A DNA stretch of 64,000 nt from Halomonas sp. GT (lineage in GTDB: Bacteria > Pseudomonadota > Gammaproteobacteria > Pseudomonadales > Halomonadaceae). A program made the position numbers and the translations under genes. Under the pieces are notes generated by a model. That model saw only the letters and a program-made list of their open reading frames with translations. It did no database searches and was not told where the DNA came from. The stretch's first letter is position 1. The number at the start of each line of letters is the position of its first letter. Below are positions 1-64,000 of the stretch, one piece after another. The DNA lies in assembly GCF_002082565.1 (NCBI RefSeq), contig NZ_CP020562.1:186001-250000 (forward strand). The letters run 5' to 3'.

Positions 1-418
1 ACAGGCTTATATCAAACTGCAGGTTGCTGCAGGTAAAGCCAATCCTAGTCCGCCCGTCGGCCCTGCGCTGGGTCAGCACGGCGTGAACATCATGGAATTC
101 TGTAAGGCGTTCAACGCGGCTACTCAAGAGATTGAGCCTGGTCTGCCGACGCCTGTCGTGATCACCGTTTACTCTGACCGTAGCTTCACGTTCGTCACCA
201 AGACGCCACCTGCTGCCGTACTGCTGAAAAAAGCAGCGGGCATCAAGTCCGGTTCTGGTGAGCCGAACAAGAAGAAGGTTGGTACCGTGACGCGTGAGCA
301 GCTTGAAGAGATCGCTAAAACGAAAGAGCCAGATATGACGGCTTCTGATCTCGATGCCGCGGTGCGCACCATCGCTGGCAGCGCTCGTAGCATGGGCCTA
401 AATGTGGAGGGTCTCTGA
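1..418 (+). CDS. rplK: 50S ribosomal protein L11 (5' partial)
   Basis: L11 forms the GTPase-associated centre of the 50S subunit with 23S rRNA and L10/L7-L12. The window opens inside the gene: translation in the frame starting at base 2 reads QAYIKLQV and continues through [19 protein letters not shown], which is the L11 N-terminal domain. By comparison with E. coli L11 (142 aa) only about five codons are missing upstream. The C-terminal RNA-binding part and the TGA stop at 416-418 are present. rplA starts 2 bp after the stop, so the two form the usual rplKA pair. The true start lies outside the window. Confidence 0.97.
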
Positions 419-420
419 TC

Positions 421-1113
421 ATGGCTAAACTAACTAAGCGCGCGAAAGTTATTCGCGAGAAAGTAGACCCGAACAAAGCTTACTCTCTTGAAGAAGCGGT
501 TGCGCTGCTCGCTGAGCTGTCCACTGTTAAATTCAAAGAGTCCTTGGATGTGGCGATCAACCTTGGTGTTGATCCGCGTAAATCTGACCAAGTTGTACGT
601 GGTGCTACTGTCATGCCTAACGGTACTGGCAAAGACGTACGCGTGGCGGTTTTCACCCAGGGTGCTAATGCCGATGCTGCTAAAGAAGCAGGCGCTGACA
701 TCGTAGGTATGGAAGATTTGGCTGAGCAAGTCAAAAAAGGCGTAATGGATTTTGACGTCGTGATTGCTTCTCCAGATGCTATGCGTGTTGTCGGTCAGTT
801 GGGTCAGATTCTTGGTCCACGCGGCCTGATGCCTAACCCGAAAGTTGGCACCGTTACACCTGACGTTGCCACGGCGGTTAAAAATGCTAAGGCAGGCCAG
901 GTGCGTTTCCGTACAGACAAAAATGGCATTATCCATACAACATTGGGTAAGGCTGATTTTGAAGCCTCTGCTGTTCTGGGTAACCTGGAAGCGTTGGTCG
1001 CTGACCTTAAGAGGCTCAAGCCGAGCTCTTCTAAAGGTATCTACTTTAAGAAAGTCACCCTGTCCACTACCATGGGTCCAGGTTTGACTATCGACCATTC
1101 TGCGTTGGTATAA
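421..1113 (+). CDS. rplA: 50S ribosomal protein L1
   Basis: L1 binds 23S rRNA at the mobile L1 stalk by the E site and, in enterobacteria, represses its own rplKA mRNA. The 230-aa product (E. coli 234) begins [11 protein letters not shown] and contains the family signature around [15 protein letters not shown]. It follows rplK by 2 bp, which implies translational coupling. The next gene, rplJ, is separated by nearly 300 bp that hold the L10 leader. No irregularities were seen. Confidence 0.98.
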
Positions 1114-1149
1114 GCAGGTAGTTGTACGTTTTTTGTTAGAACCGAGCAA

Positions 1150-1405
1150 GAACTTTGCGGTCCCCTGTTAATGCGTAAGCCAGGCAGGGCACCGTCAAAG
1201 ACCGCAGGTGCCGCACCTTTTAAGAGTGCGGCTTAATCGCCCTAAAGGCGCCTGCGCAGATGGTGTGGCCGCCAGTTGGTTGAGGTTTTTAGCCAAACCG
1301 CTTTCTGGTGAGCACCATCCCCTAAGGCTTCCAGCGTTGTTTTCGCTGGAAGAGATGGTAACCACCGGGGCCTGTTGTGGGTTCCGGCACGAAGGAGTGA
1401 TCACT
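1150..1405 (+). ncRNA. L10 leader RNA (rplJL translational control element)
   Basis: This untranslated stretch before rplJ matches the position of the known L10 leader, where the L10-(L7/L12)4 complex binds mRNA and represses rplJL. Inverted repeats visible here are 1156-1162 with 1200-1206, 1210-1216 with 1226-1232, CGCC/GGCG at 1238-1250, and a perfect 9-bp stem 1328-1336/1344-1352. The stretch around 1233-1260 resembles the enterobacterial rplJ leader as I recall it. The exact boundaries are my estimate. No convincing separate promoter was seen in the gap. Confidence 0.75.
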
Positions 1406-1909
1406 GTGCCACTAGCACTTGAAGGCAAGAAAGCGATTGTTGCCGAGGTCAGTGAAGCGGCCAAGGGCGCACTCTCCGTCGTAGTTGCCGATTCTCGCGG
1501 CGTTACAGTCGGTAAAATGACCGACCTGCGTAAGCAAGCGCGTGAGAATGGCGTCCAGCTGCGTGTTGTTCGCAACACTCTGGCACGCCGCGCCCTCGAA
1601 GGTACTCAGTGGGAGTGCCTGAACGAGAGCTTTGTTGGTCCTACTCTGCTGGCTTTCTCTACTGAGCACCCGGGCGCTGCCGCTCGTTTGTTCAAAGAGT
1701 TTGCGAAGCAAGATCAGAACTTCGAAGTGAAGGCGCTGGCCTACGAAGGTGAGCTGATTCCGGCTGCTGACATCGATCGTCTGGCAACCCTACCGACTTA
1801 CGACGAAGCAATTGCTAAGTTGATGTCGGTAATGAAAGAAGCCTCCGCTGGCAAGCTGGTTCGTACTCTGGCCGCCCTGCGCGACCAGAAGCAAGAAGAA
1901 GCTGCATAA
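1406..1909 (+). CDS. rplJ: 50S ribosomal protein L10
   Basis: L10 is the base of the ribosomal stalk and carries the L7/L12 dimers. I place the start at the GTG at 1406: it gives 167 aa starting [15 protein letters not shown] (E. coli 165 aa) and has AAGGAG at 1392-1397. An in-frame extension to 1208 exists but would run through the conserved leader hairpins, so it is not used. The C-terminal helix ([18 protein letters not shown]) is the L7/L12-binding tail. rplL follows after 112 bp. Confidence 0.95.
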
Positions 1910-1922
1910 GCAGGCCTTTTTG

Positions 1923-1958
1923 CAAGCAGTCTGCGCTGCATAAGCAGAGCGCTGCTTG
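1923..1958 (+). other. Intergenic hairpin between rplJ and rplL
   Basis: CAAGCAG (1923-1929) pairs with CTGCTTG (1952-1958), and TCTGC (1930-1934) with GCAGA (1944-1948), giving a 12-bp interrupted stem. There is no following T-run, so it is not a Rho-independent terminator. It could be an mRNA processing or stability element. One arm region contains the second copy of a 13-nt direct repeat (GCTGCATAAGCAG at 1901-1913 and 1935-1947), the first copy of which spans the rplJ stop codon. Confidence 0.55.
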
Positions 1959-2021
1959 GACCATGCAATGAATCCTGAGCACTCGGTAGACCGAGGCTCC
2001 CGCAAAGTTAGGAATGAGACA

Positions 2022-2393
2022 ATGGCACTGACCAAAGACGATATCATCAATGCTGTAGCCGACATGTCCGTAATGGAAGTTGTCGAGCTGATCGAAGCAA
2101 TGGAAGAGAAATTCGGCGTTTCTGCAGCAGCAGCCGTAATGGCTGGCCCGGCTGCAGGCGGCGAAGCAGCTGCTGAAGAACAGACTGAATTTGATCTGGT
2201 ACTGACCTCTGCTGGTGACAAGAAAGTTAACGTCATCAAAGCAGTTCGTGAAATCACTGGTCTTGGCCTGAAAGAAGCCAAAGGTGCAGTTGATGGCGCG
2301 CCGGCTACCATCAAAGAAGCAATGTCTAAAGAAGACGCTGAAGCAGCTAAGACCAAGCTGGAAGAAGCGGGCGCAAGCGTCGAGCTCAAGTAA
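2022..2393 (+). CDS. rplL: 50S ribosomal protein L7/L12
   Basis: L7/L12 is the multicopy stalk protein that recruits translation factors. The start at ATG 2022 gives 123 aa beginning [15 protein letters not shown]; an in-frame ATG at 1956 is rejected because the family begins at MAL/MSI and the alternative lacks homology. The N-terminal dimerisation helix, the Ala/Gly-rich hinge (about residues 35-50) and the C-terminal domain ending GASVELK are all present. An attenuator-like terminator follows. Confidence 0.96.
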
Positions 2394-2433
2394 TTCTTGT
2401 GCTGACGGCTTTACGCGCTGCGTAAGCTTCCAC

Positions 2434-2469
2434 GGCTGGCGGCGGGCTTATCCCGCTGCCGGCCTTTTT
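2434..2469 (+). terminator. Attenuator between rplL and rpoB
   Basis: A 13-bp GC-rich stem (2434-2446 with 2452-2464, two G-U pairs, loop CTTAT) is followed by five T residues. It sits 40 bp after rplL and 275 bp before rpoB. In E. coli the equivalent terminator is partial and sets the ratio of ribosomal protein to RNA polymerase subunit synthesis; the same role is inferred here. How much transcription reads through cannot be judged from sequence. Confidence 0.85.
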
Positions 2470-2543
2470 CTGTTGTATCATGTTGCTCGGCAGCATTGCA
2501 GCAGAAAGGCTGCGGTAAGAAGCAGCAAAACAGTAAGACCGTT

Positions 2544-2585
2544 GTTGTGAAGCGTAAGTTGTGAAGCGTAAGTTGTGAAGCGCGA
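2544..2585 (+). repeat. 14-bp tandem repeat, 3 units
   Basis: GTTGTGAAGCGTAA occurs twice head to tail (2544-2557, 2558-2571) and a third, diverged copy GTTGTGAAGCGCGA follows (2572-2585). It lies in the 351-bp rplL-rpoB gap, downstream of the attenuator. No protein is encoded and no pairing between units is evident. Compare the other short tandem arrays in this window. Confidence 0.9.
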
Positions 2586-2744
2586 GTGATAACGAAGCGC
2601 TAGCAGCACTACTGTAACACTGTTATCTATCAAGATTTTTGACGGCGAGCTACCGATTTAGGAGCTTGCTGTCTGCGTCTGAAACGCCCGCGGGGCAGAT
2701 GACCACGCATCGGTCACCCATGGTGAACAAGCTGGGGAATACAG

Positions 2745-5700
2745 ATGGCTTACTCATATACTGAGAAAAAACGCATCCGCAAGGATTTCGGCAAACTGCC
2801 CCAAGTGATGGATGTGCCTTACTTGCTGGCCATCCAGCTTGATTCCTACTACGACTTTCTCCAGCAGGATCGTTCGCCCGACGAGCGCCACGAGATTGGT
2901 CTGCACGCGGCGTTCAAGTCCGTGTTTCCGATTGAAAGCTTCTCTGGGAATGCGGCGCTGGAGTATGTCAGCTACCGTTTCGGCACGCCGGCGTTCGATG
3001 TAAAGGAGTGTCAGCTGCGTGGCGTGACCTATTCCGCCCCGCTGCGTGTCAAGGTTCGCTTGATCATCTATGATCGCGACTCCTCGAACAAGGCAATCAA
3101 GGATATTAAAGAGCAGGAAGTCTACATGGGGGAAATCCCCCTGATGACCGAGAATGGTACCTTTGTCATCAATGGTACTGAGCGGGTTATCGTTTCTCAG
3201 CTCCACCGTTCGCCCGGTGTGTTCTTCGATCACGATAAAGGCAAGAGTCACTCCTCTGGTAAGCTGCTCTATTCTGCCCGAGTGATTCCTTATCGTGGTT
3301 CCTGGCTGGACTTCGAGTTCGATCCTAAAGACAACGTCTTTGTACGTATTGACCGTCGCCGGAAGCTTCCAGCGTCGGTGTTGATGCGTGCCCTGGGAAT
3401 GAGCACCGAAGAGATCCTTGAAGAGTTTTTCGAGACCAGCAAATTTAGTATTGAAAAAACTGGCTTCTTCGTAGAGCTGGTACCGTCACGCCTGCGCGGT
3501 GAAACAGCTACTTTCGACATTAAAGATGGCGAAGGTAATGTCATTGTTGAAGAAGGGCGTCGTATTACCCAGAAGCACATCCGTCAGCTTGAAAAAGCTG
3601 GCCTAGAGCGACTGGAAATACCGATGGAGTACCTGTTTGGTAAAACGTTGGCCAAAGATCAGATCGATACTAAAACTGGCGAGCTGATCTGTCCGTGTAA
3701 TACCGAAATTACGCCAGAAGTACTTGAGCGTATGGCTCAGGGTGGCATCACCCACATCGAAACGCTCTACACGAATGATCTCGACTGTGGTTCGTTTATT
3801 TCCGATACGCTTAAACTGGATGCCACAGGCTCCGCGCTTGAAGCGTTGGTCGAAATTTATCGCATGATGCGCCCTGGTGAGCCGCCCACCAAAGAAGCTG
3901 CTGAGACGCTATTTAATAACCTGTTCTTCAGCGAAGATCGCTACGACCTGTCAGGCGTTGGTCGTATGAAGTTTAACCGCCGTCTGCGTCGTGATACCGA
4001 CACGGGCTCTGGCGTACTGGATCGCAAAGACATCCTCGATGTTCTGCGTGAGCTGATCAATATCCGTAACGGCTTTGGCGACGTTGATGATATCGATCAC
4101 CTGGGCAACCGCCGTATTCGCTGTGTTGGTGAAATGGCTGAAAACCAGTTCCGCGTTGGCTTGGTTCGCGTAGAGCGTGCAGTGAAAGAACGTCTTTCCA
4201 TGGCGGAAAGCGAAGGCCTGATGCCGCAGGATCTGATCAACGCTAAGCCGGTGGCGGCAGCGGTGAAAGAGTTCTTCGGTTCTAGCCAGTTATCTCAGTT
4301 TATGGATCAGAACAACCCGCTTTCCGAGGTTACCCACAAGCGTCGTGTGTCTGCACTCGGCCCAGGTGGTTTGACCCGTGAGCGTGCCGGTTTCGAAGTG
4401 CGCGACGTACATGCCACGCACTACGGTCGCTTGTGTCCGATCGAAACGCCGGAAGGCCCGAACATCGGTCTGATCAACTCGTTGGCGACATACAGTCACA
4501 CCAACAGCTACGGCTTCCTCGAAACGCCGTACCGTAAGGTTAATTCCTGTCAAGTGACTGACGATATCGTTCACCTGTCGGCGATCGAAGAGGGTGATTT
4601 CGTTATTGCCCAGGCGTCAGCTACTGTGGATGAGTCCAACAGGCTGAGTGACGACTTGGTTCAGGTGCGTCATCGTGGTGAAACCACGTTTATGCGTCCT
4701 GAGCAAGTGACGCTAATGGACGTTTCACCGCGTCAGGTTGTTTCGGTAGCGGCCGCACTGATTCCGTTCCTGGAGCACGATGATGCTAACCGCGCCTTGA
4801 TGGGGGCGAACATGCAGCGTCAGGCGGTACCGACCTTGCGCGCTGACAAGCCGCTAGTGGGTACTGGTATGGAGCGCTTCGTTGCACGTGACTCCGGTGT
4901 TTGTGCCGTCGCACGTCGTGGTGGTGTGATCGACTCCGTTGACGCACGTCGTGTCGTGGTACGGGTACATGAAGATGAGATCATCGGCGGTGAAGCCGGT
5001 GTTGATATCTACAACCTGACCAAGTACACCCGTTCAAACCAGAACACCTGTATGAATCAGCGCCCCATTGTGCGGCCTGGTGACAACGTAGCTCGTGGCG
5101 ATATTCTTGCCGACGGCCCGTCTGTTGATATGGGTGATTTGGCGCTAGGCCAGAACATGCGCATCGCGTTCATGCCCTGGAATGGTTATAACTTTGAGGA
5201 CTCTATCCTGCTGTCTGAGCGGGTGGTTCAAGAAGACCGCTTTACCACGATTCATATTCAGGAACTGACCTGCGTATCTCGCGATACCAAGTTAGGGCCG
5301 GAAGAGATCACCGCCGATATTCCTAACGTTGGTGAGTCCGCGCTGGGTAAGTTGGACGAAGCGGGTGTTGTTTACATCGGTGCTGAAGTTGGCCCCGGCG
5401 ATATCCTGGTCGGTAAGGTAACACCGAAAGGTGAAACCCAGCTGACGCCGGAAGAGAAACTGCTGCGTGCTATCTTCGGTGAGAAAGCATCTGACGTTAA
5501 AGATACCTCGCTGCGCGCGCCGACCGGCATGAAGGGTACCGTCATCGACGTCCAGGTATTTACCCGTGACGGCGTTGAAAAAGACTCTCGTGCGCTTGCT
5601 ATCGAACAGATGCAGCTGGACGAAGTGCGTAAAGATCTTCAGGAAACCTATCGTATCGCTGAAGACGCTACCTTTGAGCGCCTGAAACGCACGTTGGAAG

Positions 5701-6821
5701 GTCAGGCTGTTAATGGCGGCCCGAATCTGAAGAAAGGCGATGTACTTGACGAGGCTTACCTCGACGAGCTACCGCGTCAGCAGTGGTTCAAGCTGCGCAT
5801 GCAGGATGAGGCTTACAACGAACTGTTGGCCCAGGCTGATGAGCAGCTCGAAAACCGTCGTAAAGAGATGGACGAGCGCTTTGAAGATAAGAAGCGCAAG
5901 CTGACCCAGGGCGATGATCTCGCACCGGGCGTGCTTAAAATCGTCAAGGTTTACATGGCGGTTAAGCGTCGCATTCAGCCCGGCGACAAGATGGCTGGTC
6001 GTCACGGTAACAAAGGTGTTATCTCGGCAATCATGCCCATCGAAGATATGCCGTTCGATGAGAAGGGCGAGCCGGTTGATGTGGTGTTGAACCCGCTGGG
6101 TGTACCGTCGCGGATGAACGTCGGTCAGATTTTGGAAACACACTTGGGTATGGCTGCCCGTGGTTTGGGTGTCAAAATCGACGCGATGTTGCGTGATGCC
6201 CGTGGTCAGCAAGTTGCTGAAATTCGCGACTTCCTGGGCCAGATATATAACACGCCGGGAACCCGTGTTGAGGATATCGATTCGTTAAGCGATGAAGAAA
6301 TCATTGCACTAGCGAAAAACCTCAAAGGCGGTGTGCCTATGGCAACGCCGGTGTTCGATGGTGCTAAAGAGCATGAGATCAAACACCTGCTGAAGCTTGC
6401 TGACATTCCTGAGTCTGGCCAGATGACGCTGTACGATGGCCGTACTGGCGATGCGTTTGACCGCTCGGTGACCGTTGGCTACATGTATATGCTCAAGCTG
6501 AACCACTTGGTAGACGACAAGATGCACGCGCGCTCTACCGGTTCTTACTCGCTAGTGACTCAGCAGCCGCTGGGTGGTAAGGCGCAGTTCGGTGGTCAGC
6601 GCTTTGGTGAGATGGAAGTGTGGGCGCTGGAAGCTTACGGTGCCGCGTATACGCTGCAAGAGATGCTCACCGTCAAGTCGGACGACGTCGAAGGCCGCAC
6701 CAAGATGTATAAAAACATCGTGGATGGCGACCACACCATGCAGGCAGGCATGCCGGAATCCTTCAACGTACTCGTGAAGGAAATCCGCTCGCTGGGCATC
6801 GATATCGAGTTAGAGAGCTAG
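2745..6821 (+). CDS. rpoB: DNA-directed RNA polymerase subunit beta
   Basis: RpoB is the second-largest core subunit and forms one side of the active-site cleft. The 1358-aa product begins [16 protein letters not shown], with GGGGAA upstream of the ATG. The rifampicin-binding region, [16 protein letters not shown], starts at residue 511; D521, H531 and S536 correspond to E. coli D516, H526 and S531, all wild type, so no resistance substitution is visible at these three sites. The C-terminal [20 protein letters not shown] clamp-contact segment is intact. rpoC starts 10 bp after the stop. Confidence 0.99.
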
Positions 6822-6831
6822 GAGCCGTCCC

Positions 6832-9800
6832 ATGAAAGATTTGGTGAAAGTACTCAAATCGCAATCTCAGTCCGAAGAGTTTGACGCGATCAAGATTACC
6901 CTGGCGTCGCCGGACATGATTCGCTCCTGGTCGTTTGGCGAGGTGAAGAAGCCCGAGACCATCAACTACCGTACCTTTAAACCGGAGCGGGATGGTCTGT
7001 TCTGCGCCAAGATTTTCGGCCCAGTCAAAGACTACGAGTGTTTGTGCGGTAAGTATAAGCGCATGAAGCACCGCGGCATCATCTGTGAGAAGTGTGGCGT
7101 CGAAGTCACCAAGGCTGCCGTGCGCCGTGAGCGGATGGGCCACATTGAGCTGGCATCGCCAGTTGCTCACATTTGGTTTTTGAAGTCACTGCCGTCCCGT
7201 ATCGGCATGTTCCTCGATATGACCCTGCGTGATATCGAGCGCGTGCTGTACTTCGAAAGCTTTGTCGTCATCGATCCCGGTATGACTACGCTGGAGCGTG
7301 GTCAGTTACTCAACGATGAGCAGTACTTTGAAGCGCTAGAAGAGTTCGGTGATGACTTCGACGCCCGCATGGGTGCCGAAGCTGTCCAAGAACTGCTGAA
7401 AGATATTGATCTGGAAGAAGAGATTAATCACCTGCGTGAAGAGATTCCGCAGACTAACTCTGAAACTAAGATTAAGAAGCTTTCAAAGCGCTTGAAGCTA
7501 CTTGAAGCGTTCTACCACTCCGGCAACGCGCCGGCGTGGATGGTCATGGAAGTGCTGCCTGTGCTGCCGCCGGATCTTCGTCCGTTGGTACCGCTGGACG
7601 GCGGCCGCTTCGCGACTTCAGATCTGAACGACCTTTACCGTCGCGTCATCAACCGTAACAACCGCCTGAAGCGTCTGCTTGATCTTAATGCGCCGGATAT
7701 TATCGTGCGCAACGAGAAGCGTATGCTGCAGGAGGCGGTGGATGCGCTGTTGGATAACGGCCGTCGTGGTCGTGCCATTACAGGTTCTAACAAGCGTCCG
7801 CTGAAATCCCTTGCCGATATGATCAAAGGTAAGCAGGGTCGTTTCCGTCAGAACTTGCTAGGTAAGCGTGTTGACTACTCTGGCCGTTCGGTTATCACCG
7901 TGGGGCCGACCTTGCGTCTGCACCAGTGTGGCTTGCCGAAGAAAATGGCACTGGAGCTGTTCAAGCCGTTTATCTACTCCAAGCTGCAGTCGTTGGGCTA
8001 CGCCTCAACGATCAAAGCAGCGAAGAAGATGGTTGAGCGTGAATTGCCTGAGGTGTGGGACATCCTTGCCGATGTTATCCGCGAGCACCCGGTACTGCTT
8101 AACCGCGCACCGACGCTCCACCGTCTTGGTATCCAAGCGTTTGAGCCGCTGTTGATCGAAGGTAAAGCGATCCAGCTGCACCCGCTGGTATGTGCCGCCT
8201 ACAACGCCGACTTTGACGGTGACCAGATGGCGGTACACGTACCGCTGACCCTGGAAGCCCAGCTTGAAGCGCGTGCGCTGATGATGGCCACCAATAACGT
8301 GCTGTCGCCCGCCAACGGCGAGCCGATTATCGTGCCGTCGCAAGACGTTGTTCTGGGTCTGTATTACATGACCCGCGAAAAGATCAACGCCAAGGGCGAA
8401 GGCATGGTGTTCTCTGACCTTAATGAGGTAGAGCGCGCCTTTGGTACTCAGTCAGTATCGCTGCACGCTCGCGTGAAAGTGCGTCTGGACGAAGTCGATG
8501 TCGAAGAAGAGACCGGCGAGCGTAGTTTCCATCGCCGCATCTACGACACGACGGTTGGCCGTGCGCTACTGTTCCGCATTCTGCCGGAAGGTGTGCCGTT
8601 CTCGCTAATCGATCAGCCGATGAAGAAAAAGGCGATCTCTAGCTTGATCAATGAGGTGTACCGTCGTGCGGGCTTGAAGCCGACGGTTATCTTCGCTGAC
8701 CAATTGATGTACACCGGTTTCCGTTTGGCAACGTGGTCGGGCGCCTCTATCGGTGTTAACGACTTCGTTATTCCTGATGCGAAAACCGAGATTGTTGACG
8801 CTGCAGAAGCCGAAGTTAAAGAGATCGAAGATCAGTTCTCTTCTGGCCTGGTAACCGCCGGTGAGAAGTACAACAAGGTTATCGATATCTGGTCGAAGGC
8901 CAACGATAAAGTTGCCAAAGCGATGATGGTGGGTATCTCTAAAGAGACCGTTATCGATCGTGAAGGCAACGAAGTTGAGCAAGACTCGTTCAACAGCGTC
9001 TTTATCATGGCTGACTCTGGTGCGCGTGGTTCTGCCGCCCAGATCCGCCAGCTGGCGGGTATGCGTGGTTTGATGGCTAAGCCGGATGGCTCGATCATCG
9101 AAACGCCGATCGTCGCCAACTTCCGTGAAGGTCTGAACGTACTCCAGTACTTCATCTCGACCCACGGTGCTCGTAAAGGTCTTGCGGATACGGCTCTGAA
9201 AACGGCTAACTCCGGTTACCTGACCCGTCGTCTAGTTGACGTTGCCCAGGACTTGGTCATCACTGAGACCGACTGTGGCACCGAAAACGGCCTGACCCTG
9301 CACCCGATCATCGAGGGTGGCGACATCATTGTACCGCTGTCTCAGCGTGTACTTGGTCGTGTCGTTGCGATTGATGTTATTGATCCAAGTAATGATGAAG
9401 TGCTTATTCCGCGCGGCACATTGCTGGACGAAAAATGGTGTGCATCGCTAGACACCATGGGTGTCGACGAGATTATTGTTCGTTCTACCATTACTTGTGA
9501 CACTGCCCACGGCGTGTGTGCCTCCTGTTACGGGCGTGACTTGGCGCGCGGCCATCAGGTCAACATTGGTGAGTCTGTCGGTGTTATCGCCGCACAGTCC
9601 ATCGGTGAGCCGGGTACCCAGCTGACCATGCGTACGTTCCACATCGGTGGTGCGGCATCGCGTTCATCGGCAGTCGACAGCGTTCAGGTCAAGCATGGCG
9701 GTAAAGTGCGTCTCCACAACATCAAGCATGTAGAGCGGGCCGACGGCAAGTTGGTCGTTGTCTCTCGTTCCAGTGCACTTGCTGTTGCTGATGACCATGG

Positions 9801-11046
9801 CCGCGAGCGTGAGTACTACAAGCTACCTTACGGTGCCGAGCTGTCTGTTCGTGACGGTGATGTCGTTGATGGCGGTGCGATTGTCGCGAAGTGGGATCCG
9901 CACACTCACCCGATCATTGCCGAAGTAGAAGGTAAGGCGCAGTTTATCGACCTTGACGAAGGTGTCACCATGCACCGTAGCGTCGACGAAATGACTGGTC
10001 TGTCGTCTATTGAGGTTATCGAGTCGGCAGCCCGTCCGATGGCAGGCCGCGATAAGCGCCCGATGGTGATGCTGAAAGATGCTGCTGGCGAGTACGTGTC
10101 GGTGTCTGGATCGAATACGCCGGTACAGTACCTGCTGCCGGGCAACTCGATTATCTCCGTCGATGATGGCTCTACCATTGGTGTAGGTGAGGTTGTTGCA
10201 CGTATTCCGGTAGAGGCGTCTGGTAACAAAGATATTACCGGTGGTCTGCCGCGTGTTGCCGACTTGTTTGAGGCGCGCAAGCCGAAAGAGTCGTCGATCT
10301 TGGCGGAAATCAGTGGTGTTATCAGCTTTGGCAAAGAGACAAAAGGTAAGCGTCGTTTGACGATTACGCCGGAATCTGGCGATCCGTTTGAAGCGTTGAT
10401 CCCGAAATGGCGTCAAATCGCTGTCTTCGAGGGTGAAACCGTTGAGAAGGGTGAAGTAATCTCGGATGGTCCGAGCAACCCCCACGATATCCTGCGGTTA
10501 TTGGGCGTGGCGGAACTGGCCAAATACATCACCGCCGAAGTGCAAGATGTATACCGCCTCCAGGGTGTAGGCATCAACGATAAGCATATCGAAGTCATTG
10601 TTCGCCAGATGCTGCGTAAGGTAGAGATCTCTGATTCAGGCGACTCTGACTTTATTACTGGCGATCAAGCTGAACTCGTCCGCGTGCTAGAACAGAATGC
10701 GCGTCTCGAGAAAGAAGGTAAATTCCCGGCCAAGTATCAACGCTTGCTGCTGGGTATCACTAAGGCCAGCTTGGCCACTGAGTCGTTCATTTCAGCGGCG
10801 TCGTTCCAGGAAACGACACGTGTACTGACCGAGGCAGCGGTAACCGGCAAGCGCGATTATCTGCGCGGCCTGAAAGAAAACGTGGTGGTTGGACGTCTGA
10901 TTCCGGCAGGTACCGGTCTGACTCACCACGCAGAGCGTCGTCGCAAGCGCGAAGACGTTGAGCGTCTGTTCAATCCATCGGCTACCGAAGTTGAACAGGA
11001 GCTTGGTGCTCAGTTAACCGCCCTTGATTCAGATGATGAGCTGTAA
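6832..11046 (+). CDS. rpoC: DNA-directed RNA polymerase subunit beta'
   Basis: RpoC is the largest core subunit and holds the catalytic magnesium. In the 1404-aa product the active-site loop NADFDGDQM places D460, D462 and D464 at the same numbers as in E. coli. The N-terminal zinc ribbon ([20 protein letters not shown]) and the second cysteine cluster ([15 protein letters not shown] region) are present, as is the [13 protein letters not shown] trigger-loop/bridge-helix segment. Co-transcription with rpoB is inferred from the 10-bp gap. Confidence 0.99.
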
Positions 11047-11095
11047 TCGACGGTAAGGAAAACGAGTAACAACGAGTCGCTGGCCCTTATGGTGC

Positions 11096-11125
11096 AGTCT
11101 TGCTGGTTAAACCGCCAGCAAGACT
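11096..11125. repeat. Perfect 11-bp inverted repeat downstream of rpoC
   Basis: AGTCTTGCTGG (11096-11106) is the exact reverse complement of CCAGCAAGACT (11115-11125), with an 8-nt loop. It begins 49 bp after the rpoC stop. A T-run does not follow on the plus strand, so it is not a classical terminator. Its last base is the first base of the -35 box of the rpsL promoter, so it could be an mRNA 3' end or processing hairpin or a protein-binding operator. Confidence 0.8.
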
Positions 11126-11154
11126 TGACGCCACCTAGGGTCAGCCTTTAGAAT
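11125..11154 (+). promoter_or_regulatory. sigma70 promoter of the str operon (rpsL)
   Basis: TTGACG (11125-11130) and TAGAAT (11149-11154) are spaced by 18 bp, about 90 bp before the rpsL start. The -10 is followed directly by a GC-rich discriminator (GCGC), the arrangement seen in ribosomal promoters under ppGpp/DksA control. Stringent control is inferred, not shown. Confidence 0.75.
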
Positions 11155-11244
11155 GCGCAGCCTTTAACAGTGGGGTGGGTGCGCCCGCATCCGCTGCCCG
11201 TATTTGTTGAAAGGCTAGGCAACCATTGGAGTCAGCTAAACACC

Positions 11245-11619
11245 ATGGCAACGATTAATCAGCTAGTGCGCAAGCCGCGCAAGCGCCCCGTCACTAAGAG
11301 TGACGTACCTGCGCTACAGGCATGCCCGCAAAAGCGTGGCGTTTGTACGCGCGTTTATACTACTACCCCTAAGAAGCCGAACTCGGCCTTGCGTAAGGTT
11401 TGCCGTGTGCGCCTTACCAACGGTTTCGAAGTGTCTTCTTACATCGGTGGTGAAGGTCACAACCTGCAAGAGCACTCTGTTGTTCTGATTCGCGGCGGCC
11501 GTGTAAAGGATTTGCCAGGTGTGCGTTATCACACTGTTCGTGGCGCACTTGACACCTCCGGCGTACAGAACCGTAAGCAGGGTCGTTCTAAGTACGGTAC
11601 CAAGCGTCCGAAGTCCTAA
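11245..11619 (+). CDS. rpsL: 30S ribosomal protein S12
   Basis: S12 sits in the decoding centre and monitors codon-anticodon pairing. The start at ATG 11245 gives 124 aa ([16 protein letters not shown]), the normal family length; an in-frame start at 11170 would overlap the promoter's transcription start region and adds unrelated residues. Residue K43 in [14 protein letters not shown] and the lysine in [11 protein letters not shown] are the wild-type streptomycin-sensitive forms. First gene of the rpsL-rpsG-fusA-tuf group. Confidence 0.97.
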
Positions 11620-11760
11620 GGCGTCTTGTTGCAGCGTCTTGGGGCGCTTGCGTTGTTACCTTAATATGAATATGACGGTCTGATAAGAGTAAGGTCGGGC
11701 GGCGCTAATAGCGCAATTGGTCCCGGGTTTACCTGAAGGATCCTTAATTGAGGGCTTATC

Positions 11761-12231
11761 ATGCCTAGAAGAAGAGTTGTAGCTAAACGCGAAATCCTGC
11801 CGGATCCTAAGTTCGGAAGTGAGCGTCTGGCGAAGTTCATGAACCACCTGATGGTCAGCGGCAAGAAGTCCATAGCTGAGCGCATCGTCTACGGTGCGTT
11901 GGACAAGGTTGCCGAGCGTAGTAATGAAGAGCCGCTGGAAATCTTCGACAAAGCGCTGGAAACCATCCAGCCGATGGTCGAAGTAAAGTCGCGCCGTGTT
12001 GGTGGTGCGACCTATCAGGTGCCGGTCGAAGTTCGTCCTTCGCGTCGCCAAGCCTTAGCAATGCGCTGGTTGGTGGACGCTGCGCGTCGCCGCGGTGAAA
12101 AAACGATGGTTCAGCGCCTGGCAGGTGAGATGCTGGATGCCGCTGAAGGCAAAGGCTCGGCTGTTAAGAAGCGTGAAGATGTGCACCGTATGGCAGAAGC
12201 CAACAAGGCCTTCTCTCACTATCGTTTCTAA
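11761..12231 (+). CDS. rpsG: 30S ribosomal protein S7
   Basis: S7 nucleates assembly of the 30S head and contacts the E-site tRNA. The 156-aa product begins [20 protein letters not shown] and has the family signature around [21 protein letters not shown]. In E. coli S7 is the translational repressor of the str operon. The rpsL-rpsG gap is 141 bp, which leaves room for such an operator, although I could not delineate one. Confidence 0.98.
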
Positions 12232-12311
12232 ACTCGGCGTTTCTGAGTTTGTGTTTGTTTTTGCTGGTTGTGCTGCGCTAAAAGTTTTTTTCGCCATGCT
12301 GCAACACACTG

Positions 12312-12333
12312 CCGCTATCGTTGTCGATGGCGG
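12312..12333 (+). other. Hairpin upstream of fusA
   Basis: CCGCTATCG (12312-12320) pairs with CGATGGCGG (12325-12333) over 9 bp with one G-U pair and a TTGT loop, 65 bp before the fusA start. There is no T-run. A processing or regulatory role in the 167-bp rpsG-fusA gap is possible but unproven. Confidence 0.5.
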
Positions 12334-12398
12334 CGGTGGAATACGCAAAATAAACACTGCTGAATTAACGAGCATCGCCAACTAACGGGAGCTTCACC

Positions 12399-14522
12399 GT
12401 GGCACGCAAGACTCCACTTAATCGTTATCGCAATATCGGTATCGTCGCTCACGTTGACGCGGGTAAAACCACGACAACTGAGCGCGTACTGTTCTATACC
12501 GGTCTTTCCCACAAAGTGGGTGAAGTACACGACGGTGCTGCGACGACAGACTGGATGGAGCAGGAGCAGGAGCGTGGTATTACTATCACCTCTGCTGCTG
12601 TAACCACCTTCTGGCAGGGTATGAGCAAGCAGTTTGACGAGCATCGTATCAATATCATTGATACGCCAGGGCACGTTGACTTCACTATCGAAGTTGAGCG
12701 TTCTCTGCGTGTTCTTGATGGTGCGGTCGTTGTGCTGTGTGGCTCTTCCGGTGTTCAGCCGCAGACTGAAACTGTATGGCGTCAGGCCAATAAGTATGAA
12801 GTTCCGCGCATGGTCTTCGTTAACAAGATGGACCGCACTGGCGCTGATTTCTTCATGGTTGTTGACCAGCTGAAGGAGCGCCTTGGCGCTAACGCTGTGC
12901 CGATCCAGATTAACTGGGGCACAGAGGAAGACTTCAAAGGCGTTATCGACCTGATTCAGATGAAGGCCATCCTGTGGGATGAGGCCAGTCTGGGTATGAA
13001 TTTTGATCTTGTTGATATTCCGGCAGAGCTGCAAGAAACTGCTGAGAAATATCGCGAGCAAATGATCGAAGCTGCTGCCGAAGGCTCTGAAGAGCTGATG
13101 GACAAGTACTTGGAAGGCGGTGAGCTGACGGTTGAAGAGATCAAGGCTGGTCTTCGCGCGCGTACGTTAGCGAACGACATTGTTCTGGTTACCTGTGGTT
13201 CTGCATTTAAGAACAAGGGTGTTCAGGCAGTGCTCGACGGCATTATCGAATACATGCCTTCGCCGACTGAAGTTAAAGCGATCGAAGGTGAGCTAGACGA
13301 TAAAGACGGTACCATCGATACTCGTGTAGCCGATGACAGCGCTCCATTTGCGGCGTTGGCGTTTAAGATTGCTACCGACCCCTTCGTCGGTACTTTGACC
13401 TTTATTCGCGTCTATTCGGGCGTTCTTAAATCTGGTGACGGCGTTTATAACTCCGTTAAACAGAAGAAAGAGCGTGTTGGCCGTATCGTTCAGATGCACG
13501 CCAACTCCCGCGAAGAGATTAAAGAGATTCTGGCGGGTGATATCGCGGCGTGTATCGGTCTGAAAGACGTGACCACGGGCGACACTCTGTGCGATATCGA
13601 TAACAAAATTGTTCTCGAGCGTATGGAATTCCCTGACCCGGTTATCTCGGTGGCTGTTGAGCCGAAGTCGAAGGCTGATCAGGAAAAGATGGGTATCGCA
13701 CTGGGTAAATTGGCCCAGGAAGATCCTTCCTTCCAGGTGAAGACCGACGAAGAGACCGGCCAGACCATCATTTCTGGTATGGGTGAGCTGCACCTCGATA
13801 TTATCGTTGACCGTATGCGTCGCGAGTTCAAGGTTGAAGCCAATATCGGTAAGCCTCAGGTCGCCTATCGTGAAACTATTCGCGGCAGTGTTGAGCAGGA
13901 AGGTAAGTTTGTACGTCAGTCGGGTGGTCGTGGTCAGTATGGTCACGTTTGGCTGCGAATTGAGCCGCTGACTGGTGCAGAAAAGGGTGAAGGCGAAGAC
14001 GAACTGTTCTTCAAGTTCAACTCTGAAATCGTAGGTGGTGCGGTTCCCAAGGAATACGTGCCTGCGGTTGAGAAGGGTGCCTACGAACAGCTCAAAAACG
14101 GTGTCATCGCGGGTTACCCGATGATCGACGTTAAAGTAACGCTGTTTGATGGTTCCTTCCACGACGTGGACTCTAACGAGACTGCGTTCAAGATTGCTTC
14201 TTCTATGGCAGTGAAAGAAGGTGCCAGGAAGGCCAAGGCCGTGCTGCTGGAGCCGGTGATGAAGGTCGAAATCGTGACCCCCGAAGAGTTTATGGGTGAC
14301 GTCATGGGCGACCTGAGCCGTCGTCGCGGTCTGGTGCAGGGTATGGATGACTCTTCCGCAGGTAAAGTCATTCGTGCAACGGTGCCACTGGGTGAGATGT
14401 TCGGTTATGCAACCGATCTGCGCTCACAAACCCAGGGCCGCGCGAGCTACTCTATGGAGTTCGCGAAGTACGAGGAGGCGCCCTCCAGCGTCGTTGAAGC
14501 CGTCATCAATCAAAACGGTTAA
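12399..14522 (+). CDS. fusA: Elongation factor G
   Basis: EF-G is the GTPase that drives translocation and, with RRF, ribosome recycling. The gene starts with GTG at 12399 (CGGGAG upstream). The 707-aa protein carries the G1 loop AHVDAGKTT (residues 17-25), DTPGH and NKMD, followed by domains II-V ending in the [12 protein letters not shown] segment. The sequence is rich in Glu/Asp, consistent with a halophilic host. Tuf follows after 29 bp. Confidence 0.98.
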
Positions 14523-14551
14523 CCGTTAGCTAACGTAAAGAGGTTATAGCA

Positions 14552-15745
14552 GTGGCTAAGGAAAAATTTGAACGTTCCAAACCGCACGTCAACGTCGGCA
14601 CCATCGGTCACGTCGACCACGGTAAAACGACCCTGACAGCGGCCCTGACCCGTGTGTCTGCTGAGGTTTTCGGCGGCGACTGGCGTGAGTTTGATACCAT
14701 CGATAACGCTCCTGAAGAGCGCGAGCGCGGTATCACCATCGCGACGTCTCACGTTGAGTATCAGTCTGAAGAGCGCCACTACGCGCACGTTGACTGCCCA
14801 GGACACGCTGACTACGTCAAGAACATGATCACCGGTGCTGCGCAGATGGACGGCGCAATCCTGGTATGTTCTGCTGCTGACGGCCCGATGCCGCAGACGC
14901 GTGAGCACATCCTGCTGTCTCGTCAGGTTGGCGTTCCGTACATCGTTGTGTTCCTGAACAAAGCGGACATGGTCGATGATGAAGAGCTGCTTGAGCTGGT
15001 TGAGATGGAAGTTCGCGAACTCCTCGACGAGTACGACTTCCCGGGTGACGACACGCCGATCATCACTGGTTCTGCGCTGATGGCTCTGAACGGTGAAGAT
15101 GAGAACGGCATGGGTACTACTGCTGTTGCGAATCTGATCAAAGCTCTGGATGAGTACATCCCTGAGCCGGAGCGTGCTATCGACCAGCCGTTCCTGATGC
15201 CGATCGAAGACGTGTTCTCTATCTCTGGCCGCGGTACTGTTGTTACCGGTCGTGTAGAGCGCGGTATCGTTAAAGCAGGCGAAGAAGTGGAAATCGTGGG
15301 TATCCGCGATACCACTAAAACTATCGTTACCGGTGTTGAAATGTTCCGTAAGCTGCTCGACGAAGGTCGTGCAGGTGAGAACGTTGGCGCCCTGCTGCGT
15401 GGTACTAAGCGTGATGACGTCGAGCGTGGCCAGGTTCTGGCTAAGCCGGGCACCATCAACCCGCACACTACCTTCGAAGCAGAAGTTTACGTACTGTCCA
15501 AAGAAGAAGGTGGTCGTCACACGCCTTTCTTCAAGGGCTACCGTCCCCAGTTCTACTTCCGTACCACTGATGTAACGGGTACTTGTGAACTGCCGGAAGG
15601 TGTTGAAATGGTAATGCCGGGCGACAACGTTAAGATGGTTGTTACCCTGATCGCTCCGATCGCTATGGACGACGGTCTGCGCTTCGCAATTCGCGAAGGT
15701 GGTCGTACCGTTGGTGCTGGCGTTGTTGCAAAAATCATCAAGTAA
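14552..15745 (+). CDS. tuf: Elongation factor Tu
   Basis: EF-Tu delivers aminoacyl-tRNA to the ribosome as a GTP complex. GTG start at 14552 with GAGG upstream. The 397-aa product has [21 protein letters not shown] and NKAD. The effector-region segment [20 protein letters not shown] is more acidic than in E. coli. It is the only tuf in the window; many relatives carry a second copy elsewhere. A strong terminator closes the operon. Confidence 0.98.
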
Positions 15746-15767
15746 GCTTACTTGATTGATTGATCAA

Positions 15768-15791
15768 GGGGGCTCTTGCGAGCCCCCTTTT
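15768..15791 (+). terminator. Rho-independent terminator after tuf
   Basis: GGGGGCTC (15768-15775), loop TTGC, GAGCCCCC (15780-15787) and four T residues. It separates the str operon from the S10 operon promoter that follows within 25 bp. Confidence 0.92.
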
Positions 15792-15812
15792 CTGCGCACC
15801 AATAGCAAATGT

Positions 15813-15841
15813 TTGACATGGGCTTTTGGCGTGCCTATAAT
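15813..15841 (+). promoter_or_regulatory. Consensus sigma70 promoter of the S10 operon
   Basis: TTGACA (15813-15818) and TATAAT (15836-15841) are both perfect and are spaced by exactly 17 bp, the optimal arrangement. A GCGC discriminator follows. Transcription should start near 15848, leaving a short leader with a small hairpin (GACGGC/GCCGTC, 15866-15881) before rpsJ. Confidence 0.93.
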
Positions 15842-15905
15842 GCGCATCCTTTGAATGCGTGGGTAGACGGCTCGCGCCGTCGACATCCATTGGAGTTTAG
15901 GGCAA

Positions 15906-16217
15906 ATGCAGAACCAAAAGATTCGCATTCGGTTGAAAGCGTTCGACCATCGCCTGATTGATCAGTCCACAGCGGAAATCGTTGAAACCGCTAAGCGTAC
16001 TGGTGCTCAGGTTCGTGGTCCGATCCCGCTGCCGACCAACCGCGAGCGTTACACCATTCTGATTTCACCGCACGTCAACAAAGATGCGCGTGACCAGTAT
16101 GAGATTCGTACGCACAAGCGTGTGCTCGATATTGTTGAGCCAACCGAGAAAACTGTTGATGCATTGATGAAGCTCGATCTCGCCGCTGGCGTAGACGTGC
16201 AAATCAAGCTCGACTAA
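15906..16217 (+). CDS. rpsJ: 30S ribosomal protein S10 (NusE)
   Basis: S10 is a 30S head protein and also the NusE transcription antitermination factor that binds NusB and NusG. The 103-aa product ([20 protein letters not shown]) is the standard length and includes the flexible tRNA-proximal loop [27 protein letters not shown]. It is the first gene of the S10 operon but is separated from rplC by an unusually long 150-bp gap with RNA structure. Confidence 0.98.
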
Positions 16218-16220
16218 TTA

Positions 16221-16306
16221 CACTAGACACTCGCGGCCCAGCGCTCATTAATTTTTAGAATGAGCAGCAGCCGCCGCGCCGTGAGGCGCCACACAATGTG
16301 CTAGTG
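16221..16306 (+). ncRNA. Structured intergenic RNA between rpsJ and rplC (candidate three-way junction)
   Basis: A closing stem CACTAG-(A)-CAC (16221-16230) pairs with GTG-CTAGTG (16298-16306). It encloses GCTCATT/AATGAGC (16243-16249/16259-16265) and GCGCC-GTGA-GGCGC (16276-16289), the last with a GNRA-type loop. All three stems are read directly from the sequence. In E. coli the S10 leader that binds L4 lies before rpsJ, not after it, so a displaced ribosomal-protein-binding element is a reasonable guess, no more. Confidence 0.55.
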
Positions 16307-16367
16307 GAATGCTCTGGAAAGGGCAGCCATAGCGGGTGATAGCCCCGTACACTATAGGAGACTGAGT

Positions 16368-17006
16368 ATGACTATCGGTTTAGTCGGTAAAAAGGCCGGG
16401 ATGACCCGTGTCTTTACCGAAGATGGCGCTTCCGTGCCCGTGACCGTTATTGAAGTTGATCCTAACCGTGTAACGCGCGTTAAGACTCTCGAGTCTGACG
16501 GTTACGCAGCGGTTCAGGTCACCACAGGTTCTCGTAAAGCCAAGCACCTAACCAAGGCGCAAGCTGGTCAGTTTGCCAAGGCGGGTGTTGAGGCTGGTCG
16601 TTCACTAATGGAATTTCGTCTTGCAGAAGGCGAAGAATCTCCAGAAGTGGGTGGCGAACTCACCGTATCCCTCTTCGAAGCTGGTCAAATGATTGATGTG
16701 ACCGGCACCTCTAAGGGTAAAGGCTTCCAGGGTGCTGTTAAGCGCTGGAATTTCCGTACCCAAGACAACACGCATGGTAACTCCCTGTCGCACCGCGCGC
16801 CGGGTTCTATCGGCATGTGTCAGACTCCGGGTCGCGTATTTAAAGGCAAGAAAATGGCCGGTCAAATGGGTAATGCCCGTTGCACCGTACAGAGCCTTGA
16901 AATCGTCCGTGTCGACGCCGAGCGTAACCTGCTGCTGATCAAAGGTGCTGTTCCGGGCGCGACCGGTAGCGATGTTATCGTTCGCAGCGCCGTGAAAGCT
17001 CGCTGA
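16368..17006 (+). CDS. rplC: 50S ribosomal protein L3
   Basis: L3 is an early 50S assembly protein whose loop reaches the peptidyl transferase centre. The 212-aa product begins [20 protein letters not shown] and carries the family signature [14 protein letters not shown]. The glutamine in [14 protein letters not shown] aligns with the region methylated by PrmB in E. coli. ATG at 16368 has AGGAG upstream; rplD follows after 15 bp. Confidence 0.98.
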
Positions 17007-17021
17007 AGGGGATAATTACCA

Positions 17022-17627
17022 ATGAATCTGAATCTTGCTGCAGGCACGGGTACCGTTGAAGTAGCCGATGCCACTTTTGGCAAAGAATTCAACGAAGCGC
17101 TGGTTCACCAGGTGGTAACCGCCTATTTGGCTGGTGGCCGTCAAGGTACTCGCGCTCAAAAGAACCGTTCCGACGTACGTGGTGGTGGTAAGAAGCCGTG
17201 GCGTCAGAAGGGTACCGGTCGTGCACGTGCCGGTACTATCCGCTCTCCGCTATGGCGCAGCGGCGGCGTAACTTTCGCGGCGCGTCCTCAGGACCATAGC
17301 CAGAAAGTAAACCGCAAAATGTACCGTGCGGCGATGCGTTCCATCCTGTCTGAACTCGTTCGTCAAGAGCGTCTTATCGCTGTTGAAGAGTTCAGCGTTG
17401 AAGCGCCGAAGACCAAGCAGGTAGCTGCCAAGCTGAAAGAGCTCAACCTTGAGAAAGTGTTGATCGTCACTGAAGAAATTGACGAGAAGCTCTATCTGGC
17501 CGCACGCAACCTTCCCCACGTTGACGTGGTGGATGTCGCTGCAGCTGATCCGGTGAGCCTAGTGGCCTTTGATAAGGTTCTGGTCACCGTCTCCGCCCTG
17601 CGTAAATTCGAGGAGAAGCTGGCATGA
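17022..17627 (+). CDS. rplD: 50S ribosomal protein L4
   Basis: L4 lines the exit tunnel and, in E. coli, autoregulates the S10 operon by attenuation and translation block. The 201-aa product has the long basic loop ([20 protein letters not shown]) that reaches the tunnel constriction. Its stop overlaps the rplW start by 4 bp (ATGA). Confidence 0.98.
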
Positions 17628-17920
17628 ACCAGGAGCGCGTATTTAAGGTTCTGCTTGGACCGCACGTGACCGAAAAGGCCGCGATGGCAGCCGAGCGCAA
17701 CCAGTACGTTTTCAAAGTGGCATCTGATGCTACTAAGCCCGAGATCAAGAAAGCCGTTGAAGCACTATTCGGCAAGAAGGTCGGCAGCGTTCAAGTATTG
17801 AACGTGAAGGGTAAAACTAAGCGTACTGCTCACGGCGTTGGCCTGCGTAAGGGTTACCGCAAAGCGTATGTGACCCTGGCTGCGGGTGAAACGCTCGAAG
17901 ACTTCTCTGGCGCCGAATAA
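17624..17920 (+). CDS. rplW: 50S ribosomal protein L23
   Basis: L23 is at the tunnel exit and is the docking site for trigger factor and SRP. The 98-aa product begins [19 protein letters not shown] and contains the family motif around [17 protein letters not shown]. It overlaps rplD by 4 bp, so it is translationally coupled. Confidence 0.97.
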
Positions 17921-17937
17921 GGGCAGGAGTACGGATA

Positions 17938-18768
17938 ATGGCAATCGTCAAGACCAAACCCACATCCGCCGGTCGTCGCCACGTCGTTAAGATCGTTGGT
18001 GAGGAACTGTACAAAGGCCGTGCTTATGCACCGCTTTTGGAGAAACAGTCCAAGTCCGGTGGCCGTAACAACTACGGTCGCATCACCACCCGCCACGTGG
18101 GCGGTGGTCACCGTCAGCACTACCGGTTGATCGACTTCAAACGCACCAAAGATGGCATTCCAGCCACCGTTGAGCGTCTTGAGCACGATCCGAACCGTAG
18201 TGCGCATATTGCACTACTGAAATATGCAGATGGTGAGCGTCGTTACATCATTGCACCGAAAGGTGTCAGCGCGGGTGACGTGCTGGAATCTGGTGTAAAC
18301 GCGCCCATCAAAAAAGGCAATGCTTTGCCGCTGCGCAATATTCCGCTTGGTTCTACCGTTCACGGTATCGAACTGAAGCCGGGTAAAGGCGCGCAGATTG
18401 CTCGCAGTGCCGGTACTAGCGCTCAGCTGGTTGCTCGTGAAGGTAACTACGCCACCTTACGTCTTCGCTCTGGCGAAATGCGCAAAGTGTTGGCTGAGTG
18501 CCGCGCAACTCTGGGCGAAGTGAGCAACTCCGAGCACAGCCTGCGTCAACTTGGCAAGGCCGGTGCGAAGCGCTGGAGAGGCGTGCGTCCGACTGTTCGC
18601 GGTGTCGCGATGAACCCGGTGGATCACCCGCACGGTGGTGGTGAAGGCCGCACCAGTGGTGGTCGTCACCCGGTATCCCCATGGGGTGTGCCGACTAAGG
18701 GTCACAAGACGCGTAAGAACAAGCGCACCGACAAGCTGATTATCCGTCGTCGTAACAAGACGCGTTAA
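17938..18768 (+). CDS. rplB: 50S ribosomal protein L2
   Basis: L2 is a primary rRNA binder required for peptidyl transferase activity and subunit joining. The 276-aa product contains the C-terminal signature [20 protein letters not shown] with the conserved histidine near the catalytic centre. RBS GGCAGGAG precedes ATG 17938. Confidence 0.98.
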
Positions 18769-18801
18769 TCGAAATTGCCAAGAACTTAAGAGGTAACGGC
18801 T

Positions 18802-19077
18802 GTGCCACGTTCACTAAAGAAAGGTCCCTTCATTGACCTTCATCTTTTGAAGAAGGTAGAGGCTGCAGTGGAGAAGAACGATCGCAAACCAATCAAGACT
18901 TGGTCGCGTCGTTCGATGATCCTGCCCAACATGGTAGGTCTGACTATTGCGGTCCATAACGGACGCCAGCATGTCCCGGTGCACGTCTCCGAGGAAATGG
19001 TGGGTCATAAACTTGGCGAATTCGCTGCTACTCGCACATATCGCGGGCATGCTGCGGATAAGAAAGCCAAACGGTAA
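18802..19077 (+). CDS. rpsS: 30S ribosomal protein S19
   Basis: S19 forms a complex with S13 in the 30S head. GTG start at 18802 with AAGAGGTAA upstream. The 91-aa product begins [20 protein letters not shown] and includes [16 protein letters not shown]. Confidence 0.97.
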
Positions 19078-19095
19078 GCCAGAGAGGATTAAGAG

Positions 19096-19428
19096 ATGGA
19101 AGTCACAGCTAAGCTGAGTGGCGCTGCTTTATCCGCACAGAAGGCCCGTTTGGTGGCTGACCAGGTGCGCGGTAAACCGGTCGCCGAAGCTATTGACCTG
19201 CTGACCTTCTCACCGAAGAAGGCTGCCAAACTGGTCAAGAAAGTGCTTCAGTCCGCCATCGCGAATGCGGAAGAAAATAACGGCATGGACATCGACGAGC
19301 TGCGTGTCTCGACCATCTGTGTCGATGAGGGCGTGACGCTCAAGCGTATCAAGCCGCGCGCCAAAGGCCGTGCGGATCGTATCTTGAAGCGCACCTGCCA
19401 CATCACCGTCAAGGTAGCCGAGAAGTAG
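19096..19428 (+). CDS. rplV: 50S ribosomal protein L22
   Basis: L22 lines the exit tunnel with a long beta-hairpin and contacts all 23S domains. The 110-aa product (E. coli 110) begins [22 protein letters not shown]; the hairpin tip [14 protein letters not shown] has no macrolide-resistance deletion that I can see. Confidence 0.97.
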
Positions 19429-19439
19429 GAGTCGACCAG

Positions 19440-20144
19440 ATGGGTCAGAAAGTCAATCCAACAGGCATTCGACTGGGCATCGTCAAAGACCATGCTTCTG
19501 TCTGGTATGCCGAGCGCGGCGCTTATGCCGATAAGCTCAATAATGATCTCGAAGTGCGCAGCTTCCTGGATCAGCGTTTAAAGAACGCTTCCGTAAGCCG
19601 CATTCACATCGAGCGTCCGGCTAACAATGCCCGCATCACCATTCACACTGCCCGTCCGGGTATCGTGATTGGCAAAAAAGGTGAAGATGTCGACCGTTTA
19701 CGTCGCGATCTAACCGAGATGATGGGTGTTCCGGTCCATGTGAACATCGAAGAAGTTCGCAAGCCGGAGCTGGATGCCAAGCTAGTCGCTGCTAACGTAG
19801 CGGGTCAGCTTGAGCGTCGCGTAATGTTCCGTCGTGCTATGAAGCGCGCGGTACAGAACGCAATGCGTCTTGGCGCTGGCGGCATTAAGATTCAGCTGTC
19901 AGGTCGTCTGGGTGGTGCCGAAATCGCACGTACCGAATGGTACCGCGAAGGTCGCGTTCCGTTGCACACGTTGCGTGCGGATATCGACTACGCCACTTAC
20001 GAAGCTCACACCACCTACGGCGTCATCGGCGTCAAAGTGTGGATCTTCAAGGGTGAAATCCTCGGTGGTATTGAGGAAGTACGTGCCAAGGCTAAGCAAC
20101 AGCAGCCTGCCGGCAACGCGCCCAAGAAGAAAGGTTCCAGGTAA
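19440..20144 (+). CDS. rpsC: 30S ribosomal protein S3
   Basis: S3 is at the mRNA entry site and contributes to the ribosomal helicase activity. The 234-aa product carries a KH domain ([16 protein letters not shown], the GxxG loop) and the C-terminal signature [29 protein letters not shown] precedes ATG 19440. Confidence 0.98.
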
Positions 20145-20159
20145 GGGGAGAGCGAGTCG

Positions 20160-20573
20160 ATGTTACAGCCCAAGCGTATGAAATTCCGTAAGATGATGAA
20201 AGGCCGCAACCGTGGCCTGGCGCATCGCGGAAGCAAAATCAGCTTCGGGGAGTACGGTCTCAAAGCAACGGGTCGTGGCCGCATCACTGCGCGCCAGATC
20301 GAAGCAGGCCGTCGTGCGATCACACGTCACGTTAAACGTGGCGGTAAAATTTGGATCCGCGTCTTCCCTGATAAGCCGATCTCTAAGAAGCCGCTCGAAG
20401 TTCGTATGGGTAAAGGTAAAGGTTCCGTTGAGTACTGGGTAGCCCAGATCCAACCGGGTCGGGTCCTGTACGAAATTGAAGGTGTATCTGAAGAGCTGGC
20501 CCGTGAAGCATTTGAATTGGCCGCACAGAAGATGCCCTTGTCCACCACCTTTGCTAAACGGACGGTGATGTGA
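20160..20573 (+). CDS. rplP: 50S ribosomal protein L16
   Basis: L16 helps position A-site tRNA. The 137-aa product begins [40 protein letters not shown] contains the arginine equivalent to the hydroxylated R81 of E. coli. Its TGA stop shares one base with the rpmC ATG. Confidence 0.97.
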
Positions 20574-20764
20574 TGAAAGCCCAGGAAATTCGTGAAAAGT
20601 CCGTAGGAGAGCTGCAAGAGCAACTCCTCGAACTACTCCGCGAGCAGTTTAACCTGCGCATGCAGAAGGCCACTGGCCAACTGAGCCAGACTCATCTGCT
20701 CAAGCAGGTCCGCCGGGATATCGCCCGTGTGAAGACTATGCTCAACGAGAAGGCAGGTGAATAA
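20573..20764 (+). CDS. rpmC: 50S ribosomal protein L29
   Basis: L29 lies beside L23 at the tunnel exit. I choose ATG 20573, which overlaps the rplP stop as TGATG and yields exactly 63 aa ([15 protein letters not shown]), the E. coli length; a GTG one codon upstream is also in frame. The product is an alpha-helical hairpin ending LNEKAGE. Confidence 0.95.
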
Positions 20765-20765
20765 G

Positions 20766-21026
20766 ATGGCCGAAGAGAAAAAAACACGTACGCTCACCGG
20801 CAAGGTGGTGAGCGATAAGATGGATAAATCCATCGTCGTTATGATCGAGCGTCGTGAGCGTCACCCGATCTACGGAAAATACGTCAAGCGCTCCACCAAG
20901 CTGCACGCCCATGATGAGGCGAACCAGGCTAAGGCAGGCGATACGGTTTCCATTCAGGAGTGCCGTCCGCTTTCCAAGAAGAAAGCTTGGACGCTGGTCG
21001 AGGTGGTTGAACAAGCTAAGGGTTAA
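20766..21026 (+). CDS. rpsQ: 30S ribosomal protein S17
   Basis: S17 is a primary 16S rRNA binder with an OB fold. ATG 20766 gives 86 aa ([20 protein letters not shown]); a GTG at 20757 is in frame but would overlap rpmC and lengthen the protein without homology. AGGTGA in the rpmC end serves as RBS. Confidence 0.95.
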
Positions 21027-21077
21027 TCCCCCTAGCCTGTTCTACCAGTGCAGTCAGATTAGGTTTGGAGAAAACCG

Positions 21078-21449
21078 ATGATTCAGACTCAGACAATGCT
21101 GGATGTCGCCGACAACAGCGGAGCGCGCCGGGTGCAATGCATCAAGGTGTTAGGCGGTTCACACCGTCGCTACGCTCGCGTTGGTGACGTCATTAAGGTA
21201 ACGGTGAAGGAAGCGATTCCGCGCGGTAAGGTCAAAAAAGGCCAAGTGCTGAAAGCGGTAGTCGTTCGCACCCGTAGTGGCGTCCGTCGTAGTGACGGTT
21301 CGCTGATCCGTTTCGATGGAAATGCGGCAGTTTTGTTGAATAACACCAACGAACAGCCGATCGGCACGCGTATCTTCGGGCCGGTAACTCGTGAGCTTCG
21401 TAATGAGAAGTTCATGAAGATCATTTCCCTAGCGCCTGAAGTGCTGTAA
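21078..21449 (+). CDS. rplN: 50S ribosomal protein L14
   Basis: L14 forms intersubunit bridge B8 and is the target of RsfS silencing factor. The 123-aa product begins [20 protein letters not shown]. The 51-bp gap before it is where the E. coli spc operon promoter sits; no clear promoter is visible here, so S10 and spc genes may be one transcript. Confidence 0.97.
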
Positions 21450-21463
21450 GGAGCGAGGCGGAT

Positions 21464-21778
21464 ATGCAAAAGATCAAACGTGACGATGAAGTCATCGTCA
21501 TCGCCGGGAAGGATAAAGGCAAACGTGGCACTGTTAAGCGGGTACTAGAAAACCGCTTCGTGGTGTCCGGTGTGAATATGATTAAACGTCACACCAAGCC
21601 TAATCCCATGGCGGGAAATCAGGGCGGTATCGTCGAGCGTGAGGCTCCGATTCACGCGTCCAACGTAGCCATCTTCAATTCGGAGACCGGTAAGGCGGAT
21701 CGCGTCGGCTTCCAAGTTAAGGAAGACGGTACCAAGGTACGTATCTACAAGTCGACGCAGACGCAGATCGACGCCTAA
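21464..21778 (+). CDS. rplX: 50S ribosomal protein L24
   Basis: L24 initiates 50S assembly. The 104-aa product has the N-terminal KOW motif ([21 protein letters not shown]) and [19 protein letters not shown]. The start at 21464 is preceded by AAGGAGCGAGG. Confidence 0.97.
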
Positions 21779-21796
21779 CGCGAGTCGGGTAGCAAA

Positions 21797-22336
21797 ATGG
21801 CGAACTTGAAAGAACGTTATCAAAACGAGGTCGTGGCACAGCTCAAAGAGCAGTTCAGCTACGCCAACGTAATGCAGGTACCCCGGATCACGAAAGTGAC
21901 TCTGAACATGGGTATCGGCGAAGCGGTCAGCGATAAAAAGTTGATCGACAATGCCATCGGCGACCTGGAGAAACTCTCCGGTCAAAAACCGTTGGTGACC
22001 AAGGCACGCAAGTCCATCGCGGGCTTCAAGGTGCGTGAAGGTTGGCCGATCGGTGTCAAAGTTACACTGCGCTCAGCGCGTATGTGGGACTTCCTGGACC
22101 GTTTGGTGAACATTGCGATTCCCCGCGTGCGTGACTTCCGTGGTCTCAATCCGAAGTCTTTTGACGGTCGCGGCAATTACTCAATGGGTGTGCGTGAGCA
22201 GATCATCTTCCCAGAGATCGAGTATGATAAGATCGATCGCATCCGGGGGCTGGACGTCACTATCACTACTACCGCCAACACCGACGAGGAAGGTCGTGCG
22301 CTACTAGCGGCACTGAACTTCCCGTTTAAGAAATAA
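21797..22336 (+). CDS. rplE: 50S ribosomal protein L5
   Basis: L5 binds 5S rRNA and contacts P-site tRNA and S13. The 179-aa product (E. coli 179) contains the signature IGVKVTLR and [20 protein letters not shown]. Confidence 0.98.
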
Positions 22337-22346
22337 GGGTTGGATC

Positions 22347-22652
22347 ATGGCTAAGAAAAGTATGATAGAGCGCGAGCTCAAGCGTACTCAGCTAGTCGAG
22401 AAGTATGCGGCTAAGCGCGCAGAGCTCAAGAAAATCATCTCGGACGTGAACGCTTCTGAAGAAGAACGTTTCGAGGCGACGCTGAAGCTGCAGCAACTGC
22501 CGCGCGACTCAAGCCCGGTGCGTCAGCGTAACCGCTGCCGCGTGACTGGCCGTCCGCACGGTTTTTACAACAAGTTCGGCCTTGGCCGTAACAAGCTGCG
22601 TGAAGCCGCCATGCGTGGCGACGTCCCTGGCCTGAAAAAGTCCAGCTGGTAA
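22347..22652 (+). CDS. rpsN: 30S ribosomal protein S14 (zinc-free form)
   Basis: S14 is a 30S head protein. The 101-aa product is the long form with only one cysteine ([20 protein letters not shown]), so it lacks the CXXC pairs of zinc-binding S14. A second, zinc-independent paralogue would therefore not be needed for zinc sparing of this protein. Confidence 0.97.
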
Positions 22653-22684
22653 CGTCACGTCGAATCATCAGGAGCGCACATTAA

Positions 22685-23077
22685 ATGAGCATGCAAGACA
22701 CTCTGGCGGATATGTTTACTCGTATCCGCAATGCGCAGATGGCCACCAAGGAGACGGCTACCATGCCGTCCTCCAAGCTGAAAGTGGAAGTGGCCCGCGT
22801 GTTAAAGGAAGAAGGCTACATTACCGACTTTACGGTGGCTGAAGGCGTTAAACCCGAGCTGACCGTTACTCTCAAGTACTTTGAGGGTAAGCCGGTTATT
22901 GAGCACATTCAGCGGGTTTCCAAGCCGTCTCTGCGCCAGTACAAGGGCAAGGACAACCTGCCTAAGGTCGCCGATGGTCTGGGTATCGCGATTGTCACCA
23001 CCTCTAATGGTGTCATGACCGATCGTGCCGCGCGCCAAGCAGGCGTCGGTGGCGAAGTCATCTGCACCGTATTCTAG
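22685..23077 (+). CDS. rpsH: 30S ribosomal protein S8
   Basis: S8 organises the 16S central domain and in E. coli represses the spc operon by binding near the rplE start. The 130-aa product begins [18 protein letters not shown], matching the E. coli start; ATG 22685 rather than 22691 is preferred. Ends [11 protein letters not shown]. Confidence 0.98.
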
Positions 23078-23086
23078 GAGGCTGGA

Positions 23087-23617
23087 ATGTCCCGCATAGC
23101 GAAATATCCGGTTAAAGTGCCTGCTGGTGTCGAGATTAAAATCGACGCTGGCCAGCTGACCGCCAAAGGCGGCCAGGGCACGCTATCTATGCCCATTCAC
23201 CAGGACGTGGTGATTGGTCAAGAAGATGGCCAGCTGACCTTCGCCCCGAGTGAGTCTGCCAAGAGCTGGGCAATGGCCGGTACTACCCGCGCCTTGGTTC
23301 AGAACCTGGTAACGGGCGTATCAGAGGGTTTCACAAAAACTCTCGAAATTGTAGGCGTCGGTTATCGTGCCCAAGCTAAGGGCCAGACGCTCAATCTTTC
23401 ACTGGGCTTCTCGCACCCGGTCGACTATGAACTGCCTAAGGGTGTCTCAGCGGAAACGCCGAAGAACACCGTGATCGTGCTGAAAAGCGCGGACAAGCAG
23501 ATGCTCGGCCAGTGCGCCGCGGAAATCCGCGCCTTCCGTCCCCCTGAGCCGTATAAAGGCAAGGGTGTTCGGTACGCCGACGAGCAGGTGCGTCGCAAAG
23601 AAGCCAAGAAGAAGTAA
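23087..23617 (+). CDS. rplF: 50S ribosomal protein L6
   Basis: L6 lies near the sarcin-ricin loop. The 176-aa product has two homologous domains and the C-terminal signature [26 protein letters not shown] precedes ATG 23087. Confidence 0.98.
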
Positions 23618-23626
23618 GGCAGGGTT

Positions 23627-23977
23627 ATGAACGCGAAGAAAGAATCTCGTCTCCGTCGTGCCCGCCGCGCTCGCGCAAAGATCCGCGAGCTGGGCGTGTA
23701 TCGCCTGTGCGTCAACCGTACCCCGCGTCACATCTATGCGCAGATTATCTCGCCGGATGGTGGCAAAGTGCTAGCCAGTGCTTCTACGCTGGACAAAGCA
23801 CTGCGCGAGGGTGCGACCGGCAACGCAGAAGCCGCCTCTAAGGTTGGCGCTCTGATTGCTGAACGCGCTAAAGAAGCAGGCATCACCCAGGTGGCCTTCG
23901 ATCGTGCTGGCTTTAAGTATCACGGTCGCGTTAAGGCTCTGGCCGACGCCGCTCGTGAAGGCGGCCTGGAATTCTAA
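23627..23977 (+). CDS. rplR: 50S ribosomal protein L18
   Basis: L18 binds 5S rRNA with L5 and L25. The 116-aa product begins [21 protein letters not shown] and ends with the conserved [19 protein letters not shown]. Confidence 0.97.
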
Positions 23978-23988
23978 AGGGTTTTACG

Positions 23989-24489
23989 ATGGCGAAGAAC
24001 GAACAGCAAAGCGGTGATCTGCAAGAGAAGTTAGTGCAGGTTAACCGCGTCGCCAAGGTGGTCAAAGGTGGTCGTATTTTCGGCTTCACCGCGCTGACCG
24101 TCGTTGGTGATGGTAAAGGTCGTGTCGGTTTTGGTCGTGGCAAGGCGCGTGAAGTGCCTGTTGCGATTCAGAAAGCGATGGATCAAGCTCGTCGCAACAT
24201 GGTCAAGGTTAACCTTGCAGGCCATACGCTTCAGTACCCGATAAAAGCCCGTCACGGTGCTTCTAAGGTGTACATGCAGCCGGCCTCTGAAGGTACCGGT
24301 ATCATCGCTGGCGGTGCCATGCGCTCTGTACTAGAGCTCGCTGGTGTCCATGATGTACTGGCCAAGTGCTACGGTTCCACCAACCCGGTTAACGTGGTAC
24401 GAGCGACTGTTAAAGGTCTCTCCTCCATGCAAGCACCGGAAGACATTGCCGCTAAGCGCGGTCTGTCTGTCGAAGCGATCACGGGGTAA
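23989..24489 (+). CDS. rpsE: 30S ribosomal protein S5
   Basis: S5 acts in decoding accuracy and mRNA unwinding. The 166-aa product contains the S5 double-stranded RNA-binding domain ([20 protein letters not shown]) with the loop residues associated with spectinomycin binding, and the C-terminal domain ending SVEAITG. Confidence 0.98.
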
Positions 24490-24495
24490 GGCACC

Positions 24496-24678
24496 ATGGC
24501 AGCAACGATCAAGGTTACCCAGATCCGCAGCACCATCGGCGTTTTGCCCAAGCACAAGGCTACTATGAAGGGCCTGGGTCTGCGTCGCATCGGTCATACG
24601 GTTGAGCTGGAAGACACCCCTGCCGTACGCGGCATGATCCACAAGGTTAACTACCTTGTGCGCGTTGAGGGAGAGTAA
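24496..24678 (+). CDS. rpmD: 50S ribosomal protein L30
   Basis: Small 23S rRNA-binding protein, 60 aa, beginning [20 protein letters not shown] and including the family motif [16 protein letters not shown]. Gap to rpsE is 6 bp and to rplO 3 bp. Confidence 0.97.
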
Positions 24679-24681
24679 TCC

Positions 24682-25116
24682 ATGAAACTCAATACCCTGA
24701 GCCCAGCACCGGGCTCCAAACACGCTGAAAAGCGCGTTGGTCGTGGTATCGGCTCCGGTCTTGGTAAGACCGGTGGCCGTGGCCACAAAGGTCAGAAATC
24801 TCGCAGTGGCGGCAGCGTCAAGCCTGGTTTCGAAGGCGGTCAGATGCCATTACAGCGTCGTTTGCCGAAGTTTGGCTTTACGTCTGCTAAGTCTTTGGTA
24901 TCTGAAGAAGTACGTCTGGCTGAACTTGCCAAGGTTGCCGGTGACGAAGTCACTATGGAAACTCTGAAGCAAGCCAACGTGCTAAAGGATGCGACGCTTC
25001 ACGCGAAGATCATCCTTTCTGGCGAACTGAACAAGGCGGTTACCGTTCGTGGTATCAAGGTCACCAAAGGTGCCCGTGAAGCGATCGAAGCCGCCGGCGG
25101 CAAGGTAGAGGACTAA
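24682..25116 (+). CDS. rplO: 50S ribosomal protein L15
   Basis: L15 is a late-assembly 50S protein with a long glycine-rich N-terminal extension ([20 protein letters not shown]). The 144-aa product matches the E. coli length. Its stop abuts the secY start with no intervening base. Confidence 0.97.
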
Positions 25117-26448
25117 ATGGCCAAGTCAGGAAATATGCCGGCGATGGGCAGCGGTCTGAGTGAACTGTGGGCGCGTTTGCGCTTCGTGCTCCTCGCCATC
25201 GTGGTGTACCGTATTGGTGCCCACATTCCCGTTCCCGGTATCAATCCTGACCAGCTTGCTGCCTTGTTTAGGGAGCAACAGGGCACCATTCTAGGCATGT
25301 TCAACATGTTCTCGGGTGGCGCCCTGGAGCGCATGAGCGTCCTCGCCCTGGGTATAATGCCCTACATTTCGGCGTCGATTATCATGCAGCTCATGACTGC
25401 GGTCTCCCCTCATCTTGAGCAGCTCAAGAAAGAGGGTGAGGCCGGCCGCCGCAAGATTAGCCAGTACACGCGCTACGGCACGGTGATACTGGCTTTCGTC
25501 CAGGCTACCGGTATGTCCGTCGGTCTGGCTAGCCAAGGCATCGCATACAGCGCTGACTTTAGCTTCTTTTTCACCGCCGTGATTACATTTGTATCAGGCG
25601 CGGTGTTTATGATGTGGCTAGGTGAGCAGATCACCGAGAAGGGCATCGGCAATGGTATTTCGCTGCTGATCTTCGCGGGGATTGTCGCTGGGCTGCCCAG
25701 TGCCGTTGGGCAAGCGTTCGAGCTTGCTCGTAATGAAGGTGCCTGGAATGTTCTTCCGCTGTTAGCGCTGTCAGTGCTAGGTATTGCTACCGTTGCGTTT
25801 GTGGTGTTCATTGAGCGCGGTCAACGCCGCTTGAAAGTGAACTATCCCAGGCGACAGGTCGGCAATAAGATGTATGCAGGCCAAAGCAGCTACCTGCCTT
25901 TGAAAGTGAATATGGCTGGTGTTATTCCAGCAATCTTCGCCTCCAGTATTTTGCTCTTCCCGGCCTCTATTGGTCAGTGGGTAGGTGCTGGCGAAGGAAT
26001 GGAGTGGTTACAGCGTGCATCACAAGCGTTAGGTCCCGGCCAACCGCTTTACATCTTGCTTTTCGCGGCGGCAGTGGTATTCTTCTGCTTCTTTTACACA
26101 GCGCTGGTCTTCAACCCCAAGGATGTGGCTGACAATCTTAAAAAGTCAGGCGCCTTCCTGCCGGGCATTCGCCCCGGCGAGCAGACCGCTCGCTATATCG
26201 ATAAAGTAATGACTCGTCTTACTTTGTTCGGTGCCTTGTATATCACTGCGGTTTCCTTGATGCCCCAGTTCTTGATTGTTGCGTGGAACGTACCGTTTTT
26301 CTTCGGTGGAACTTCGCTTCTGATCGTGGTTGTGGTCATCATGGACTTCATGGCCCAGGTGCAGTCGCATCTCATGTCGCATCAATATGACTCGGTGATG
26401 AAGAAGTCCAACCTGAAAGGCTACGGTAGCGGCGGCATTATGCGCTGA
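25117..26448 (+). CDS. secY: Protein translocase subunit SecY
   Basis: SecY is the inner-membrane pore of the Sec translocon (with SecE and SecG). The 443-aa product has ten hydrophobic segments, the cytoplasmic loop [11 protein letters not shown], the plug region ([22 protein letters not shown]) and the C5 loop with [20 protein letters not shown] that binds the ribosome and SecA. It is translationally coupled to rplO and last-but-one gene of the spc group. Confidence 0.98.
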
Positions 26449-26476
26449 GGCGCGCCGTTGCGATTTGGAGAGAACG

Positions 26477-26590
26477 ATGAAAGTTCGAGCTTCCGTAAAG
26501 AAGATGTGCCGTAATTGTAAGATCATTCGTCGCAATGGCGCTGTCCGCGTCATTTGCATCGAACCGCGGCACAAGCAGCGCCAGGGTTAA
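26477..26590 (+). CDS. rpmJ: 50S ribosomal protein L36
   Basis: This 37-aa gene begins [15 protein letters not shown], with GGAGAGAACG before the ATG. Four zinc ligands are visible (C11, C14, C27, H32), so it is the zinc-binding C+ form. It lies between secY and rpsM exactly as in E. coli, where L36 closes the spc operon. L36 is a late 50S protein near the GTPase centre. The window's zinc uptake operon is unlinked. Confidence 0.96.
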
Positions 26591-26618
26591 TACCTGGGTT
26601 GTTTTTAAGCGGGTGCCG

Positions 26619-26655
26619 GCATACCCCTTGCCATAAGGCTTATAAAGGGGTATGC
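26619..26655 (+). other. Alpha-operon leader hairpin (upstream of rpsM)
   Basis: GCATACCCCTT (26619-26629) is perfectly complementary to AAGGGGTATGC (26645-26655), and the loop contains a further GCC/GGC pairing (26630-26632/26637-26639). It lies in the 123-bp rpmJ-rpsM gap. In E. coli the alpha mRNA leader folds into a pseudoknot bound by S4. Whether this element is that target, an attenuator, or an mRNA 3' end is unresolved; no T-run directly follows. Confidence 0.6.
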
Positions 26656-26713
26656 TGTTGCGCCTTTTGTAGATGAATAAACGAGCAAGCCGCTCAAATT
26701 TCGGAGTAAGCTG

Positions 26714-27070
26714 ATGGCCCGTATTGCAGGCGTCAATATCCCGGACAACAAGCATGCGGCGATCTCGCTGACCTATATCTTCGGGATTGGCCGTACCCGC
26801 GCTCAGCACGTTTGTGCTGCTGCCGGTATCGCGCCTACTACCAAGATCCAGGATCTGTCTAGCGATGAGCTGGATACCCTGCGTTCTGAAGTTGGTAAGT
26901 ACACCGTAGAAGGCGACCTTCGTCGTGATGTTACGCTTAACATTAAGCGTCTCATGGACTTAGGCTGCTACCGTGGTCTGCGTCATCGTCGTAGTCTTCC
27001 GCTGCGTGGTCAGCGGACTAAGACTAACGCGCGTACCCGTAAGGGCCCGCGTAAGCCGATCCGCAAATAA
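26714..27070 (+). CDS. rpsM: 30S ribosomal protein S13
   Basis: S13 forms intersubunit bridges B1a/B1b and contacts P-site tRNA through its basic tail ([18 protein letters not shown]). The 118-aa product has the helix-two-turn-helix motif near residues 14-40 and the signature [20 protein letters not shown]. Confidence 0.98.
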
Positions 27071-27122
27071 CACGCAGGCTCTTTAATAGAGAGCTGACGT
27101 TAAGACAGGAATAGACATCAAC

Positions 27123-27509
27123 ATGGCTAACCCGCGTAGTAACCGTAAAAAGGTTAAAAAGCAGGTAGTGGACGCCGTAGCGCATATCCACGCCTCTTTT
27201 AACAACACGATCGTGACGATCACAGACCGCCAGGGCAACGCTCTTTCTTGGGCGACAGCCGGTGGTTCGGGTTTTCGTGGTTCTCGCAAGAGCACCCCGT
27301 TCGCTGCTCAAGTGGCAAGCGAGCGTGCAGCAACTGCTGCAGCCGAGTATGGTGTGAAAAACGTAGACGTGCTGGTCAAAGGCCCCGGTCCCGGCCGTGA
27401 ATCCGCCGTGCGCGCTCTCAATGCCGCCGGCTTCCGCGTGCAAAGCATCACTGACGCGACGCCCATTCCCCATAATGGCTGCCGTCCGCCTAAGAAACGC
27501 CGCGTTTAA
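27123..27509 (+). CDS. rpsK: 30S ribosomal protein S11
   Basis: S11 is a platform protein at the mRNA exit side. The 128-aa product has the conserved [20 protein letters not shown] and C-terminal [12 protein letters not shown]. Confidence 0.98.
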
Positions 27510-27521
27510 GGAGACAGATTC

Positions 27522-28142
27522 ATGGCTCGTTATATTGGACCGAAGTGCAAACTGTCTCGTCGTGAAGGCACCGACCTCTTTTTAAAGAGCGGTGTTACTC
27601 CCTTCGAGAAAAAGTGTAAATCCGAGCAAATCCCGGGTGTACACGGCCAGCGTCGTCAGCGTCTTTCCGACTACGGCTTGCAGCTTCGTGAGAAGCAAAA
27701 AGTACGCCGTATGTATGGCGTACTCGAAAAGCAGTTCCGCAACTACTACAAAGAAGCCGCTCGCCTGAAAGGTGCGACTGGTGAAGTATTGTTGCAGTTG
27801 CTTGAATCCCGACTGGATAACGTCGTCTACCGCATGGGCTTTGGCTCGACTCGCTCTGAAGCGCGTCAGCTGGTCAGCCACAAGGCGATTTCCGTGAACG
27901 GCCGCACCGTTAACGTTGCTTCCTACCAAGTGAAGCCCGGTGACGTTGTTTCTGTTCGCGAAAAGGCGAAGAACCAAGCACGTATTCAACACTCGTTGAC
28001 CATTGCGGCCAACCGTGGCGATATCGCTTGGATCGAAATCGACGCCAAGAAGATGGAAGGCACTTTCAAGGCTCTGCCTGAACGCGGTGACCTGACTGCC
28101 GACATCAACGAAAACCTGATCGTCGAGCTGTACTCCAAGTAA
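27522..28142 (+). CDS. rpsD: 30S ribosomal protein S4
   Basis: S4 is a primary 16S rRNA binder, an accuracy protein and, in E. coli, the alpha-operon repressor. The 206-aa product begins [19 protein letters not shown] and has an S4 RNA-binding domain ([20 protein letters not shown]) at about residues 95-155. Confidence 0.98.
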
Positions 28143-28174
28143 GCAGTTTGATTTACATTTCTGCTTCTTGAGAC

Positions 28175-28206
28175 CTGGGCGGGGTAGCAAAGCTAACCGC
28201 CCAGAT
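28175..28206 (+). other. Strong hairpin between rpsD and rpoA
   Basis: CTGGGCGG (28175-28182) pairs perfectly with the last eight bases of the element (CCGCCCAG), and an inner TAGC/GCTA pairing closes an AAA loop (28185-28195). It sits in the 125-bp rpsD-rpoA gap, 62 bp before rpoA. No T-run follows. It may be a processing or partial attenuation site adjusting RpoA output relative to S4. Confidence 0.6.
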
Positions 28207-28267
28207 GCTCTTGAGTAGTGTGCTCTAGAGTACTCAGTATCCGTTTGGCAGCCTGAAAGGTGTTCAT

Positions 28268-29263
28268 ATGCAGCGTTCAGTGACAGAGTTTCTTCGTCCT
28301 CGTGACATCAAGGTCGAAGAAATCAGCGCACATCATGCCAAAATCGTTCTCGAACCGTTCGAGCGCGGCTTTGGTCACACCCTGGGGAATGCACTTCGTC
28401 GCATTCTGCTTTCGTCCATGCCCGGCGCTGCCGTGGTAGAGGCTGAAATTGCCGGTGTAGAGCACGAATACAGTGCGCTCGAAGGGGTGCAGGAAGATGT
28501 CATCGAAATCCTCCTGAACTTGAAAGATGTTGCGATCAAGATGCACAGCCGCGATGAGGCGGTGCTCTCGCTGAACAAGCAGGGCCCAGCTGTCGTCACC
28601 GCTGGCGACATTGCGCTTGATCATAGCGTCGAAATCGTCAACCCGGATCACGTCATTGCTCATGTCAATGAAGGTGCCGAGCTGAAAATTCAGCTTAAGG
28701 TAGCGCTGGGTCGTGGTTACGAACCGGCTGACGCTCGTGGCTCTGATGAAGAGACACGTGCAATTGGCCGCCTGCAGCTGGATGCCACCTTCAGCCCTGT
28801 TCGCCGTGTTTCCTATTCGGTTGAAGCCGCTCGTGTTGAGCAGCGCACCGACCTCGATAAGCTAATTATCGATCTGGAAACCGACGGTACACTGGATCCG
28901 GAAGAGGCTATCCGTCGCAGTGCGACCATTCTGCAAGAGCAGCTGGCCGCCTTCGTCGACCTGGAAGCTGATAAAGAGCAGGAAGTCGAAGAGGAAGAGG
29001 ATCTTGTTGATCCTATCCTATTGCGCCCCGTAGACGATCTTGAGTTGACAGTTCGCAGCGCTAACTGCCTAAAAGCCGAGAATATTTACTATATTGGTGA
29101 TCTTATCCAGCGCACTGAAGTTGAGCTGCTGAAGACGCCTAATCTTGGTAAAAAGTCTTTGAATGAAATCAAAGACGTATTGGCAGCGCGCGGCTTGTCC
29201 CTCGGCATGCGGTTGGAAAATTGGCCACCCGCTAGCCTGAAGGACGACAAGGCCTCCGCGTGA
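28268..29263 (+). CDS. rpoA: DNA-directed RNA polymerase subunit alpha
   Basis: RpoA dimerises to start core assembly and its C-terminal domain contacts UP elements and activators. The 331-aa product (E. coli 329) has the N-terminal dimerisation part ([20 protein letters not shown]) and the alphaCTD ([19 protein letters not shown] ... [18 protein letters not shown]). The linker (about residues 237-250) is strongly acidic. RBS GAAAGGTG precedes ATG 28268. Confidence 0.98.
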
Positions 29264-29302
29264 GTGTCGACTCGAGTCCCAGTTTGGTAAGGAATTACAA
29301 CC

Positions 29303-29689
29303 ATGCGTCATCGTAAGAGTGGTCGTCATCTGAATCGTACCAGCTCGCATCGTCAGGCCATGTTTAAGAACATGTCTGTCTCGCTGGTCGAACATGAAGT
29401 CATTAAGACAACCCTGCCTAAGGCCAAGGAATTGCGTCGCGTTATCGAGCCGCTAATTACCCTAGCCAAGCAGGATAGCGTTGCAAATCGTCGTTTGGCG
29501 TTTGCCCGTACGCGCTCCAAAGAAGCCGTCGGTAAACTGTTTAACGAGCTAGGTCCGCGTTATGCCGAGCGTCCGGGTGGTTATATCCGTATTCTCAAGT
29601 GCGGTTACCGCACAGGCGACAACGCGCCTATGGCGTTCGTTGAGCTAGTTGACCGTCCGGTTGTTGAAGAAGCAGCTGCAGAAGAGTAA
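29303..29689 (+). CDS. rplQ: 50S ribosomal protein L17
   Basis: L17 lies near the tunnel exit. The 128-aa product begins [20 protein letters not shown] and ends with a short acidic tail (VVEEAAAEE). Last gene of the ribosomal cluster, followed by a strong terminator. Confidence 0.98.
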
Positions 29690-29721
29690 GTCTTTGCGTT
29701 GTTGCTCAACAAAAATGAAAG

Positions 29722-29747
29722 CCGACCCGTTAGGGTCGGTTTTTTTT
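29722..29747 (+). terminator. Rho-independent terminator after rplQ
   Basis: CCGACCC (29722-29728), loop GTTA, GGGTCGG (29733-29739) and eight T residues. It ends the alpha operon. Confidence 0.95.
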
Positions 29748-29890
29748 GGTCTATTCATTGCGTTTTCAACTTATATACTGCTTTCTTAATTCACTTGCCG
29801 AGTTACCGTGCTAGTCTTAGATTTCTTAGTATGGCAAGTAGATTGATGGTTGGTAGTGTGACATCACAGCAAAACAAGAAAGGGGCATGT

Positions 29891-31309
29891 ATGGCAACAA
29901 GGGGAATATGCGCAACGATAGTCACGCGTTGGTGGCTTCCGCTGTCTTTAATGGTAGTGCTGCTAGGCGCGATATCGAGTGCTCATGCAAATCCGCGTTA
30001 TGCTGGCATGGTTGTGGATTTGGAAAACGGAGAGGTCTTGTACGCCGAGAATGCCGATGAGCGTCGCTACCCCGCATCGTTAACCAAAATGATGACGCTT
30101 TATCTTATGTTTGAAGCATTGGAAAGTGGTCAGCTTAGTCTTAATCAGCCGCTTCCTGTGTCTGCTCAAGCTGCCGCCATGCCTGCTGTAAAACTGTGGC
30201 TTTCTGCAGGAAGTACGATTCCTGTTGATTCTGCTATTCGTGCGTTGGCGGTGCGTTCTGCGAATGATGTTGCTGTCGTGGTTGCTGAGGCGTTAGGTGG
30301 TAGTGAGCAACGCTTTGCTCAGTTGATGACCGCAAAAGCTCGCGAGCTAGGCATGAATGCCACTACATTCCGCAATGCCTCTGGTCTACCTGATGACCAG
30401 CAAGTCACCACGGCACGGGATATGGTGACGCTCTCTGTACGCGTGATGCAGGATTTTCCACAGTATTACCACTACTTTGGGCTGCAGGAGTTCACCTATC
30501 GTGGAACCCGGCACACCAGCCATAATCGCTTAGTGAAAAACTACCCCGGTGCAGATGGCCTTAAAACTGGCTTTATTCGCGCGTCAGGTTTCAACGTGGC
30601 GACAACGGCTGTTCACGGGGATCGCCGCTTAGTAGGCATCGTAATGGGTGGTTTTAGTGGAGCTTCTCGTGACACTCATATGGCGAATTTGTTAGACCGT
30701 AGCTTTGCTCGTGCAGCGCTGCGTGACCAGCAAACGTGGCTGGCGAATACTAATTTTTCTAGCGAGTTTATGGCTTTTTCTGGCACGCCTAGCCAACGTC
30801 CCGTACCGACACCGCCAGCCTCTAATCGTCCTGTCATGGCGAGTAATGAATCGGCTGTGAATAATTTAACGGCTTCCAATCATTTGGCAGCGACAACACT
30901 TTCTCCTTCACCAGCGTCTGCCCCAGCTGTTGAAATTGAAGATCGTCTTGCGCGTTCCATGGAGGCACCGACAGAAACTTCTGTCACCCGTACACCAGAT
31001 CCGGTGAATGCTTTTATTGAACGTGAGCGCGAGTTGGCGGCTACGCCACAGCGGTCTGTTACCGCTGGTGGCTGGGGTATCCAGGTAGGAGCCTTTAGCC
31101 AAGCGGCGCGAGCAGAGCAGTTGGCACGGCAGGCTGCCCAACGCCTCCCTCATGAAGTGGGTGGACGGGTTGCTATCGATACCTTAGGTGGTCAAACGCC
31201 GGTATTCCGTGCTCGTGTTGTCGCTTTGGATGAAGCGCGCGCCAGACGCGCCTGTAGAACGCTCCAAGCGCAGGGGATGGAGTGCATGGTGGTCAACGCA
31301 AGCTTGTAA
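29891..31309 (+). CDS. D-alanyl-D-alanine carboxypeptidase (peptidase S11) with SPOR domain
   Basis: Low-molecular-mass penicillin-binding protein that trims the terminal D-Ala of peptidoglycan pentapeptides in the periplasm. The start at ATG 29891 (AAAGGGG upstream) gives 472 aa; a longer in-frame reading to 29699 crosses the rplQ terminator and is rejected. A signal peptide ends near AHA-NPRYAG. Catalytic motifs are SLTK, SAN and KTG (in GLKTGFIRASG). A Ser/Pro/Thr-rich linker (about residues 300-380) leads to a C-terminal SPOR domain (WGIQVGAFSQAARAEQLARQ), which binds denuded septal glycan. The fusion resembles DacA/DacC-type enzymes with SPOR tails known in several proteobacteria. Its own terminator follows. 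Confidence 0.92.
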   Translation: MATRGICATIVTRWWLPLSLMVVLLGAISSAHANPRYAGMVVDLENGEVLYAENADERRYPASLTKMMTLYLMFEALESGQLSLNQPLPVSAQAAAMPAVKLWLSAGSTIPVDSAIRALAVRSANDVAVVVAEALGGSEQRFAQLMTAKARELGMNATTFRNASGLPDDQQVTTARDMVTLSVRVMQDFPQYYHYFGLQEFTYRGTRHTSHNRLVKNYPGADGLKTGFIRASGFNVATTAVHGDRRLVGIVMGGFSGASRDTHMANLLDRSFARAALRDQQTWLANTNFSSEFMAFSGTPSQRPVPTPPASNRPVMASNESAVNNLTASNHLAATTLSPSPASAPAVEIEDRLARSMEAPTETSVTRTPDPVNAFIERERELAATPQRSVTAGGWGIQVGAFSQAARAEQLARQAAQRLPHEVGGRVAIDTLGGQTPVFRARVVALDEARARRACRTLQAQGMECMVVNASL

Positions 31310-31328
31310 AGCCACGTTAGATACGCAA

Positions 31329-31359
31329 CCCCGCCAGTGACACATTGGCGGGGTTTTTT
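31329..31359 (+). terminator. Rho-independent terminator after the carboxypeptidase gene
   Basis: CCCCGCCA (31329-31336) pairs with TGGCGGGG (31346-31353), followed by six T residues. Confidence 0.92.
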
Positions 31360-31412
31360 ATTAGTTATTTAATCCCGGCTGATAAAGTGTCTGTAGGGTA
31401 AAGGAGAGCGTC

Positions 31413-32288
31413 GTGACAACGTCGTTAAAAGGTATCCTGTGCATGTGTTTAGGGGTTCTGTTCTTAGCGCTTGGTGACGCTGTATCGAAGTGGCTAGGCG
31501 AAGTACATTCGCCACTACAGATTATTTTCTTTCGTACACTCGTGTCATTACCGCTCATTGCCCTGTTAGCGCATTTTGCGGGAGGGTTGCGCAAGTTGTA
31601 TACCAAACGTCCCCGTGTACACCTTTTAAGAGGATTAATTTATACCGCTACAATGGTGTGTTTTGTCTGGGGACTAACCCTATTGCCACTCGCAGAGGCT
31701 ACGGCAATCGCTTTTGTGGCACCTTTGTTTGTAACGTTGCTTTCAGTGCCGTTACTTGGCGAGCGGATTGATCCACCCGTATTAATAGCGTCGTTAGTTG
31801 GCTTTGCAGGCGTGCTGATTGTGGTTCGCCCCGGTGGTGATGCTTTCCAGCTCGGTACGCTAACCCTCTTGGGAGCCGCTTTCTTTTATGCGCTAATGAT
31901 GATTACTGCGCGGCGCTATGGCGCTCGGGAGCACCTGTGGGCAATGGTGTTCTATATGACGTTAGTGCCCTTTATCGTCACTACGTTGAGTTTGCCCTGG
32001 GTTTGGCAAACCCCAGAGCCTTGGCACTGGCTTGGTTTTTTGGCTGCCGGTGTTTTGGGTATTGGAGCGACTGCGTTTATTACGCTGGCATTTCGCTTTG
32101 CCCCTGCGGCGATTGCCGCTCCATTTGATTACACGGCGATGCTGTGGGCGGTGCTGCTCGGCTGGTGGTTCTGGGGAGAGCTGCCCGATTTGTGGGTATG
32201 GGTGGGCAGCGTGCTGATTATGGGTAGCGGATTAGCAATTGCTTACCATGACCGTCGCACGACGCTGAAACCCCGCCCAACGGCTTAA
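31413..32288 (+). CDS. EamA/DMT-superfamily transporter
   Basis: Inner-membrane permease of the drug/metabolite transporter superfamily; substrate unknown. GTG start at 31413 with AAGGAGAG upstream. The 291-aa product has about ten hydrophobic segments arranged as two EamA repeats (first ending near LLGERI, second ending near GELPDLWVWVGS). Family members export amino acids, nucleotides or drugs, or import S-adenosylmethionine or sialic acid; the sequence alone does not decide. No obvious operon partner. Confidence 0.9.
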   Translation: MTTSLKGILCMCLGVLFLALGDAVSKWLGEVHSPLQIIFFRTLVSLPLIALLAHFAGGLRKLYTKRPRVHLLRGLIYTATMVCFVWGLTLLPLAEATAIAFVAPLFVTLLSVPLLGERIDPPVLIASLVGFAGVLIVVRPGGDAFQLGTLTLLGAAFFYALMMITARRYGAREHLWAMVFYMTLVPFIVTTLSLPWVWQTPEPWHWLGFLAAGVLGIGATAFITLAFRFAPAAIAAPFDYTAMLWAVLLGWWFWGELPDLWVWVGSVLIMGSGLAIAYHDRRTTLKPRPTA

Positions 32289-32376
32289 AACGCGGCTGTT
32301 ACTAATCGTCGTATGCGTCAAAAGAGGCTTGTGGTCATTACTTTTTGATCTGGGTCAGCAAAGTAGATAGCTGAGC

Positions 32377-32404
32377 AAGACAGGCTGTTTGAGCTGGTTA
32401 TAAT
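32377..32404 (+). promoter_or_regulatory. Likely sigma70 promoter of trhP
   Basis: AAGACA (32377-32382) and TATAAT (32399-32404), 16-bp spacing, 56 bp upstream of the trhP start. The -35 is weak (4 of 6). Confidence 0.6.
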
Positions 32405-32459
32405 CCGGCACTTTCATCACTGCGCCCGTGCGCCATCGTCCTGATAACGGTGACTGTCT

Positions 32460-33830
32460 ATGCAAGCTCCCGAATTACTTTCGCCTGCCGGTACCTTTAA
32501 AAATATGCGTTACGCGTTTGCCTATGGGGCAGATGCCGTTTATGCAGGTCAGCCGCGCTACTCCCTCCGGGTGCGTAACAACGATTTTAAAATTGATAAT
32601 CTGCATCGTGGCATTGAGTATGCACATGCCCGAGGCAAGAAATTCTATGTTGCTTCCAACATTGCTCCGCACAATAGCAAACTGACAACGTACCTACGGG
32701 ATATGGAGCCTGTCATTGAGGCCGAACCCGATGCGTTGATCATGTCAGACCCAGGTCTGATTATGATGGTTCGCGATCGTTGGCCAGATCAAGAAATCCA
32801 CCTATCGGTGCAGTCCAATGTCGTCAATTGGGCCGCCGCTCAATTCTGGCAGCGCCAAGGTATTCGCCGCATTATTTTGTCGAGGGAGCTATCCCTTGAA
32901 GAAATTGGCGAAATACGCGCAGAGTGCCCTGGCTTAGAAATAGAAACCTTCGTTCATGGTGCGCTATGCATTGCCTACTCAGGGCGCTGCCTGCTGTCAG
33001 GCTATTTTAATCACCGCGACCCCAATCAAGGCACTTGTACGAATGCATGTCGTTGGAAATATAACACCATAGCAGCCACCCAAGATGATACGGGTGACCT
33101 GTTGCCGGCTCAGCATGGAGGTGAAACGACGGTAGCTGACCAGGACGAGCTCTCAGCGTTGATTGAAGATGTCACTCGCCCTGGCAAGCTGATGCCTGTG
33201 TATGAAGATGAGCACGGCACCTACATTATGAATTCTAAGGATTTGCGTGCAGTACAGCATGTAGCGCGTCTGACAAAAATGGGGGTAGCATCGCTTAAGA
33301 TCGAAGGACGAACAAAGTCTCATTACTACGTCGCACGAACCGCACAGGTTTACCGCCGCGCCATCGATGACGCCGTTGCTGGCCGCCCCTTTAATATGGG
33401 GTTAATGGATGAGCTGGAGAACTTAGCGAACAGAGGGTATACCGAAGGCTTCTATCGCCGCCATGTGCACGATGAATTTCAAAGTTATCAGCAGGGTAGC
33501 TCCATCGGTGTGCACCAACAGTTTGTCGGTGAAGTGCTGGGCTACGATCCTGTTCGTGGCTGGTTGGACATCGAGGTCAAAAACCGCTTTGAAGTGGGGG
33601 ACAGCATGGAGCTCATGCTGCCAGGTGGAAATCACCGCTTCGTGCTTGAACATATGGAGAACGTTCGCGGTGAAGCCCAGCGTGCTGCACCTGGCTCAGG
33701 GCACCGAGTTCGCCTCCCCGTGCCAGGTATTAGCATTGGCCCTGAACAGAGTGAATTTGCGCTTTTAATGCGCGATCTGGGGTCGCCCCGAAAAAACCAA
33801 TCCGTATCATTAGGCACTGCTATTAGCTAA
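32460..33830 (+). CDS. trhP: tRNA hydroxylation protein P (peptidase U32 family, YegQ)
   Basis: TrhP/YegQ is required for prephenate-dependent 5-hydroxyuridine formation at tRNA wobble U34, the first step to cmo5U/mcmo5U. The 456-aa product (E. coli about 453) begins MQAPELLSPAGTFKNMRYA and carries the U32 signature ETFVHGALCIAYSGRCLLSG with downstream cysteines (GTCTNACRW) that suit an iron-sulphur cluster. A C-terminal beta-barrel domain follows. The 'peptidase' name is historical. Its 3' end overlaps the converging dioxygenase gene by 8 bp. Confidence 0.92.
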   Translation: MQAPELLSPAGTFKNMRYAFAYGADAVYAGQPRYSLRVRNNDFKIDNLHRGIEYAHARGKKFYVASNIAPHNSKLTTYLRDMEPVIEAEPDALIMSDPGLIMMVRDRWPDQEIHLSVQSNVVNWAAAQFWQRQGIRRIILSRELSLEEIGEIRAECPGLEIETFVHGALCIAYSGRCLLSGYFNHRDPNQGTCTNACRWKYNTIAATQDDTGDLLPAQHGGETTVADQDELSALIEDVTRPGKLMPVYEDEHGTYIMNSKDLRAVQHVARLTKMGVASLKIEGRTKSHYYVARTAQVYRRAIDDAVAGRPFNMGLMDELENLANRGYTEGFYRRHVHDEFQSYQQGSSIGVHQQFVGEVLGYDPVRGWLDIEVKNRFEVGDSMELMLPGGNHRFVLEHMENVRGEAQRAAPGSGHRVRLPVPGISIGPEQSEFALLMRDLGSPRKNQSVSLGTAIS

Positions 33831-34560
33831 ACGCGTAGACATTCATCGCCAGTACGCCATGTTCCACGCTGTGGTGTAACTGAGTTCCATCTCCGCCTGC
33901 CCCCATGGCCACCAGTAAGGGCTGGAAGTGTTCTGGGGTCGGGTGGTTTTCCTGCGCTTTTGGAGCACGCTCCCAGTGGAGCAACGCTTGGCGATCATTG
34001 GCTTCAATATGTTCGCTAACCCACTGGGAAAACTCATTTACCCAGGCGGGAGCGGGGCTCCCTTGGGGAAGAATTTCATATAAATTATGGGTTAGGCTGC
34101 CCGAACCAATAATCAGAACCCCTTGTTTTCGTAAGGTAGATAGACGCTCGCCTAGCGTGACTAGCGCATCATTTTCCCAACGCACAGGTAGCGATAGTGA
34201 AACGACGGGGATATTGGCCTCTGGAAACATCAGCGAAAGTGGTACCCAGGCGCCGTGATCAAGGCCGCGCTCAACGCGCTCAGCACCCAATAATACTGCA
34301 ATTTGTTCCGCCAATTCAGGGTTGCCAGGGACTGGATACTGGCATTCAAAAAGGGCTTGTGGAAACCCGCCAAAATCATGAATCGTTTCTGGTTGTGCGC
34401 TAGTACTGACCTTGAGCGTGAGGCTCTCCCAGTGGGCTGATACGACGACCACCGCGCGAGGGGAAAGGCGCTTCCCCAGTTCGCGTAGGAAAGCGTGGGC
34501 CGGCGTTTTATTCAGTGCCAGCATGGGTGAGCCATGAGAAATAAACAGGCTGGGTAGCAT
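33823..34560 (-). CDS. DODA-type extradiol aromatic ring-opening dioxygenase family (YgiD-like)
   Basis: Class III extradiol dioxygenase fold; E. coli YgiD is a zinc-dependent 4,5-DOPA dioxygenase. The 245-aa product begins MLPSLFISHGSPMLAL, with the metal histidine in SHGSP, a second candidate in VVVSAHWES and the catalytic-site segment GSGSLTHNL. GGAGGT lies 7 bp before the ATG. Gene order on this strand is lysR, doxX, then this gene, suggesting a small operon downstream of doxX. The physiological substrate is not clear. Confidence 0.88.
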   Translation of the reverse strand: MLPSLFISHGSPMLALNKTPAHAFLRELGKRLSPRAVVVVSAHWESLTLKVSTSAQPETIHDFGGFPQALFECQYPVPGNPELAEQIAVLLGAERVERGLDHGAWVPLSLMFPEANIPVVSLSLPVRWENDALVTLGERLSTLRKQGVLIIGSGSLTHNLYEILPQGSPAPAWVNEFSQWVSEHIEANDRQALLHWERAPKAQENHPTPEHFQPLLVAMGAGGDGTQLHHSVEHGVLAMNVYAFS

Positions 34561-34631
34561 CTTAGTACCTCCGTTAGCCTATAGCGGTCTAATGATGCCC
34601 GCACAAGCCGAAGCCAATGCGGGCAGAGCGG

Positions 34632-35039
34632 TTAAGCGAGTTTGCGGCTGACAACAGCGCTACCGCCACCTAAGCCTGCCTGTACCACGAGAGCAATCGT
34701 CCAGAAAATTGGGAATTCCCAGCCTCCACCCGCGTTCGAGAACAGCCAACCGTTGCCCACGTGTACCGTGGCTGCACCTAGCAACACGGGCACTAGAGCA
34801 AGGCTTATCCAGCGAGTATAGATCCCCAGTAAAAGCGCAAGGCCACCCCCTATTTCGGCAGCAATAGTGAAGTACGCAAGAACACCCGGTAAGCCCAAAG
34901 ATTCAAAATAGCCGACGGTGCCTGGCAGGGTGAAGACAAATACCTTAAGCAAGCCGTGAGCTAAGGCCATCACGCCCAAGCTGATGCGCAGCAAGGCGGT
35001 GGCATGGAGAGTAAGGGGTGAAGTGTTAACAGTGGTCAT
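34632..35039 (-). CDS. DoxX family membrane protein
   Basis: 135-aa protein with four hydrophobic segments and the DoxX/DoxD pattern (ALLRISLGVMALAHGLLKV; GGLALLLGIYTRW). Family members are linked to thiol/quinone redox chemistry but most are uncharacterised. It lies 71 bp upstream of the dioxygenase gene and 91 bp downstream of lysR, and is probably controlled by that regulator. Confidence 0.88.
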   Translation of the reverse strand: MTTVNTSPLTLHATALLRISLGVMALAHGLLKVFVFTLPGTVGYFESLGLPGVLAYFTIAAEIGGGLALLLGIYTRWISLALVPVLLGAATVHVGNGWLFSNAGGGWEFPIFWTIALVVQAGLGGGSAVVSRKLA

Positions 35040-35130
35040 TGCCGTCTCTCTTAGTTGCGAGCATCACGTTGGATGCGATAGCGCTACTTTACGGATAAAA
35101 GACACTGAGATAATCCACTGTTACTGCACT

Positions 35131-36051
35131 TCACTGTTGCGATAAAGGCGACAATCCGAGCTCGATTTCCCATGCTGGTGGGTCACCCCATGCTGCCGTT
35201 AATAACTCAATAAAGCGCTCTACTTTGGCAGGTAAATAGCGTCGGGCTGGGTAAATCGCATGGATATCTAGCAAAGCAGGGGTTAAATTCTGCAAGATGG
35301 GTACTAGGCGCCCGTTCGTAATGCTATCAGTCACTAAAAAGCTGGGCTGTTGCGCTATCCCTAAGCCTGCTTCAGCAGCATGCGTCAGCATATCCCCATT
35401 ATTACTCTCTAGGGGGCCAGAAACACTAAGTAGTTGATGACCAATCCTCCAATCGCCACTGTTTTGGCCGCTTCGGTAGCGAAGGCAGCGGTGAGATGCC
35501 AAGTCGTTACTAGTCAGCGGCGTGCCATGCTGAGCGAGGTAATCAGGTGACGCGCAAAACAGCATCCGGCACTTGGTGAGCCGCCGCGCCACTAAGCTAG
35601 AGTCGGGTAGGTTGCCAATGCGAATGGCGACATCGTAGCCCTCTTCCAGCAAATCAACGCGGCGGTCGTTTAGATCCAAACGCACCTCAAGCCCTGGGTG
35701 CGTCTGCATAAACTGTGCAACCAGCGGCGAAAGATAGCGTGTGCCGAAGCTCATCGGGCCATTGATGCGCAACTGCCCGCTTACCGTACTGGTGCCACTG
35801 CCGATTTCTGCCGCTGCCTCGTCTAAAGCGATCAAAATGCTTTGTGCACGAACGAGATAGCGTTCGCCCGCTTCAGTAAGATGTAGCCGCCGAGTGGTAC
35901 GCTGAATAAGCCGAGCACCTAATGCCTCTTCAAGCGCCATTACTTGGCGAGATATCCGAGTGCGGGAAAGATCTAGCGCTTCGGCCGCGCGGGTGTAGCT
36001 ACCCATCTCAGCGACCTTTACAAACGCAGCAATATGGTCGAGCTGGTTCAT
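35131..36051 (-). CDS. LysR family transcriptional regulator
   Basis: The product has an N-terminal winged helix-turn-helix (MNQLDHIAAFVKVAEMGS, residues 1-60) and a C-terminal periplasmic-binding-like effector domain. I start at the ATG ending at 36051, giving 306 aa; the extended reading to 36099 overlaps thiE and lacks homology. The start shares ATGA with the thiE stop, so it is translationally coupled to the thiamine genes. Regulators of this subgroup often control an adjacent oxidoreductase; here doxX and the DODA gene are the likely targets. Confidence 0.92.
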   Translation of the reverse strand: MNQLDHIAAFVKVAEMGSYTRAAEALDLSRTRISRQVMALEEALGARLIQRTTRRLHLTEAGERYLVRAQSILIALDEAAAEIGSGTSTVSGQLRINGPMSFGTRYLSPLVAQFMQTHPGLEVRLDLNDRRVDLLEEGYDVAIRIGNLPDSSLVARRLTKCRMLFCASPDYLAQHGTPLTSNDLASHRCLRYRSGQNSGDWRIGHQLLSVSGPLESNNGDMLTHAAEAGLGIAQQPSFLVTDSITNGRLVPILQNLTPALLDIHAIYPARRYLPAKVERFIELLTAAWGDPPAWEIELGLSPLSQQ

Positions 36052-36662
36052 TGCGCGTGGAACGCCTGTGCAGCCAGGCGGGGGTCTGGCTGGCCACAAA
36101 TAGCAGAAATAACCGCAACACCGTTTGCCCCAGCAGCTTTCACGTGAGCCATGTGTTCAGCTTTTAACCCGCCAATCGCGACACATGGGAGTTGGCAAGC
36201 ATTGGCAAGCTGTGCCAGCCCATCAAAGCCAATTGGCTGGGCGTGGTCTTGTTTACTGCCCGTCGCAAACACAGGCCCTAAACCGACGTAATTGAGCAAC
36301 TCGATGGGAGCCTTCTGAAGTTGGGCTAGAGTGTTAATTGAAAGCCCGATAATGGCGTGCTGGCCGAGTGTGGTTCGCGCTTCTTGAACAGCCGTGTCGC
36401 TTTGCCCGACATGTAAGCCATCGGCCTGACTGGCTACAGCCACGCTCAGGCGGTCATTAATGATCAGTGGAACGCCGCTACCTGCTAACAGCGCTTTGAG
36501 ACGTTTGGCCTGGGCGATCATGTGCTCGTCACTAGCGTGTTTATCACGCAGTTGCACCATGGTAATGCCACCCTGTACAGCAGCTTCAACCGTTTTTTCC
36601 AGGCCCATGCCAGCGCATAGACCCGTATCGGTGACTAAATAGAGCGAAAGATCAAACGGCAT
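36048..36662 (-). CDS. thiE: Thiamine phosphate synthase
   Basis: ThiE couples HMP-pyrophosphate with thiazole phosphate to give thiamine phosphate. I choose the ATG ending at 36662 (MPFDLSLYLVTDTGL), giving 204 aa, the family length; the ORF extends further but only into thiM. Motifs seen: MVQLRDKHA, IINDR, DGLHVGQSD, GLGPVFATGSK and the GG of VAIGGLKAEHM. It overlaps the 3' end of thiM by 11 bp and is in the same TPP-controlled transcript. Confidence 0.95.
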   Translation of the reverse strand: MPFDLSLYLVTDTGLCAGMGLEKTVEAAVQGGITMVQLRDKHASDEHMIAQAKRLKALLAGSGVPLIINDRLSVAVASQADGLHVGQSDTAVQEARTTLGQHAIIGLSINTLAQLQKAPIELLNYVGLGPVFATGSKQDHAQPIGFDGLAQLANACQLPCVAIGGLKAEHMAHVKAAGANGVAVISAICGQPDPRLAAQAFHAQ

Positions 36663-37461
36663 GCACCGCCTCCCATTGAGCAAGAGTCGAAAGGTCGTCA
36701 GGGGATAACTGATACAGCGCGTCCAATAGCGCCACTTGGAAACTGCCAGGGCCTTGAGCCTGCTCGCCTGCGCGGCTTCCAGCGATGCTGAAACACGCCA
36801 AAGCGGCCAGGCTGGCCGCCAGCGGCTGCTCGCGGTTTGCGGCCACAAAGCTTGCCACCAGCGCACTCAATCCGCAGCCCAAGGTAGTCACACGTGGCAT
36901 GAGTGCGTGCCCACCTTTAAGCCGATAATGATCCGTGCCATCGGTGATGAAATCGCTCTCGCCAGTGACCGCCACCACGCAGTGATGCCGCTGTGCTAAC
37001 GCAATGGCTGCGGTTGTAGCTTCTTGGGTGCTAGCAGTCGCATCGACTCCACGCCCTTGGCTGGCGAGTCCGTTAAGTGATTGAATTTCTGAGGCGTTGC
37101 CACGAATAACGCTAGGCTGATAAGCCAGCAGCGTCTCGCAAACACGCAGGCGAAATGTGGTAGCACCAACAGCTACAGGGTCAAGCACCCACGGAATATC
37201 GTTTTCATGAGCAATGCGCGCGGCAATTACCATGGCGTCAGCCCAGGGAGAGGAAAGGGTGCCAATATTGATGGATAGCGCGCCAGACATAGCCGTGAAC
37301 TCAGCCACTTCTTCTTGAGCATGCAGCATGGCGGGGGAAGCACCTGTCGCCAATAGCAAGTTAGCGGTGCTATTCATCGCCACATAGTTGGTAATGCAAT
37401 GTACCAGCGGTGTGGCAGCGCGCAGATCGCGGAGATAATCGCCGAGTGGGCGTGAAGGCAT
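36652..37461 (-). CDS. thiM: Hydroxyethylthiazole kinase
   Basis: ThiM phosphorylates 4-methyl-5-hydroxyethylthiazole, a thiamine salvage step. The 269-aa product begins MPSRPLGDYLRDLRAATPLV, with PLVHCITNYVAMN, the ATP/Mg segment WVLDPVAVG, VIRGNASEI and the catalytic cysteine loop RVTTLGCGLSALVA. GGGAGG precedes the ATG. First gene after a TPP riboswitch. No thiD or thiC is present nearby, so this locus serves salvage. Confidence 0.96.
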   Translation of the reverse strand: MPSRPLGDYLRDLRAATPLVHCITNYVAMNSTANLLLATGASPAMLHAQEEVAEFTAMSGALSINIGTLSSPWADAMVIAARIAHENDIPWVLDPVAVGATTFRLRVCETLLAYQPSVIRGNASEIQSLNGLASQGRGVDATASTQEATTAAIALAQRHHCVVAVTGESDFITDGTDHYRLKGGHALMPRVTTLGCGLSALVASFVAANREQPLAASLAALACFSIAGSRAGEQAQGPGSFQVALLDALYQLSPDDLSTLAQWEAVHAV

Positions 37462-37494
37462 AATATCCTCCCGGCTGGGAGGTGATGCAGTTGC

Positions 37495-37580
37495 ACCACG
37501 ACTCCCTACGCCGGTGTTATCCGGTTCAGGTTCAAAGGGTGCTTCTCAGCCCGTTAAGCAAGGGCGCCCCTGTCGTGATG
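37495..37580 (-). promoter_or_regulatory. TPP riboswitch (THI element) of thiM-thiE
   Basis: Read on the minus strand the segment gives CAGGGGCGCCC, then CTGAGA, ACCCTTTGAACCTGA, CCGGATAACACCGG and CGTAGGGA, the hallmark order of the TPP aptamer, 30-40 nt before the thiM start. A downstream SD-sequestering stem is expected (the region carries CCTCCCAGCCGGGAGG at 37468-37483, whose 3' half includes the thiM RBS), so control is likely at translation initiation. Boundaries are approximate. Confidence 0.93.
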
Positions 37581-37582
37581 GT

Positions 37583-37611
37583 ACTATCCTTGGCTTAGAT
37601 CAATCTGTAAA
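37583..37611 (-). promoter_or_regulatory. Likely sigma70 promoter for the thiM riboswitch transcript
   Basis: On the minus strand TTTACA (37606-37611) and GATAGT (37583-37588), 17-bp spacing, end just upstream of the aptamer. The -10 is weak (4 of 6). Confidence 0.5.
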
Positions 37612-37636
37612 GCCTGGGAAACGCTATGAGCAAATA

Positions 37637-37981
37637 TCAACGAAACGAGATGCGTGTTCCGTAGGTGAGCATCTCATCAGGCGTTATCGCTTTACCCTCG
37701 ACACCAATCATTTCATCGCCACACTGGTCGGCAAACGTAAGCACACCATGAGTGAGGCCAAGTTGACCAAGTGTGTCGCGAATTTCACCGGTGCCCAAAA
37801 ACGTGCTGACATGGCCCTGGGCATTGGTTAAATCAGAAACACCATTAGCGTGATGGAAGCGAACCTTATAGATACCGTCCATTGATTCAACTTCCACAAT
37901 CGGTGAAAAGCCATTGTTTATGGCATGGGCTAACTGCTTTAACGTTAGGTGGTCGCCGAGGGTCATATCAATCGAGGTCAT
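37637..37981 (-). CDS. Conserved hypothetical protein (possibly DUF6482)
   Basis: 114-aa soluble protein, starting at the ATG ending at 37981 with GGAG 7 bp upstream; a TTG four codons earlier is the alternative. It begins MTSIDMTLGDHLTLKQLAHA and contains GVLTFADQCGDEMIG. The sequence resembles, from memory, the DUF6482 family of Halomonas and Pseudomonas; function unknown. It is a single gene with the thi promoter downstream on the same strand. Confidence 0.75.
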   Translation of the reverse strand: MTSIDMTLGDHLTLKQLAHAINNGFSPIVEVESMDGIYKVRFHHANGVSDLTNAQGHVSTFLGTGEIRDTLGQLGLTHGVLTFADQCGDEMIGVEGKAITPDEMLTYGTRISFR

Positions 37982-38139
37982 GACAAACTCCAAGTGGCTG
38001 CCTTCAATGGGGCATCACAATATTCTCTACAGAAACGTAACAGATATCGGAATTAACAATCATCCAATGTCATAAAGGTTAAGATTTTTTAGTGTAGAAG
38101 ATTTGCATAAAAATTCCAGAAGTTCATACCCTGTGCGGC

Positions 38140-38514
38140 CTAATAAACAGCGTCTAGTGCATGCTGCCGCAGCGTGATGAGTGGAACAATTTCGAGTGTT
38201 TTTTCATGGGTACCAGAAAGGACAACCGGTGGGGCTAGCCCGACCTGGGCAGCCTCTTGCCAACGGCTGGCACAGATGCACCAGCGGTCACCCGGTTTTA
38301 GGCCCGGAAACCCATATTCTGGGCGTGGAGTCACTAGATCATTGCCTTGGGCTCTTGAAAACGTTAAAAATTCTTCGGTTACCATCGCGCATACGGAATG
38401 TGTGCCAGCATCGTCAGGCCCGGTGCGGCAAAAACCATCGCGGTAAAAACCGGCTTTAGGGTCATGGCAGCAAGGGGTTAATGGTTCACCCAGCACGTTG
38501 CGGTCACGAGACAT
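38140..38514 (-). CDS. DUF2237 family protein
   Basis: 124-aa protein with the DUF2237 pattern: conserved cysteines in LTPCCHDPKAGFYRDGFCRTG, DDAGTHSVCAMVTEEFL and GDRWCICASRWQEA. ATG ending at 38514 has GAGGAG upstream; the longer ORF is rejected. Function unknown; the cysteine pattern suggests metal or redox chemistry. No partner gene on the same strand. Confidence 0.85.
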   Translation of the reverse strand: MSRDRNVLGEPLTPCCHDPKAGFYRDGFCRTGPDDAGTHSVCAMVTEEFLTFSRAQGNDLVTPRPEYGFPGLKPGDRWCICASRWQEAAQVGLAPPVVLSGTHEKTLEIVPLITLRQHALDAVY

Positions 38515-38710
38515 GTTGGCTCCTCTTTCATAGACGCACAGAGAGCGGGCCAGAAACATCTAAACGGAGCCCACCATTACGGTACTAATACAGCATGTTG
38601 ATGTAAGGTATTCGAATCAGGAATTGATAAGCCGCATACTATAAAACTGACTGACCATTACAGGTTGTTAAAGTTTTGTACAGGTTTTGAGATTCGTCAA
38701 CGTCTTTGTT

Positions 38711-38774
38711 TGAATACGCGTCTATGTGAATACGTACTTGTGGAAATACATCCCTGTAGAAATACGTACTTGTG
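38711..38774 (+). repeat. 16-bp tandem repeat, 4 units, upstream of gloA
   Basis: Units are 38711-38726, 38727-38742, 38743-38758 and 38759-38774. Units 2 and 4 (TGAATACGTACTTGTG and GAAATACGTACTTGTG) differ at two positions; 1 and 3 are more diverged. The array ends one base before the gloA Shine-Dalgarno (AAGGAGAAG), so it lies in the gloA leader or promoter. Confidence 0.92.
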
Positions 38775-38787
38775 AAAGGAGAAGCTT

Positions 38788-39321
38788 ATGTCGTTTCAAG
38801 GCGAACAACATCCCGGAGTCGTGTCCGTTGCGCCGCAAACCCAAGGGTTTCGCTTAAATCACACGATGTTGCGGGTGAAAGATCCCGAACGTGCGCTAGC
38901 GTTCTACTCCAAGGTATTTGGAATGCAGGTACTACGCCGGCTGGATTTTGAAGAGATGCAATTTTCGCTCTATTTTCTAGCCAATCTCGAAATCAGCGAT
39001 AACGTGCCGGAAGATACTCAAGCACGCACTGCCTGGACCTTCAGTCAGAAAGGCTTGCTGGAGTTGACGCATAATTGGGGCACAGAAGATCAGCAGGATT
39101 TTGCCTATCACGATGGTAACGCTGAACCCCAAGGGTTCGGTCATATCTGCTTTAGTGTGCCTGACCTAGACGCTGCTCAAGCATGGTTTGATGAACATGA
39201 GGTGACATTCGTCAAGCGCGCGGACCAGGGCAAGATGAAAGACGTTATCTTTGTCAAAGATGCAGATGGCTACTGGATCGAGGTGATTCAGGCAGATCGC
39301 ATGGCGGCCAAGGGCGACTAA
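38788..39321 (+). CDS. gloA: Lactoylglutathione lyase (glyoxalase I)
   Basis: Isomerises the methylglyoxal-glutathione hemithioacetal to S-lactoylglutathione. The 177-aa product has four metal ligands in the expected places: H in RLNHTMLRV, E in GLLELTHNW, H in GFGHICFSV and E in YWIEVIQ. It is the longer eukaryote/Pseudomonas-like type rather than the 135-aa E. coli type. AAGGAG precedes ATG 38788. The next gene starts 1 bp after the stop. Confidence 0.94.
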   Translation: MSFQGEQHPGVVSVAPQTQGFRLNHTMLRVKDPERALAFYSKVFGMQVLRRLDFEEMQFSLYFLANLEISDNVPEDTQARTAWTFSQKGLLELTHNWGTEDQQDFAYHDGNAEPQGFGHICFSVPDLDAAQAWFDEHEVTFVKRADQGKMKDVIFVKDADGYWIEVIQADRMAAKGD

Positions 39322-39322
39322 C

Positions 39323-39688
39323 ATGGCCCACTTGCTGTTTCGGCTGCGCCATGTGACCGATGAAGAGGCGTTAGAAGTACGCCAATTGCTAGATGAGCAG
39401 GGCTTTGATGTCTATGAAACCCAGGCAGGATTTTTTCGCCTGGGTGTCGATGCAATTTGGCTGCGTAATACCGCTCAGCGCGAGGACGCTGAAGCGGCAT
39501 TGGCGGCATATCAGGAAAAGCGTCAAGCCAAAGCCCGGCGAGAGCACGAAGAAGCGGTTGCCAGTGGCAATGCGCCAACATTATGGCGGCGCTTCCTCGC
39601 CCACCCCGTGCAAGTTGTACTGGTAATGGTCGCCGTGGTGCTGATCGCCCTATTAACGCTGCTGCCGTTTATTGGCTTGGTAAACTAA
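39323..39688 (+). CDS. DUF6164-like membrane-anchored protein
   Basis: 121-aa protein with a small alpha/beta N-terminal domain (MAHLLFRLRHVTDEEALEVRQ), an Arg/Lys/Glu helix and one C-terminal membrane segment (VVLVMVAVVLIALLTLLPFI). I associate it from memory with DUF6164; function unknown. It follows gloA by one base and should be cotranscribed with it. Confidence 0.78.
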   Translation: MAHLLFRLRHVTDEEALEVRQLLDEQGFDVYETQAGFFRLGVDAIWLRNTAQREDAEAALAAYQEKRQAKARREHEEAVASGNAPTLWRRFLAHPVQVVLVMVAVVLIALLTLLPFIGLVN

Positions 39689-39700
39689 ATGTGTAAAACG

Positions 39701-39753
39701 GTTTTGTAGATTGGCTTTTCAAATTAGTTTTTCAGATTAGTTGGGTAGATTGA
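39701..39753. repeat. 13-14-bp degenerate tandem repeat, 4 units
   Basis: Units 39701-39714, 39715-39727, 39728-39740 and 39741-39753 share a TTTT-NYAGATTRG pattern. The array fills the gap between two converging genes and runs over the stop codon of the cupin gene on the minus strand. Confidence 0.75.
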
Positions 39754-40429
39754 CAGCAGCTAAATGTCCGCGCTTTAGATAAAGCTGCACGCCTTCATTA
39801 CCCGCACGTAACTGAGGTGCCGCACCTACTGGGTAGCGGCACCAACTGCCGGTAGCATATTCCTGCCCATCACTGAGCAGAGAGCCTTCCAGTACAAACA
39901 GCTCTAAACCACCGGCAAGTGGTGGATAAGATACCAGTGTATCGGCTTCCCAACGTTCTAGGCTGACCCGCTCTGGACCATACTGTTTTGAACTATAGGT
40001 ATGCAGCATTTTGTAAGTAATACCTGGCCGCCGGTCAGGCTGCCAGGGAAGCCTATGGGCCGGCACGGCCAGTTGCAAAATATCGTTTTCATCAAACTGG
40101 TGTAGCTTAACCAGAATAAGCGCACCTTCTTCCCCTATTTGCGGAGTATGGCCAGTGCCAATCGGGTTGCGTAAGTAGCTGCCTGCCGGGTAGCGGCCAT
40201 GCTCATCGGCAAAGACACCTTCTAGTACTAAAATTTCTTCACCGCCACCATGAGTATGGCGGTTGAACTGGCTGTTGGGCGCGTAGCGTACCAAGCTGGT
40301 GGCTCTGGCGACTTCGTCGCCAATGCGGTCTAGCATCATGCGCTCTACACCCGCGCTGGGGGAGTCCACCCAATGGTACTGATCCGGCGTGACACTGGCA
40401 AAGTGGCTAAAATCGGCATTCAGGCGCAT
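39737..40429 (-). CDS. Double-cupin (ChrR-like) protein
   Basis: 230-aa protein of two successive cupin folds similar to the ChrR cupin domain. The first has the metal motif HTHGGGEEILVLEGVFADE with PAGSYLRNPIGTGH; the second has ELFVLEGSLLSDGQEYATGSWCRYP, in which the histidines are lost. No N-terminal zinc anti-sigma domain is present and no sigma factor gene is adjacent, so it is not a simple ChrR. Role unknown. Confidence 0.82.
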   Translation of the reverse strand: MRLNADFSHFASVTPDQYHWVDSPSAGVERMMLDRIGDEVARATSLVRYAPNSQFNRHTHGGGEEILVLEGVFADEHGRYPAGSYLRNPIGTGHTPQIGEEGALILVKLHQFDENDILQLAVPAHRLPWQPDRRPGITYKMLHTYSSKQYGPERVSLERWEADTLVSYPPLAGGLELFVLEGSLLSDGQEYATGSWCRYPVGAAPQLRAGNEGVQLYLKRGHLAAVNLPN

Positions 40430-40440
40430 GGTGTTGGCTC

Positions 40441-40484
40441 TTTACAGGGGGGAATTTACAGAGGTGAAAATTTACAGCAGTAGT
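40441..40484. repeat. TTTACAG direct repeats upstream of the cupin gene
   Basis: TTTACAG occurs at 40441, 40455 and 40471 with 14 and 16 nt spacing in otherwise degenerate units. The array starts 12 bp upstream of the cupin gene start on the minus strand and therefore covers its leader. Confidence 0.7.
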
Positions 40485-40519
40485 GCAAGTCTCCCCATCC
40501 CTGGGACAAAATGCAACGC

Positions 40520-40547
40520 AAAAAAATACCGCCCTGCGGCGGTATTC
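40520..40547 (-). terminator. Rho-independent terminator after znuA
   Basis: ATACCGCC (40526-40533) and GGCGGTAT (40538-40545) form a perfect 8-bp stem with a 4-nt loop; read on the minus strand it is followed by seven U residues. It closes the znu operon. Confidence 0.92.
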
Positions 40548-40565
40548 AATAGTTAACTTTTTGGC

Positions 40566-41597
40566 TTAATGCTCATGACCATGATGATCGTGTTCATGAG
40601 CATGATCGTCATGACCCGGCTGAGCCAATGCTGAGTGCAGCACGTTCGCATTATGACGCATCATGCCTAGGTAAGTGCTGGCATCGCCTTCACTGGCCAG
40701 TGCATCGGCATACAGCGTGCCAGCAATCGGTAGGCCGGTTTCTTCGGCAAGCTGATTAATGATTGCTTGGTTGGTCATGTTCTCATGGAACAGGGCCTGC
40801 ACGTTTTCCTGTTCGATGACATCCACAAGCGCGGCCATGCTGGCGCCGCTGGGGTCAGCCTCGGTAGAAAGGCCGACAGGGGAAAGAAAGTTCACCCCAT
40901 AAGCGTTTGAGAAATAGCCAAACGAATCATGGCCGGTAATCACGCTGGCAGAAGCGGGAATATCGCTCAACAAATCACGAATTTCACGATCAGCCTCGTC
41001 TATTTCTGCTAAATAGCGCTCAGCATTCGCTTGATAACTTTCAGCATTGGCGCTGTCTGCTTTGATTAAGCCATCGCGAATATTGGCAACGTAGACCTCT
41101 GCTTGCCGTAGGTCCTGCCATGCATGTGGGTCATCATCACCGTGGTCATGGTCGTCGTGCCCGTGGTCATGGTCGTCGTGCCCGTGGTCATGGTCGTCAT
41201 GCCCGTGGCCGTGGTCATCGTGCCCCTCTTCTTCATGGCCATGCTCGGCAAAGGCGCGGGGTTGAATGCCGTTGGTTGCGGTGACCAGGGCACCCGTATA
41301 GTCGCTCGACTCAATCAAGCGCTCCATCCAACCCTCAAACAGCAGTCCGTTAAAGACCACCATATCTGCGCTGGCCAGCGCACGGGCATCGCCTGGGCTT
41401 GGCGAATAAACATGCGCATCGCCGTCAGGGCCGACAAGCGACGTCACTTCAACATGCTCTCCGCCCACGTTTTCGACCATGTCGGCCAAGATAGAAAAGC
41501 TAGTAACCACCTGGACGCGTTCGTTAGCCATTGCCGCAGGCAATGCCAGCATGGCTGAAACACCCACCCACCAGCGCGATGAAGAGAAAAGCGACAT
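40566..41597 (-). CDS. znuA: Zinc ABC transporter, periplasmic zinc-binding protein
   Basis: ZnuA captures Zn(II) in the periplasm and passes it to ZnuB. The ATG ending at 41597 (AAGGAG upstream) gives 343 aa with a signal peptide ending near AMA-NERVQV. Metal ligands: H in GDAHVYSPSP, H in DDPHAWQDLR, H in VITGHDSFGYF and the acidic position in LFHENMTN. A long His/Asp-rich loop made of GHDDHDH repeats (coded by a 21-bp DNA repeat) precedes the second ligand, and a His-rich tail (HEHDHHGHEH) ends the protein. Such loops mark zinc rather than manganese transport. Confidence 0.95.
   Translation of the reverse strand: MSLFSSSRWWVGVSAMLALPAAMANERVQVVTSFSILADMVENVGGEHVEVTSLVGPDGDAHVYSPSPGDARALASADMVVFNGLLFEGWMERLIESSDYTGALVTATNGIQPRAFAEHGHEEEGHDDHGHGHDDHDHGHDDHDHGHDDHDHGDDDPHAWQDLRQAEVYVANIRDGLIKADSANAESYQANAERYLAEIDEADREIRDLLSDIPASASVITGHDSFGYFSNAYGVNFLSPVGLSTEADPSGASMAALVDVIEQENVQALFHENMTNQAIINQLAEETGLPIAGTLYADALASEGDASTYLGMMRHNANVLHSALAQPGHDDHAHEHDHHGHEH
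41140..41223 (-). repeat. 21-bp tandem repeat encoding the ZnuA histidine loop
   Basis: Four 21-bp units at 41140-41160, 41161-41181, 41182-41202 and 41203-41223; the first two are identical, the third differs at one base and the fourth is diverged. Each codes one GHDDHDH heptad. Such an array can change length by slippage in whole heptads without breaking the frame. Confidence 0.92.
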
Positions 41598-41627
41598 GCA
41601 ACGCTCCTTCAAAAAAATAACAAAGAG

Positions 41628-42518
41628 TTATGACGACTGTTCAAGCGCCAGCGGCGTTGTCTTACGCCGCAGCTTAGCGGCTAAGCTGTGATAGCGGCCG
41701 AACAGTGCCGACAGTAGATAACCCACCCCAGCCAGCAAAATAATGCTCGGCCCTGACGGGGTATCAAGATGAAACGAAATCAATAGCCCGCCGGTACTGG
41801 CGATCATGGCCAATACCACGGCAATACCTATCAAGCCTTCCAGCCGCTTACTCCAAAACCGCGCCGCAGTGGCAGGCAGCATCATTAAGCCCACCGCCAT
41901 TAACGTGCCCAAGGTTTGGAACCCCGCGGTTAAATTCAGCACCAATAGCCCTAAAAAAACGCTATGTACCCAGCTGCTACGGCGGCTTTGCCCACGCAAA
42001 AACAGCGGGTCCAAACACTCTACGACCAACGCGCGGAAAATAATCGCCAGAATCACCACAATCAGCGTGCTGATAGAGGCAATAAGCAGTAGCGCTGTGG
42101 AGTTAATCGCCAAAATTGAGCCGAACAGCACATGGGTTAAATCCACACTGCTGCCACCCATGGAAATAAGTAACACCCCGGCCGCCAGCGAGATAATAAA
42201 AAAACTCGCCATAGCCGCATCTTCCCGCTGGCCGCCCATTTTCGACACAGCCCCAGCAAGTAAGGCCACCATTACGCCGAACAAAACGCCCCCGGCGCTC
42301 ATCACCGGCAGAGAGAACCCTGCGAGTAAAAAACCCAGCGCCACCCCAGGCAAAATAGCGTGCGCCATCGCATCGCCAATCAGGCTCATGCCTCGTAGCA
42401 CCAAAAACACGCCCAGCGGCGGGGCAGCCAGCGAAAGTGCCAAGCCACCCACGACCGCACGTCGCATAAAACCATAATCAAAAGGCGCAACAAACCATGC
42501 ATCAAGCAGTGCCAGCAT
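41628..42518 (-). CDS. znuB: Zinc ABC transporter permease
   Basis: ABC-3 family inner-membrane permease. The ATG ending at 42518 (GGGAGG upstream) gives 296 aa (MLALLDAWFVAPFDYGFM) with about eight membrane segments; the ABC-contact segment near RGMSLIGDAMAHAILPGVAL is present. It overlaps the 3' end of znuC by 17 bp, which implies coupling. Confidence 0.94.
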   Translation of the reverse strand: MLALLDAWFVAPFDYGFMRRAVVGGLALSLAAPPLGVFLVLRGMSLIGDAMAHAILPGVALGFLLAGFSLPVMSAGGVLFGVMVALLAGAVSKMGGQREDAAMASFFIISLAAGVLLISMGGSSVDLTHVLFGSILAINSTALLLIASISTLIVVILAIIFRALVVECLDPLFLRGQSRRSSWVHSVFLGLLVLNLTAGFQTLGTLMAVGLMMLPATAARFWSKRLEGLIGIAVVLAMIASTGGLLISFHLDTPSGPSIILLAGVGYLLSALFGRYHSLAAKLRRKTTPLALEQSS

Positions 42519-43236
42519 GACGACCTCCCAAAGCAAACGGCACTACCTTGGCCGATGCATGTTGGTGGCTAAGCGCACTAGGCGCCACCCAGCGACCATG
42601 GCCACCATTTAGCATCAAAACTTCATCGGCTAGGCGGCTTAGATGATCCATGTCGTGCAGCACAATAATGATTGTCACGCCTTCATCAGCCATTTGGCGC
42701 AAAATACGAATCAAGATATCCACCGTATCGCTATCCACGTTGGCAAACGGCTCATCCAGTAACAAAAGCTCCGCTTCCTGCATCAACGTACGGCCAATCA
42801 GTGCCCGCTGGCGCTGGCCACCGGAAAGCTCACCCAAAGGGCGGTGGGCCAAATGAGAAATGCCCAAGCGCGCCATGATGTCGCGCCCCTTGCGATAATG
42901 CGCGGCACAGTAGCCTTTCAACGCCCCGTGGCTTGGCCAACTTCCGGTCATCACCAGCTCTTCCACGCTCATCGGAAACGTAAGGTCCAGGGCCAATTGT
43001 TGCGGTAACCAGGCGCGGCGTGCTTTATCAACGGTGCAAATCACGTTGCCACTAATAGGCCGAAGTTCGCCCATAATTGCCTGGATCAACGTGCTTTTGC
43101 CCGCCCCGTTAGCGCCGATAAGCGCCGTAATAGCACTGGGTTTTATGTCACCATCGACATGCTCAAGTACCGTGCGTCCGCCTTGGGCAAGGTGCAGGTC
43201 ATGCAACTGCAGGCGTGAAAGTGAACGCTCACTCAT
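42502..43236 (-). CDS. znuC: Zinc ABC transporter ATP-binding protein
   Basis: The ATG ending at 43236 gives 244 aa (MSERSLSRLQLHDLHLAQGG). The longer ORF to 43344 is rejected: it overlaps another reading frame that looks like a real gene and adds no family sequence. Walker A GANGAGKST, signature LSGGQRQR, Walker B LLLLDEPF and the H-loop (IIVLHDMDH) are intact. Its start overlaps the stop of the small upstream gene as ATGA. Confidence 0.94.
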   Translation of the reverse strand: MSERSLSRLQLHDLHLAQGGRTVLEHVDGDIKPSAITALIGANGAGKSTLIQAIMGELRPISGNVICTVDKARRAWLPQQLALDLTFPMSVEELVMTGSWPSHGALKGYCAAHYRKGRDIMARLGISHLAHRPLGELSGGQRQRALIGRTLMQEAELLLLDEPFANVDSDTVDILIRILRQMADEGVTIIIVLHDMDHLSRLADEVLMLNGGHGRWVAPSALSHQHASAKVVPFALGGRHAGTA

Positions 43237-43382
43237 AGCGGCCACCCACTTGCCCACAAAACTAACCCCCATAAACCCAGCAATGGCAGTGACACTAAAC
43301 CCAACCGTTTCGCGGCAGATAACGACATCAGCGAAAAATGACAAGGACCTTCCTTGTTATGGCGATGCATATGCTCACTCAT
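43233..43382 (-). CDS. Small single-membrane-segment protein coupled to znuC
   Basis: A 49-codon reading frame from the ATG ending at 43382 to TGA at 43233-43235. The RBS AGGA lies 7 bp before the start. The N-terminus is rich in metal-ligand residues (MSEHMHRHNKEGPCHF: four His, one Cys), followed by a basic stretch (AAKRLG) and one hydrophobic segment (LVSLPLLGLWGLVLWASGW). The stop overlaps the znuC start as ATGA, and the gene is the first behind the Zur-like operator. I do not recognise a family. It could be an accessory subunit of the zinc transporter or a leader peptide. Confidence 0.65.
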   Translation of the reverse strand: MSEHMHRHNKEGPCHFSLMSLSAAKRLGLVSLPLLGLWGLVLWASGWPL

Positions 43383-43404
43383 TGAGTGTCCTCGCTAACC
43401 AATA

Positions 43405-43428
43405 AATAAGTTATAACATAACAATTAA
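43405..43428. promoter_or_regulatory. Zur-like operator of the znu operon
   Basis: The core GTTATAACATAACA (43410-43423 on the plus strand) fits the gammaproteobacterial Zur box, whose centre reads TGTTATANTATAACA on the other strand, with one or two mismatches. It is 28 bp upstream of the first gene, in an AT-rich promoter stretch. No zur gene lies in the window. Zinc-dependent repression is inferred from the match and context. Confidence 0.72.
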
Positions 43429-43467
43429 TGAAACCAAAAAAGAGGCCAATATTTTACGCGCTCCTGG

Positions 43468-43520
43468 TGTGCTGACAATCCTGTCGTACTGACAATGTTA
43501 AATCGTGCTGACAGCACCCA
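43468..43520. repeat. CTGACA direct repeats downstream of the 43.6-kb gene
   Basis: Three copies of a YTGACAR core (GTGCTGACAATCCTGTC, GTACTGACAATGTTAAATC, GTGCTGACAGCAC) follow each other at 16- and 20-bp spacing between the znu promoter and the next minus-strand gene. The last copy also forms GTGCTGACAGCAC, a small palindrome. Confidence 0.65.
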
Positions 43521-43576
43521 GTGCGCGAATAAATGTGCCTCTTATATTGGCATGGTATGCGGCGACCACTACGCGG

Positions 43577-44239
43577 CTAATAGCGCCAAGCAGCGCCAAT
43601 TTGCTGGGGTGAGACAAGCAGGGCGTATTCACCGTTCAACGTGACAGGCCCAACTGAGAGGCGAGCAGGTTGAAAACGGTTAATTGCGCTAGAAGCCTGG
43701 TTGGGCTGCGTCCAAATCTGCAGCTCATTGATCAGCATGCCGGTGGCAAAGTTCACGGCACCATCCCGTTCACGGCCATCGGCGGCAATCACGGCCCCAG
43801 CAAGGCTATTGACCACCAGTGAACTAATGCGTGCATCAAACCCACGGCGCTCACGCTCCGCCTGGGCAAGCGCCAAGCCAAGTGCCTGTACGCCACTTAA
43901 CTCACCACGTGCCTTCAACCGTTCAAACTCAACCAATGCCGCCTGGTGCGGCTGCCGATCGGTCAGCATACCCCCCAGCGCCAACGCCGACTTTACCACC
44001 CCCACCCGCGCATCAAAACGGTCATCACGGCTACTTGCTTCGCTCGATTGGTAAGCATTCAGCGCAAAACTTGCCGCATAAATGCCCGTCCAGCCTGCCT
44101 CCCACCACGCTGCGTGGTTCGCCCCACGCTCAAACACGTCATCGTAAGTCGTCCAGTCAGTAGACGATTGCGCCTGAGCTTGCGTAGACAGCGTGAGTAG
44201 CACCAGCGCGGAAGCCGCCAACACACGAAAAATCGGCAT
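43577..44239 (-). CDS. Hypothetical exported protein
   Basis: 220-aa protein with a clear signal peptide (MPIFRVLAASALVLLTLSTQ, cleavage near AQA-QSST). The mature part has several alpha-helical, Ala-rich stretches (AAWWEAGWTGIYAASFALNA; SLVVNSLAGAVIAADGR) and a beta-like C-terminus. No family recognised; it may be a small periplasmic or outer-membrane-associated protein. Minus-strand single gene. Confidence 0.8.
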   Translation of the reverse strand: MPIFRVLAASALVLLTLSTQAQAQSSTDWTTYDDVFERGANHAAWWEAGWTGIYAASFALNAYQSSEASSRDDRFDARVGVVKSALALGGMLTDRQPHQAALVEFERLKARGELSGVQALGLALAQAERERRGFDARISSLVVNSLAGAVIAADGRERDGAVNFATGMLINELQIWTQPNQASSAINRFQPARLSVGPVTLNGEYALLVSPQQIGAAWRY

Positions 44240-44361
44240 AGCGAATCACCCGAATAAGAAAAAGTAACGCGAAGCGTAGCACGTGCTTTGATAGAGAATA
44301 AAAGCGTTGCCGCCCAAGCGGTAAGAAGATGAACCTCTGGGGCGGCATGAGACCAAGCCCG

Positions 44362-44676
44362 TTACTCTTTGTCGTCCTCGTCGTCTTCCCAGCGTTCCAT
44401 GGCGCGTTTGTCGTCGGGAAGTCGGACAATATCGCCAATCTTGAGTTTATGGTGGGTGTCGTGGTGGTGCCCTTGGCGGTCAAGTATGGCGGCGACGCTG
44501 CCGATGCTGACGGCATCTTCTTCGCGGTAGGCTTCTACTTTTACGCGCACAATGCGGCCTTGGTAACGGGCGGAGAGCATGGCGCCTGGGTAGGGTGGTT
44601 TATGATCCGGGTCATTTTTAAAAAACTCTGCGACGCTTGCGCTGCCTGGTTCATCCCATTCGATATGCTGATGCAT
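44362..44676 (-). CDS. Hypothetical acidic protein
   Basis: 104-aa soluble protein from the ATG ending at 44676 (AAGGAC upstream); the longer ORF is rejected. It begins MHQHIEWDEPGSASVAEFF, has a central beta-rich part (SARYQGRIVRVKVEAYREED), a HHHDTHHK cluster that could bind metal, and an acidic tail (WEDDEDDKE). No family recognised. Confidence 0.75.
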   Translation of the reverse strand: MHQHIEWDEPGSASVAEFFKNDPDHKPPYPGAMLSARYQGRIVRVKVEAYREEDAVSIGSVAAILDRQGHHHDTHHKLKIGDIVRLPDDKRAMERWEDDEDDKE

Positions 44677-44817
44677 TGTCAGTGTCCTTTTGCTGAGCGG
44701 TATCACGTAGCGTGAGGTTTAAGTGTAGTGTGCGTTGATGTAATAGAGCCAATGCACATAGACACTGGTTTGGTGGGGGCTTAACGTGGCTGTTCAAGAG
44801 ATAGTGGAGGAGCTTTG

Positions 44818-46440
44818 ATGACCAATCATCATGCGCTATTTGAACAGTCGGTGACGCCATTTTTTGTCGTTGAGCGTTCAATGCCTCGTTCGTCTAATGT
44901 GCATGGCAATAAGGCTTTTCGGCGTGTCGTTGGTTGGTTGTCGGAAGAGAGTGAGACGGCGCTGGGCCGTTGTTTTCCTCTTGACCATGCGACGGTGATG
45001 GCTGCCATTGACGCTTGTGATGAACAGCAAGAGCCGCAGTGGCTAAATGTCAGTTGGGGTAAATCATCGCGGGGATGGCAGTTGCAGCTCTCTCCAGTGG
45101 TCGAGGGTGATTACCGTGCGGTACAGGGGGCGTTGTTTCAGGCGTCACTGCCGTTCGGTGAATCGCTGGATGAGCTTCTTAAGCAACTACCTGGGTTTGT
45201 TTATCAGCTTCGTTATTCGTCAGATGACACATGGTGCTATAGCTATGTGGGTGAACGCGTAGAGGAGCTGTTTGGGGTGAGCGTGGCGGATGCGCTTGCT
45301 GATGCACAAACGTTGCTAGCCAATATCCACCCTAGTGATAGAGATGCAGTGATCGAAAGTTCGCTGGAGAGTGCGCGTACCCAGAGGCCTTGGCAGTACG
45401 AATTCAGAATGTTTCATCGTAATGGCAACATGATATGGGTAGAGGCGAATGATAGGCCGCACCGCCAGCCAGATGGCAGCGTGATTTGGACAGGCTACGC
45501 AAACGATATTACGCAACGTAAAGTGTTAGAAGCGGCATTAAAAGCCAGTGAGCAGCGCTTTCGCCAATTGGTAGAACAGGCTAACGATATTATCTACACC
45601 CTGAATGCGGCTGGGGACCTTACTTATGTATCGCCTAATTGGCCGCGTATTCTGGGGCATCGCGTGGAAGAAGTGCTGGGGCGCAATATGAGTTTTGTGC
45701 TTCATCCTGAAGATCTGGACGCTTGCCGTCACTATATTGCCAACGTGTTTCATACGGCTGAGCCGCAGGGAATGATTGAGTATCGGGTGCAGCATGCCAA
45801 TGGTGAATGGCGTTGGCATTTTACGAATGGTGCGCCGGTGCTGGATGAGCAGGGGCAGGTCACCAGCTTTTTAGGTATTTCGCACGATATTACTCCGCGC
45901 CGCGAAATGGAGGAGCGGGTGCGCCGTTTGGCTCAGCAGGATTCCTTAACGCAATTGCCCAACCGGGCGCAGTTTTTTGCGCACTTAGCTGACGCGCTTG
46001 AGGGGTGCGAGCGGGAAAACCGCCAATTGGCGCTGCTGTTTATTGATTTGGATAATTTTAAACCTGTAAATGATCAGATGGGGCATGCGGTTGGCGACCA
46101 GCTATTAGTGCAGGTTGCTCAACGTATGAGACATCGGTTGCGTGTGGATGACTTGGTTGGGCGAATTGGTGGCGATGAATTTGTGGCGATGCTGAGTGGG
46201 CCAATAATGGCTAGCGAAGCGTTAGGTGTCGCTAGCCAACTGTGCGATTCATTAGCAGAGCCGTATTTACTGGATGGTTGTCAGGTCATTATTTCGGCAA
46301 GTATTGGTGTTGCCGTTTATCCGCTGCACGCCAGTGAAGAAGCAGCCTTGGTGCACTGTGCCGACCAAGCGATGTACGTTGCAAAAGCCAACGGTCGTAA
46401 CCAAGCGGTACTTTATTCAGCCACGTCATCGGCAGGTTGA
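44818..46440 (+). CDS. PAS-domain diguanylate cyclase (GGDEF)
   Basis: Predicted cytoplasmic synthase of cyclic di-GMP. ATG 44818 follows TGGAGGAGC. The 540-aa product has an undefined N-terminal part (1-125), a PAS_3-like domain (about 125-235), a second PAS with PAC (240-365) and a GGDEF domain (375-535). The active site is intact (GRIGGDEFVAM) and the inhibitory I-site RVDD lies five residues before it, so product inhibition is expected. No EAL domain and no membrane segment. The end overlaps the converging esterase gene by 28 bp. Confidence 0.92.
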   Translation: MTNHHALFEQSVTPFFVVERSMPRSSNVHGNKAFRRVVGWLSEESETALGRCFPLDHATVMAAIDACDEQQEPQWLNVSWGKSSRGWQLQLSPVVEGDYRAVQGALFQASLPFGESLDELLKQLPGFVYQLRYSSDDTWCYSYVGERVEELFGVSVADALADAQTLLANIHPSDRDAVIESSLESARTQRPWQYEFRMFHRNGNMIWVEANDRPHRQPDGSVIWTGYANDITQRKVLEAALKASEQRFRQLVEQANDIIYTLNAAGDLTYVSPNWPRILGHRVEEVLGRNMSFVLHPEDLDACRHYIANVFHTAEPQGMIEYRVQHANGEWRWHFTNGAPVLDEQGQVTSFLGISHDITPRREMEERVRRLAQQDSLTQLPNRAQFFAHLADALEGCERENRQLALLFIDLDNFKPVNDQMGHAVGDQLLVQVAQRMRHRLRVDDLVGRIGGDEFVAMLSGPIMASEALGVASQLCDSLAEPYLLDGCQVIISASIGVAVYPLHASEEAALVHCADQAMYVAKANGRNQAVLYSATSSAG

Positions 46441-47348
46441 TCGATATGCTGAAACATAAAGTTTAAGGCGGCAGGGAGGCTGGCTCGCCATACGCGCCAG
46501 GTGTGGCCACCGGGGTAAAGATCAAGTCGCACGTCGCCCGGTTGAATGCGTTCCATCGTTTGGCGTAACAAGCGGGCGTGAAATTCTGCATCGTAAACAT
46601 CGCTACGCCCCGCACTGATATAAAGCGGCACGGGCGATATGTCGCGCTTTCCCGTGGTTCGCGGCGTGACGTGTAATCGGTAATTTTCTAGGTGGGCCGT
46701 GTAATTAAGCGCTTCCCAGCGTTCGCGGTCAAATTGACCTTGTTCATTTAAAAATGCTGGGTGTCGGCGTGCTGATGAATTAGCAGGCGGCGTTGGTGCG
46801 TAACTGGCCGGGCTTAGGGCGGCAGCGGCTGCGAACAGCTCGGGGCGCTCTAGGGCAAAATTAAGCGCGCCGTAACCGCCGGCAGACAATCCCGCAACGC
46901 CTCGCAAGTGGCGTTCACTCCCGACATGGTAGGTGCTTTCAATATGCGGCAGTAAGTCGTCAAAGAACGCGCTGCGTGCTGCCTCGTTGTAACCATCTAC
47001 CCACCAACTGCGGCTGCCGGGCATGATAAATACCGTCGGGGGCAGGTGGCCAGCTGCGATTAAGCGGTCAGCTGTTTGGGGGAGTTTGCCCCGTGTCACC
47101 CAGTCTTTCTCGTTTCCAAACGATCCATGAAGTAAATAAACCACTGGGTAAGGCGTAGACGCTTCCGTGTCATAGTTATCAGGTAAATACACGGTATAAG
47201 GGTAGTCATGGCCTAAGGTGGGCGAGAAAAACTGTTGGTAAGAAACATCGCCTGCTAAGGCGTGAGTGCTTAATAAAAGCCAACTCACTAGGCCCGTAAT
47301 ATGTCGTGTTAGCAGGGTAACGGGTCTTGCTGTTGATGTTCCAAACAC
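46413..47348 (-). CDS. Exported esterase (PF00756-like, esterase D family)
   Basis: 311-aa alpha/beta hydrolase starting with GTG (GGGAGG upstream). The N-terminal hydrophobic stretch (ITGLVSWLLLSTHALAGD) is a signal peptide. The oxyanion-side segment YPVVYLLHGSFGNEKDW and the nucleophile elbow GLSAGGYGA (catalytic Ser) are visible, with the Asp in AGRSDVYDAEF and the His in LYPGGHTWRVW. Substrate unknown; relatives include S-formylglutathione hydrolase and siderophore or feruloyl esterases, and the secreted location argues against the first. Confidence 0.88.
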   Translation of the reverse strand: MFGTSTARPVTLLTRHITGLVSWLLLSTHALAGDVSYQQFFSPTLGHDYPYTVYLPDNYDTEASTPYPVVYLLHGSFGNEKDWVTRGKLPQTADRLIAAGHLPPTVFIMPGSRSWWVDGYNEAARSAFFDDLLPHIESTYHVGSERHLRGVAGLSAGGYGALNFALERPELFAAAAALSPASYAPTPPANSSARRHPAFLNEQGQFDRERWEALNYTAHLENYRLHVTPRTTGKRDISPVPLYISAGRSDVYDAEFHARLLRQTMERIQPGDVRLDLYPGGHTWRVWRASLPAALNFMFQHIDQPADDVAE

Positions 47349-47465
47349 GAAGCCTCCCGGAATTTAATGGCGTTAGTGTAGTCGGACAACGCAGAGTGAG
47401 TCCCTGTTCAATTTACTGAAGGTAGCAGCCAACGGACTGATGCCAAGGAATCAGAGAGGGAGCGG

Positions 47466-48491
47466 ATGCAAAAAATCGAGGAGATTTATTGGCTGCGTGC
47501 TTACGGGTGTATCGCGGTATTCCTGTTTCATTGGTTGGATCACTTGAATCAGCGCGTTGATAATGTAGTCACCGACCTAATGCGACTTCCTCTGGTGCTG
47601 GGTACACCCATATTTTTGTTTATCTCGGTGTTTGTTTTTGCCGTTCGATACGATAAACAGGTACCTCCTGGTTTTCTTCTTCAGCGCGTTAAATACGTCA
47701 TGCTGCCTTATTTGGTGTACGGCTTTATTTACTCGACGGCAGAGTGGGTGCGGTTAGCGAATAGCGATAACCCTGTTGGTTTTATAAACAATGCTAAAGA
47801 GTATTTTATTTATGCGGGATGGCATGGCTATTTTTTGATTATTGCCATGCAGTTTTACGCGGCTTATTGGTGCTATACCCACTTCCGATTGTGGCGCTTT
47901 AATCCTGTGCCGTGGCTCTGGGGTGGGTGCTTAGTTAGCATGGCATACTGGGGGTTGGCGTATTGGTTGGACGTTGAGCCGCCTGGATATCTGTTATGGA
48001 TTGCGCCGTTGGGGTGGATATATCTGTTTTTTCTGGCGCTGGTGTTAGTTCGCTATTACCCGCTGGCCCCTCAAGCTGATCCGTTTGAGCAACCTAAATG
48101 GATGCAAAGCTTGTCGCATCCCTTTTGGCTACTTGGGTTTGTGGCGTTGATTGTTGCGCTCACGTTCGCAGGTTGGATAACTTTCTCTTCAAAAGAGGTG
48201 TGGGTAATACCTTTCTTTGTACTGTTTACACTCTGGTTAATGCATTACTTAAAAGGTCGTAAAGCGCCACGCTGGATACGTTATATCAATGCGTATTCGT
48301 TCGGTATTTATTTGGCCCATCCTATGTTTTTTGCCTTAACTGATGTCGTCGTTGGACCTTTTACATTGCCGCTCATAGCCTATGCTGTGCTGTTAATTCT
48401 TGTCGGCGGTATTGGCTCTATCGTGTTGAATAATATGGTTAACACCACGACGGTGGGGGCAATGCTATTTGGCAAGCGTTTGAACGTCTAA
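47466..48491 (+). CDS. Membrane acyltransferase (acyltransferase 3 family)
   Basis: 341-aa integral membrane protein with about ten hydrophobic segments. It begins MQKIEEIYWLRAYGCIAVFL; the conserved R and H of the family are seen in WLRAYGCIAVFLFHWLD. Family members O-acetylate or succinylate surface glycans. The RBS is AGGGAGCGG. Divergent from the esterase gene; no polysaccharide locus is nearby. Confidence 0.87.
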   Translation: MQKIEEIYWLRAYGCIAVFLFHWLDHLNQRVDNVVTDLMRLPLVLGTPIFLFISVFVFAVRYDKQVPPGFLLQRVKYVMLPYLVYGFIYSTAEWVRLANSDNPVGFINNAKEYFIYAGWHGYFLIIAMQFYAAYWCYTHFRLWRFNPVPWLWGGCLVSMAYWGLAYWLDVEPPGYLLWIAPLGWIYLFFLALVLVRYYPLAPQADPFEQPKWMQSLSHPFWLLGFVALIVALTFAGWITFSSKEVWVIPFFVLFTLWLMHYLKGRKAPRWIRYINAYSFGIYLAHPMFFALTDVVVGPFTLPLIAYAVLLILVGGIGSIVLNNMVNTTTVGAMLFGKRLNV

Positions 48492-48521
48492 GCAGCAGGA
48501 GATCTTAAGCCATAAGAGACG

Positions 48522-49145
48522 TTAAGTATCCGTATGTGAGTTCGGGGGAGGACGAGAAGGCTTATTACTCCTTGATGGCGAGTCACGGGTAAGTCCTGAT
48601 GCTTCTAGGCTGAAGGTTTGTAAGCGGGTAGGACACGCATAAAGACGCTGTAATAAATCAGCAAGTGCTGTTTCATCTAGCTCTGGGTCTAAGCCTCCTA
48701 AGCGTTCTAACCACGTGCGCCGGATGGCTATGTAGGGAGGAACAGCAACACCAGAGCCTAGGAAGCACTGAAGTAACCGTTCTGATAGGCGGGGAGGTTC
48801 GCTGCCAATCAAAAAAGCATCCAGCGTGTACGTGTCTAGCTGGGGGTAGAGTAAACACCACAGTTTGGCTGCTAACGCCCGCTGCTGCATCGCAATCAGC
48901 AGCCAATCAGCTTGGCTGAGATACGCTGCTTGATTGATCCTTGCGCCTAATGGCTGGGAAGGCGTAACCAGAAAGTGAACGCGGTAGCGTTGCTCAATGT
49001 CTGGAATGCGTAGATCGGCGGTGGCGCTGGTCACGATAATGGGAAGTATGTGGTCTGCTAAGCCTGTTTGCCGAATAGCGCGTAGGTGACGTGGTAAAAG
49101 GGCACCTGTGACTGACGCATCAACAATAAAGCAGACCGTGCCCAT
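48522..49145 (-). CDS. Hypothetical protein, degenerate family-2 glycosyltransferase-like
   Basis: 207-aa protein. The pattern HLRAIRQTGLADHILPIIVTS, RVHFLVTPSQPLGARINQAA and WLLIAMQQRAL resembles the nucleotide-binding half of GT-A glycosyltransferases, and LGGLDPELDETALADLLQRL resembles the GG(F/L)D(E/P) acceptor segment, but the metal-binding D-x-D is replaced by AMQ. The tail (SPSRSNKPSRPPPNSH) is disordered. Probably catalytically inactive or with a changed chemistry. AGGAAG precedes the ATG. Confidence 0.6.
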   Translation of the reverse strand: MGTVCFIVDASVTGALLPRHLRAIRQTGLADHILPIIVTSATADLRIPDIEQRYRVHFLVTPSQPLGARINQAAYLSQADWLLIAMQQRALAAKLWCLLYPQLDTYTLDAFLIGSEPPRLSERLLQCFLGSGVAVPPYIAIRRTWLERLGGLDPELDETALADLLQRLYACPTRLQTFSLEASGLTRDSPSRSNKPSRPPPNSHTDT

Positions 49146-49616
49146 GTGAGTGGCTTCCTGTGTTATGAAACCTGTTTGTTATAAAGCCTATCTATTTGTA
49201 ATCAATTGTAGGTGTGAGTTTCTTTTGGTATCAAGCTAAAGTTTACGGTGATGAGGAAAATAATTGGCGCTTATGATGCACTATATTGGTGCTTATCGGT
49301 CTCTGATTGATCTTTATTGGTGCGATTTTCTCAGTAACGTGATTTTTTAGGGCTGGATCCGTTCTTTCTCAAAGCATTTTGCTACATGAAGAAGCACGAT
49401 GTTTTCTTTTTTATTTTTTATAAAACAATGGCTTGCTATTTTTTTATGCCATATTGGTGCAGAGTTGGCATGTTCCGTGCTTTGTATTAGCCAGCGGCTA
49501 GCGGGTCGTAGGCAGATGCCTCTCGGCGTGCTACAACGATAGCCGGTTTGTTTAATAACTTTTTTATCGGTAGCTTACTGTCACAAGCTTAAGCCACGTT
49601 CATACCGGAGGACACT
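49146..49616 (+). promoter_or_regulatory. glnA upstream control region (NtrC sites and leader)
   Basis: This 471-bp gene-free stretch is AT-rich. TGCACTATATTGGTGC (49277-49292) fits the NtrC palindrome. Further half-sites are TTATTGGTGC at 49313-49322 and ATTGGTGCA at 49453-49461, the last immediately upstream of the sigma54 promoter. The strong site lies about 200 bp upstream of the start point, enhancer-like. Confidence 0.78.
49465..49482 (+). promoter_or_regulatory. sigma54 promoter of glnA
   Basis: TTGGCATG-TTCC-GTGCTT matches the -24/-12 consensus (TTGGCACG-N4-TTGCTT) with two mismatches, GG and GC at correct spacing. Transcription should begin near 49492, leaving about 125 nt of leader. 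Confidence 0.82.
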
Positions 49617-51023
49617 ATGTCAGCCAAGACTCTCGCGCTAATCGAAGAACATGATGTTAAATGGGTAGACCTGCGTTTCACCGACACGCGCGGTAAAGAG
49701 CAGCACGTCACCGTACCGGCACGGGACGTGGACGAAGAGTTTTTCGAAAATGGTCAGATGTTCGATGGTTCCTCTATTGAGGGCTGGAAAGGCATCAACG
49801 AATCCGACATGATTCTGCGCCCTGAAGATGGTACTGCTTTCCTCGACCCCTTCACCGAAGACGCTACCCTTATCTTGCGTTGTGACATCATTGAGCCTGC
49901 TACTATGCAGGGTTATGACCGTGACCCGCGTTCCATTGCCAAGCGCGCAGAAGCTTACCTGCAGTCCACTGGCTTAGGCGACACCGCTTTCTTTGGCCCT
50001 GAGCCTGAGTTCTTCATTTTCGACGAAGTCCATTGGAAATCTGACATTCAGGGTTCCATGTACAAAATTACGTCTGACGAAGGCGCTTGGGCGACCAGTA
50101 ATCAGGTGGAGGGCGGCAACTTGGGTCACCGTCCGCGCGTTAAAGGCGGCTACTTCCCCGTTCCCCCGGTTGATAGCTTCCACGATATTCGTGGTGCAAT
50201 GTGTAACACCCTGGAAGCGATTGGCCAGACCGTTGAAGTTCACCACCACGAAGTAGCTAACGCGGGTCAGAACGAAATCGGCGTTAAATTCAATACGCTG
50301 GTGAAGAAAGCTGACGAAGTTCAGGAAATGAAATACGTGATCCACAACGTGGCCCACGCTTACGGCAAAACCGCTACGTTCATGCCGAAGCCGCTTGTAG
50401 GCGACAACGGGTCTGGTATGCACGTACACCAGTCGTTCTGGAAAGATGGTCAAAACCAGTTCGCGGGTGATGAATACGCTGGTCTTTCTGAAATGGCGCT
50501 TTACTACATTGGTGGTGTTATCAAGCACGCCCGTGCTCTGAACGCTTTCACCAACGCATCGACTAACTCGTATAAGCGTTTGGTGCCAGGCTTCGAAGCG
50601 CCGGTTATGCTGGCTTACAGTGCTCGTAACCGTTCTGCCTCTATCCGTATTCCGTATACCGCTAGCCCGAAAGGCAAGCGTGTAGAAACACGTTTCCCTG
50701 ATCCGACGGCTAACCCGTACTTAGCATTCTCTGCCTTGTTGATGGCGGGTATCGACGGTATTAAAAACAAGATTCATCCTGGCGATGCTATGGATAAGAA
50801 CTTGTATGACCTGCCGCCTGAAGAAGGTAAGTCAGTACCGACCGTTGCCAACAGTCTGGATCAAGCGTTGGAAGCACTCGATGCAGACCGCGCGTTCTTG
50901 ACAGAAGGTGGCGTGTTCACTGATGAAATGATCGATGCATACATCGACCTCAAGATGGAAGAAGTAGAGCGCATTCGCATGACTACTCATCCAATTGAGT
51001 TCGATATGTACTACAGCTGTTAA
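49617..51023 (+). CDS. glnA: Glutamine synthetase, type I
   Basis: Condenses glutamate and ammonia with ATP. The 468-aa product has the length of E. coli GlnA. Motifs: [45 protein letters not shown] and the adenylation site NLYDLPPEE with Y397 at the E. coli position, so GlnE-type control is expected. GGAGGACACT precedes the ATG. Followed by DUF4124, ntrB and ntrC, the standard nitrogen control group. Confidence 0.98.
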
Positions 51024-51032
51024 TAACGGCTA

Positions 51033-51118
51033 TTAAGAGCAGGTTCTAAGAACAGTTTTTAAGAATAATGGCTTTTAAGAACGGCTTTTATGAACGGCTT
51101 TTAAGAAAGAACCGCTGC
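51033..51118. repeat. 13-bp degenerate tandem repeat after glnA
   Basis: Units based on TTAAGAACGGCTT: 51033-51045, 51046-51058, a 16-nt variant 51059-51074, 51075-51087 (consensus), 51088-51100 and a partial unit to about 51118. It lies between the glnA stop and its terminator. Confidence 0.88.
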
Positions 51119-51151
51119 TAAAATCACCTTTGCGGTGTGATTAGCCTGAAA

Positions 51152-51175
51152 ACCCCGCCAAGGCGGGGTTTTTTT
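51152..51175 (+). terminator. Rho-independent terminator after glnA
   Basis: ACCCCGCC (51152-51159), loop AA, GGCGGGGT (51162-51169) followed by a run of seven T. A second small hairpin (AATCACC ... GTGATT, 51122-51142) lies just upstream. Confidence 0.93.
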
Positions 51176-51224
51176 ATGGTAGTAAGCCAAGAAGGTGCGC
51201 CAGTAACGATGAGGGGGCTACGTT

Positions 51225-51740
51225 ATGCAATATAAAGTGTGTTTATCCACAGGGGCTACGCTACTGCTATGCCTGTGGGTAAGCGCTGCGCAGTCGCAAA
51301 CGGTGTACCGCGTGGTAGATGAGCAGGGTAATGTGACGTTTACCGATAACCCTGAGCGTGGCGGCGAAGTGATGACGCTTGCGCCATTGCCCAGTGTCTC
51401 CACGTCACCGCCCCCCGTCACATCGTCACCACGTCGACAAGGTCATCCTGGGCAGCCGTTTATGCCCTACGACCGTTTTGTGATCGAGGTTCCCCGGGCA
51501 GAGGCGTCACTTCAGAACGACCATACCGCGGTGGTGGTAAATGTTGCCCCACCGCTTCGAGAAGATCATCGTATTCAACTGCGGGTGAACGGTGAGATAA
51601 GTCAGTCGGCGCTGCATAGTGATGCTTTCTGGCTTGCAGGTTTAGCGGCTGGCCAGCACCAGCTGCAAGCAGAGCTACTAGACAGTGCAGGGCGTGTTCA
51701 GCACCGCACTGTTCAGGTGAGTATTTTTATTGCTGATTAG
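51225..51740 (+). CDS. DUF4124 domain exported protein
   Basis: 171-aa protein with a signal peptide (LLLCLWVSAAQS, cleavage near AQS-QTVYR) followed by a DUF4124 domain (VYRVVDEQGNVTFTDNPE), a Ser/Pro-rich linker and a beta-sandwich-like C-terminus (RIQLRVNGEISQSALHSDAF). Function unknown; it sits between glnA and ntrB as in several relatives. AGGGGG precedes the ATG. Not closely spaced to ntrB, so not necessarily cotranscribed. Confidence 0.86.
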   Translation: MQYKVCLSTGATLLLCLWVSAAQSQTVYRVVDEQGNVTFTDNPERGGEVMTLAPLPSVSTSPPPVTSSPRRQGHPGQPFMPYDRFVIEVPRAEASLQNDHTAVVVNVAPPLREDHRIQLRVNGEISQSALHSDAFWLAGLAAGQHQLQAELLDSAGRVQHRTVQVSIFIAD

Positions 51741-51745
51741 CCATA

Positions 51746-51762
51746 TGCACTATAATGGTGCA
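51746..51762 (+). promoter_or_regulatory. NtrC palindrome overlapping a -10 box upstream of ntrB
   Basis: TGCACTATAATGGTGCA has perfect 5-bp arms (TGCAC/GTGCA), is 15/17 identical to the glnA site, and contains TATAAT (51751-51756). In E. coli NtrC represses glnLp from such a site. The arrangement predicts NtrC autorepression of a sigma70 promoter, although the -35 is not clear (TTGCTG at 51730, 15 bp spacing). Confidence 0.78.
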
Positions 51763-51932
51763 ATGGGTAGCGAGCTGACAGCCCGGACTGCGCTATAACA
51801 GCTCGCTACACCCCCGCCCCCTGCTCATTAGCCGTGCAAATCGTCGTTTGTGCTGAATTGGCGCGCTTTTTGCAGTTTCTCTTTCATACGCTCGATAACG
51901 CTAATTTTTACAGCGATGCTTCAGGATACGTC

Positions 51933-52991
51933 ATGTACCAGCGCTTACTTGAACACCTCACCACCGCAGTCTTACTGCTAGACGGTGAACTCCGCGTTTG
52001 CTGGATGAACCCGGCAGCGGAAGCGCTGCTAGCGGTGAGCTTTAGCCGTGTGCAGGGCATTAGTTTAGACACGCTGCTAGGGGGCGATGAGAGTATTGAT
52101 GATGTCCTCGCCAAGGCGCGGGATGCCTTTCATCCCTATACCCAGCGCGAAGCACGCATTACGCCGCTGAACAGCGAGTCATTGACGGTGGACTACACGG
52201 TGACCCCGCTTTCTGCCGATGAACTATTACTTGAAGTAGAGCCCCGTGATCGGCTAATGCAGATCTCCCGGGAAGAAGCGCTGACCACCCGGCAAGAGAC
52301 GATCAAAGTATTAGCGCGGGGCTTGGCTCATGAAGTTAAAAACCCCTTAGGTGGGATACGCGGTGCTGCCCAATTATTGGAGCGCGATCTAGACGACCCT
52401 GCACTACGTGAATTTACCCACATTATTGTTGAAGAGGTGGATCGGCTGCGAGATTTGGTCGACTCCATGCTGGGCCCCAATCGCATTGTCAAACATGAGC
52501 CGGTCAACATCCATAAGGTGTTAGAGCGGGTGCGAGCACTGCTGATTGCCGAGCATCCTCATGTTGAAATTCGTCGTGACTATGACCCAAGTCTGCCGGA
52601 TCTGTCTGGCGATGAATCTCAAATGATCCAAGCGTTATTGAATGTGGCACGTAACGCGGTACAGGCCATGAGTGATGCAGCAACACCTTCGCCGGAGCTT
52701 ACGCTGCGCACCCGAGCACGCCGCCAATTTACGCTGGGGGCTGAACGCCATCGTTTAGTCAGTGAAGTGGGGGTCATTGATAATGGCCCTGGCATACCTG
52801 AAACGTTACGTGAAACGCTTTTCTATCCCATGGTTTCTGGGCGCGCTGAAGGTAGCGGCCTAGGGCTATCGATTGCTCAGTCGATTTTGCACCAACATCA
52901 AGGATTGATCGAATGCGACTCACGCCCTGGACATACCGAATTTCGTTTACTGATTCCATTGGTTGTTAATTTCACCGGAGAAGCGTCATGA
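51933..52991 (+). CDS. ntrB: Nitrogen regulation sensor histidine kinase NtrB
   Basis: NtrB (GlnL) phosphorylates NtrC under nitrogen limitation and is switched by PII. ATG 51933 with AGGA gives 352 aa (E. coli 349), MYQRLLEHLTTAVLLLDGEL; a GTG start at 51834 is rejected because it enters the promoter region. An N-terminal PAS domain (1-110), phospho-acceptor H133 in LAHEVKNPLGG, N-box (NVARNAVQAM) and G-boxes (DNGPGIP, GSGLGLS) are intact. No membrane segment. ATGA overlap with ntrC. Confidence 0.95.
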   Translation: MYQRLLEHLTTAVLLLDGELRVCWMNPAAEALLAVSFSRVQGISLDTLLGGDESIDDVLAKARDAFHPYTQREARITPLNSESLTVDYTVTPLSADELLLEVEPRDRLMQISREEALTTRQETIKVLARGLAHEVKNPLGGIRGAAQLLERDLDDPALREFTHIIVEEVDRLRDLVDSMLGPNRIVKHEPVNIHKVLERVRALLIAEHPHVEIRRDYDPSLPDLSGDESQMIQALLNVARNAVQAMSDAATPSPELTLRTRARRQFTLGAERHRLVSEVGVIDNGPGIPETLRETLFYPMVSGRAEGSGLGLSIAQSILHQHQGLIECDSRPGHTEFRLLIPLVVNFTGEAS

Positions 52992-54418
52992 CTGAGGCGA
53001 CACAAACCGATGTAGCACGAGTGGTTATTGTCGATGATGACCGCGCCATCCGTTGGGTATTAGAGCGGGCCTTAGCGCAGCCAGACCTGAAGGTAGAGTG
53101 TATTGAGCGTGCGGATACCGCGCTGGAGCGATTGTTAGAAAATCCACCGGATGTATTGGTGACTGATATTCGTATGCCTGGCATTGATGGGCTGGATTTA
53201 ATGTCCCGGGTACGTGATGCGCACCCTGACTTGCCTGTGATTGTGATGACCGCGCATTCGGACCTCGACAGCGCCGTGGCCTCTTACCAAGGGGGGGCAT
53301 TTGAATACCTGCCTAAACCTTTTGATGTGGACGAAGCGCTGGCGCTGGTGCGACGTGCGGTAGCTCATGCAAGAGAGCGTCAGCGCCCGGTCAGCGTGCC
53401 GGAAGGATTGAGCGCAGAGATTATTGGTGAAGCACCTGCTATGCAGGAAGTGTTTCGCGCCATCGGGCGGCTTTCCCACTCCCACATCACGGTGTTAATT
53501 AACGGTGAGTCTGGCACCGGTAAAGAGCGTGTTGCTCAGGCGCTGCATCAGCATAGCCCCCGGGCAGGCAAGCCGTTTATTGCGCTGAATATGGCGGCGA
53601 TTCCCCGCGACTTGATTGAGTCCGAACTATTCGGCCATGAAAAGGGTGCGTTTACAGGGGCAGCGCAACAGCGCCAAGGCCGCTTTGAGCAGGCTAATGG
53701 TGGGACGCTGTTTCTTGATGAAATTGGCGACATGCCCGCTGAAACGCAAACGCGCTTGCTTCGTGTGTTAGCGGATGGTGAATTCTATCGCGTGGGCGGC
53801 CATACGCCTGTAAAAGTCGATGTGCGTATTATTGCCGCTACCCATCAGAATCTGGAATCGTTAGTTGATGATGGACGGTTTCGAGAGGACTTGTTCCACC
53901 GCTTAAACGTGATTCGCGTTCATCTGCCGCGCCTGTCCGAACGTCGGGAAGATATTCCACGTTTAACGCGTCATTTCTTAGCGGAAGCTGCCAAAGAGCT
54001 GACCACAGATATCAAGGTGTTAACGCCAGAAGCTGAAGCGCACCTTACCCGTTTGCCGTGGCCGGGTAATGTTCGTCAATTAGAAAATATTTGCCGTTGG
54101 CTAACCGTAATGGCTTCTGGCCGCGAAATTCTCATTGAGGACTTACCTCCTGAACTGCGTTCAGTCAATGCGTCTGAAAGCAGTGTTCATGGCGATTGGC
54201 GTTCCGCGTTCAGAGATTGGGCTGATCACGCCCTGGCAGAAGGCCATACCCATCTGTTGGAAGAAGCCGTGCCGGATTTTGAACGCATTCTGATTGAAAC
54301 CGCGCTAAAACATACCGGTGGTCGCAAAGGGGAAGCCGCCGAATTACTCGGCTGGGGACGCAATACACTTACCCGTAAATTGAAAACACTGCTGCCTGCG
54401 CTAGCAGATGATGCCTAA
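52988..54418 (+). CDS. ntrC: Nitrogen regulation response regulator NtrC
   Basis: sigma54-dependent activator of nitrogen-regulated genes. The 476-aa product has a REC domain with phospho-acceptor D60 (VLVTDIRMPG), an AAA+ domain (Walker A GESGTGKER; GAFTGA sigma54 contact loop; Walker B GGTLFLDEIGDM) and a Fis-type helix-turn-helix at the C-terminus (GRKGEAAELLGWGRNTLTRK). It is translationally coupled to ntrB. Confidence 0.96.
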   Translation: MTEATQTDVARVVIVDDDRAIRWVLERALAQPDLKVECIERADTALERLLENPPDVLVTDIRMPGIDGLDLMSRVRDAHPDLPVIVMTAHSDLDSAVASYQGGAFEYLPKPFDVDEALALVRRAVAHARERQRPVSVPEGLSAEIIGEAPAMQEVFRAIGRLSHSHITVLINGESGTGKERVAQALHQHSPRAGKPFIALNMAAIPRDLIESELFGHEKGAFTGAAQQRQGRFEQANGGTLFLDEIGDMPAETQTRLLRVLADGEFYRVGGHTPVKVDVRIIAATHQNLESLVDDGRFREDLFHRLNVIRVHLPRLSERREDIPRLTRHFLAEAAKELTTDIKVLTPEAEAHLTRLPWPGNVRQLENICRWLTVMASGREILIEDLPPELRSVNASESSVHGDWRSAFRDWADHALAEGHTHLLEEAVPDFERILIETALKHTGGRKGEAAELLGWGRNTLTRKLKTLLPALADDA

Positions 54419-54433
54419 CCGGTCATACTTTGA

Positions 54434-54508
54434 GCAAACAACTTGGTAGCAAATAACCTGGTAGCGACCAATCTATTCGCAACCAATCTATTCGCAAACA
54501 AGCTGTTA
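54434..54508. repeat. 15-bp tandem repeat, 5 units, between ntrC and the ChaN-like gene
   Basis: Units 54434-54448, 54449-54463, 54464-54478, 54479-54493 and 54494-54508 follow GCAAMCAAYCTRKTM with exact 15-bp spacing; a diverged sixth unit runs into the stop codon of the minus-strand gene (stop begins at 54513). On the plus strand each unit would code Ala-Asn/Thr-Asn-Leu-Val/Phe if translated, but no start codon and RBS are linked to it. Confidence 0.93.
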
Positions 54509-54512
54509 GCGG

Positions 54513-55361
54513 TTAATCCGCCGCTGGCAGTAAAAAAACCGCATCTGCTAATGCAGGATCGGGTGGTTCACAGGCGTCTGTTGACCAGGGCAGTAAGCTG
54601 AAGGTGTGATCCACCCCTAGCCCATCAAGTTGATGTGGCACACCATCGTGATAAATGACATGGCCCAACCCCATTAAGCCAACGGCCAATTTACCCTCAG
54701 CGGCGGCGTTAGCCAGCCCTTCGGCCATAGCGACGTCCCAGCTAAGTTGAGCCTGTAAAAAGCGGTTCAGCATAGCGGGATCGTCGTCACCCATTGCATG
54801 CTGCTCAAAGACTTCTTTTAATCGCATTTCATAGCCATCACTTGGCGGTAACGGTGCAGGTATATGATGCCGCTGGTCGGCAGGCACGCTGCTAAAGCCG
54901 TCACGAGCTAAGCGCTGACGCAGTTCGGGAGTAATGTTTAGAGCAATCAGCGGAATCTGTTGAACACGCGCGAAATGGAAAATGGGTAAGTAAAGGTCAG
55001 CATCAAACCCCCAGGTTTCCTCCCAGCGTGACTTTTCCAACAGCTCTTCTTCGGATAACAAGCCTGCAACCCAATCATCAAGTACGGGTTGCGTTGCCCT
55101 GGGCAGCATTTCGAGCCCGATGACCATATCATCACGCAACGCGTGAAGCCCCGCTAGGGTGTGCAACTGCCAGCGGTGGTGGTCAACGTCATCATGTTGC
55201 TCGCCTAAGAGAACAACCTGGTGCTGTGTTGCTTGGGCCAAAACAGCGCTGTTAGCAACGACATGTTGCGATTGCCACCACTGGCCGGGAAGGGGGCAGC
55301 CAGCATGGGCTGCTAAAGGTAGCCAGCCTAGTGCCACGGCAGCGATGAAGTGGTGGCGCAT
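54513..55361 (-). CDS. ChaN family heme-binding-like protein
   Basis: 282-aa exported protein of the ChaN/DUF399 family (VVLLGEQHDDVDHHRWQL; GLEMLPRATQPVLDDW; LMGLGHVIYHDGVPHQL). ChaN proteins bind heme as dimers and are tied to iron uptake in Campylobacter-type bacteria. The N-terminus (MRHHFIAAVALGWLPLAAHAGC) is a signal peptide; the residues before Cys do not form a standard lipobox, so lipoprotein status is uncertain. Located 12 bp after the DUF6435-like gene, in the same strand. Confidence 0.85.
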   Translation of the reverse strand: MRHHFIAAVALGWLPLAAHAGCPLPGQWWQSQHVVANSAVLAQATQHQVVLLGEQHDDVDHHRWQLHTLAGLHALRDDMVIGLEMLPRATQPVLDDWVAGLLSEEELLEKSRWEETWGFDADLYLPIFHFARVQQIPLIALNITPELRQRLARDGFSSVPADQRHHIPAPLPPSDGYEMRLKEVFEQHAMGDDDPAMLNRFLQAQLSWDVAMAEGLANAAAEGKLAVGLMGLGHVIYHDGVPHQLDGLGVDHTFSLLPWSTDACEPPDPALADAVFLLPAAD

Positions 55362-55373
55362 GGGCGTTATGTC

Positions 55374-55550
55374 CTAGCGTTCTTCTGCTTTAAGGCGATT
55401 GATCTCAGTCAGAATAGCCTCTGCTTCTTCCGTTAATGTGGCGTTAGCTCTCATGTCACCATTGCGTGAAGCTTCCATTGCGGCCTGTAATTTACGCTCG
55501 TAATCTTGCTGGAGTTTTTTCTTGGGATCGCGCTTAAATAGATCAAACAT
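55374..55550 (-). CDS. Small DUF6435-like protein
   Basis: 58 aa, beginning MFDLFKRDPKKKLQQDYERK, an amphipathic, basic helix protein ending LTEINRLKAEER. I choose the ATG ending at 55550 because AGGAG sits 7 bp upstream; the ORF extends to 55652 but not in the family. I associate it from memory with DUF6435; function unknown. Likely operon partner of the ChaN-like gene. Confidence 0.72.
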   Translation of the reverse strand: MFDLFKRDPKKKLQQDYERKLQAAMEASRNGDMRANATLTEEAEAILTEINRLKAEER

Positions 55551-55686
55551 GAGCATTCTCCTGTGACTTGTACACCATTTGTATAGCTTTGTTTGGCGTA
55601 TGTCGACTATTTGTTGTAACACTTCGTTAGCAGAAGTGCGTTTACAGTCCACGTTGGGCTGAATAGCGCGGTTTTTAAGAGTAATG

Positions 55687-55708
55687 CCAGTCAGTTAAGG
55701 CTGACTGG
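55687..55708. other. Perfect 8-bp hairpin in a gene-free gap
   Basis: CCAGTCAG (55687-55694), loop TTAAGG, CTGACTGG (55701-55708). No T-run on either strand, so its role as a terminator is doubtful. It lies between the 55.4-kb and 55.8-kb minus-strand genes. Confidence 0.55.
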
Positions 55709-55743
55709 TAATAGGCTTTAAGAACGCTATTGTCAAAGGCATC

Positions 55744-55788
55744 GTTTTTAATGACATCGTTTTTAATGACATCGCTATTGAAGACATA
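55744..55788. repeat. 15-bp tandem repeat, 3 units, at the end of the hydrolase gene
   Basis: GTTTTTAATGACATC occurs at 55744-55758 and 55759-55773 without change, then GCTATTGAAGACATA at 55774-55788 as a diverged unit; a related 18-bp unit precedes it (55726-55743). The array runs through the stop codon of the minus-strand hydrolase (gene end at 55775). Confidence 0.9.
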
Positions 55789-56293
55789 GCTCTAAAAACC
55801 GCTCGAAATCGGAAAGTATTGTATCGAGACTGTTCTGCAGGCGGTGATCATCGTCAATCATGCGTAGCGAAAGTCGCTGACAGCGGGCATGCTCAATGAC
55901 TGGGCCGGGTGGCACGACATCATCTCGCCATCCATGAATGATATGCGTGTGTTGCGCTTGCAGTGTGATAGAGGTTTGCGGGTAATCTGGTAGGCCAAGG
56001 GCAGGGGCTAATAAAAAGCAGCCTAGCACGGGTTCATGAGCACTCACCGCTGCACTTAACCATCCGCCGAGGCTGGAGCCCGCCATAACGCAGTTAGCAA
56101 GCGTGTCGTTTCGCTCATCAATCACGGCAAGTAAATGCTCTAAACGCTCCTGCGGCTCCTTTAAACCACGGTAGTCCATGACGACGGGGACGCAGTTCTC
56201 AAACTTCTCAGCAACTCCTTTCAGCGCTTGCACCTTCAGGGCGCCAGGCCCGCTTTCCAGGCCGTGTGACAGGTAAACAGTCATCATGGCCAT
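55775..56293 (-). CDS. Small alpha/beta hydrolase (YqiA/YcfP-like)
   Basis: 172-aa predicted esterase. It begins MAMMTVYLSHGLESGPGALK and has the nucleophile elbow AGSSLGGWLSA, an acid in HGWRDDVVPP and the His in DDDHRLQNSL. YqiA-type proteins are small cytoplasmic esterases of unknown role. Its ATG overlaps the stop of the entericidin-like gene by one base (TAATG), which supports this start over the two ATGs just downstream and implies translational coupling. Confidence 0.85.
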   Translation of the reverse strand: MAMMTVYLSHGLESGPGALKVQALKGVAEKFENCVPVVMDYRGLKEPQERLEHLLAVIDERNDTLANCVMAGSSLGGWLSAAVSAHEPVLGCFLLAPALGLPDYPQTSITLQAQHTHIIHGWRDDVVPPGPVIEHARCQRLSLRMIDDDHRLQNSLDTILSDFERFLELCLQ

Positions 56294-56427
56294 TAACTAC
56301 TTGCAGAGCGCTGAATAGCTTCGCCGCCTCGTTCAATATCTTCGCCTGCGCCGCGAATAGTATTGCAGCCACTTATGACCAGAAGTGTCACCATCATCAA
56401 TAAACTGATCGCCGTTGCACGCTTCAT
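56293..56427 (-). CDS. Entericidin A/B-like small lipoprotein
   Basis: 44-aa protein: MKRATAISLLMMVTLLVISG-C followed by NTIRGAGEDIERGGEAIQRS. The signal sequence, the lipobox VISG-C and the short amphipathic C-terminus with GAGEDIxxGG match the entericidin family, whose members in E. coli form an antidote/toxin lipoprotein pair. AGGA lies before the ATG. Only one entericidin is present, coupled to a hydrolase gene. Confidence 0.85.
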   Translation of the reverse strand: MKRATAISLLMMVTLLVISGCNTIRGAGEDIERGGEAIQRSASS

Positions 56428-56789
56428 CGAATGAATCCTCATCAGCTGAGTGCTTGTAGAGCGGTTTTAGGTACGCTGTCATTAAAAATAATCGTTGCAA
56501 GCAGTTGGTGCCATCGTTTTCCCATCGTTTGAGCGCTTGCTGGCCGTGCGTTTTTGTCGCATGTGTCAGTTTTAGCCATGAAATAGCGACGTTTACCTCT
56601 GATCTTGGCACTGTTTATATATTTTAAGGCATTGTTATTTAAGTTTTTTTTAATTAAAGATGGCACTTGGCCTATTGTCTGCAACAACCTGACTATAGAC
56701 GTAATGTTGTCACTTTTAATTTTTAAGTGAAATTGATCGCCAAAACGCTTCGCAGCAATTTGAGTAGTAATTATTTAGTAGTAATGAGT

Positions 56790-56966
56790 AAACAGCGTGA
56801 GCAGGCTGATAGGTAATTAGGGAAGGCATGGAGCCATATCAGTAAAAGGATGTGAAAGGACAATTAGCCTGCTCACCCTTATCAGTGTAAGGAAACGCTG
56901 ATCATCACCGCCAGGGAATAGCATTGATGCAAAATCACCATCTCGTGAAAGCGGGGTGGTTTTTTT
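56790..56966 (+). ncRNA. Candidate CsrB/RsmZ-type regulatory RNA (GGA-rich, own terminator)
   Basis: Six GGA motifs lie within 97 nt (56821, 56830, 56848, 56858, 56891, 56915). Several are placed like CsrA/RsmA sites: loop ATGGA of the hairpin GGC/GCC at 56825-56835, AAAAGGATGT at 56844-56853, and loop TAAGGAAA of the 7-bp hairpin 56881-56902. An 11-bp inverted repeat (56797-56807/56866-56876) closes the first part. A Rho-independent terminator follows. A weak promoter (TTGAGT at about 56758, TAATGA 16 bp later) could start it near 56790. The start position is my estimate. No ORF. Confidence 0.6.
56937..56966 (+). terminator. Rho-independent terminator of the intergenic RNA candidate
   Basis: ACCATCTCG (56937-56945) pairs with CGGGGTGGT (56952-56960) over 9 bp with two G-U pairs, loop TGAAAG, followed by six further T. 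No gene on the plus strand precedes it within 2 kb, which is why a noncoding transcript is proposed. Confidence 0.85.
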
Positions 56967-57142
56967 GCGTCAATTAATTCTTTTTAACACTTTGATTCTT
57001 ATGAATATTTAACTTTGCCTGATTTTCTGGACAGCTTTTGTATCAATGGGCGTGACATTTTGGTCTATCCTCTGGTGTAAACCAAAATTCAGCGGTTAGA
57101 AGACGTCAACGTAGCAGCCGCACACTTCCAGGGACAAGCGCT

Positions 57143-57274
57143 ATGGCGATGGTATTGATGTTATGCATGTTTGTGCTGTTTCTAGGGTTTTCGGGAGTCG
57201 GTCTTTACATGATGTTCAAGACATCATTTATGACCACAATAGAGGATCGTGACGACATGCCTCCCGATATGTGA
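57143..57274 (+). CDS. Small membrane protein
   Basis: 43 aa: one long hydrophobic segment (MAMVLMLCMFVLFLGFSGVG) followed by LYMMFKTSFMTTIEDRDDMP and an acidic tail. An AGGGA lies 9-10 bp before the ATG and a strong terminator follows 33 bp after the stop, so the unit is self-contained. I do not recognise a family. Confidence 0.6.
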   Translation: MAMVLMLCMFVLFLGFSGVGLYMMFKTSFMTTIEDRDDMPPDM

Positions 57275-57307
57275 GCCATCGACTACTTGTATTAAGATTT
57301 TCCACTA

Positions 57308-57331
57308 ATGCCCGCTATTGCGGGCATTTTT
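57308..57331 (+). terminator. Rho-independent terminator after the 43-codon gene
   Basis: ATGCCCGC (57308-57315), loop TATT, GCGGGCAT (57320-57327) and a short T-run. It lies 168 bp before the next gene. Confidence 0.88.
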
Positions 57332-57498
57332 GTTTGATGATGGCGACGTTTCCTTGCCATTTTCATCACCCATAAGGTCAAAAATTAAACAAAGTAAACT
57401 TGGCTTTTCTTCACTGTATACCTTAATACTCTATGTTATAAGAGTGTCCCGCATCGCTAAGCTGTTGTATCCGCTCGTTGATCGTTAGGTAAGCATTT

Positions 57499-59769
57499 AT
57501 GTCTCAGAACCCACCCGCTGACCCTTCCTCAGCATCCAAGGCTTCGTCCTGTCATGTGCGTTTGGATCTTAGCGAGTTGCGCGCCACGCAGGGAGCAAGG
57601 GGGACGTTGGTGGAGCCAACGCTTACCTGCAGGGTCAAAATAAGTGGCAACATGGTACGCGCTGAATTACTGCATCAGCGGTTGCGCTTGATGGTACCGA
57701 CACTTTGGCCTAGCCAGCCAATTTTGGAGGCACCGCCTGAGGTTTGGCCGCAGCATTTCATCGTCGCTGGCCAGCAGACTAGGTGGGTACAGGCATCACC
57801 AGATGACGTGGTTATGCACGAGACCCTTTGGGCGCTGGGCGAGTGGTTAGTTGCCTTAACGGTGGCTCTGCAGCGCACTGCTTACCAGTCTACCTATCAG
57901 GGGCAGGTGTTAGCCATTGAGAAAAATACGGTATTGATAGCCTTGCCATGGGCACGTTTGGCAACGGCGAAAGAGGCTTTGCGTTGGGCGGCACAGCACT
58001 TGATTGCGTGGTCAGCCACGGGTGGATCTGCGGATGATGAACCATGGCACAAGGACTTCCACGAGTGGTTAAAAAACGCTCAACAACGTGGCAATAATAT
58101 CATTACCCAAGGTTTTATCATGGCGGCGCGGCAGCGCGAGCTGCCGGTCACTCGATTGTCGCCCGATGCTTTTCAGCTAGGCTGGGGGAGTGCTCAGGTG
58201 CACTGGGAGAGCTCTTGCTTCCGGGATTCAATGGTGGCCGGACGAATGGCCAATTATAAACACTTATCAACCCGGCGGCTTGAACAGGTCAGTATTCCTG
58301 TGCCGAAAACCCATGTGGTCACTACGCAAGAGGCTGCCGCACAAGCCGCTGAAATCTTGGGATACCCGGTTGTGGTTAAGCCCCTGAATAATGATCGTGG
58401 CGAGGGCGTCTTTTCCAACCTGCATAGCCAGGCTGAACTGATTAGTGCTTTTAAAAAGGCGGCAGAGTTTAGTTCGAATATTATTGTTCAGCGCCATGTG
58501 CAGGGTGAAGATTACCGTCTGCTCGTCGTCAACGGAAAATGCTTGGTTGTTACACGTCGTGACCCGGCAGCGGTGGTCGGGGATGGAAAGCATACTATTA
58601 AAGAACTGGTAGATATCGCCAACCAGGATCCTCGACGAGGTGATTCAACTCGCAGCTATCTGATTAAGTTGGCGTTGGACGATATCTCTCTTGAGGTGTT
58701 AGCACAGCAAGGTATCGAGGCAGATACCATTCCTGCAAGCGGTGAGAAAGTTCTCTTGCGCCAAATAGCTAATTTTTCTACCGGTGGCACGGTAGAAGAT
58801 GTGACCGACCGAGTGCACCCTGATAATGCTCTGCTGGCCGTTCGTGCTGCTCGTGCCATTGGCTTAAGTATCGCGGGCGTGGATCTACTAATTTCTGACA
58901 TTGAGCGTTCATGGCGCGAGGTGAACGGGCATATTATTGAAGTCAACGGTGGCCCAGGGCTTCGTTTGCATTGGCTGGGTAACCCGACGCGGGACCTTAA
59001 CGGCGAAATTCTTGATCAAAGTCTCGGCAAACATCAGCTGAGAATTCCTACTGCCGCAGTGCTGGGCTTGGCCCGCAATGGTTGCGAAAATCCCGCCGCG
59101 CGAATTTGTCGAATGTTGCATCATTTACTTGTTGCTAACGATGGCAGCCCAGGGACTACTACATCACAAGGTGTTTTCATCAACAGTGAGCAAATCAGCA
59201 CTCAAAGCTCTGTCTCTTCCGGAACAGTACCTGCGGCGTTGTGTGATGCCAGCGTTGATGCTGCTTTCTTCGAGCTATGGCCTACTCTATTGGAGGCATA
59301 CGGCCACTTCTGTGATCGCTATGAGGTGCTGGCGCTGTACGAGGCGGATGAATCGCTTAGCAATAACGTGTCTGATTGTTTGGCCCGTGCTGGCCATTCA
59401 GTGGTGATTAATGCCGACTCAGAGAGTGTGCGGGCACTGCGTAAAGAGATATCGGCAGGCTGTCAATCAGTGTTGGTTTCTATCACCGCGGATAACCCTG
59501 ACCTAGTCGCTCATCGTGCACAGGGTGGAGAAGGGCTCACCATTGCGTTTCACCAGGGAGCGCGCTGGATAGTGGCATGCCAAGGTAACGACGAGAAGCC
59601 ACTGTTGTCAGTCAATGTCTTAAGCTACTTACATGATGCCTTGGGAGACGCTGGTTTACGCGAGGCGATGGTTGCGTTAGCGATTGCCCATGCCCTTGGT
59701 ATGCGCTGGGAAAACCTGATTATGCCGATGGTCTCTTTCCCTTTGAAACAGCATTATCCCATCCAATAA
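57499..59769 (+). CDS. Cyanophycin-synthetase-like ATP-grasp protein with a degenerate Mur-ligase domain
   Basis: 756-aa protein. An N-terminal CphA-like domain (1-240) is followed by an intact ATP-grasp (about 250-500: GYPVVVKPLNNDRGEGVFSN, VQGEDYRLLVVNGK, VVGDGKHTIKELVDIAN, NFSTGGTVEDVTDRVHPDN, HIIEVNGGPGLRLHW). The C-terminal part (515-735) still reads like the CphA Mur-ligase (TTSQGVFI; DNPDLVAHRAQGGEG), but the ATP P-loop expected as GTNGKTT is GLARNGC at residue 523, with the lysine replaced by N527. Length is shorter than the 870-900 aa of CphA. In CphA the ATP-grasp adds Asp to the backbone and the Mur part adds Arg, so this protein could make at most one of the bonds. No cyanophycinase gene is nearby. 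Confidence 0.85.
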   Translation: MSQNPPADPSSASKASSCHVRLDLSELRATQGARGTLVEPTLTCRVKISGNMVRAELLHQRLRLMVPTLWPSQPILEAPPEVWPQHFIVAGQQTRWVQASPDDVVMHETLWALGEWLVALTVALQRTAYQSTYQGQVLAIEKNTVLIALPWARLATAKEALRWAAQHLIAWSATGGSADDEPWHKDFHEWLKNAQQRGNNIITQGFIMAARQRELPVTRLSPDAFQLGWGSAQVHWESSCFRDSMVAGRMANYKHLSTRRLEQVSIPVPKTHVVTTQEAAAQAAEILGYPVVVKPLNNDRGEGVFSNLHSQAELISAFKKAAEFSSNIIVQRHVQGEDYRLLVVNGKCLVVTRRDPAAVVGDGKHTIKELVDIANQDPRRGDSTRSYLIKLALDDISLEVLAQQGIEADTIPASGEKVLLRQIANFSTGGTVEDVTDRVHPDNALLAVRAARAIGLSIAGVDLLISDIERSWREVNGHIIEVNGGPGLRLHWLGNPTRDLNGEILDQSLGKHQLRIPTAAVLGLARNGCENPAARICRMLHHLLVANDGSPGTTTSQGVFINSEQISTQSSVSSGTVPAALCDASVDAAFFELWPTLLEAYGHFCDRYEVLALYEADESLSNNVSDCLARAGHSVVINADSESVRALRKEISAGCQSVLVSITADNPDLVAHRAQGGEGLTIAFHQGARWIVACQGNDEKPLLSVNVLSYLHDALGDAGLREAMVALAIAHALGMRWENLIMPMVSFPLKQHYPIQ

Positions 59770-60293
59770 AGGCTCAGTAGCGCAAAACCATAGCCCATCG
59801 CCGCGCCAGCAATGACATCACTGACATAGTGCAGTCCAAGCCCCACTCGTGAAATGGCGATCAGTAAGCTAAGAGGAATCACAATAGGTAGCAACCAGGG
59901 GGTATGAGCGGCGACTAACACGCTAAACATAACCGCATGCATGGTGTGACCACTGGGGAAACTGTATTTGTCTCGAGCAGGCTCGCCACAGTGGACGCCG
60001 CCTAGGTAGGTGATAAACGGACGTTCGCGACACAGCCGCGTTTTGACCAATTTATAAATAGCGACTGCGAATAGTGCGATGGCGCTGTACTGCATGATGC
60101 GCCAAGCGCCGTTAGGTTGTAACCAGGGCTGAGCAGCGATTAATAATACCCAGGCAGGCCAGTCTCCTAGCTTACTTGCCGTTTGCAGCGTTAGCCGCCA
60201 AGGGCGATAAAGCGTTAGGTGTGTTACCCGCTGGCAAAGCTGCCATTCAAAGACATCAAGACGATCGAATACGACAAGCGGACGCGGACGCAT
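59754..60293 (-). CDS. PAP2-family membrane phosphatase
   Basis: 179-aa membrane protein with the acid phosphatase triad KTRLCRERP, PSGHT and SRVGLGLHYVSDV, and five to six hydrophobic segments. Members act on undecaprenyl pyrophosphate, phosphatidate or phosphatidylglycerophosphate. AGGAG precedes the ATG. Its start lies inside the 3' end of the glycosyltransferase gene (38-bp overlap), so the two form an operon, and its end overlaps the CphA-like gene by 16 bp on the opposite strand. Confidence 0.9.
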   Translation of the reverse strand: MRPRPLVVFDRLDVFEWQLCQRVTHLTLYRPWRLTLQTASKLGDWPAWVLLIAAQPWLQPNGAWRIMQYSAIALFAVAIYKLVKTRLCRERPFITYLGGVHCGEPARDKYSFPSGHTMHAVMFSVLVAAHTPWLLPIVIPLSLLIAISRVGLGLHYVSDVIAGAAMGYGFALLSLYWMG

Positions 60294-61467
60294 GGTGGGT
60301 CTCCTGAACGTTTTTTAAATAACGTAAAAGCTGCTCTGCGATTCCCGACCAGCTTTGCTCTAGCGCGCGTAGCCGAGCGACTCTACCTAGTCGGGCGTAG
60401 TCAGCAGGGTGTTGGCATAACGCGACGGCAGCCTGCTGAAAGGCAAGCGTATCGCCAGGGGGGACGGTGATGCCGTTATGCCCATTTTGGATCAGCTCAG
60501 CGCTGGCAGCATGGCGATAAGCCACGACTGCCAGCCCGCTGGCCATGGCTTCGGTCACCACATTTCCCCATGTTTCCGATTGAGAAGGGAAAATAAACAT
60601 ATCGGCACTGGCATAGTGACGTGCTAACGCGTGTTTATTCACAAAGCCGGTGAAGTGGGCGTCTGGTAGCGCTTTTTGCAACTGAGCGCGGCCTGGGCCA
60701 TCGCCGACGATGACGTGTGCCATATCGGGGCGCACGTCACTCATGGCCTGCAGCGTTTCTTGTAGCAATGCCAGGTTCTTTTCCGGGGCTAAGCGTCCTA
60801 CATACAGCGCTACCGGTTGATGTTCGCTAACCCCCCACTGTTTACGAAGGGTCTCGTCGCGGTGGGTTGGGGAAAAGTTATCGCCATCAATGCCTCGTGA
60901 GAGCACCTTTACAGCGTGGATATCCTGAGCGCGTAGTGCTTCAGCCTGCTGGTGAGTGGGCACAAGGGTAAGGTCACAACCGTTATGGAAGTAGCGTAAA
61001 TATCGCCGTGTGGCAGCCGCTAGCCAGGGGACTCCATAATCATGGCAGTAGTGATCAAAGTTGGTATGCCATCCCGCCACCAAAGGTATGTTCAGTTGAC
61101 GTGCTGCATGCCGAGCTGCCCAGCCCAGCGGACCCTGGGTTGCCAGGTAAATATAATTGGGACGCTGCTTCTGCCAGAAATGGCGAAGTTTTGAGGGACT
61201 GGCAAGGCCAATCTGCACATCGTTATAACCGGGTAGGGCTAGCCGCCGTACCTGAAGCTCTTGGGAAGGTTCTTGAGTAGGCTCTTGAAAAGGCCCTTTA
61301 GAAAGCTCTTGAGTAAGATTGTTAGTGCTAACAGCCATCTTGGATTTAGGGCGAATAACATCCACTGTTACCCCTAACTGCGTGAGTTCACGACATAGCC
61401 TATTCAAGGTATGCGCAACACCATTTATTTCTGGTGACCATGTTTCGCTAACGATACAGAGTCGCAT
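60256..61467 (-). CDS. GT4-family glycosyltransferase
   Basis: 403-aa GT-B enzyme. It begins MRLCIVSETWSPEINGVAHT (the E-INGV donor/acceptor segment) and has VGRLAPEKNLALL and the EX7E-type segment FPSQSETWGNVVTEAMASGL. Closest pattern in my memory is the MgtA/alpha-mannosyl- or glucuronosyl-transferases that act on lipids; pairing with a PAP2 phosphatase fits glycolipid synthesis. Residues about 47-72 are a low-complexity Gln/Glu/Pro insert (TQELSKGPFQEPTQEPSQEL) coded by a 12-bp repeat, which is unlike the family. Confidence 0.88.
   Translation of the reverse strand: MRLCIVSETWSPEINGVAHTLNRLCRELTQLGVTVDVIRPKSKMAVSTNNLTQELSKGPFQEPTQEPSQELQVRRLALPGYNDVQIGLASPSKLRHFWQKQRPNYIYLATQGPLGWAARHAARQLNIPLVAGWHTNFDHYCHDYGVPWLAAATRRYLRYFHNGCDLTLVPTHQQAEALRAQDIHAVKVLSRGIDGDNFSPTHRDETLRKQWGVSEHQPVALYVGRLAPEKNLALLQETLQAMSDVRPDMAHVIVGDGPGRAQLQKALPDAHFTGFVNKHALARHYASADMFIFPSQSETWGNVVTEAMASGLAVVAYRHAASAELIQNGHNGITVPPGDTLAFQQAAVALCQHPADYARLGRVARLRALEQSWSGIAEQLLRYLKNVQETHHASASACRIRSS
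61261..61320 (-). repeat. 12-bp tandem repeat, 5 units, inside the glycosyltransferase gene
   Basis: Units 61261-61272, 61273-61284, 61285-61296, 61297-61308 and 61309-61320 follow TTGARWARGCTC on the plus strand. On the minus strand they code the QEP/QEL-type tetrapeptides of the N-terminal insert. Being a multiple of 3 it does not disrupt the frame. Confidence 0.9.
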
Positions 61468-61926
61468 GGGCGATCCATCCCTTTATCACGTTTTATCTCA
61501 CTGTTTCATGCACTGTTTCATGCACTATGCGCAGTGACAGTGACACTGCCAAGACAGCCTAGTGAACATGAGATGACAGGCTGCCAGTTTTGTTGGTGAT
61601 GTCCCAAGTGAAGGGATGATTGCTTAGCAGATAAAGATGTCGTTTAGATTGCAATTTTATAGTTATTATAAAAATTAGATAAAAAATAAAACTTTAAGGA
61701 GAATGAAATATAACACCTTTAAGGTAGCCAGCGACGAGGTAATCATCTCCTCGATTGTGCCTTCGCAATGCGCAATTAAAAACAAGTGAGAAGTTTTAAT
61801 AATAATTTTTGTTTATCTAATTAGGCTTAGATCTAAAATAAACAAAATTATAATTATTTGGTATCTAGTTTAAATTGAAGTTGAAAGTGCTAATAAAAAG
61901 CACTAACTACCTTAATGGGATCAATT
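61468..61926. promoter_or_regulatory. AT-rich porin upstream region
   Basis: No recognised gene in 459 bp, with base composition far more AT-rich than the neighbours from about 61640. It begins with a 12-bp repeat (CACTGTTTCATG at 61499-61510 and 61511-61522, with a diverged copy to 61534) next to the glycosyltransferase start. A small reading frame of 28 codons (61703-61789) follows AAGGAGA but too close for normal initiation. A CGAGG/CCTCG inverted repeat lies at 61735-61753. Confidence 0.55.
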
Positions 61927-62928
61927 ATGTTTAAAAAGACGACACTTGCTCTGGCTATTAGTGGTTTGTTGGGTGCCTCTGCTGCTCAGGCAGCGATGGT
62001 GTATGACCAAGACGGCACGACGCTGGATATCTACGGCCGCATCGCCATGGGGTTTGAGGGCGGTGGTGAAAAAGATGGCGTTGATAATGGAGAAGAATTC
62101 CGTAATTTTGGTTCTCGTTTGCGCTTTACAGCGGGCCACCAAATTAACGCCGACCTGCGAGCGTTTGCACGGGTAGAGTGGCGCTTTACTGGTGATGAGC
62201 GCAGCCGCCCGGGCTTTGACGAGGTGCGGAATAGTTACCTTGGTTTAGAGAGTAAACAGTACGGTACGTTCATGGCGGGTAACTACGACAGTTACTACGA
62301 TAGCTACGTTATGACGCCGTTTGATGTGTATGTAGAGCGTGGCTATGAATTCGCTGGGGGTGGCCTTCAGGCGCGTGGCGACTCGATTGGCTATAAAACG
62401 CCTGAAATTAACGGTTTTCAGGCCGTTTTCTCAGCGAAACACTTTTCTGAGCGTGGGCTCACCGAAGCACAGCAGTCTAGCGACGGTAGCGTTATCGCCA
62501 CCCAAGGTGGCGTCGTTTACGCGACAGGCCCCGTACGTTTAGCACTTGGCTATGTAGAAGATACCGTTCGTGGCGGTGGCAACGGCGAAACACGCTTTGG
62601 TACTACAGCCACGTACGATATTAATGACGCTTTTTCTGCGCGCTTAGGTTACGAAACCCGCGGTGACAGCGATACGCGGGGCGGCGGTTTTGACACGGTA
62701 GGCCTAGGTGGTAGCTTTGCCACCGGTGCTTGGACCTTCTATCTCGATTATTACAACATTGACGTAGATAACGCTGATAATGATCGTGACGCTTGGGCCG
62801 CTGCGGCGCACTACGATGTTTCTAAAAATCTTGATGTATTTGTCGAGCTAAATGATGCCAATCAAGATGCTATTAATGACTTCGAAGATGACCTTTATTA
62901 CGCAGTAGGCGCACGCTATCACTTTTAA
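61927..62928 (+). CDS. Outer-membrane general porin
   Basis: 333-aa Gram-negative porin (OmpC/OmpF-like, porin_4 type). The start at ATG 61927 gives a regular signal peptide MFKKTTLALAISGLLGASAA with cleavage near AQA-AMVYD; a start at 61915 would put four extra residues before it. The mature protein reads as beta-strands alternating with acidic turns, with the loop segment RGYEFAGGGLQARGDSIGYK and a C-terminal aromatic (YAVGARYHF) for BAM recognition. The acidic surface suits salt adaptation. A terminator follows. Confidence 0.93.
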   Translation: MFKKTTLALAISGLLGASAAQAAMVYDQDGTTLDIYGRIAMGFEGGGEKDGVDNGEEFRNFGSRLRFTAGHQINADLRAFARVEWRFTGDERSRPGFDEVRNSYLGLESKQYGTFMAGNYDSYYDSYVMTPFDVYVERGYEFAGGGLQARGDSIGYKTPEINGFQAVFSAKHFSERGLTEAQQSSDGSVIATQGGVVYATGPVRLALGYVEDTVRGGGNGETRFGTTATYDINDAFSARLGYETRGDSDTRGGGFDTVGLGGSFATGAWTFYLDYYNIDVDNADNDRDAWAAAAHYDVSKNLDVFVELNDANQDAINDFEDDLYYAVGARYHF

Positions 62929-62976
62929 ATGATAGATAGCTTCCTTAGCGTTTAATTAACTTATTAAGATCGTTTC

Positions 62977-63006
62977 GCCGATGTGCTAAAAGTACATCGG
63001 CTTTTT
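62977..63006 (+). terminator. Rho-independent terminator after the porin gene
   Basis: GCCGATGT (62977-62984) pairs with ACATCGGC (62994-63001), 9-nt loop, followed by five T. Confidence 0.92.
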
Positions 63007-63079
63007 GCGTTATTCTGTCTATTATAATAGTCAAATGATTTTAGGAAGCGTGCATGGCATCCGCCTTGGTAAGGCGTGG

Positions 63080-63220
63080 TTAGTCTAAGGGTTTTTTTGC
63101 CGCTGGCGTCTGGCGCTTTTTCTCTCGACGACGCTGCTTGGCTAATGCGTTGCCGTTAGCCAGTTCCACTAAGTAGGCGATTTCTTCAGCGCTAAGCGGT
63201 TTGCGCGGTTGGTTTGCCAT
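63080..63220 (-). CDS. Small basic protein
   Basis: 46 aa from the ATG ending at 63220: MANQPRKPLSAEEIAYLVEL followed by ANGNALAKQRRREKKRQ and a Lys/Pro tail. A weak GGTG precedes the start. The first half could form a short helix and the rest is strongly positive, so nucleic-acid binding is possible. I do not recognise it. It is divergent from the nucleotidase. Confidence 0.55.
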   Translation of the reverse strand: MANQPRKPLSAEEIAYLVELANGNALAKQRRREKKRQTPAAKKPLD

Positions 63221-63296
63221 TGATGTCACCACTTTGTCAGGCCTTTATGGCACGCTAACGATGAACGATGACACCAATATGAAAGGAGCTATTAAG

Positions 63297-64000
63297 ATGC
63301 GTTTTAGCTGCTATGGGATTGCGCTAGGGACAGCGTTGTTGATCACCGTTACTCCTGCCCTTGCTGACAACTACACCCTCACGTTGTTTCACACCAACGA
63401 CTTGCATGGTCGCACAGATCAGTACCCGCAGCTGGTCACCACGCTAAACGAAGCGCGTGAGGCGTATGGTGAAGTATTACTGTTGGACGCGGGCGATATT
63501 TTTTCTGGAACGCTCTACTTTACTGAGTTTGCTGGCCAGGATGCTCTCGAATTTATGAACTTAATGGGCTATGACGCGTTTGTCCCAGGCAATCACGAAT
63601 TTGACTTGGGCGATCCTGAAGAGGGGCACCAAGCGCTAGCCGCGTTTTTTGCGGATGCAGCGTTTCCTATTTTAGGCGCCAATTTGGATTTTTCGGCCGC
63701 GCCTGAATTTGCTGGCATGCTCGATGAGTCTATCAGCGGGGACCCGCAGTCAGGGGGGCTCTATGACGGTATTATTGTTGAGCACAATGGCGAGCCAATC
63801 GGCATCTTTGGGCTTAGTACCCAGGATAGCAAGACAATCTCGAGCCCCGGTCAAATCACGATCAGCGATTACCGCCAAGCGGCTGAGGCCATGGTGGCAA
63901 GCTTTGAAGAGCGAGGCGTTAATAAGATTATCGCCCTGACCCACCTGGGGTACGATAGTAACCCCAGCGTGGGCAACGACCTTTTGTTGGCTCAGCACGT
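63297..64000 (+). CDS. 5'-nucleotidase/metallophosphatase of the UshA family (3' partial)
   Basis: Periplasmic nucleotidase or sugar-nucleotide hydrolase. ATG 63297 with AAAGGAGC upstream; a signal peptide ends near ALA-DNYTL. Metal motifs in order: HTNDLHGR, LLDAGDIFSG, PGNHEFDLG and ALTHLGYDSN, as in the calcineurin-type N-terminal domain of UshA. About 234 codons are visible and the C-terminal substrate domain lies beyond the window. Downstream genes are not seen. Confidence 0.88.
   Translation, partial: MRFSCYGIALGTALLITVTPALADNYTLTLFHTNDLHGRTDQYPQLVTTLNEAREAYGEVLLLDAGDIFSGTLYFTEFAGQDALEFMNLMGYDAFVPGNHEFDLGDPEEGHQALAAFFADAAFPILGANLDFSAAPEFAGMLDESISGDPQSGGLYDGIIVEHNGEPIGIFGLSTQDSKTISSPGQITISDYRQAAEAMVASFEERGVNKIIALTHLGYDSNPSVGNDLLLAQH

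Follow-up and report, generated by a model that had tools for sequence, protein, structure and literature searches.

The window analyzed here is the whole stretch of 64,000 nucleotides from Halomonas sp. GT (NZ_CP020562.1, positions 186,001 to 250,000), and coordinates refer to it unless a genome position is given. An intergenic segment on its plus strand, at 56790-56966, stands divergent to a gene for an entericidin-family small lipoprotein (56293-56442, minus strand) and is followed by a 43-aa frame without a family match (57143-57274). Among the 63 loci compared below, a YqiA-like gene lies beside the segment in all 63, the lipoprotein gene is found in 61, and the small frame follows about 175 nt downstream in 58. 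A cyanophycin synthetase-like protein is encoded at 57499-59769; it scores 418.5 bits against a family cut-off of 877 and occurs in 3 of the 63 loci within the short flanks fetched. A TPP riboswitch is also present in the window (37486-37581, minus strand, 73.8 bits).

The initial annotation described the segment as an unreported GGA-rich RNA resembling CsrA antagonists of the CsrB/RsmZ type. The features on which this reading was built are readily located. Six GGA motifs, at 56821, 56830, 56848, 56858, 56891 and 56915, span 97 nt of the window. The 11-bp inverted repeat GTGAGCAGGCT / AGCCTGCTCAC and the two hairpins with GGA in the loop are present both in the sequence and in the predicted fold of 56775-56966, whose z-score of -3.76 was equalled by none of 200 shuffles. 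A scan detects the terminator at 56937-56960 together with its T tract. This terminator had been said to have no gene in front of it, and the upstream sequence of the same strand indeed shows only mechanical open reading frames of about 40 aa, none of them convincing. A conserved coding frame, which had been named as evidence against an RNA, is absent from the core: stop-free runs are short and variable, with medians of 29-37 codons, and this candidate was rejected. The number of GGA motifs was rejected as evidence in itself, since the six in the core (3.8 ± 1.4 expected) are within chance, six or more being reached in 223 of 2000 dinucleotide shuffles. What goes beyond chance is that the GGA motifs keep their positions and that the stems show compensatory changes.

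Of 58 genomes searched at the DNA level, 24 contain the segment, each of them a member of the same genus. The RNAalifold result and two small hairpins, written on the alignment of these 24 sequences, give a structure of 41 pairs with 95.4% of cells paired, and the covariance model R1 was built from this alignment and structure. R1 recognizes one strong (at least 81 bits), full-length copy in each of 63 of the 75 genomes of the genus (Vreelandella/Halomonas), at syntenic positions. The copy in the window genome, which is itself part of the model, scores 181 bits. Further matches in the 63 positive genomes reach at most 32.8 bits and mostly correspond to the terminator on the opposite strand. 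Only weak matches (at most 29 bits) were obtained in other genera, in 7 of 175 genomes, using fast filters with which a diverged RNA could be missed. An exact pattern applied to a named genome collection gave 42 matches, 22 of which carry the terminator signature and bear the names Halomonas, Vreelandella or Halovibrio. The other 20 comprise four named Halomonas or Vreelandella with R1 scores of 119-174 bits, one Ensifer locus with 16.6 bits, and 15 that give nothing at E ≤ 0.01.

In the alignment of all 63 sequences, which was fitted to R1 and leans towards the model, 96.2% of cells are paired and 29 of the 41 pairs show two-sided changes. When the structure is slid along this alignment, pairing amounts to 37-46%, compared with 96.2% in place. 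Five measures were calculated on it, none of which was equalled in 500 shuffles. Each of the 12 pairs of the long stem P1 (Table 1) shows a two-sided change somewhere, and a strong terminator is present in all rows. In Rfam, the segment has no match at the gathering score. At E ≤ 10, only four chance-level matches appear, none of them of the Csr/Rsm kind, and RF00018 has no match anywhere in the genome. Membership in an Rfam family was consequently rejected. On comparative grounds, the segment is a noncoding RNA conserved in most sampled species of the salt-loving genus Vreelandella.

Table 1. Features of the RNA locus (window coordinates) and of a second GGA-rich locus in the same genome; site counts are over 63 sequences
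Feature	Coordinates	Strand	Remarks
Enhancer (putative activator site) TGTCGCATGTGTCAGTTTTAGCCA	56555..56578	+	best match at least 16/23 consensus positions, 63/63 genomes
IHF-like element, enhancer-promoter interval	56625..56637	-	best IHF-consensus match 43-44 bp before -24 in 44/63; count without shuffled control
Sigma-54 -24/-12 element TGGCCTATTGTCTGCA	56668..56683	+	TGGYN8TGCW; predicted +1 near 56694
Predicted 5' leader	56694..56790	+	variable, 4 to 265 nt between genomes; GGA-poor; extent inferred from promoter
Conserved RNA core (R1)	56791..56969	+	63 full-length strong matches in genus
Stem P1	56798..56875 (arms 56798-56809 / 56864-56875)	+	95.3% of cells paired; encloses four GGA sites
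GGA site S1	56821..56823	+	63/63
Hairpin P2, GGC-ATGGA-GCC	56825..56835	+	96.8% of stem cells paired; holds S2
GGA site S2	56830, in P2	+	62/63, in either of two adjacent columns
GGA site S3 (AAAAGGATGT)	56848..56850	+	63/63, one-column shift allowed
GGA site S4 (AAAGGACA)	56858..56860	+	63/63, one-column shift allowed
Hairpin P3	56882..56901	+	98.4% of cells paired; two-sided change in 6/7 pairs; S5 in loop
GGA site S5	56891, P3 loop	+	54/63; missing in 9/63
Small hairpin P4	56910..56922	+	stem weak, 81.3% of cells paired; S6 in loop
GGA site S6	56915, P4 loop	+	63/63
Rho-independent terminator (stem 56937-56960) and extended A/T stem	56929..56968	+	scan; helices 5 and 6 with 100% and 99.2% of cells paired
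GGA-rich GacA-box locus	L184 2604-3000 = G000:C1:730603-731000		after gene read as eno by eye

The GGA positions are kept in relatives. Five of the six sites occur in 62-63 of the 63 genus sequences and one in 54, when a shift of one column is allowed at S2-S4. Among the columns before the terminator that are kept at 70% or more, GGA occurs five times, the most of all 64 trinucleotides, followed by AGG with three. Conservation is 0.96 in GGA columns and 0.66 in other unpaired columns, a comparison with some circularity, since conservation was the criterion by which the GGA columns had been selected. In the 53 genomes with a predicted leader of 10 nt or more, the leaders are depleted in GGA, with 51 occurrences compared with 88.9 expected from mononucleotide shuffles, and additional sites in the leader were rejected. 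The retention of GGA in the core and its depletion in the leaders agree with the core being under selection for GGA. The genome contains one CsrA gene, at G000:C1:746136 (PF02599, 92.8 bits). The RNA thus combines several conserved GGA motifs in loops or single strands, a noncoding structure, a terminator and the presence of CsrA, whereas two further features of the CsrB/RsmZ type, a match to an Rfam family and a GacA/UvrY box upstream, were not found. Comparison gives good support to the proposed CsrA antagonist of the CsrB/RsmZ type, through the kept GGA sites, the covarying stems, the terminator and the CsrA gene; the Gac-type control is not supported. Six GGA motifs are few compared with the 22 of CsrB and 14 of CsrC given in the accessible part of one report (PMC11882849), and this counts against the decoy reading.

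Control of the RNA appears to be of a different kind. The classical GacA palindrome, already reported as missing, is not listed near the locus even with up to two mismatches, and GacA control was rejected. The -24/-12 motif TGGYN8TGCW, in contrast, is found within 500 nt upstream of the RNA in 63/63 genomes. On the other strand it occurs in 9/63, downstream in 0 and 3 of 63, and in mononucleotide shuffles in 114 of 3150 (3.6%). With this motif, the GG-N10-GC signature of sigma-54-dependent genes is present in 63/63 genomes. Upstream of the promoter-like element lies the putative enhancer, for which the sole zero-mismatch place of TGTCNCATGTGNCANNTNTANNCA in its own genome is this locus. This enhancer block, TGTCGCATGTGYCAGTTNTAYACA, matches at least 16/23 positions in 63/63 genomes. 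The distance from CATGTG to the -24 element is 107-110 bp in 46 genomes and 118-120 bp in 17 (n = 63), where G219 was counted by its second candidate site, the automatic pick being oddly spaced, in a choice made after seeing the data. The two registers are about one DNA helical turn apart, and the helical phase expected of a sigma-54 enhancer is thereby kept. An IHF-like element lies in the interval. IHF is likewise involved at csrB genes under GacA, according to the accessible text of PMC5109040, so that such a site is not by itself an argument for sigma-54.

The predicted transcript would extend from about 56694 to 56966. The conserved core begins at 56791, as in the initial annotation, but the predicted start lies near 56694. 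In 9 of 62 genomes only 4-5 nt separate the predicted start from the core, which suggests that the core is the functional RNA; the remaining leaders measure 32-265 nt. The repeat TCACTT/AAGTGA at 56710-56730, suggested earlier as an alternative control site, falls within the predicted transcript, in sequence that lacks conservation across genomes, and is therefore an unlikely control site. Judging from the promoter region, a sigma-54 promoter rather than the usual Gac system appears to turn the RNA on, probably under a little-known two-component system described below.

The Gac side of the genome can be sought elsewhere. An exact GacA box occurs in three places, and the one at G000:C1:730625 is the only one followed by many GGA motifs (11 in 400 nt, compared with 2-4 at the others). 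Another box, with two mismatches, stands 22 bp before it, and a terminator-like hairpin lies downstream. Rfam gives chance-level matches only at this locus, including rsmX with 15.3 bits. Judged by these elements, the locus is probably a classical Gac-controlled Csr RNA, and the sigma-54 RNA would then be the second one.

A search for the enhancer with up to three mismatches gives three further places in its own genome, compared with two for the reversed control. One of these lies 0.9 kb from an NtrC-family response regulator gene and in front of a convergent lipoprotein gene. The regulator forms a two-component pair with a histidine kinase at G000:C1:3041520-3044377 (locus L180). The region L180 1521-5252 holds the kinase, the regulator and the convergent gene for an acidic lipoprotein with its own enhancer and sigma-54-like promoter; it is patchy in Halomonadaceae and carries no curated family name. 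The regulator lies below every cut-off of its best 25 NCBIfam models, with ntrC, AtoC and LuxO nearest. The NtrC-family two-component system is present in several Halomonadaceae genera, and the kinase is patchy in genera other than its own, with 62-76% identity and 42-45% in some.

The exact enhancer-plus-promoter pattern was sought in 250 genomes of the family. Within the genus it occurs at 48 places in 45 genomes, 45 of them at the RNA and three near the regulator gene (G194, G247 and G251), while the reversed pattern gives none. Six places were found in other genera; one (G250) belongs to a lipoprotein gene of the same kind, and the other five look unrelated or like chance by eye. The core CATGTGYCA follows the regulator gene on the opposite strand in 28 of 30 loci, once per locus; the two exceptions are a short locus and G194, where the place lies outside the flank. 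With L129 and L262-L267 included, the count is 34 of 37 regulator loci. A sigma-54-like element follows the lipoprotein-side core in 20 of 34 cases, at 98-99 (7), 106-110 (12) or 119 (1) bp; in shuffled windows, 120 of 3400 have such an element. Three of these loci, L129 among them, had come up earlier with the pattern and do not count as independent. The pattern used recognizes no promoter at the other 14, and on the lipoprotein side of the window genome TGC at -12 is replaced by TGT. Six regulator regions from two other genera were also inspected, five of which have the enhancer and such an element, and the sixth ends at a contig edge.

The RNA and the regulator tend to occur together, in counts that ignore kinship; Fisher values calculated on them do not stand for the probability of independent events. 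A regulator ortholog (at least 83% identity) is present in 62 of the 62 RNA-positive genomes examined (G243 left out), and the 12 RNA-negative genomes have either paralog-level matches only (9) or a homolog of 74-76% (3). Seven further genomes are all less than 90% complete. The RNA is present in the four of them whose regulator match reaches 83-95% (two partial or split) and absent from two that lack the regulator. In G276 (74% complete), the RNA is present and the regulator match, at 71%, is broken by stops. A single gain within the genus may account for this co-occurrence. Considering the enhancers and their distribution, the two-component pair is most likely the activator of the RNA, and it seems to drive the neighboring lipoprotein gene as well.

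The conservation, the structure, the GGA sites and the promoter-like and enhancer elements all emerge from the comparison of genomes. They make it probable that the locus encodes a sigma-54-driven, CsrA-titrating RNA, with the L180 pair as likely activator and a second input into Csr. In this mechanism, the phosphorylated NtrC-family response regulator would bind 56555-56578 and activate the promoter, IHF would probably bend the DNA between enhancer and promoter, and RNA polymerase with sigma-54 would start near 56694. The noncoding RNA, of about 180-275 nt, would fold into the long stem, three small GGA hairpins and the terminator. Its six GGA sites would hold CsrA dimers, and CsrA-controlled mRNAs would be freed. 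The L180 pair would thereby act on Csr beside the Gac-type RNA. Transcription, CsrA binding, the identity of the activator and an activating signal are what we infer from the elements described. A broader reading is reasonably likely, in which an NtrC-family system, ancestrally the driver of the lipoprotein gene, gained a CsrA-sponge RNA in Vreelandella and so provides a Gac-independent second signal into Csr. If true, one signal, perhaps from the envelope, would turn on the lipoprotein and release the CsrA regulon.

Other explanations differ from this titration mechanism in the activator or in the function of the RNA. A CsrA sponge activated by a different enhancer-binding protein is fairly unlikely; NtrC, encoded 2.3 kb upstream, would be an example. 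The protein encoded at 52988-54418 is a true NtrC, above the NCBIfam cut-off, and ntrC is seen in the short flanks of 24 of the 63 loci; however, a single full enhancer in the genome does not resemble a broad NtrC regulon, and it is next to the regulator of L180 that the enhancer core appears again. An unlikely alternative in terms of function is an Hfq-dependent base-pairing RNA of the Qrr kind, also driven by sigma-54, in which the conserved loops would be seeds for mRNAs and not CsrA sites. The sigma-54 element with its enhancer and a terminator T tract suited to Hfq agree with it, as do columns 135, 137 and 138 (TCATC between P3 and P4), which are conserved, unpaired in the model and outside GGA. 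Against this, TCATC could pair with the following GATG, and six repeated, position-conserved GGA motifs, three of them in hairpin loops, form a CsrA pattern rather than a seed pattern.

The remaining two explanations question the independence of the RNA or its promoter. A leader or attenuator of the 43-aa frame, with conditional read-through of the terminator, is very improbable: the regular position of the frame downstream speaks for it, but the terminator is strong in all rows, and in 5 of the 63 loci the RNA is kept and no such frame was found. Least credible, with hardly any probability, is a GacA-controlled RsmZ/CsrB ortholog missed by the Rfam models. The GGA architecture is compatible with it, and a Gac system is reported in Halomonas anticariensis in the accessible part of a 2020 review (PMC7366521), but the locus has a conserved sigma-54 element and enhancer in place of a listed GacA box, and the genome has a GGA-rich locus with GacA boxes elsewhere.

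The preferred reading, a sigma-54-driven CsrA decoy, would be of consequence for the view of the Csr system. Csr decoy RNAs are familiar as GacA/UvrY outputs. If true, a decoy shared across the genus and governed by sigma-54 with an enhancer-binding protein would form a separate, tightly switched route into Csr, parallel to CrcZ for Hfq and GlmY for RapZ. Species of the Vreelandella/Halomonas group are used as production hosts, which makes the switch testable. A search of open-licence literature found no Csr RNA of Halomonas/Vreelandella and no sigma-54-driven CsrB-type RNA. The RNA would be a first candidate for a gap in print, since the Csr RNA of Halomonas anticariensis is listed as unknown in the accessible part of the 2020 review (PMC7366521).

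Several known systems share part of this arrangement. CsrB/CsrC and RsmX/Y/Z are GacA/UvrY-controlled RNAs that sequester CsrA/RsmA. The RNA described here resembles them as an intergenic noncoding RNA with repeated GGA in loops or single strands, a Rho-independent terminator and CsrA in the genome, but it has no Csr/Rsm-type Rfam match, and a sigma-54 element with an enhancer replaces the GacA box. Pf1, Pf2 and Pf3 of Pseudoalteromonas are Csr RNAs recognized by their GGA motifs, promoters and terminators (PMC11882849). They likewise represent GGA-motif Csr RNAs of a non-model marine bacterium; they contain 9 to 25 GGA compared with six here, and the accessible text mentions sigma-54 for flagellar genes only. 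GlmY of E. coli is driven by QseE/QseF and sigma-54, sequesters RapZ, and belongs to a two-component system with an associated lipoprotein, as given in the accessible part of PMC7073468. The combination of a two-component system, an associated lipoprotein and a sigma-54-driven protein-decoy RNA is common to both. Here, however, the RNA is of the GGA type, the regulator, with a score of 361, stays below the GlrR cut-off of 763, and the convergent lipoprotein gene is a putative target. CrcZ/CrcY of Pseudomonas are driven by CbrB and sigma-54 and sequester Hfq/Crc, for which AAYAAYAA is the motif. Unlike these RNAs, the present one has no AAYAAYAA in its core or leader, and its enhancer, compared by eye, does not match the CbrB consensus TGTTAC-N12-14-GTAACA as given in the accessible source. 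Contacts of CrcZ with RsmA and RsmN have been reported as well (accessible part of PMC8871633). With a sigma-54 promoter under an NtrC-family response regulator and the logic of a protein decoy in common, CrcZ is the nearest precedent found in the accessible sources.
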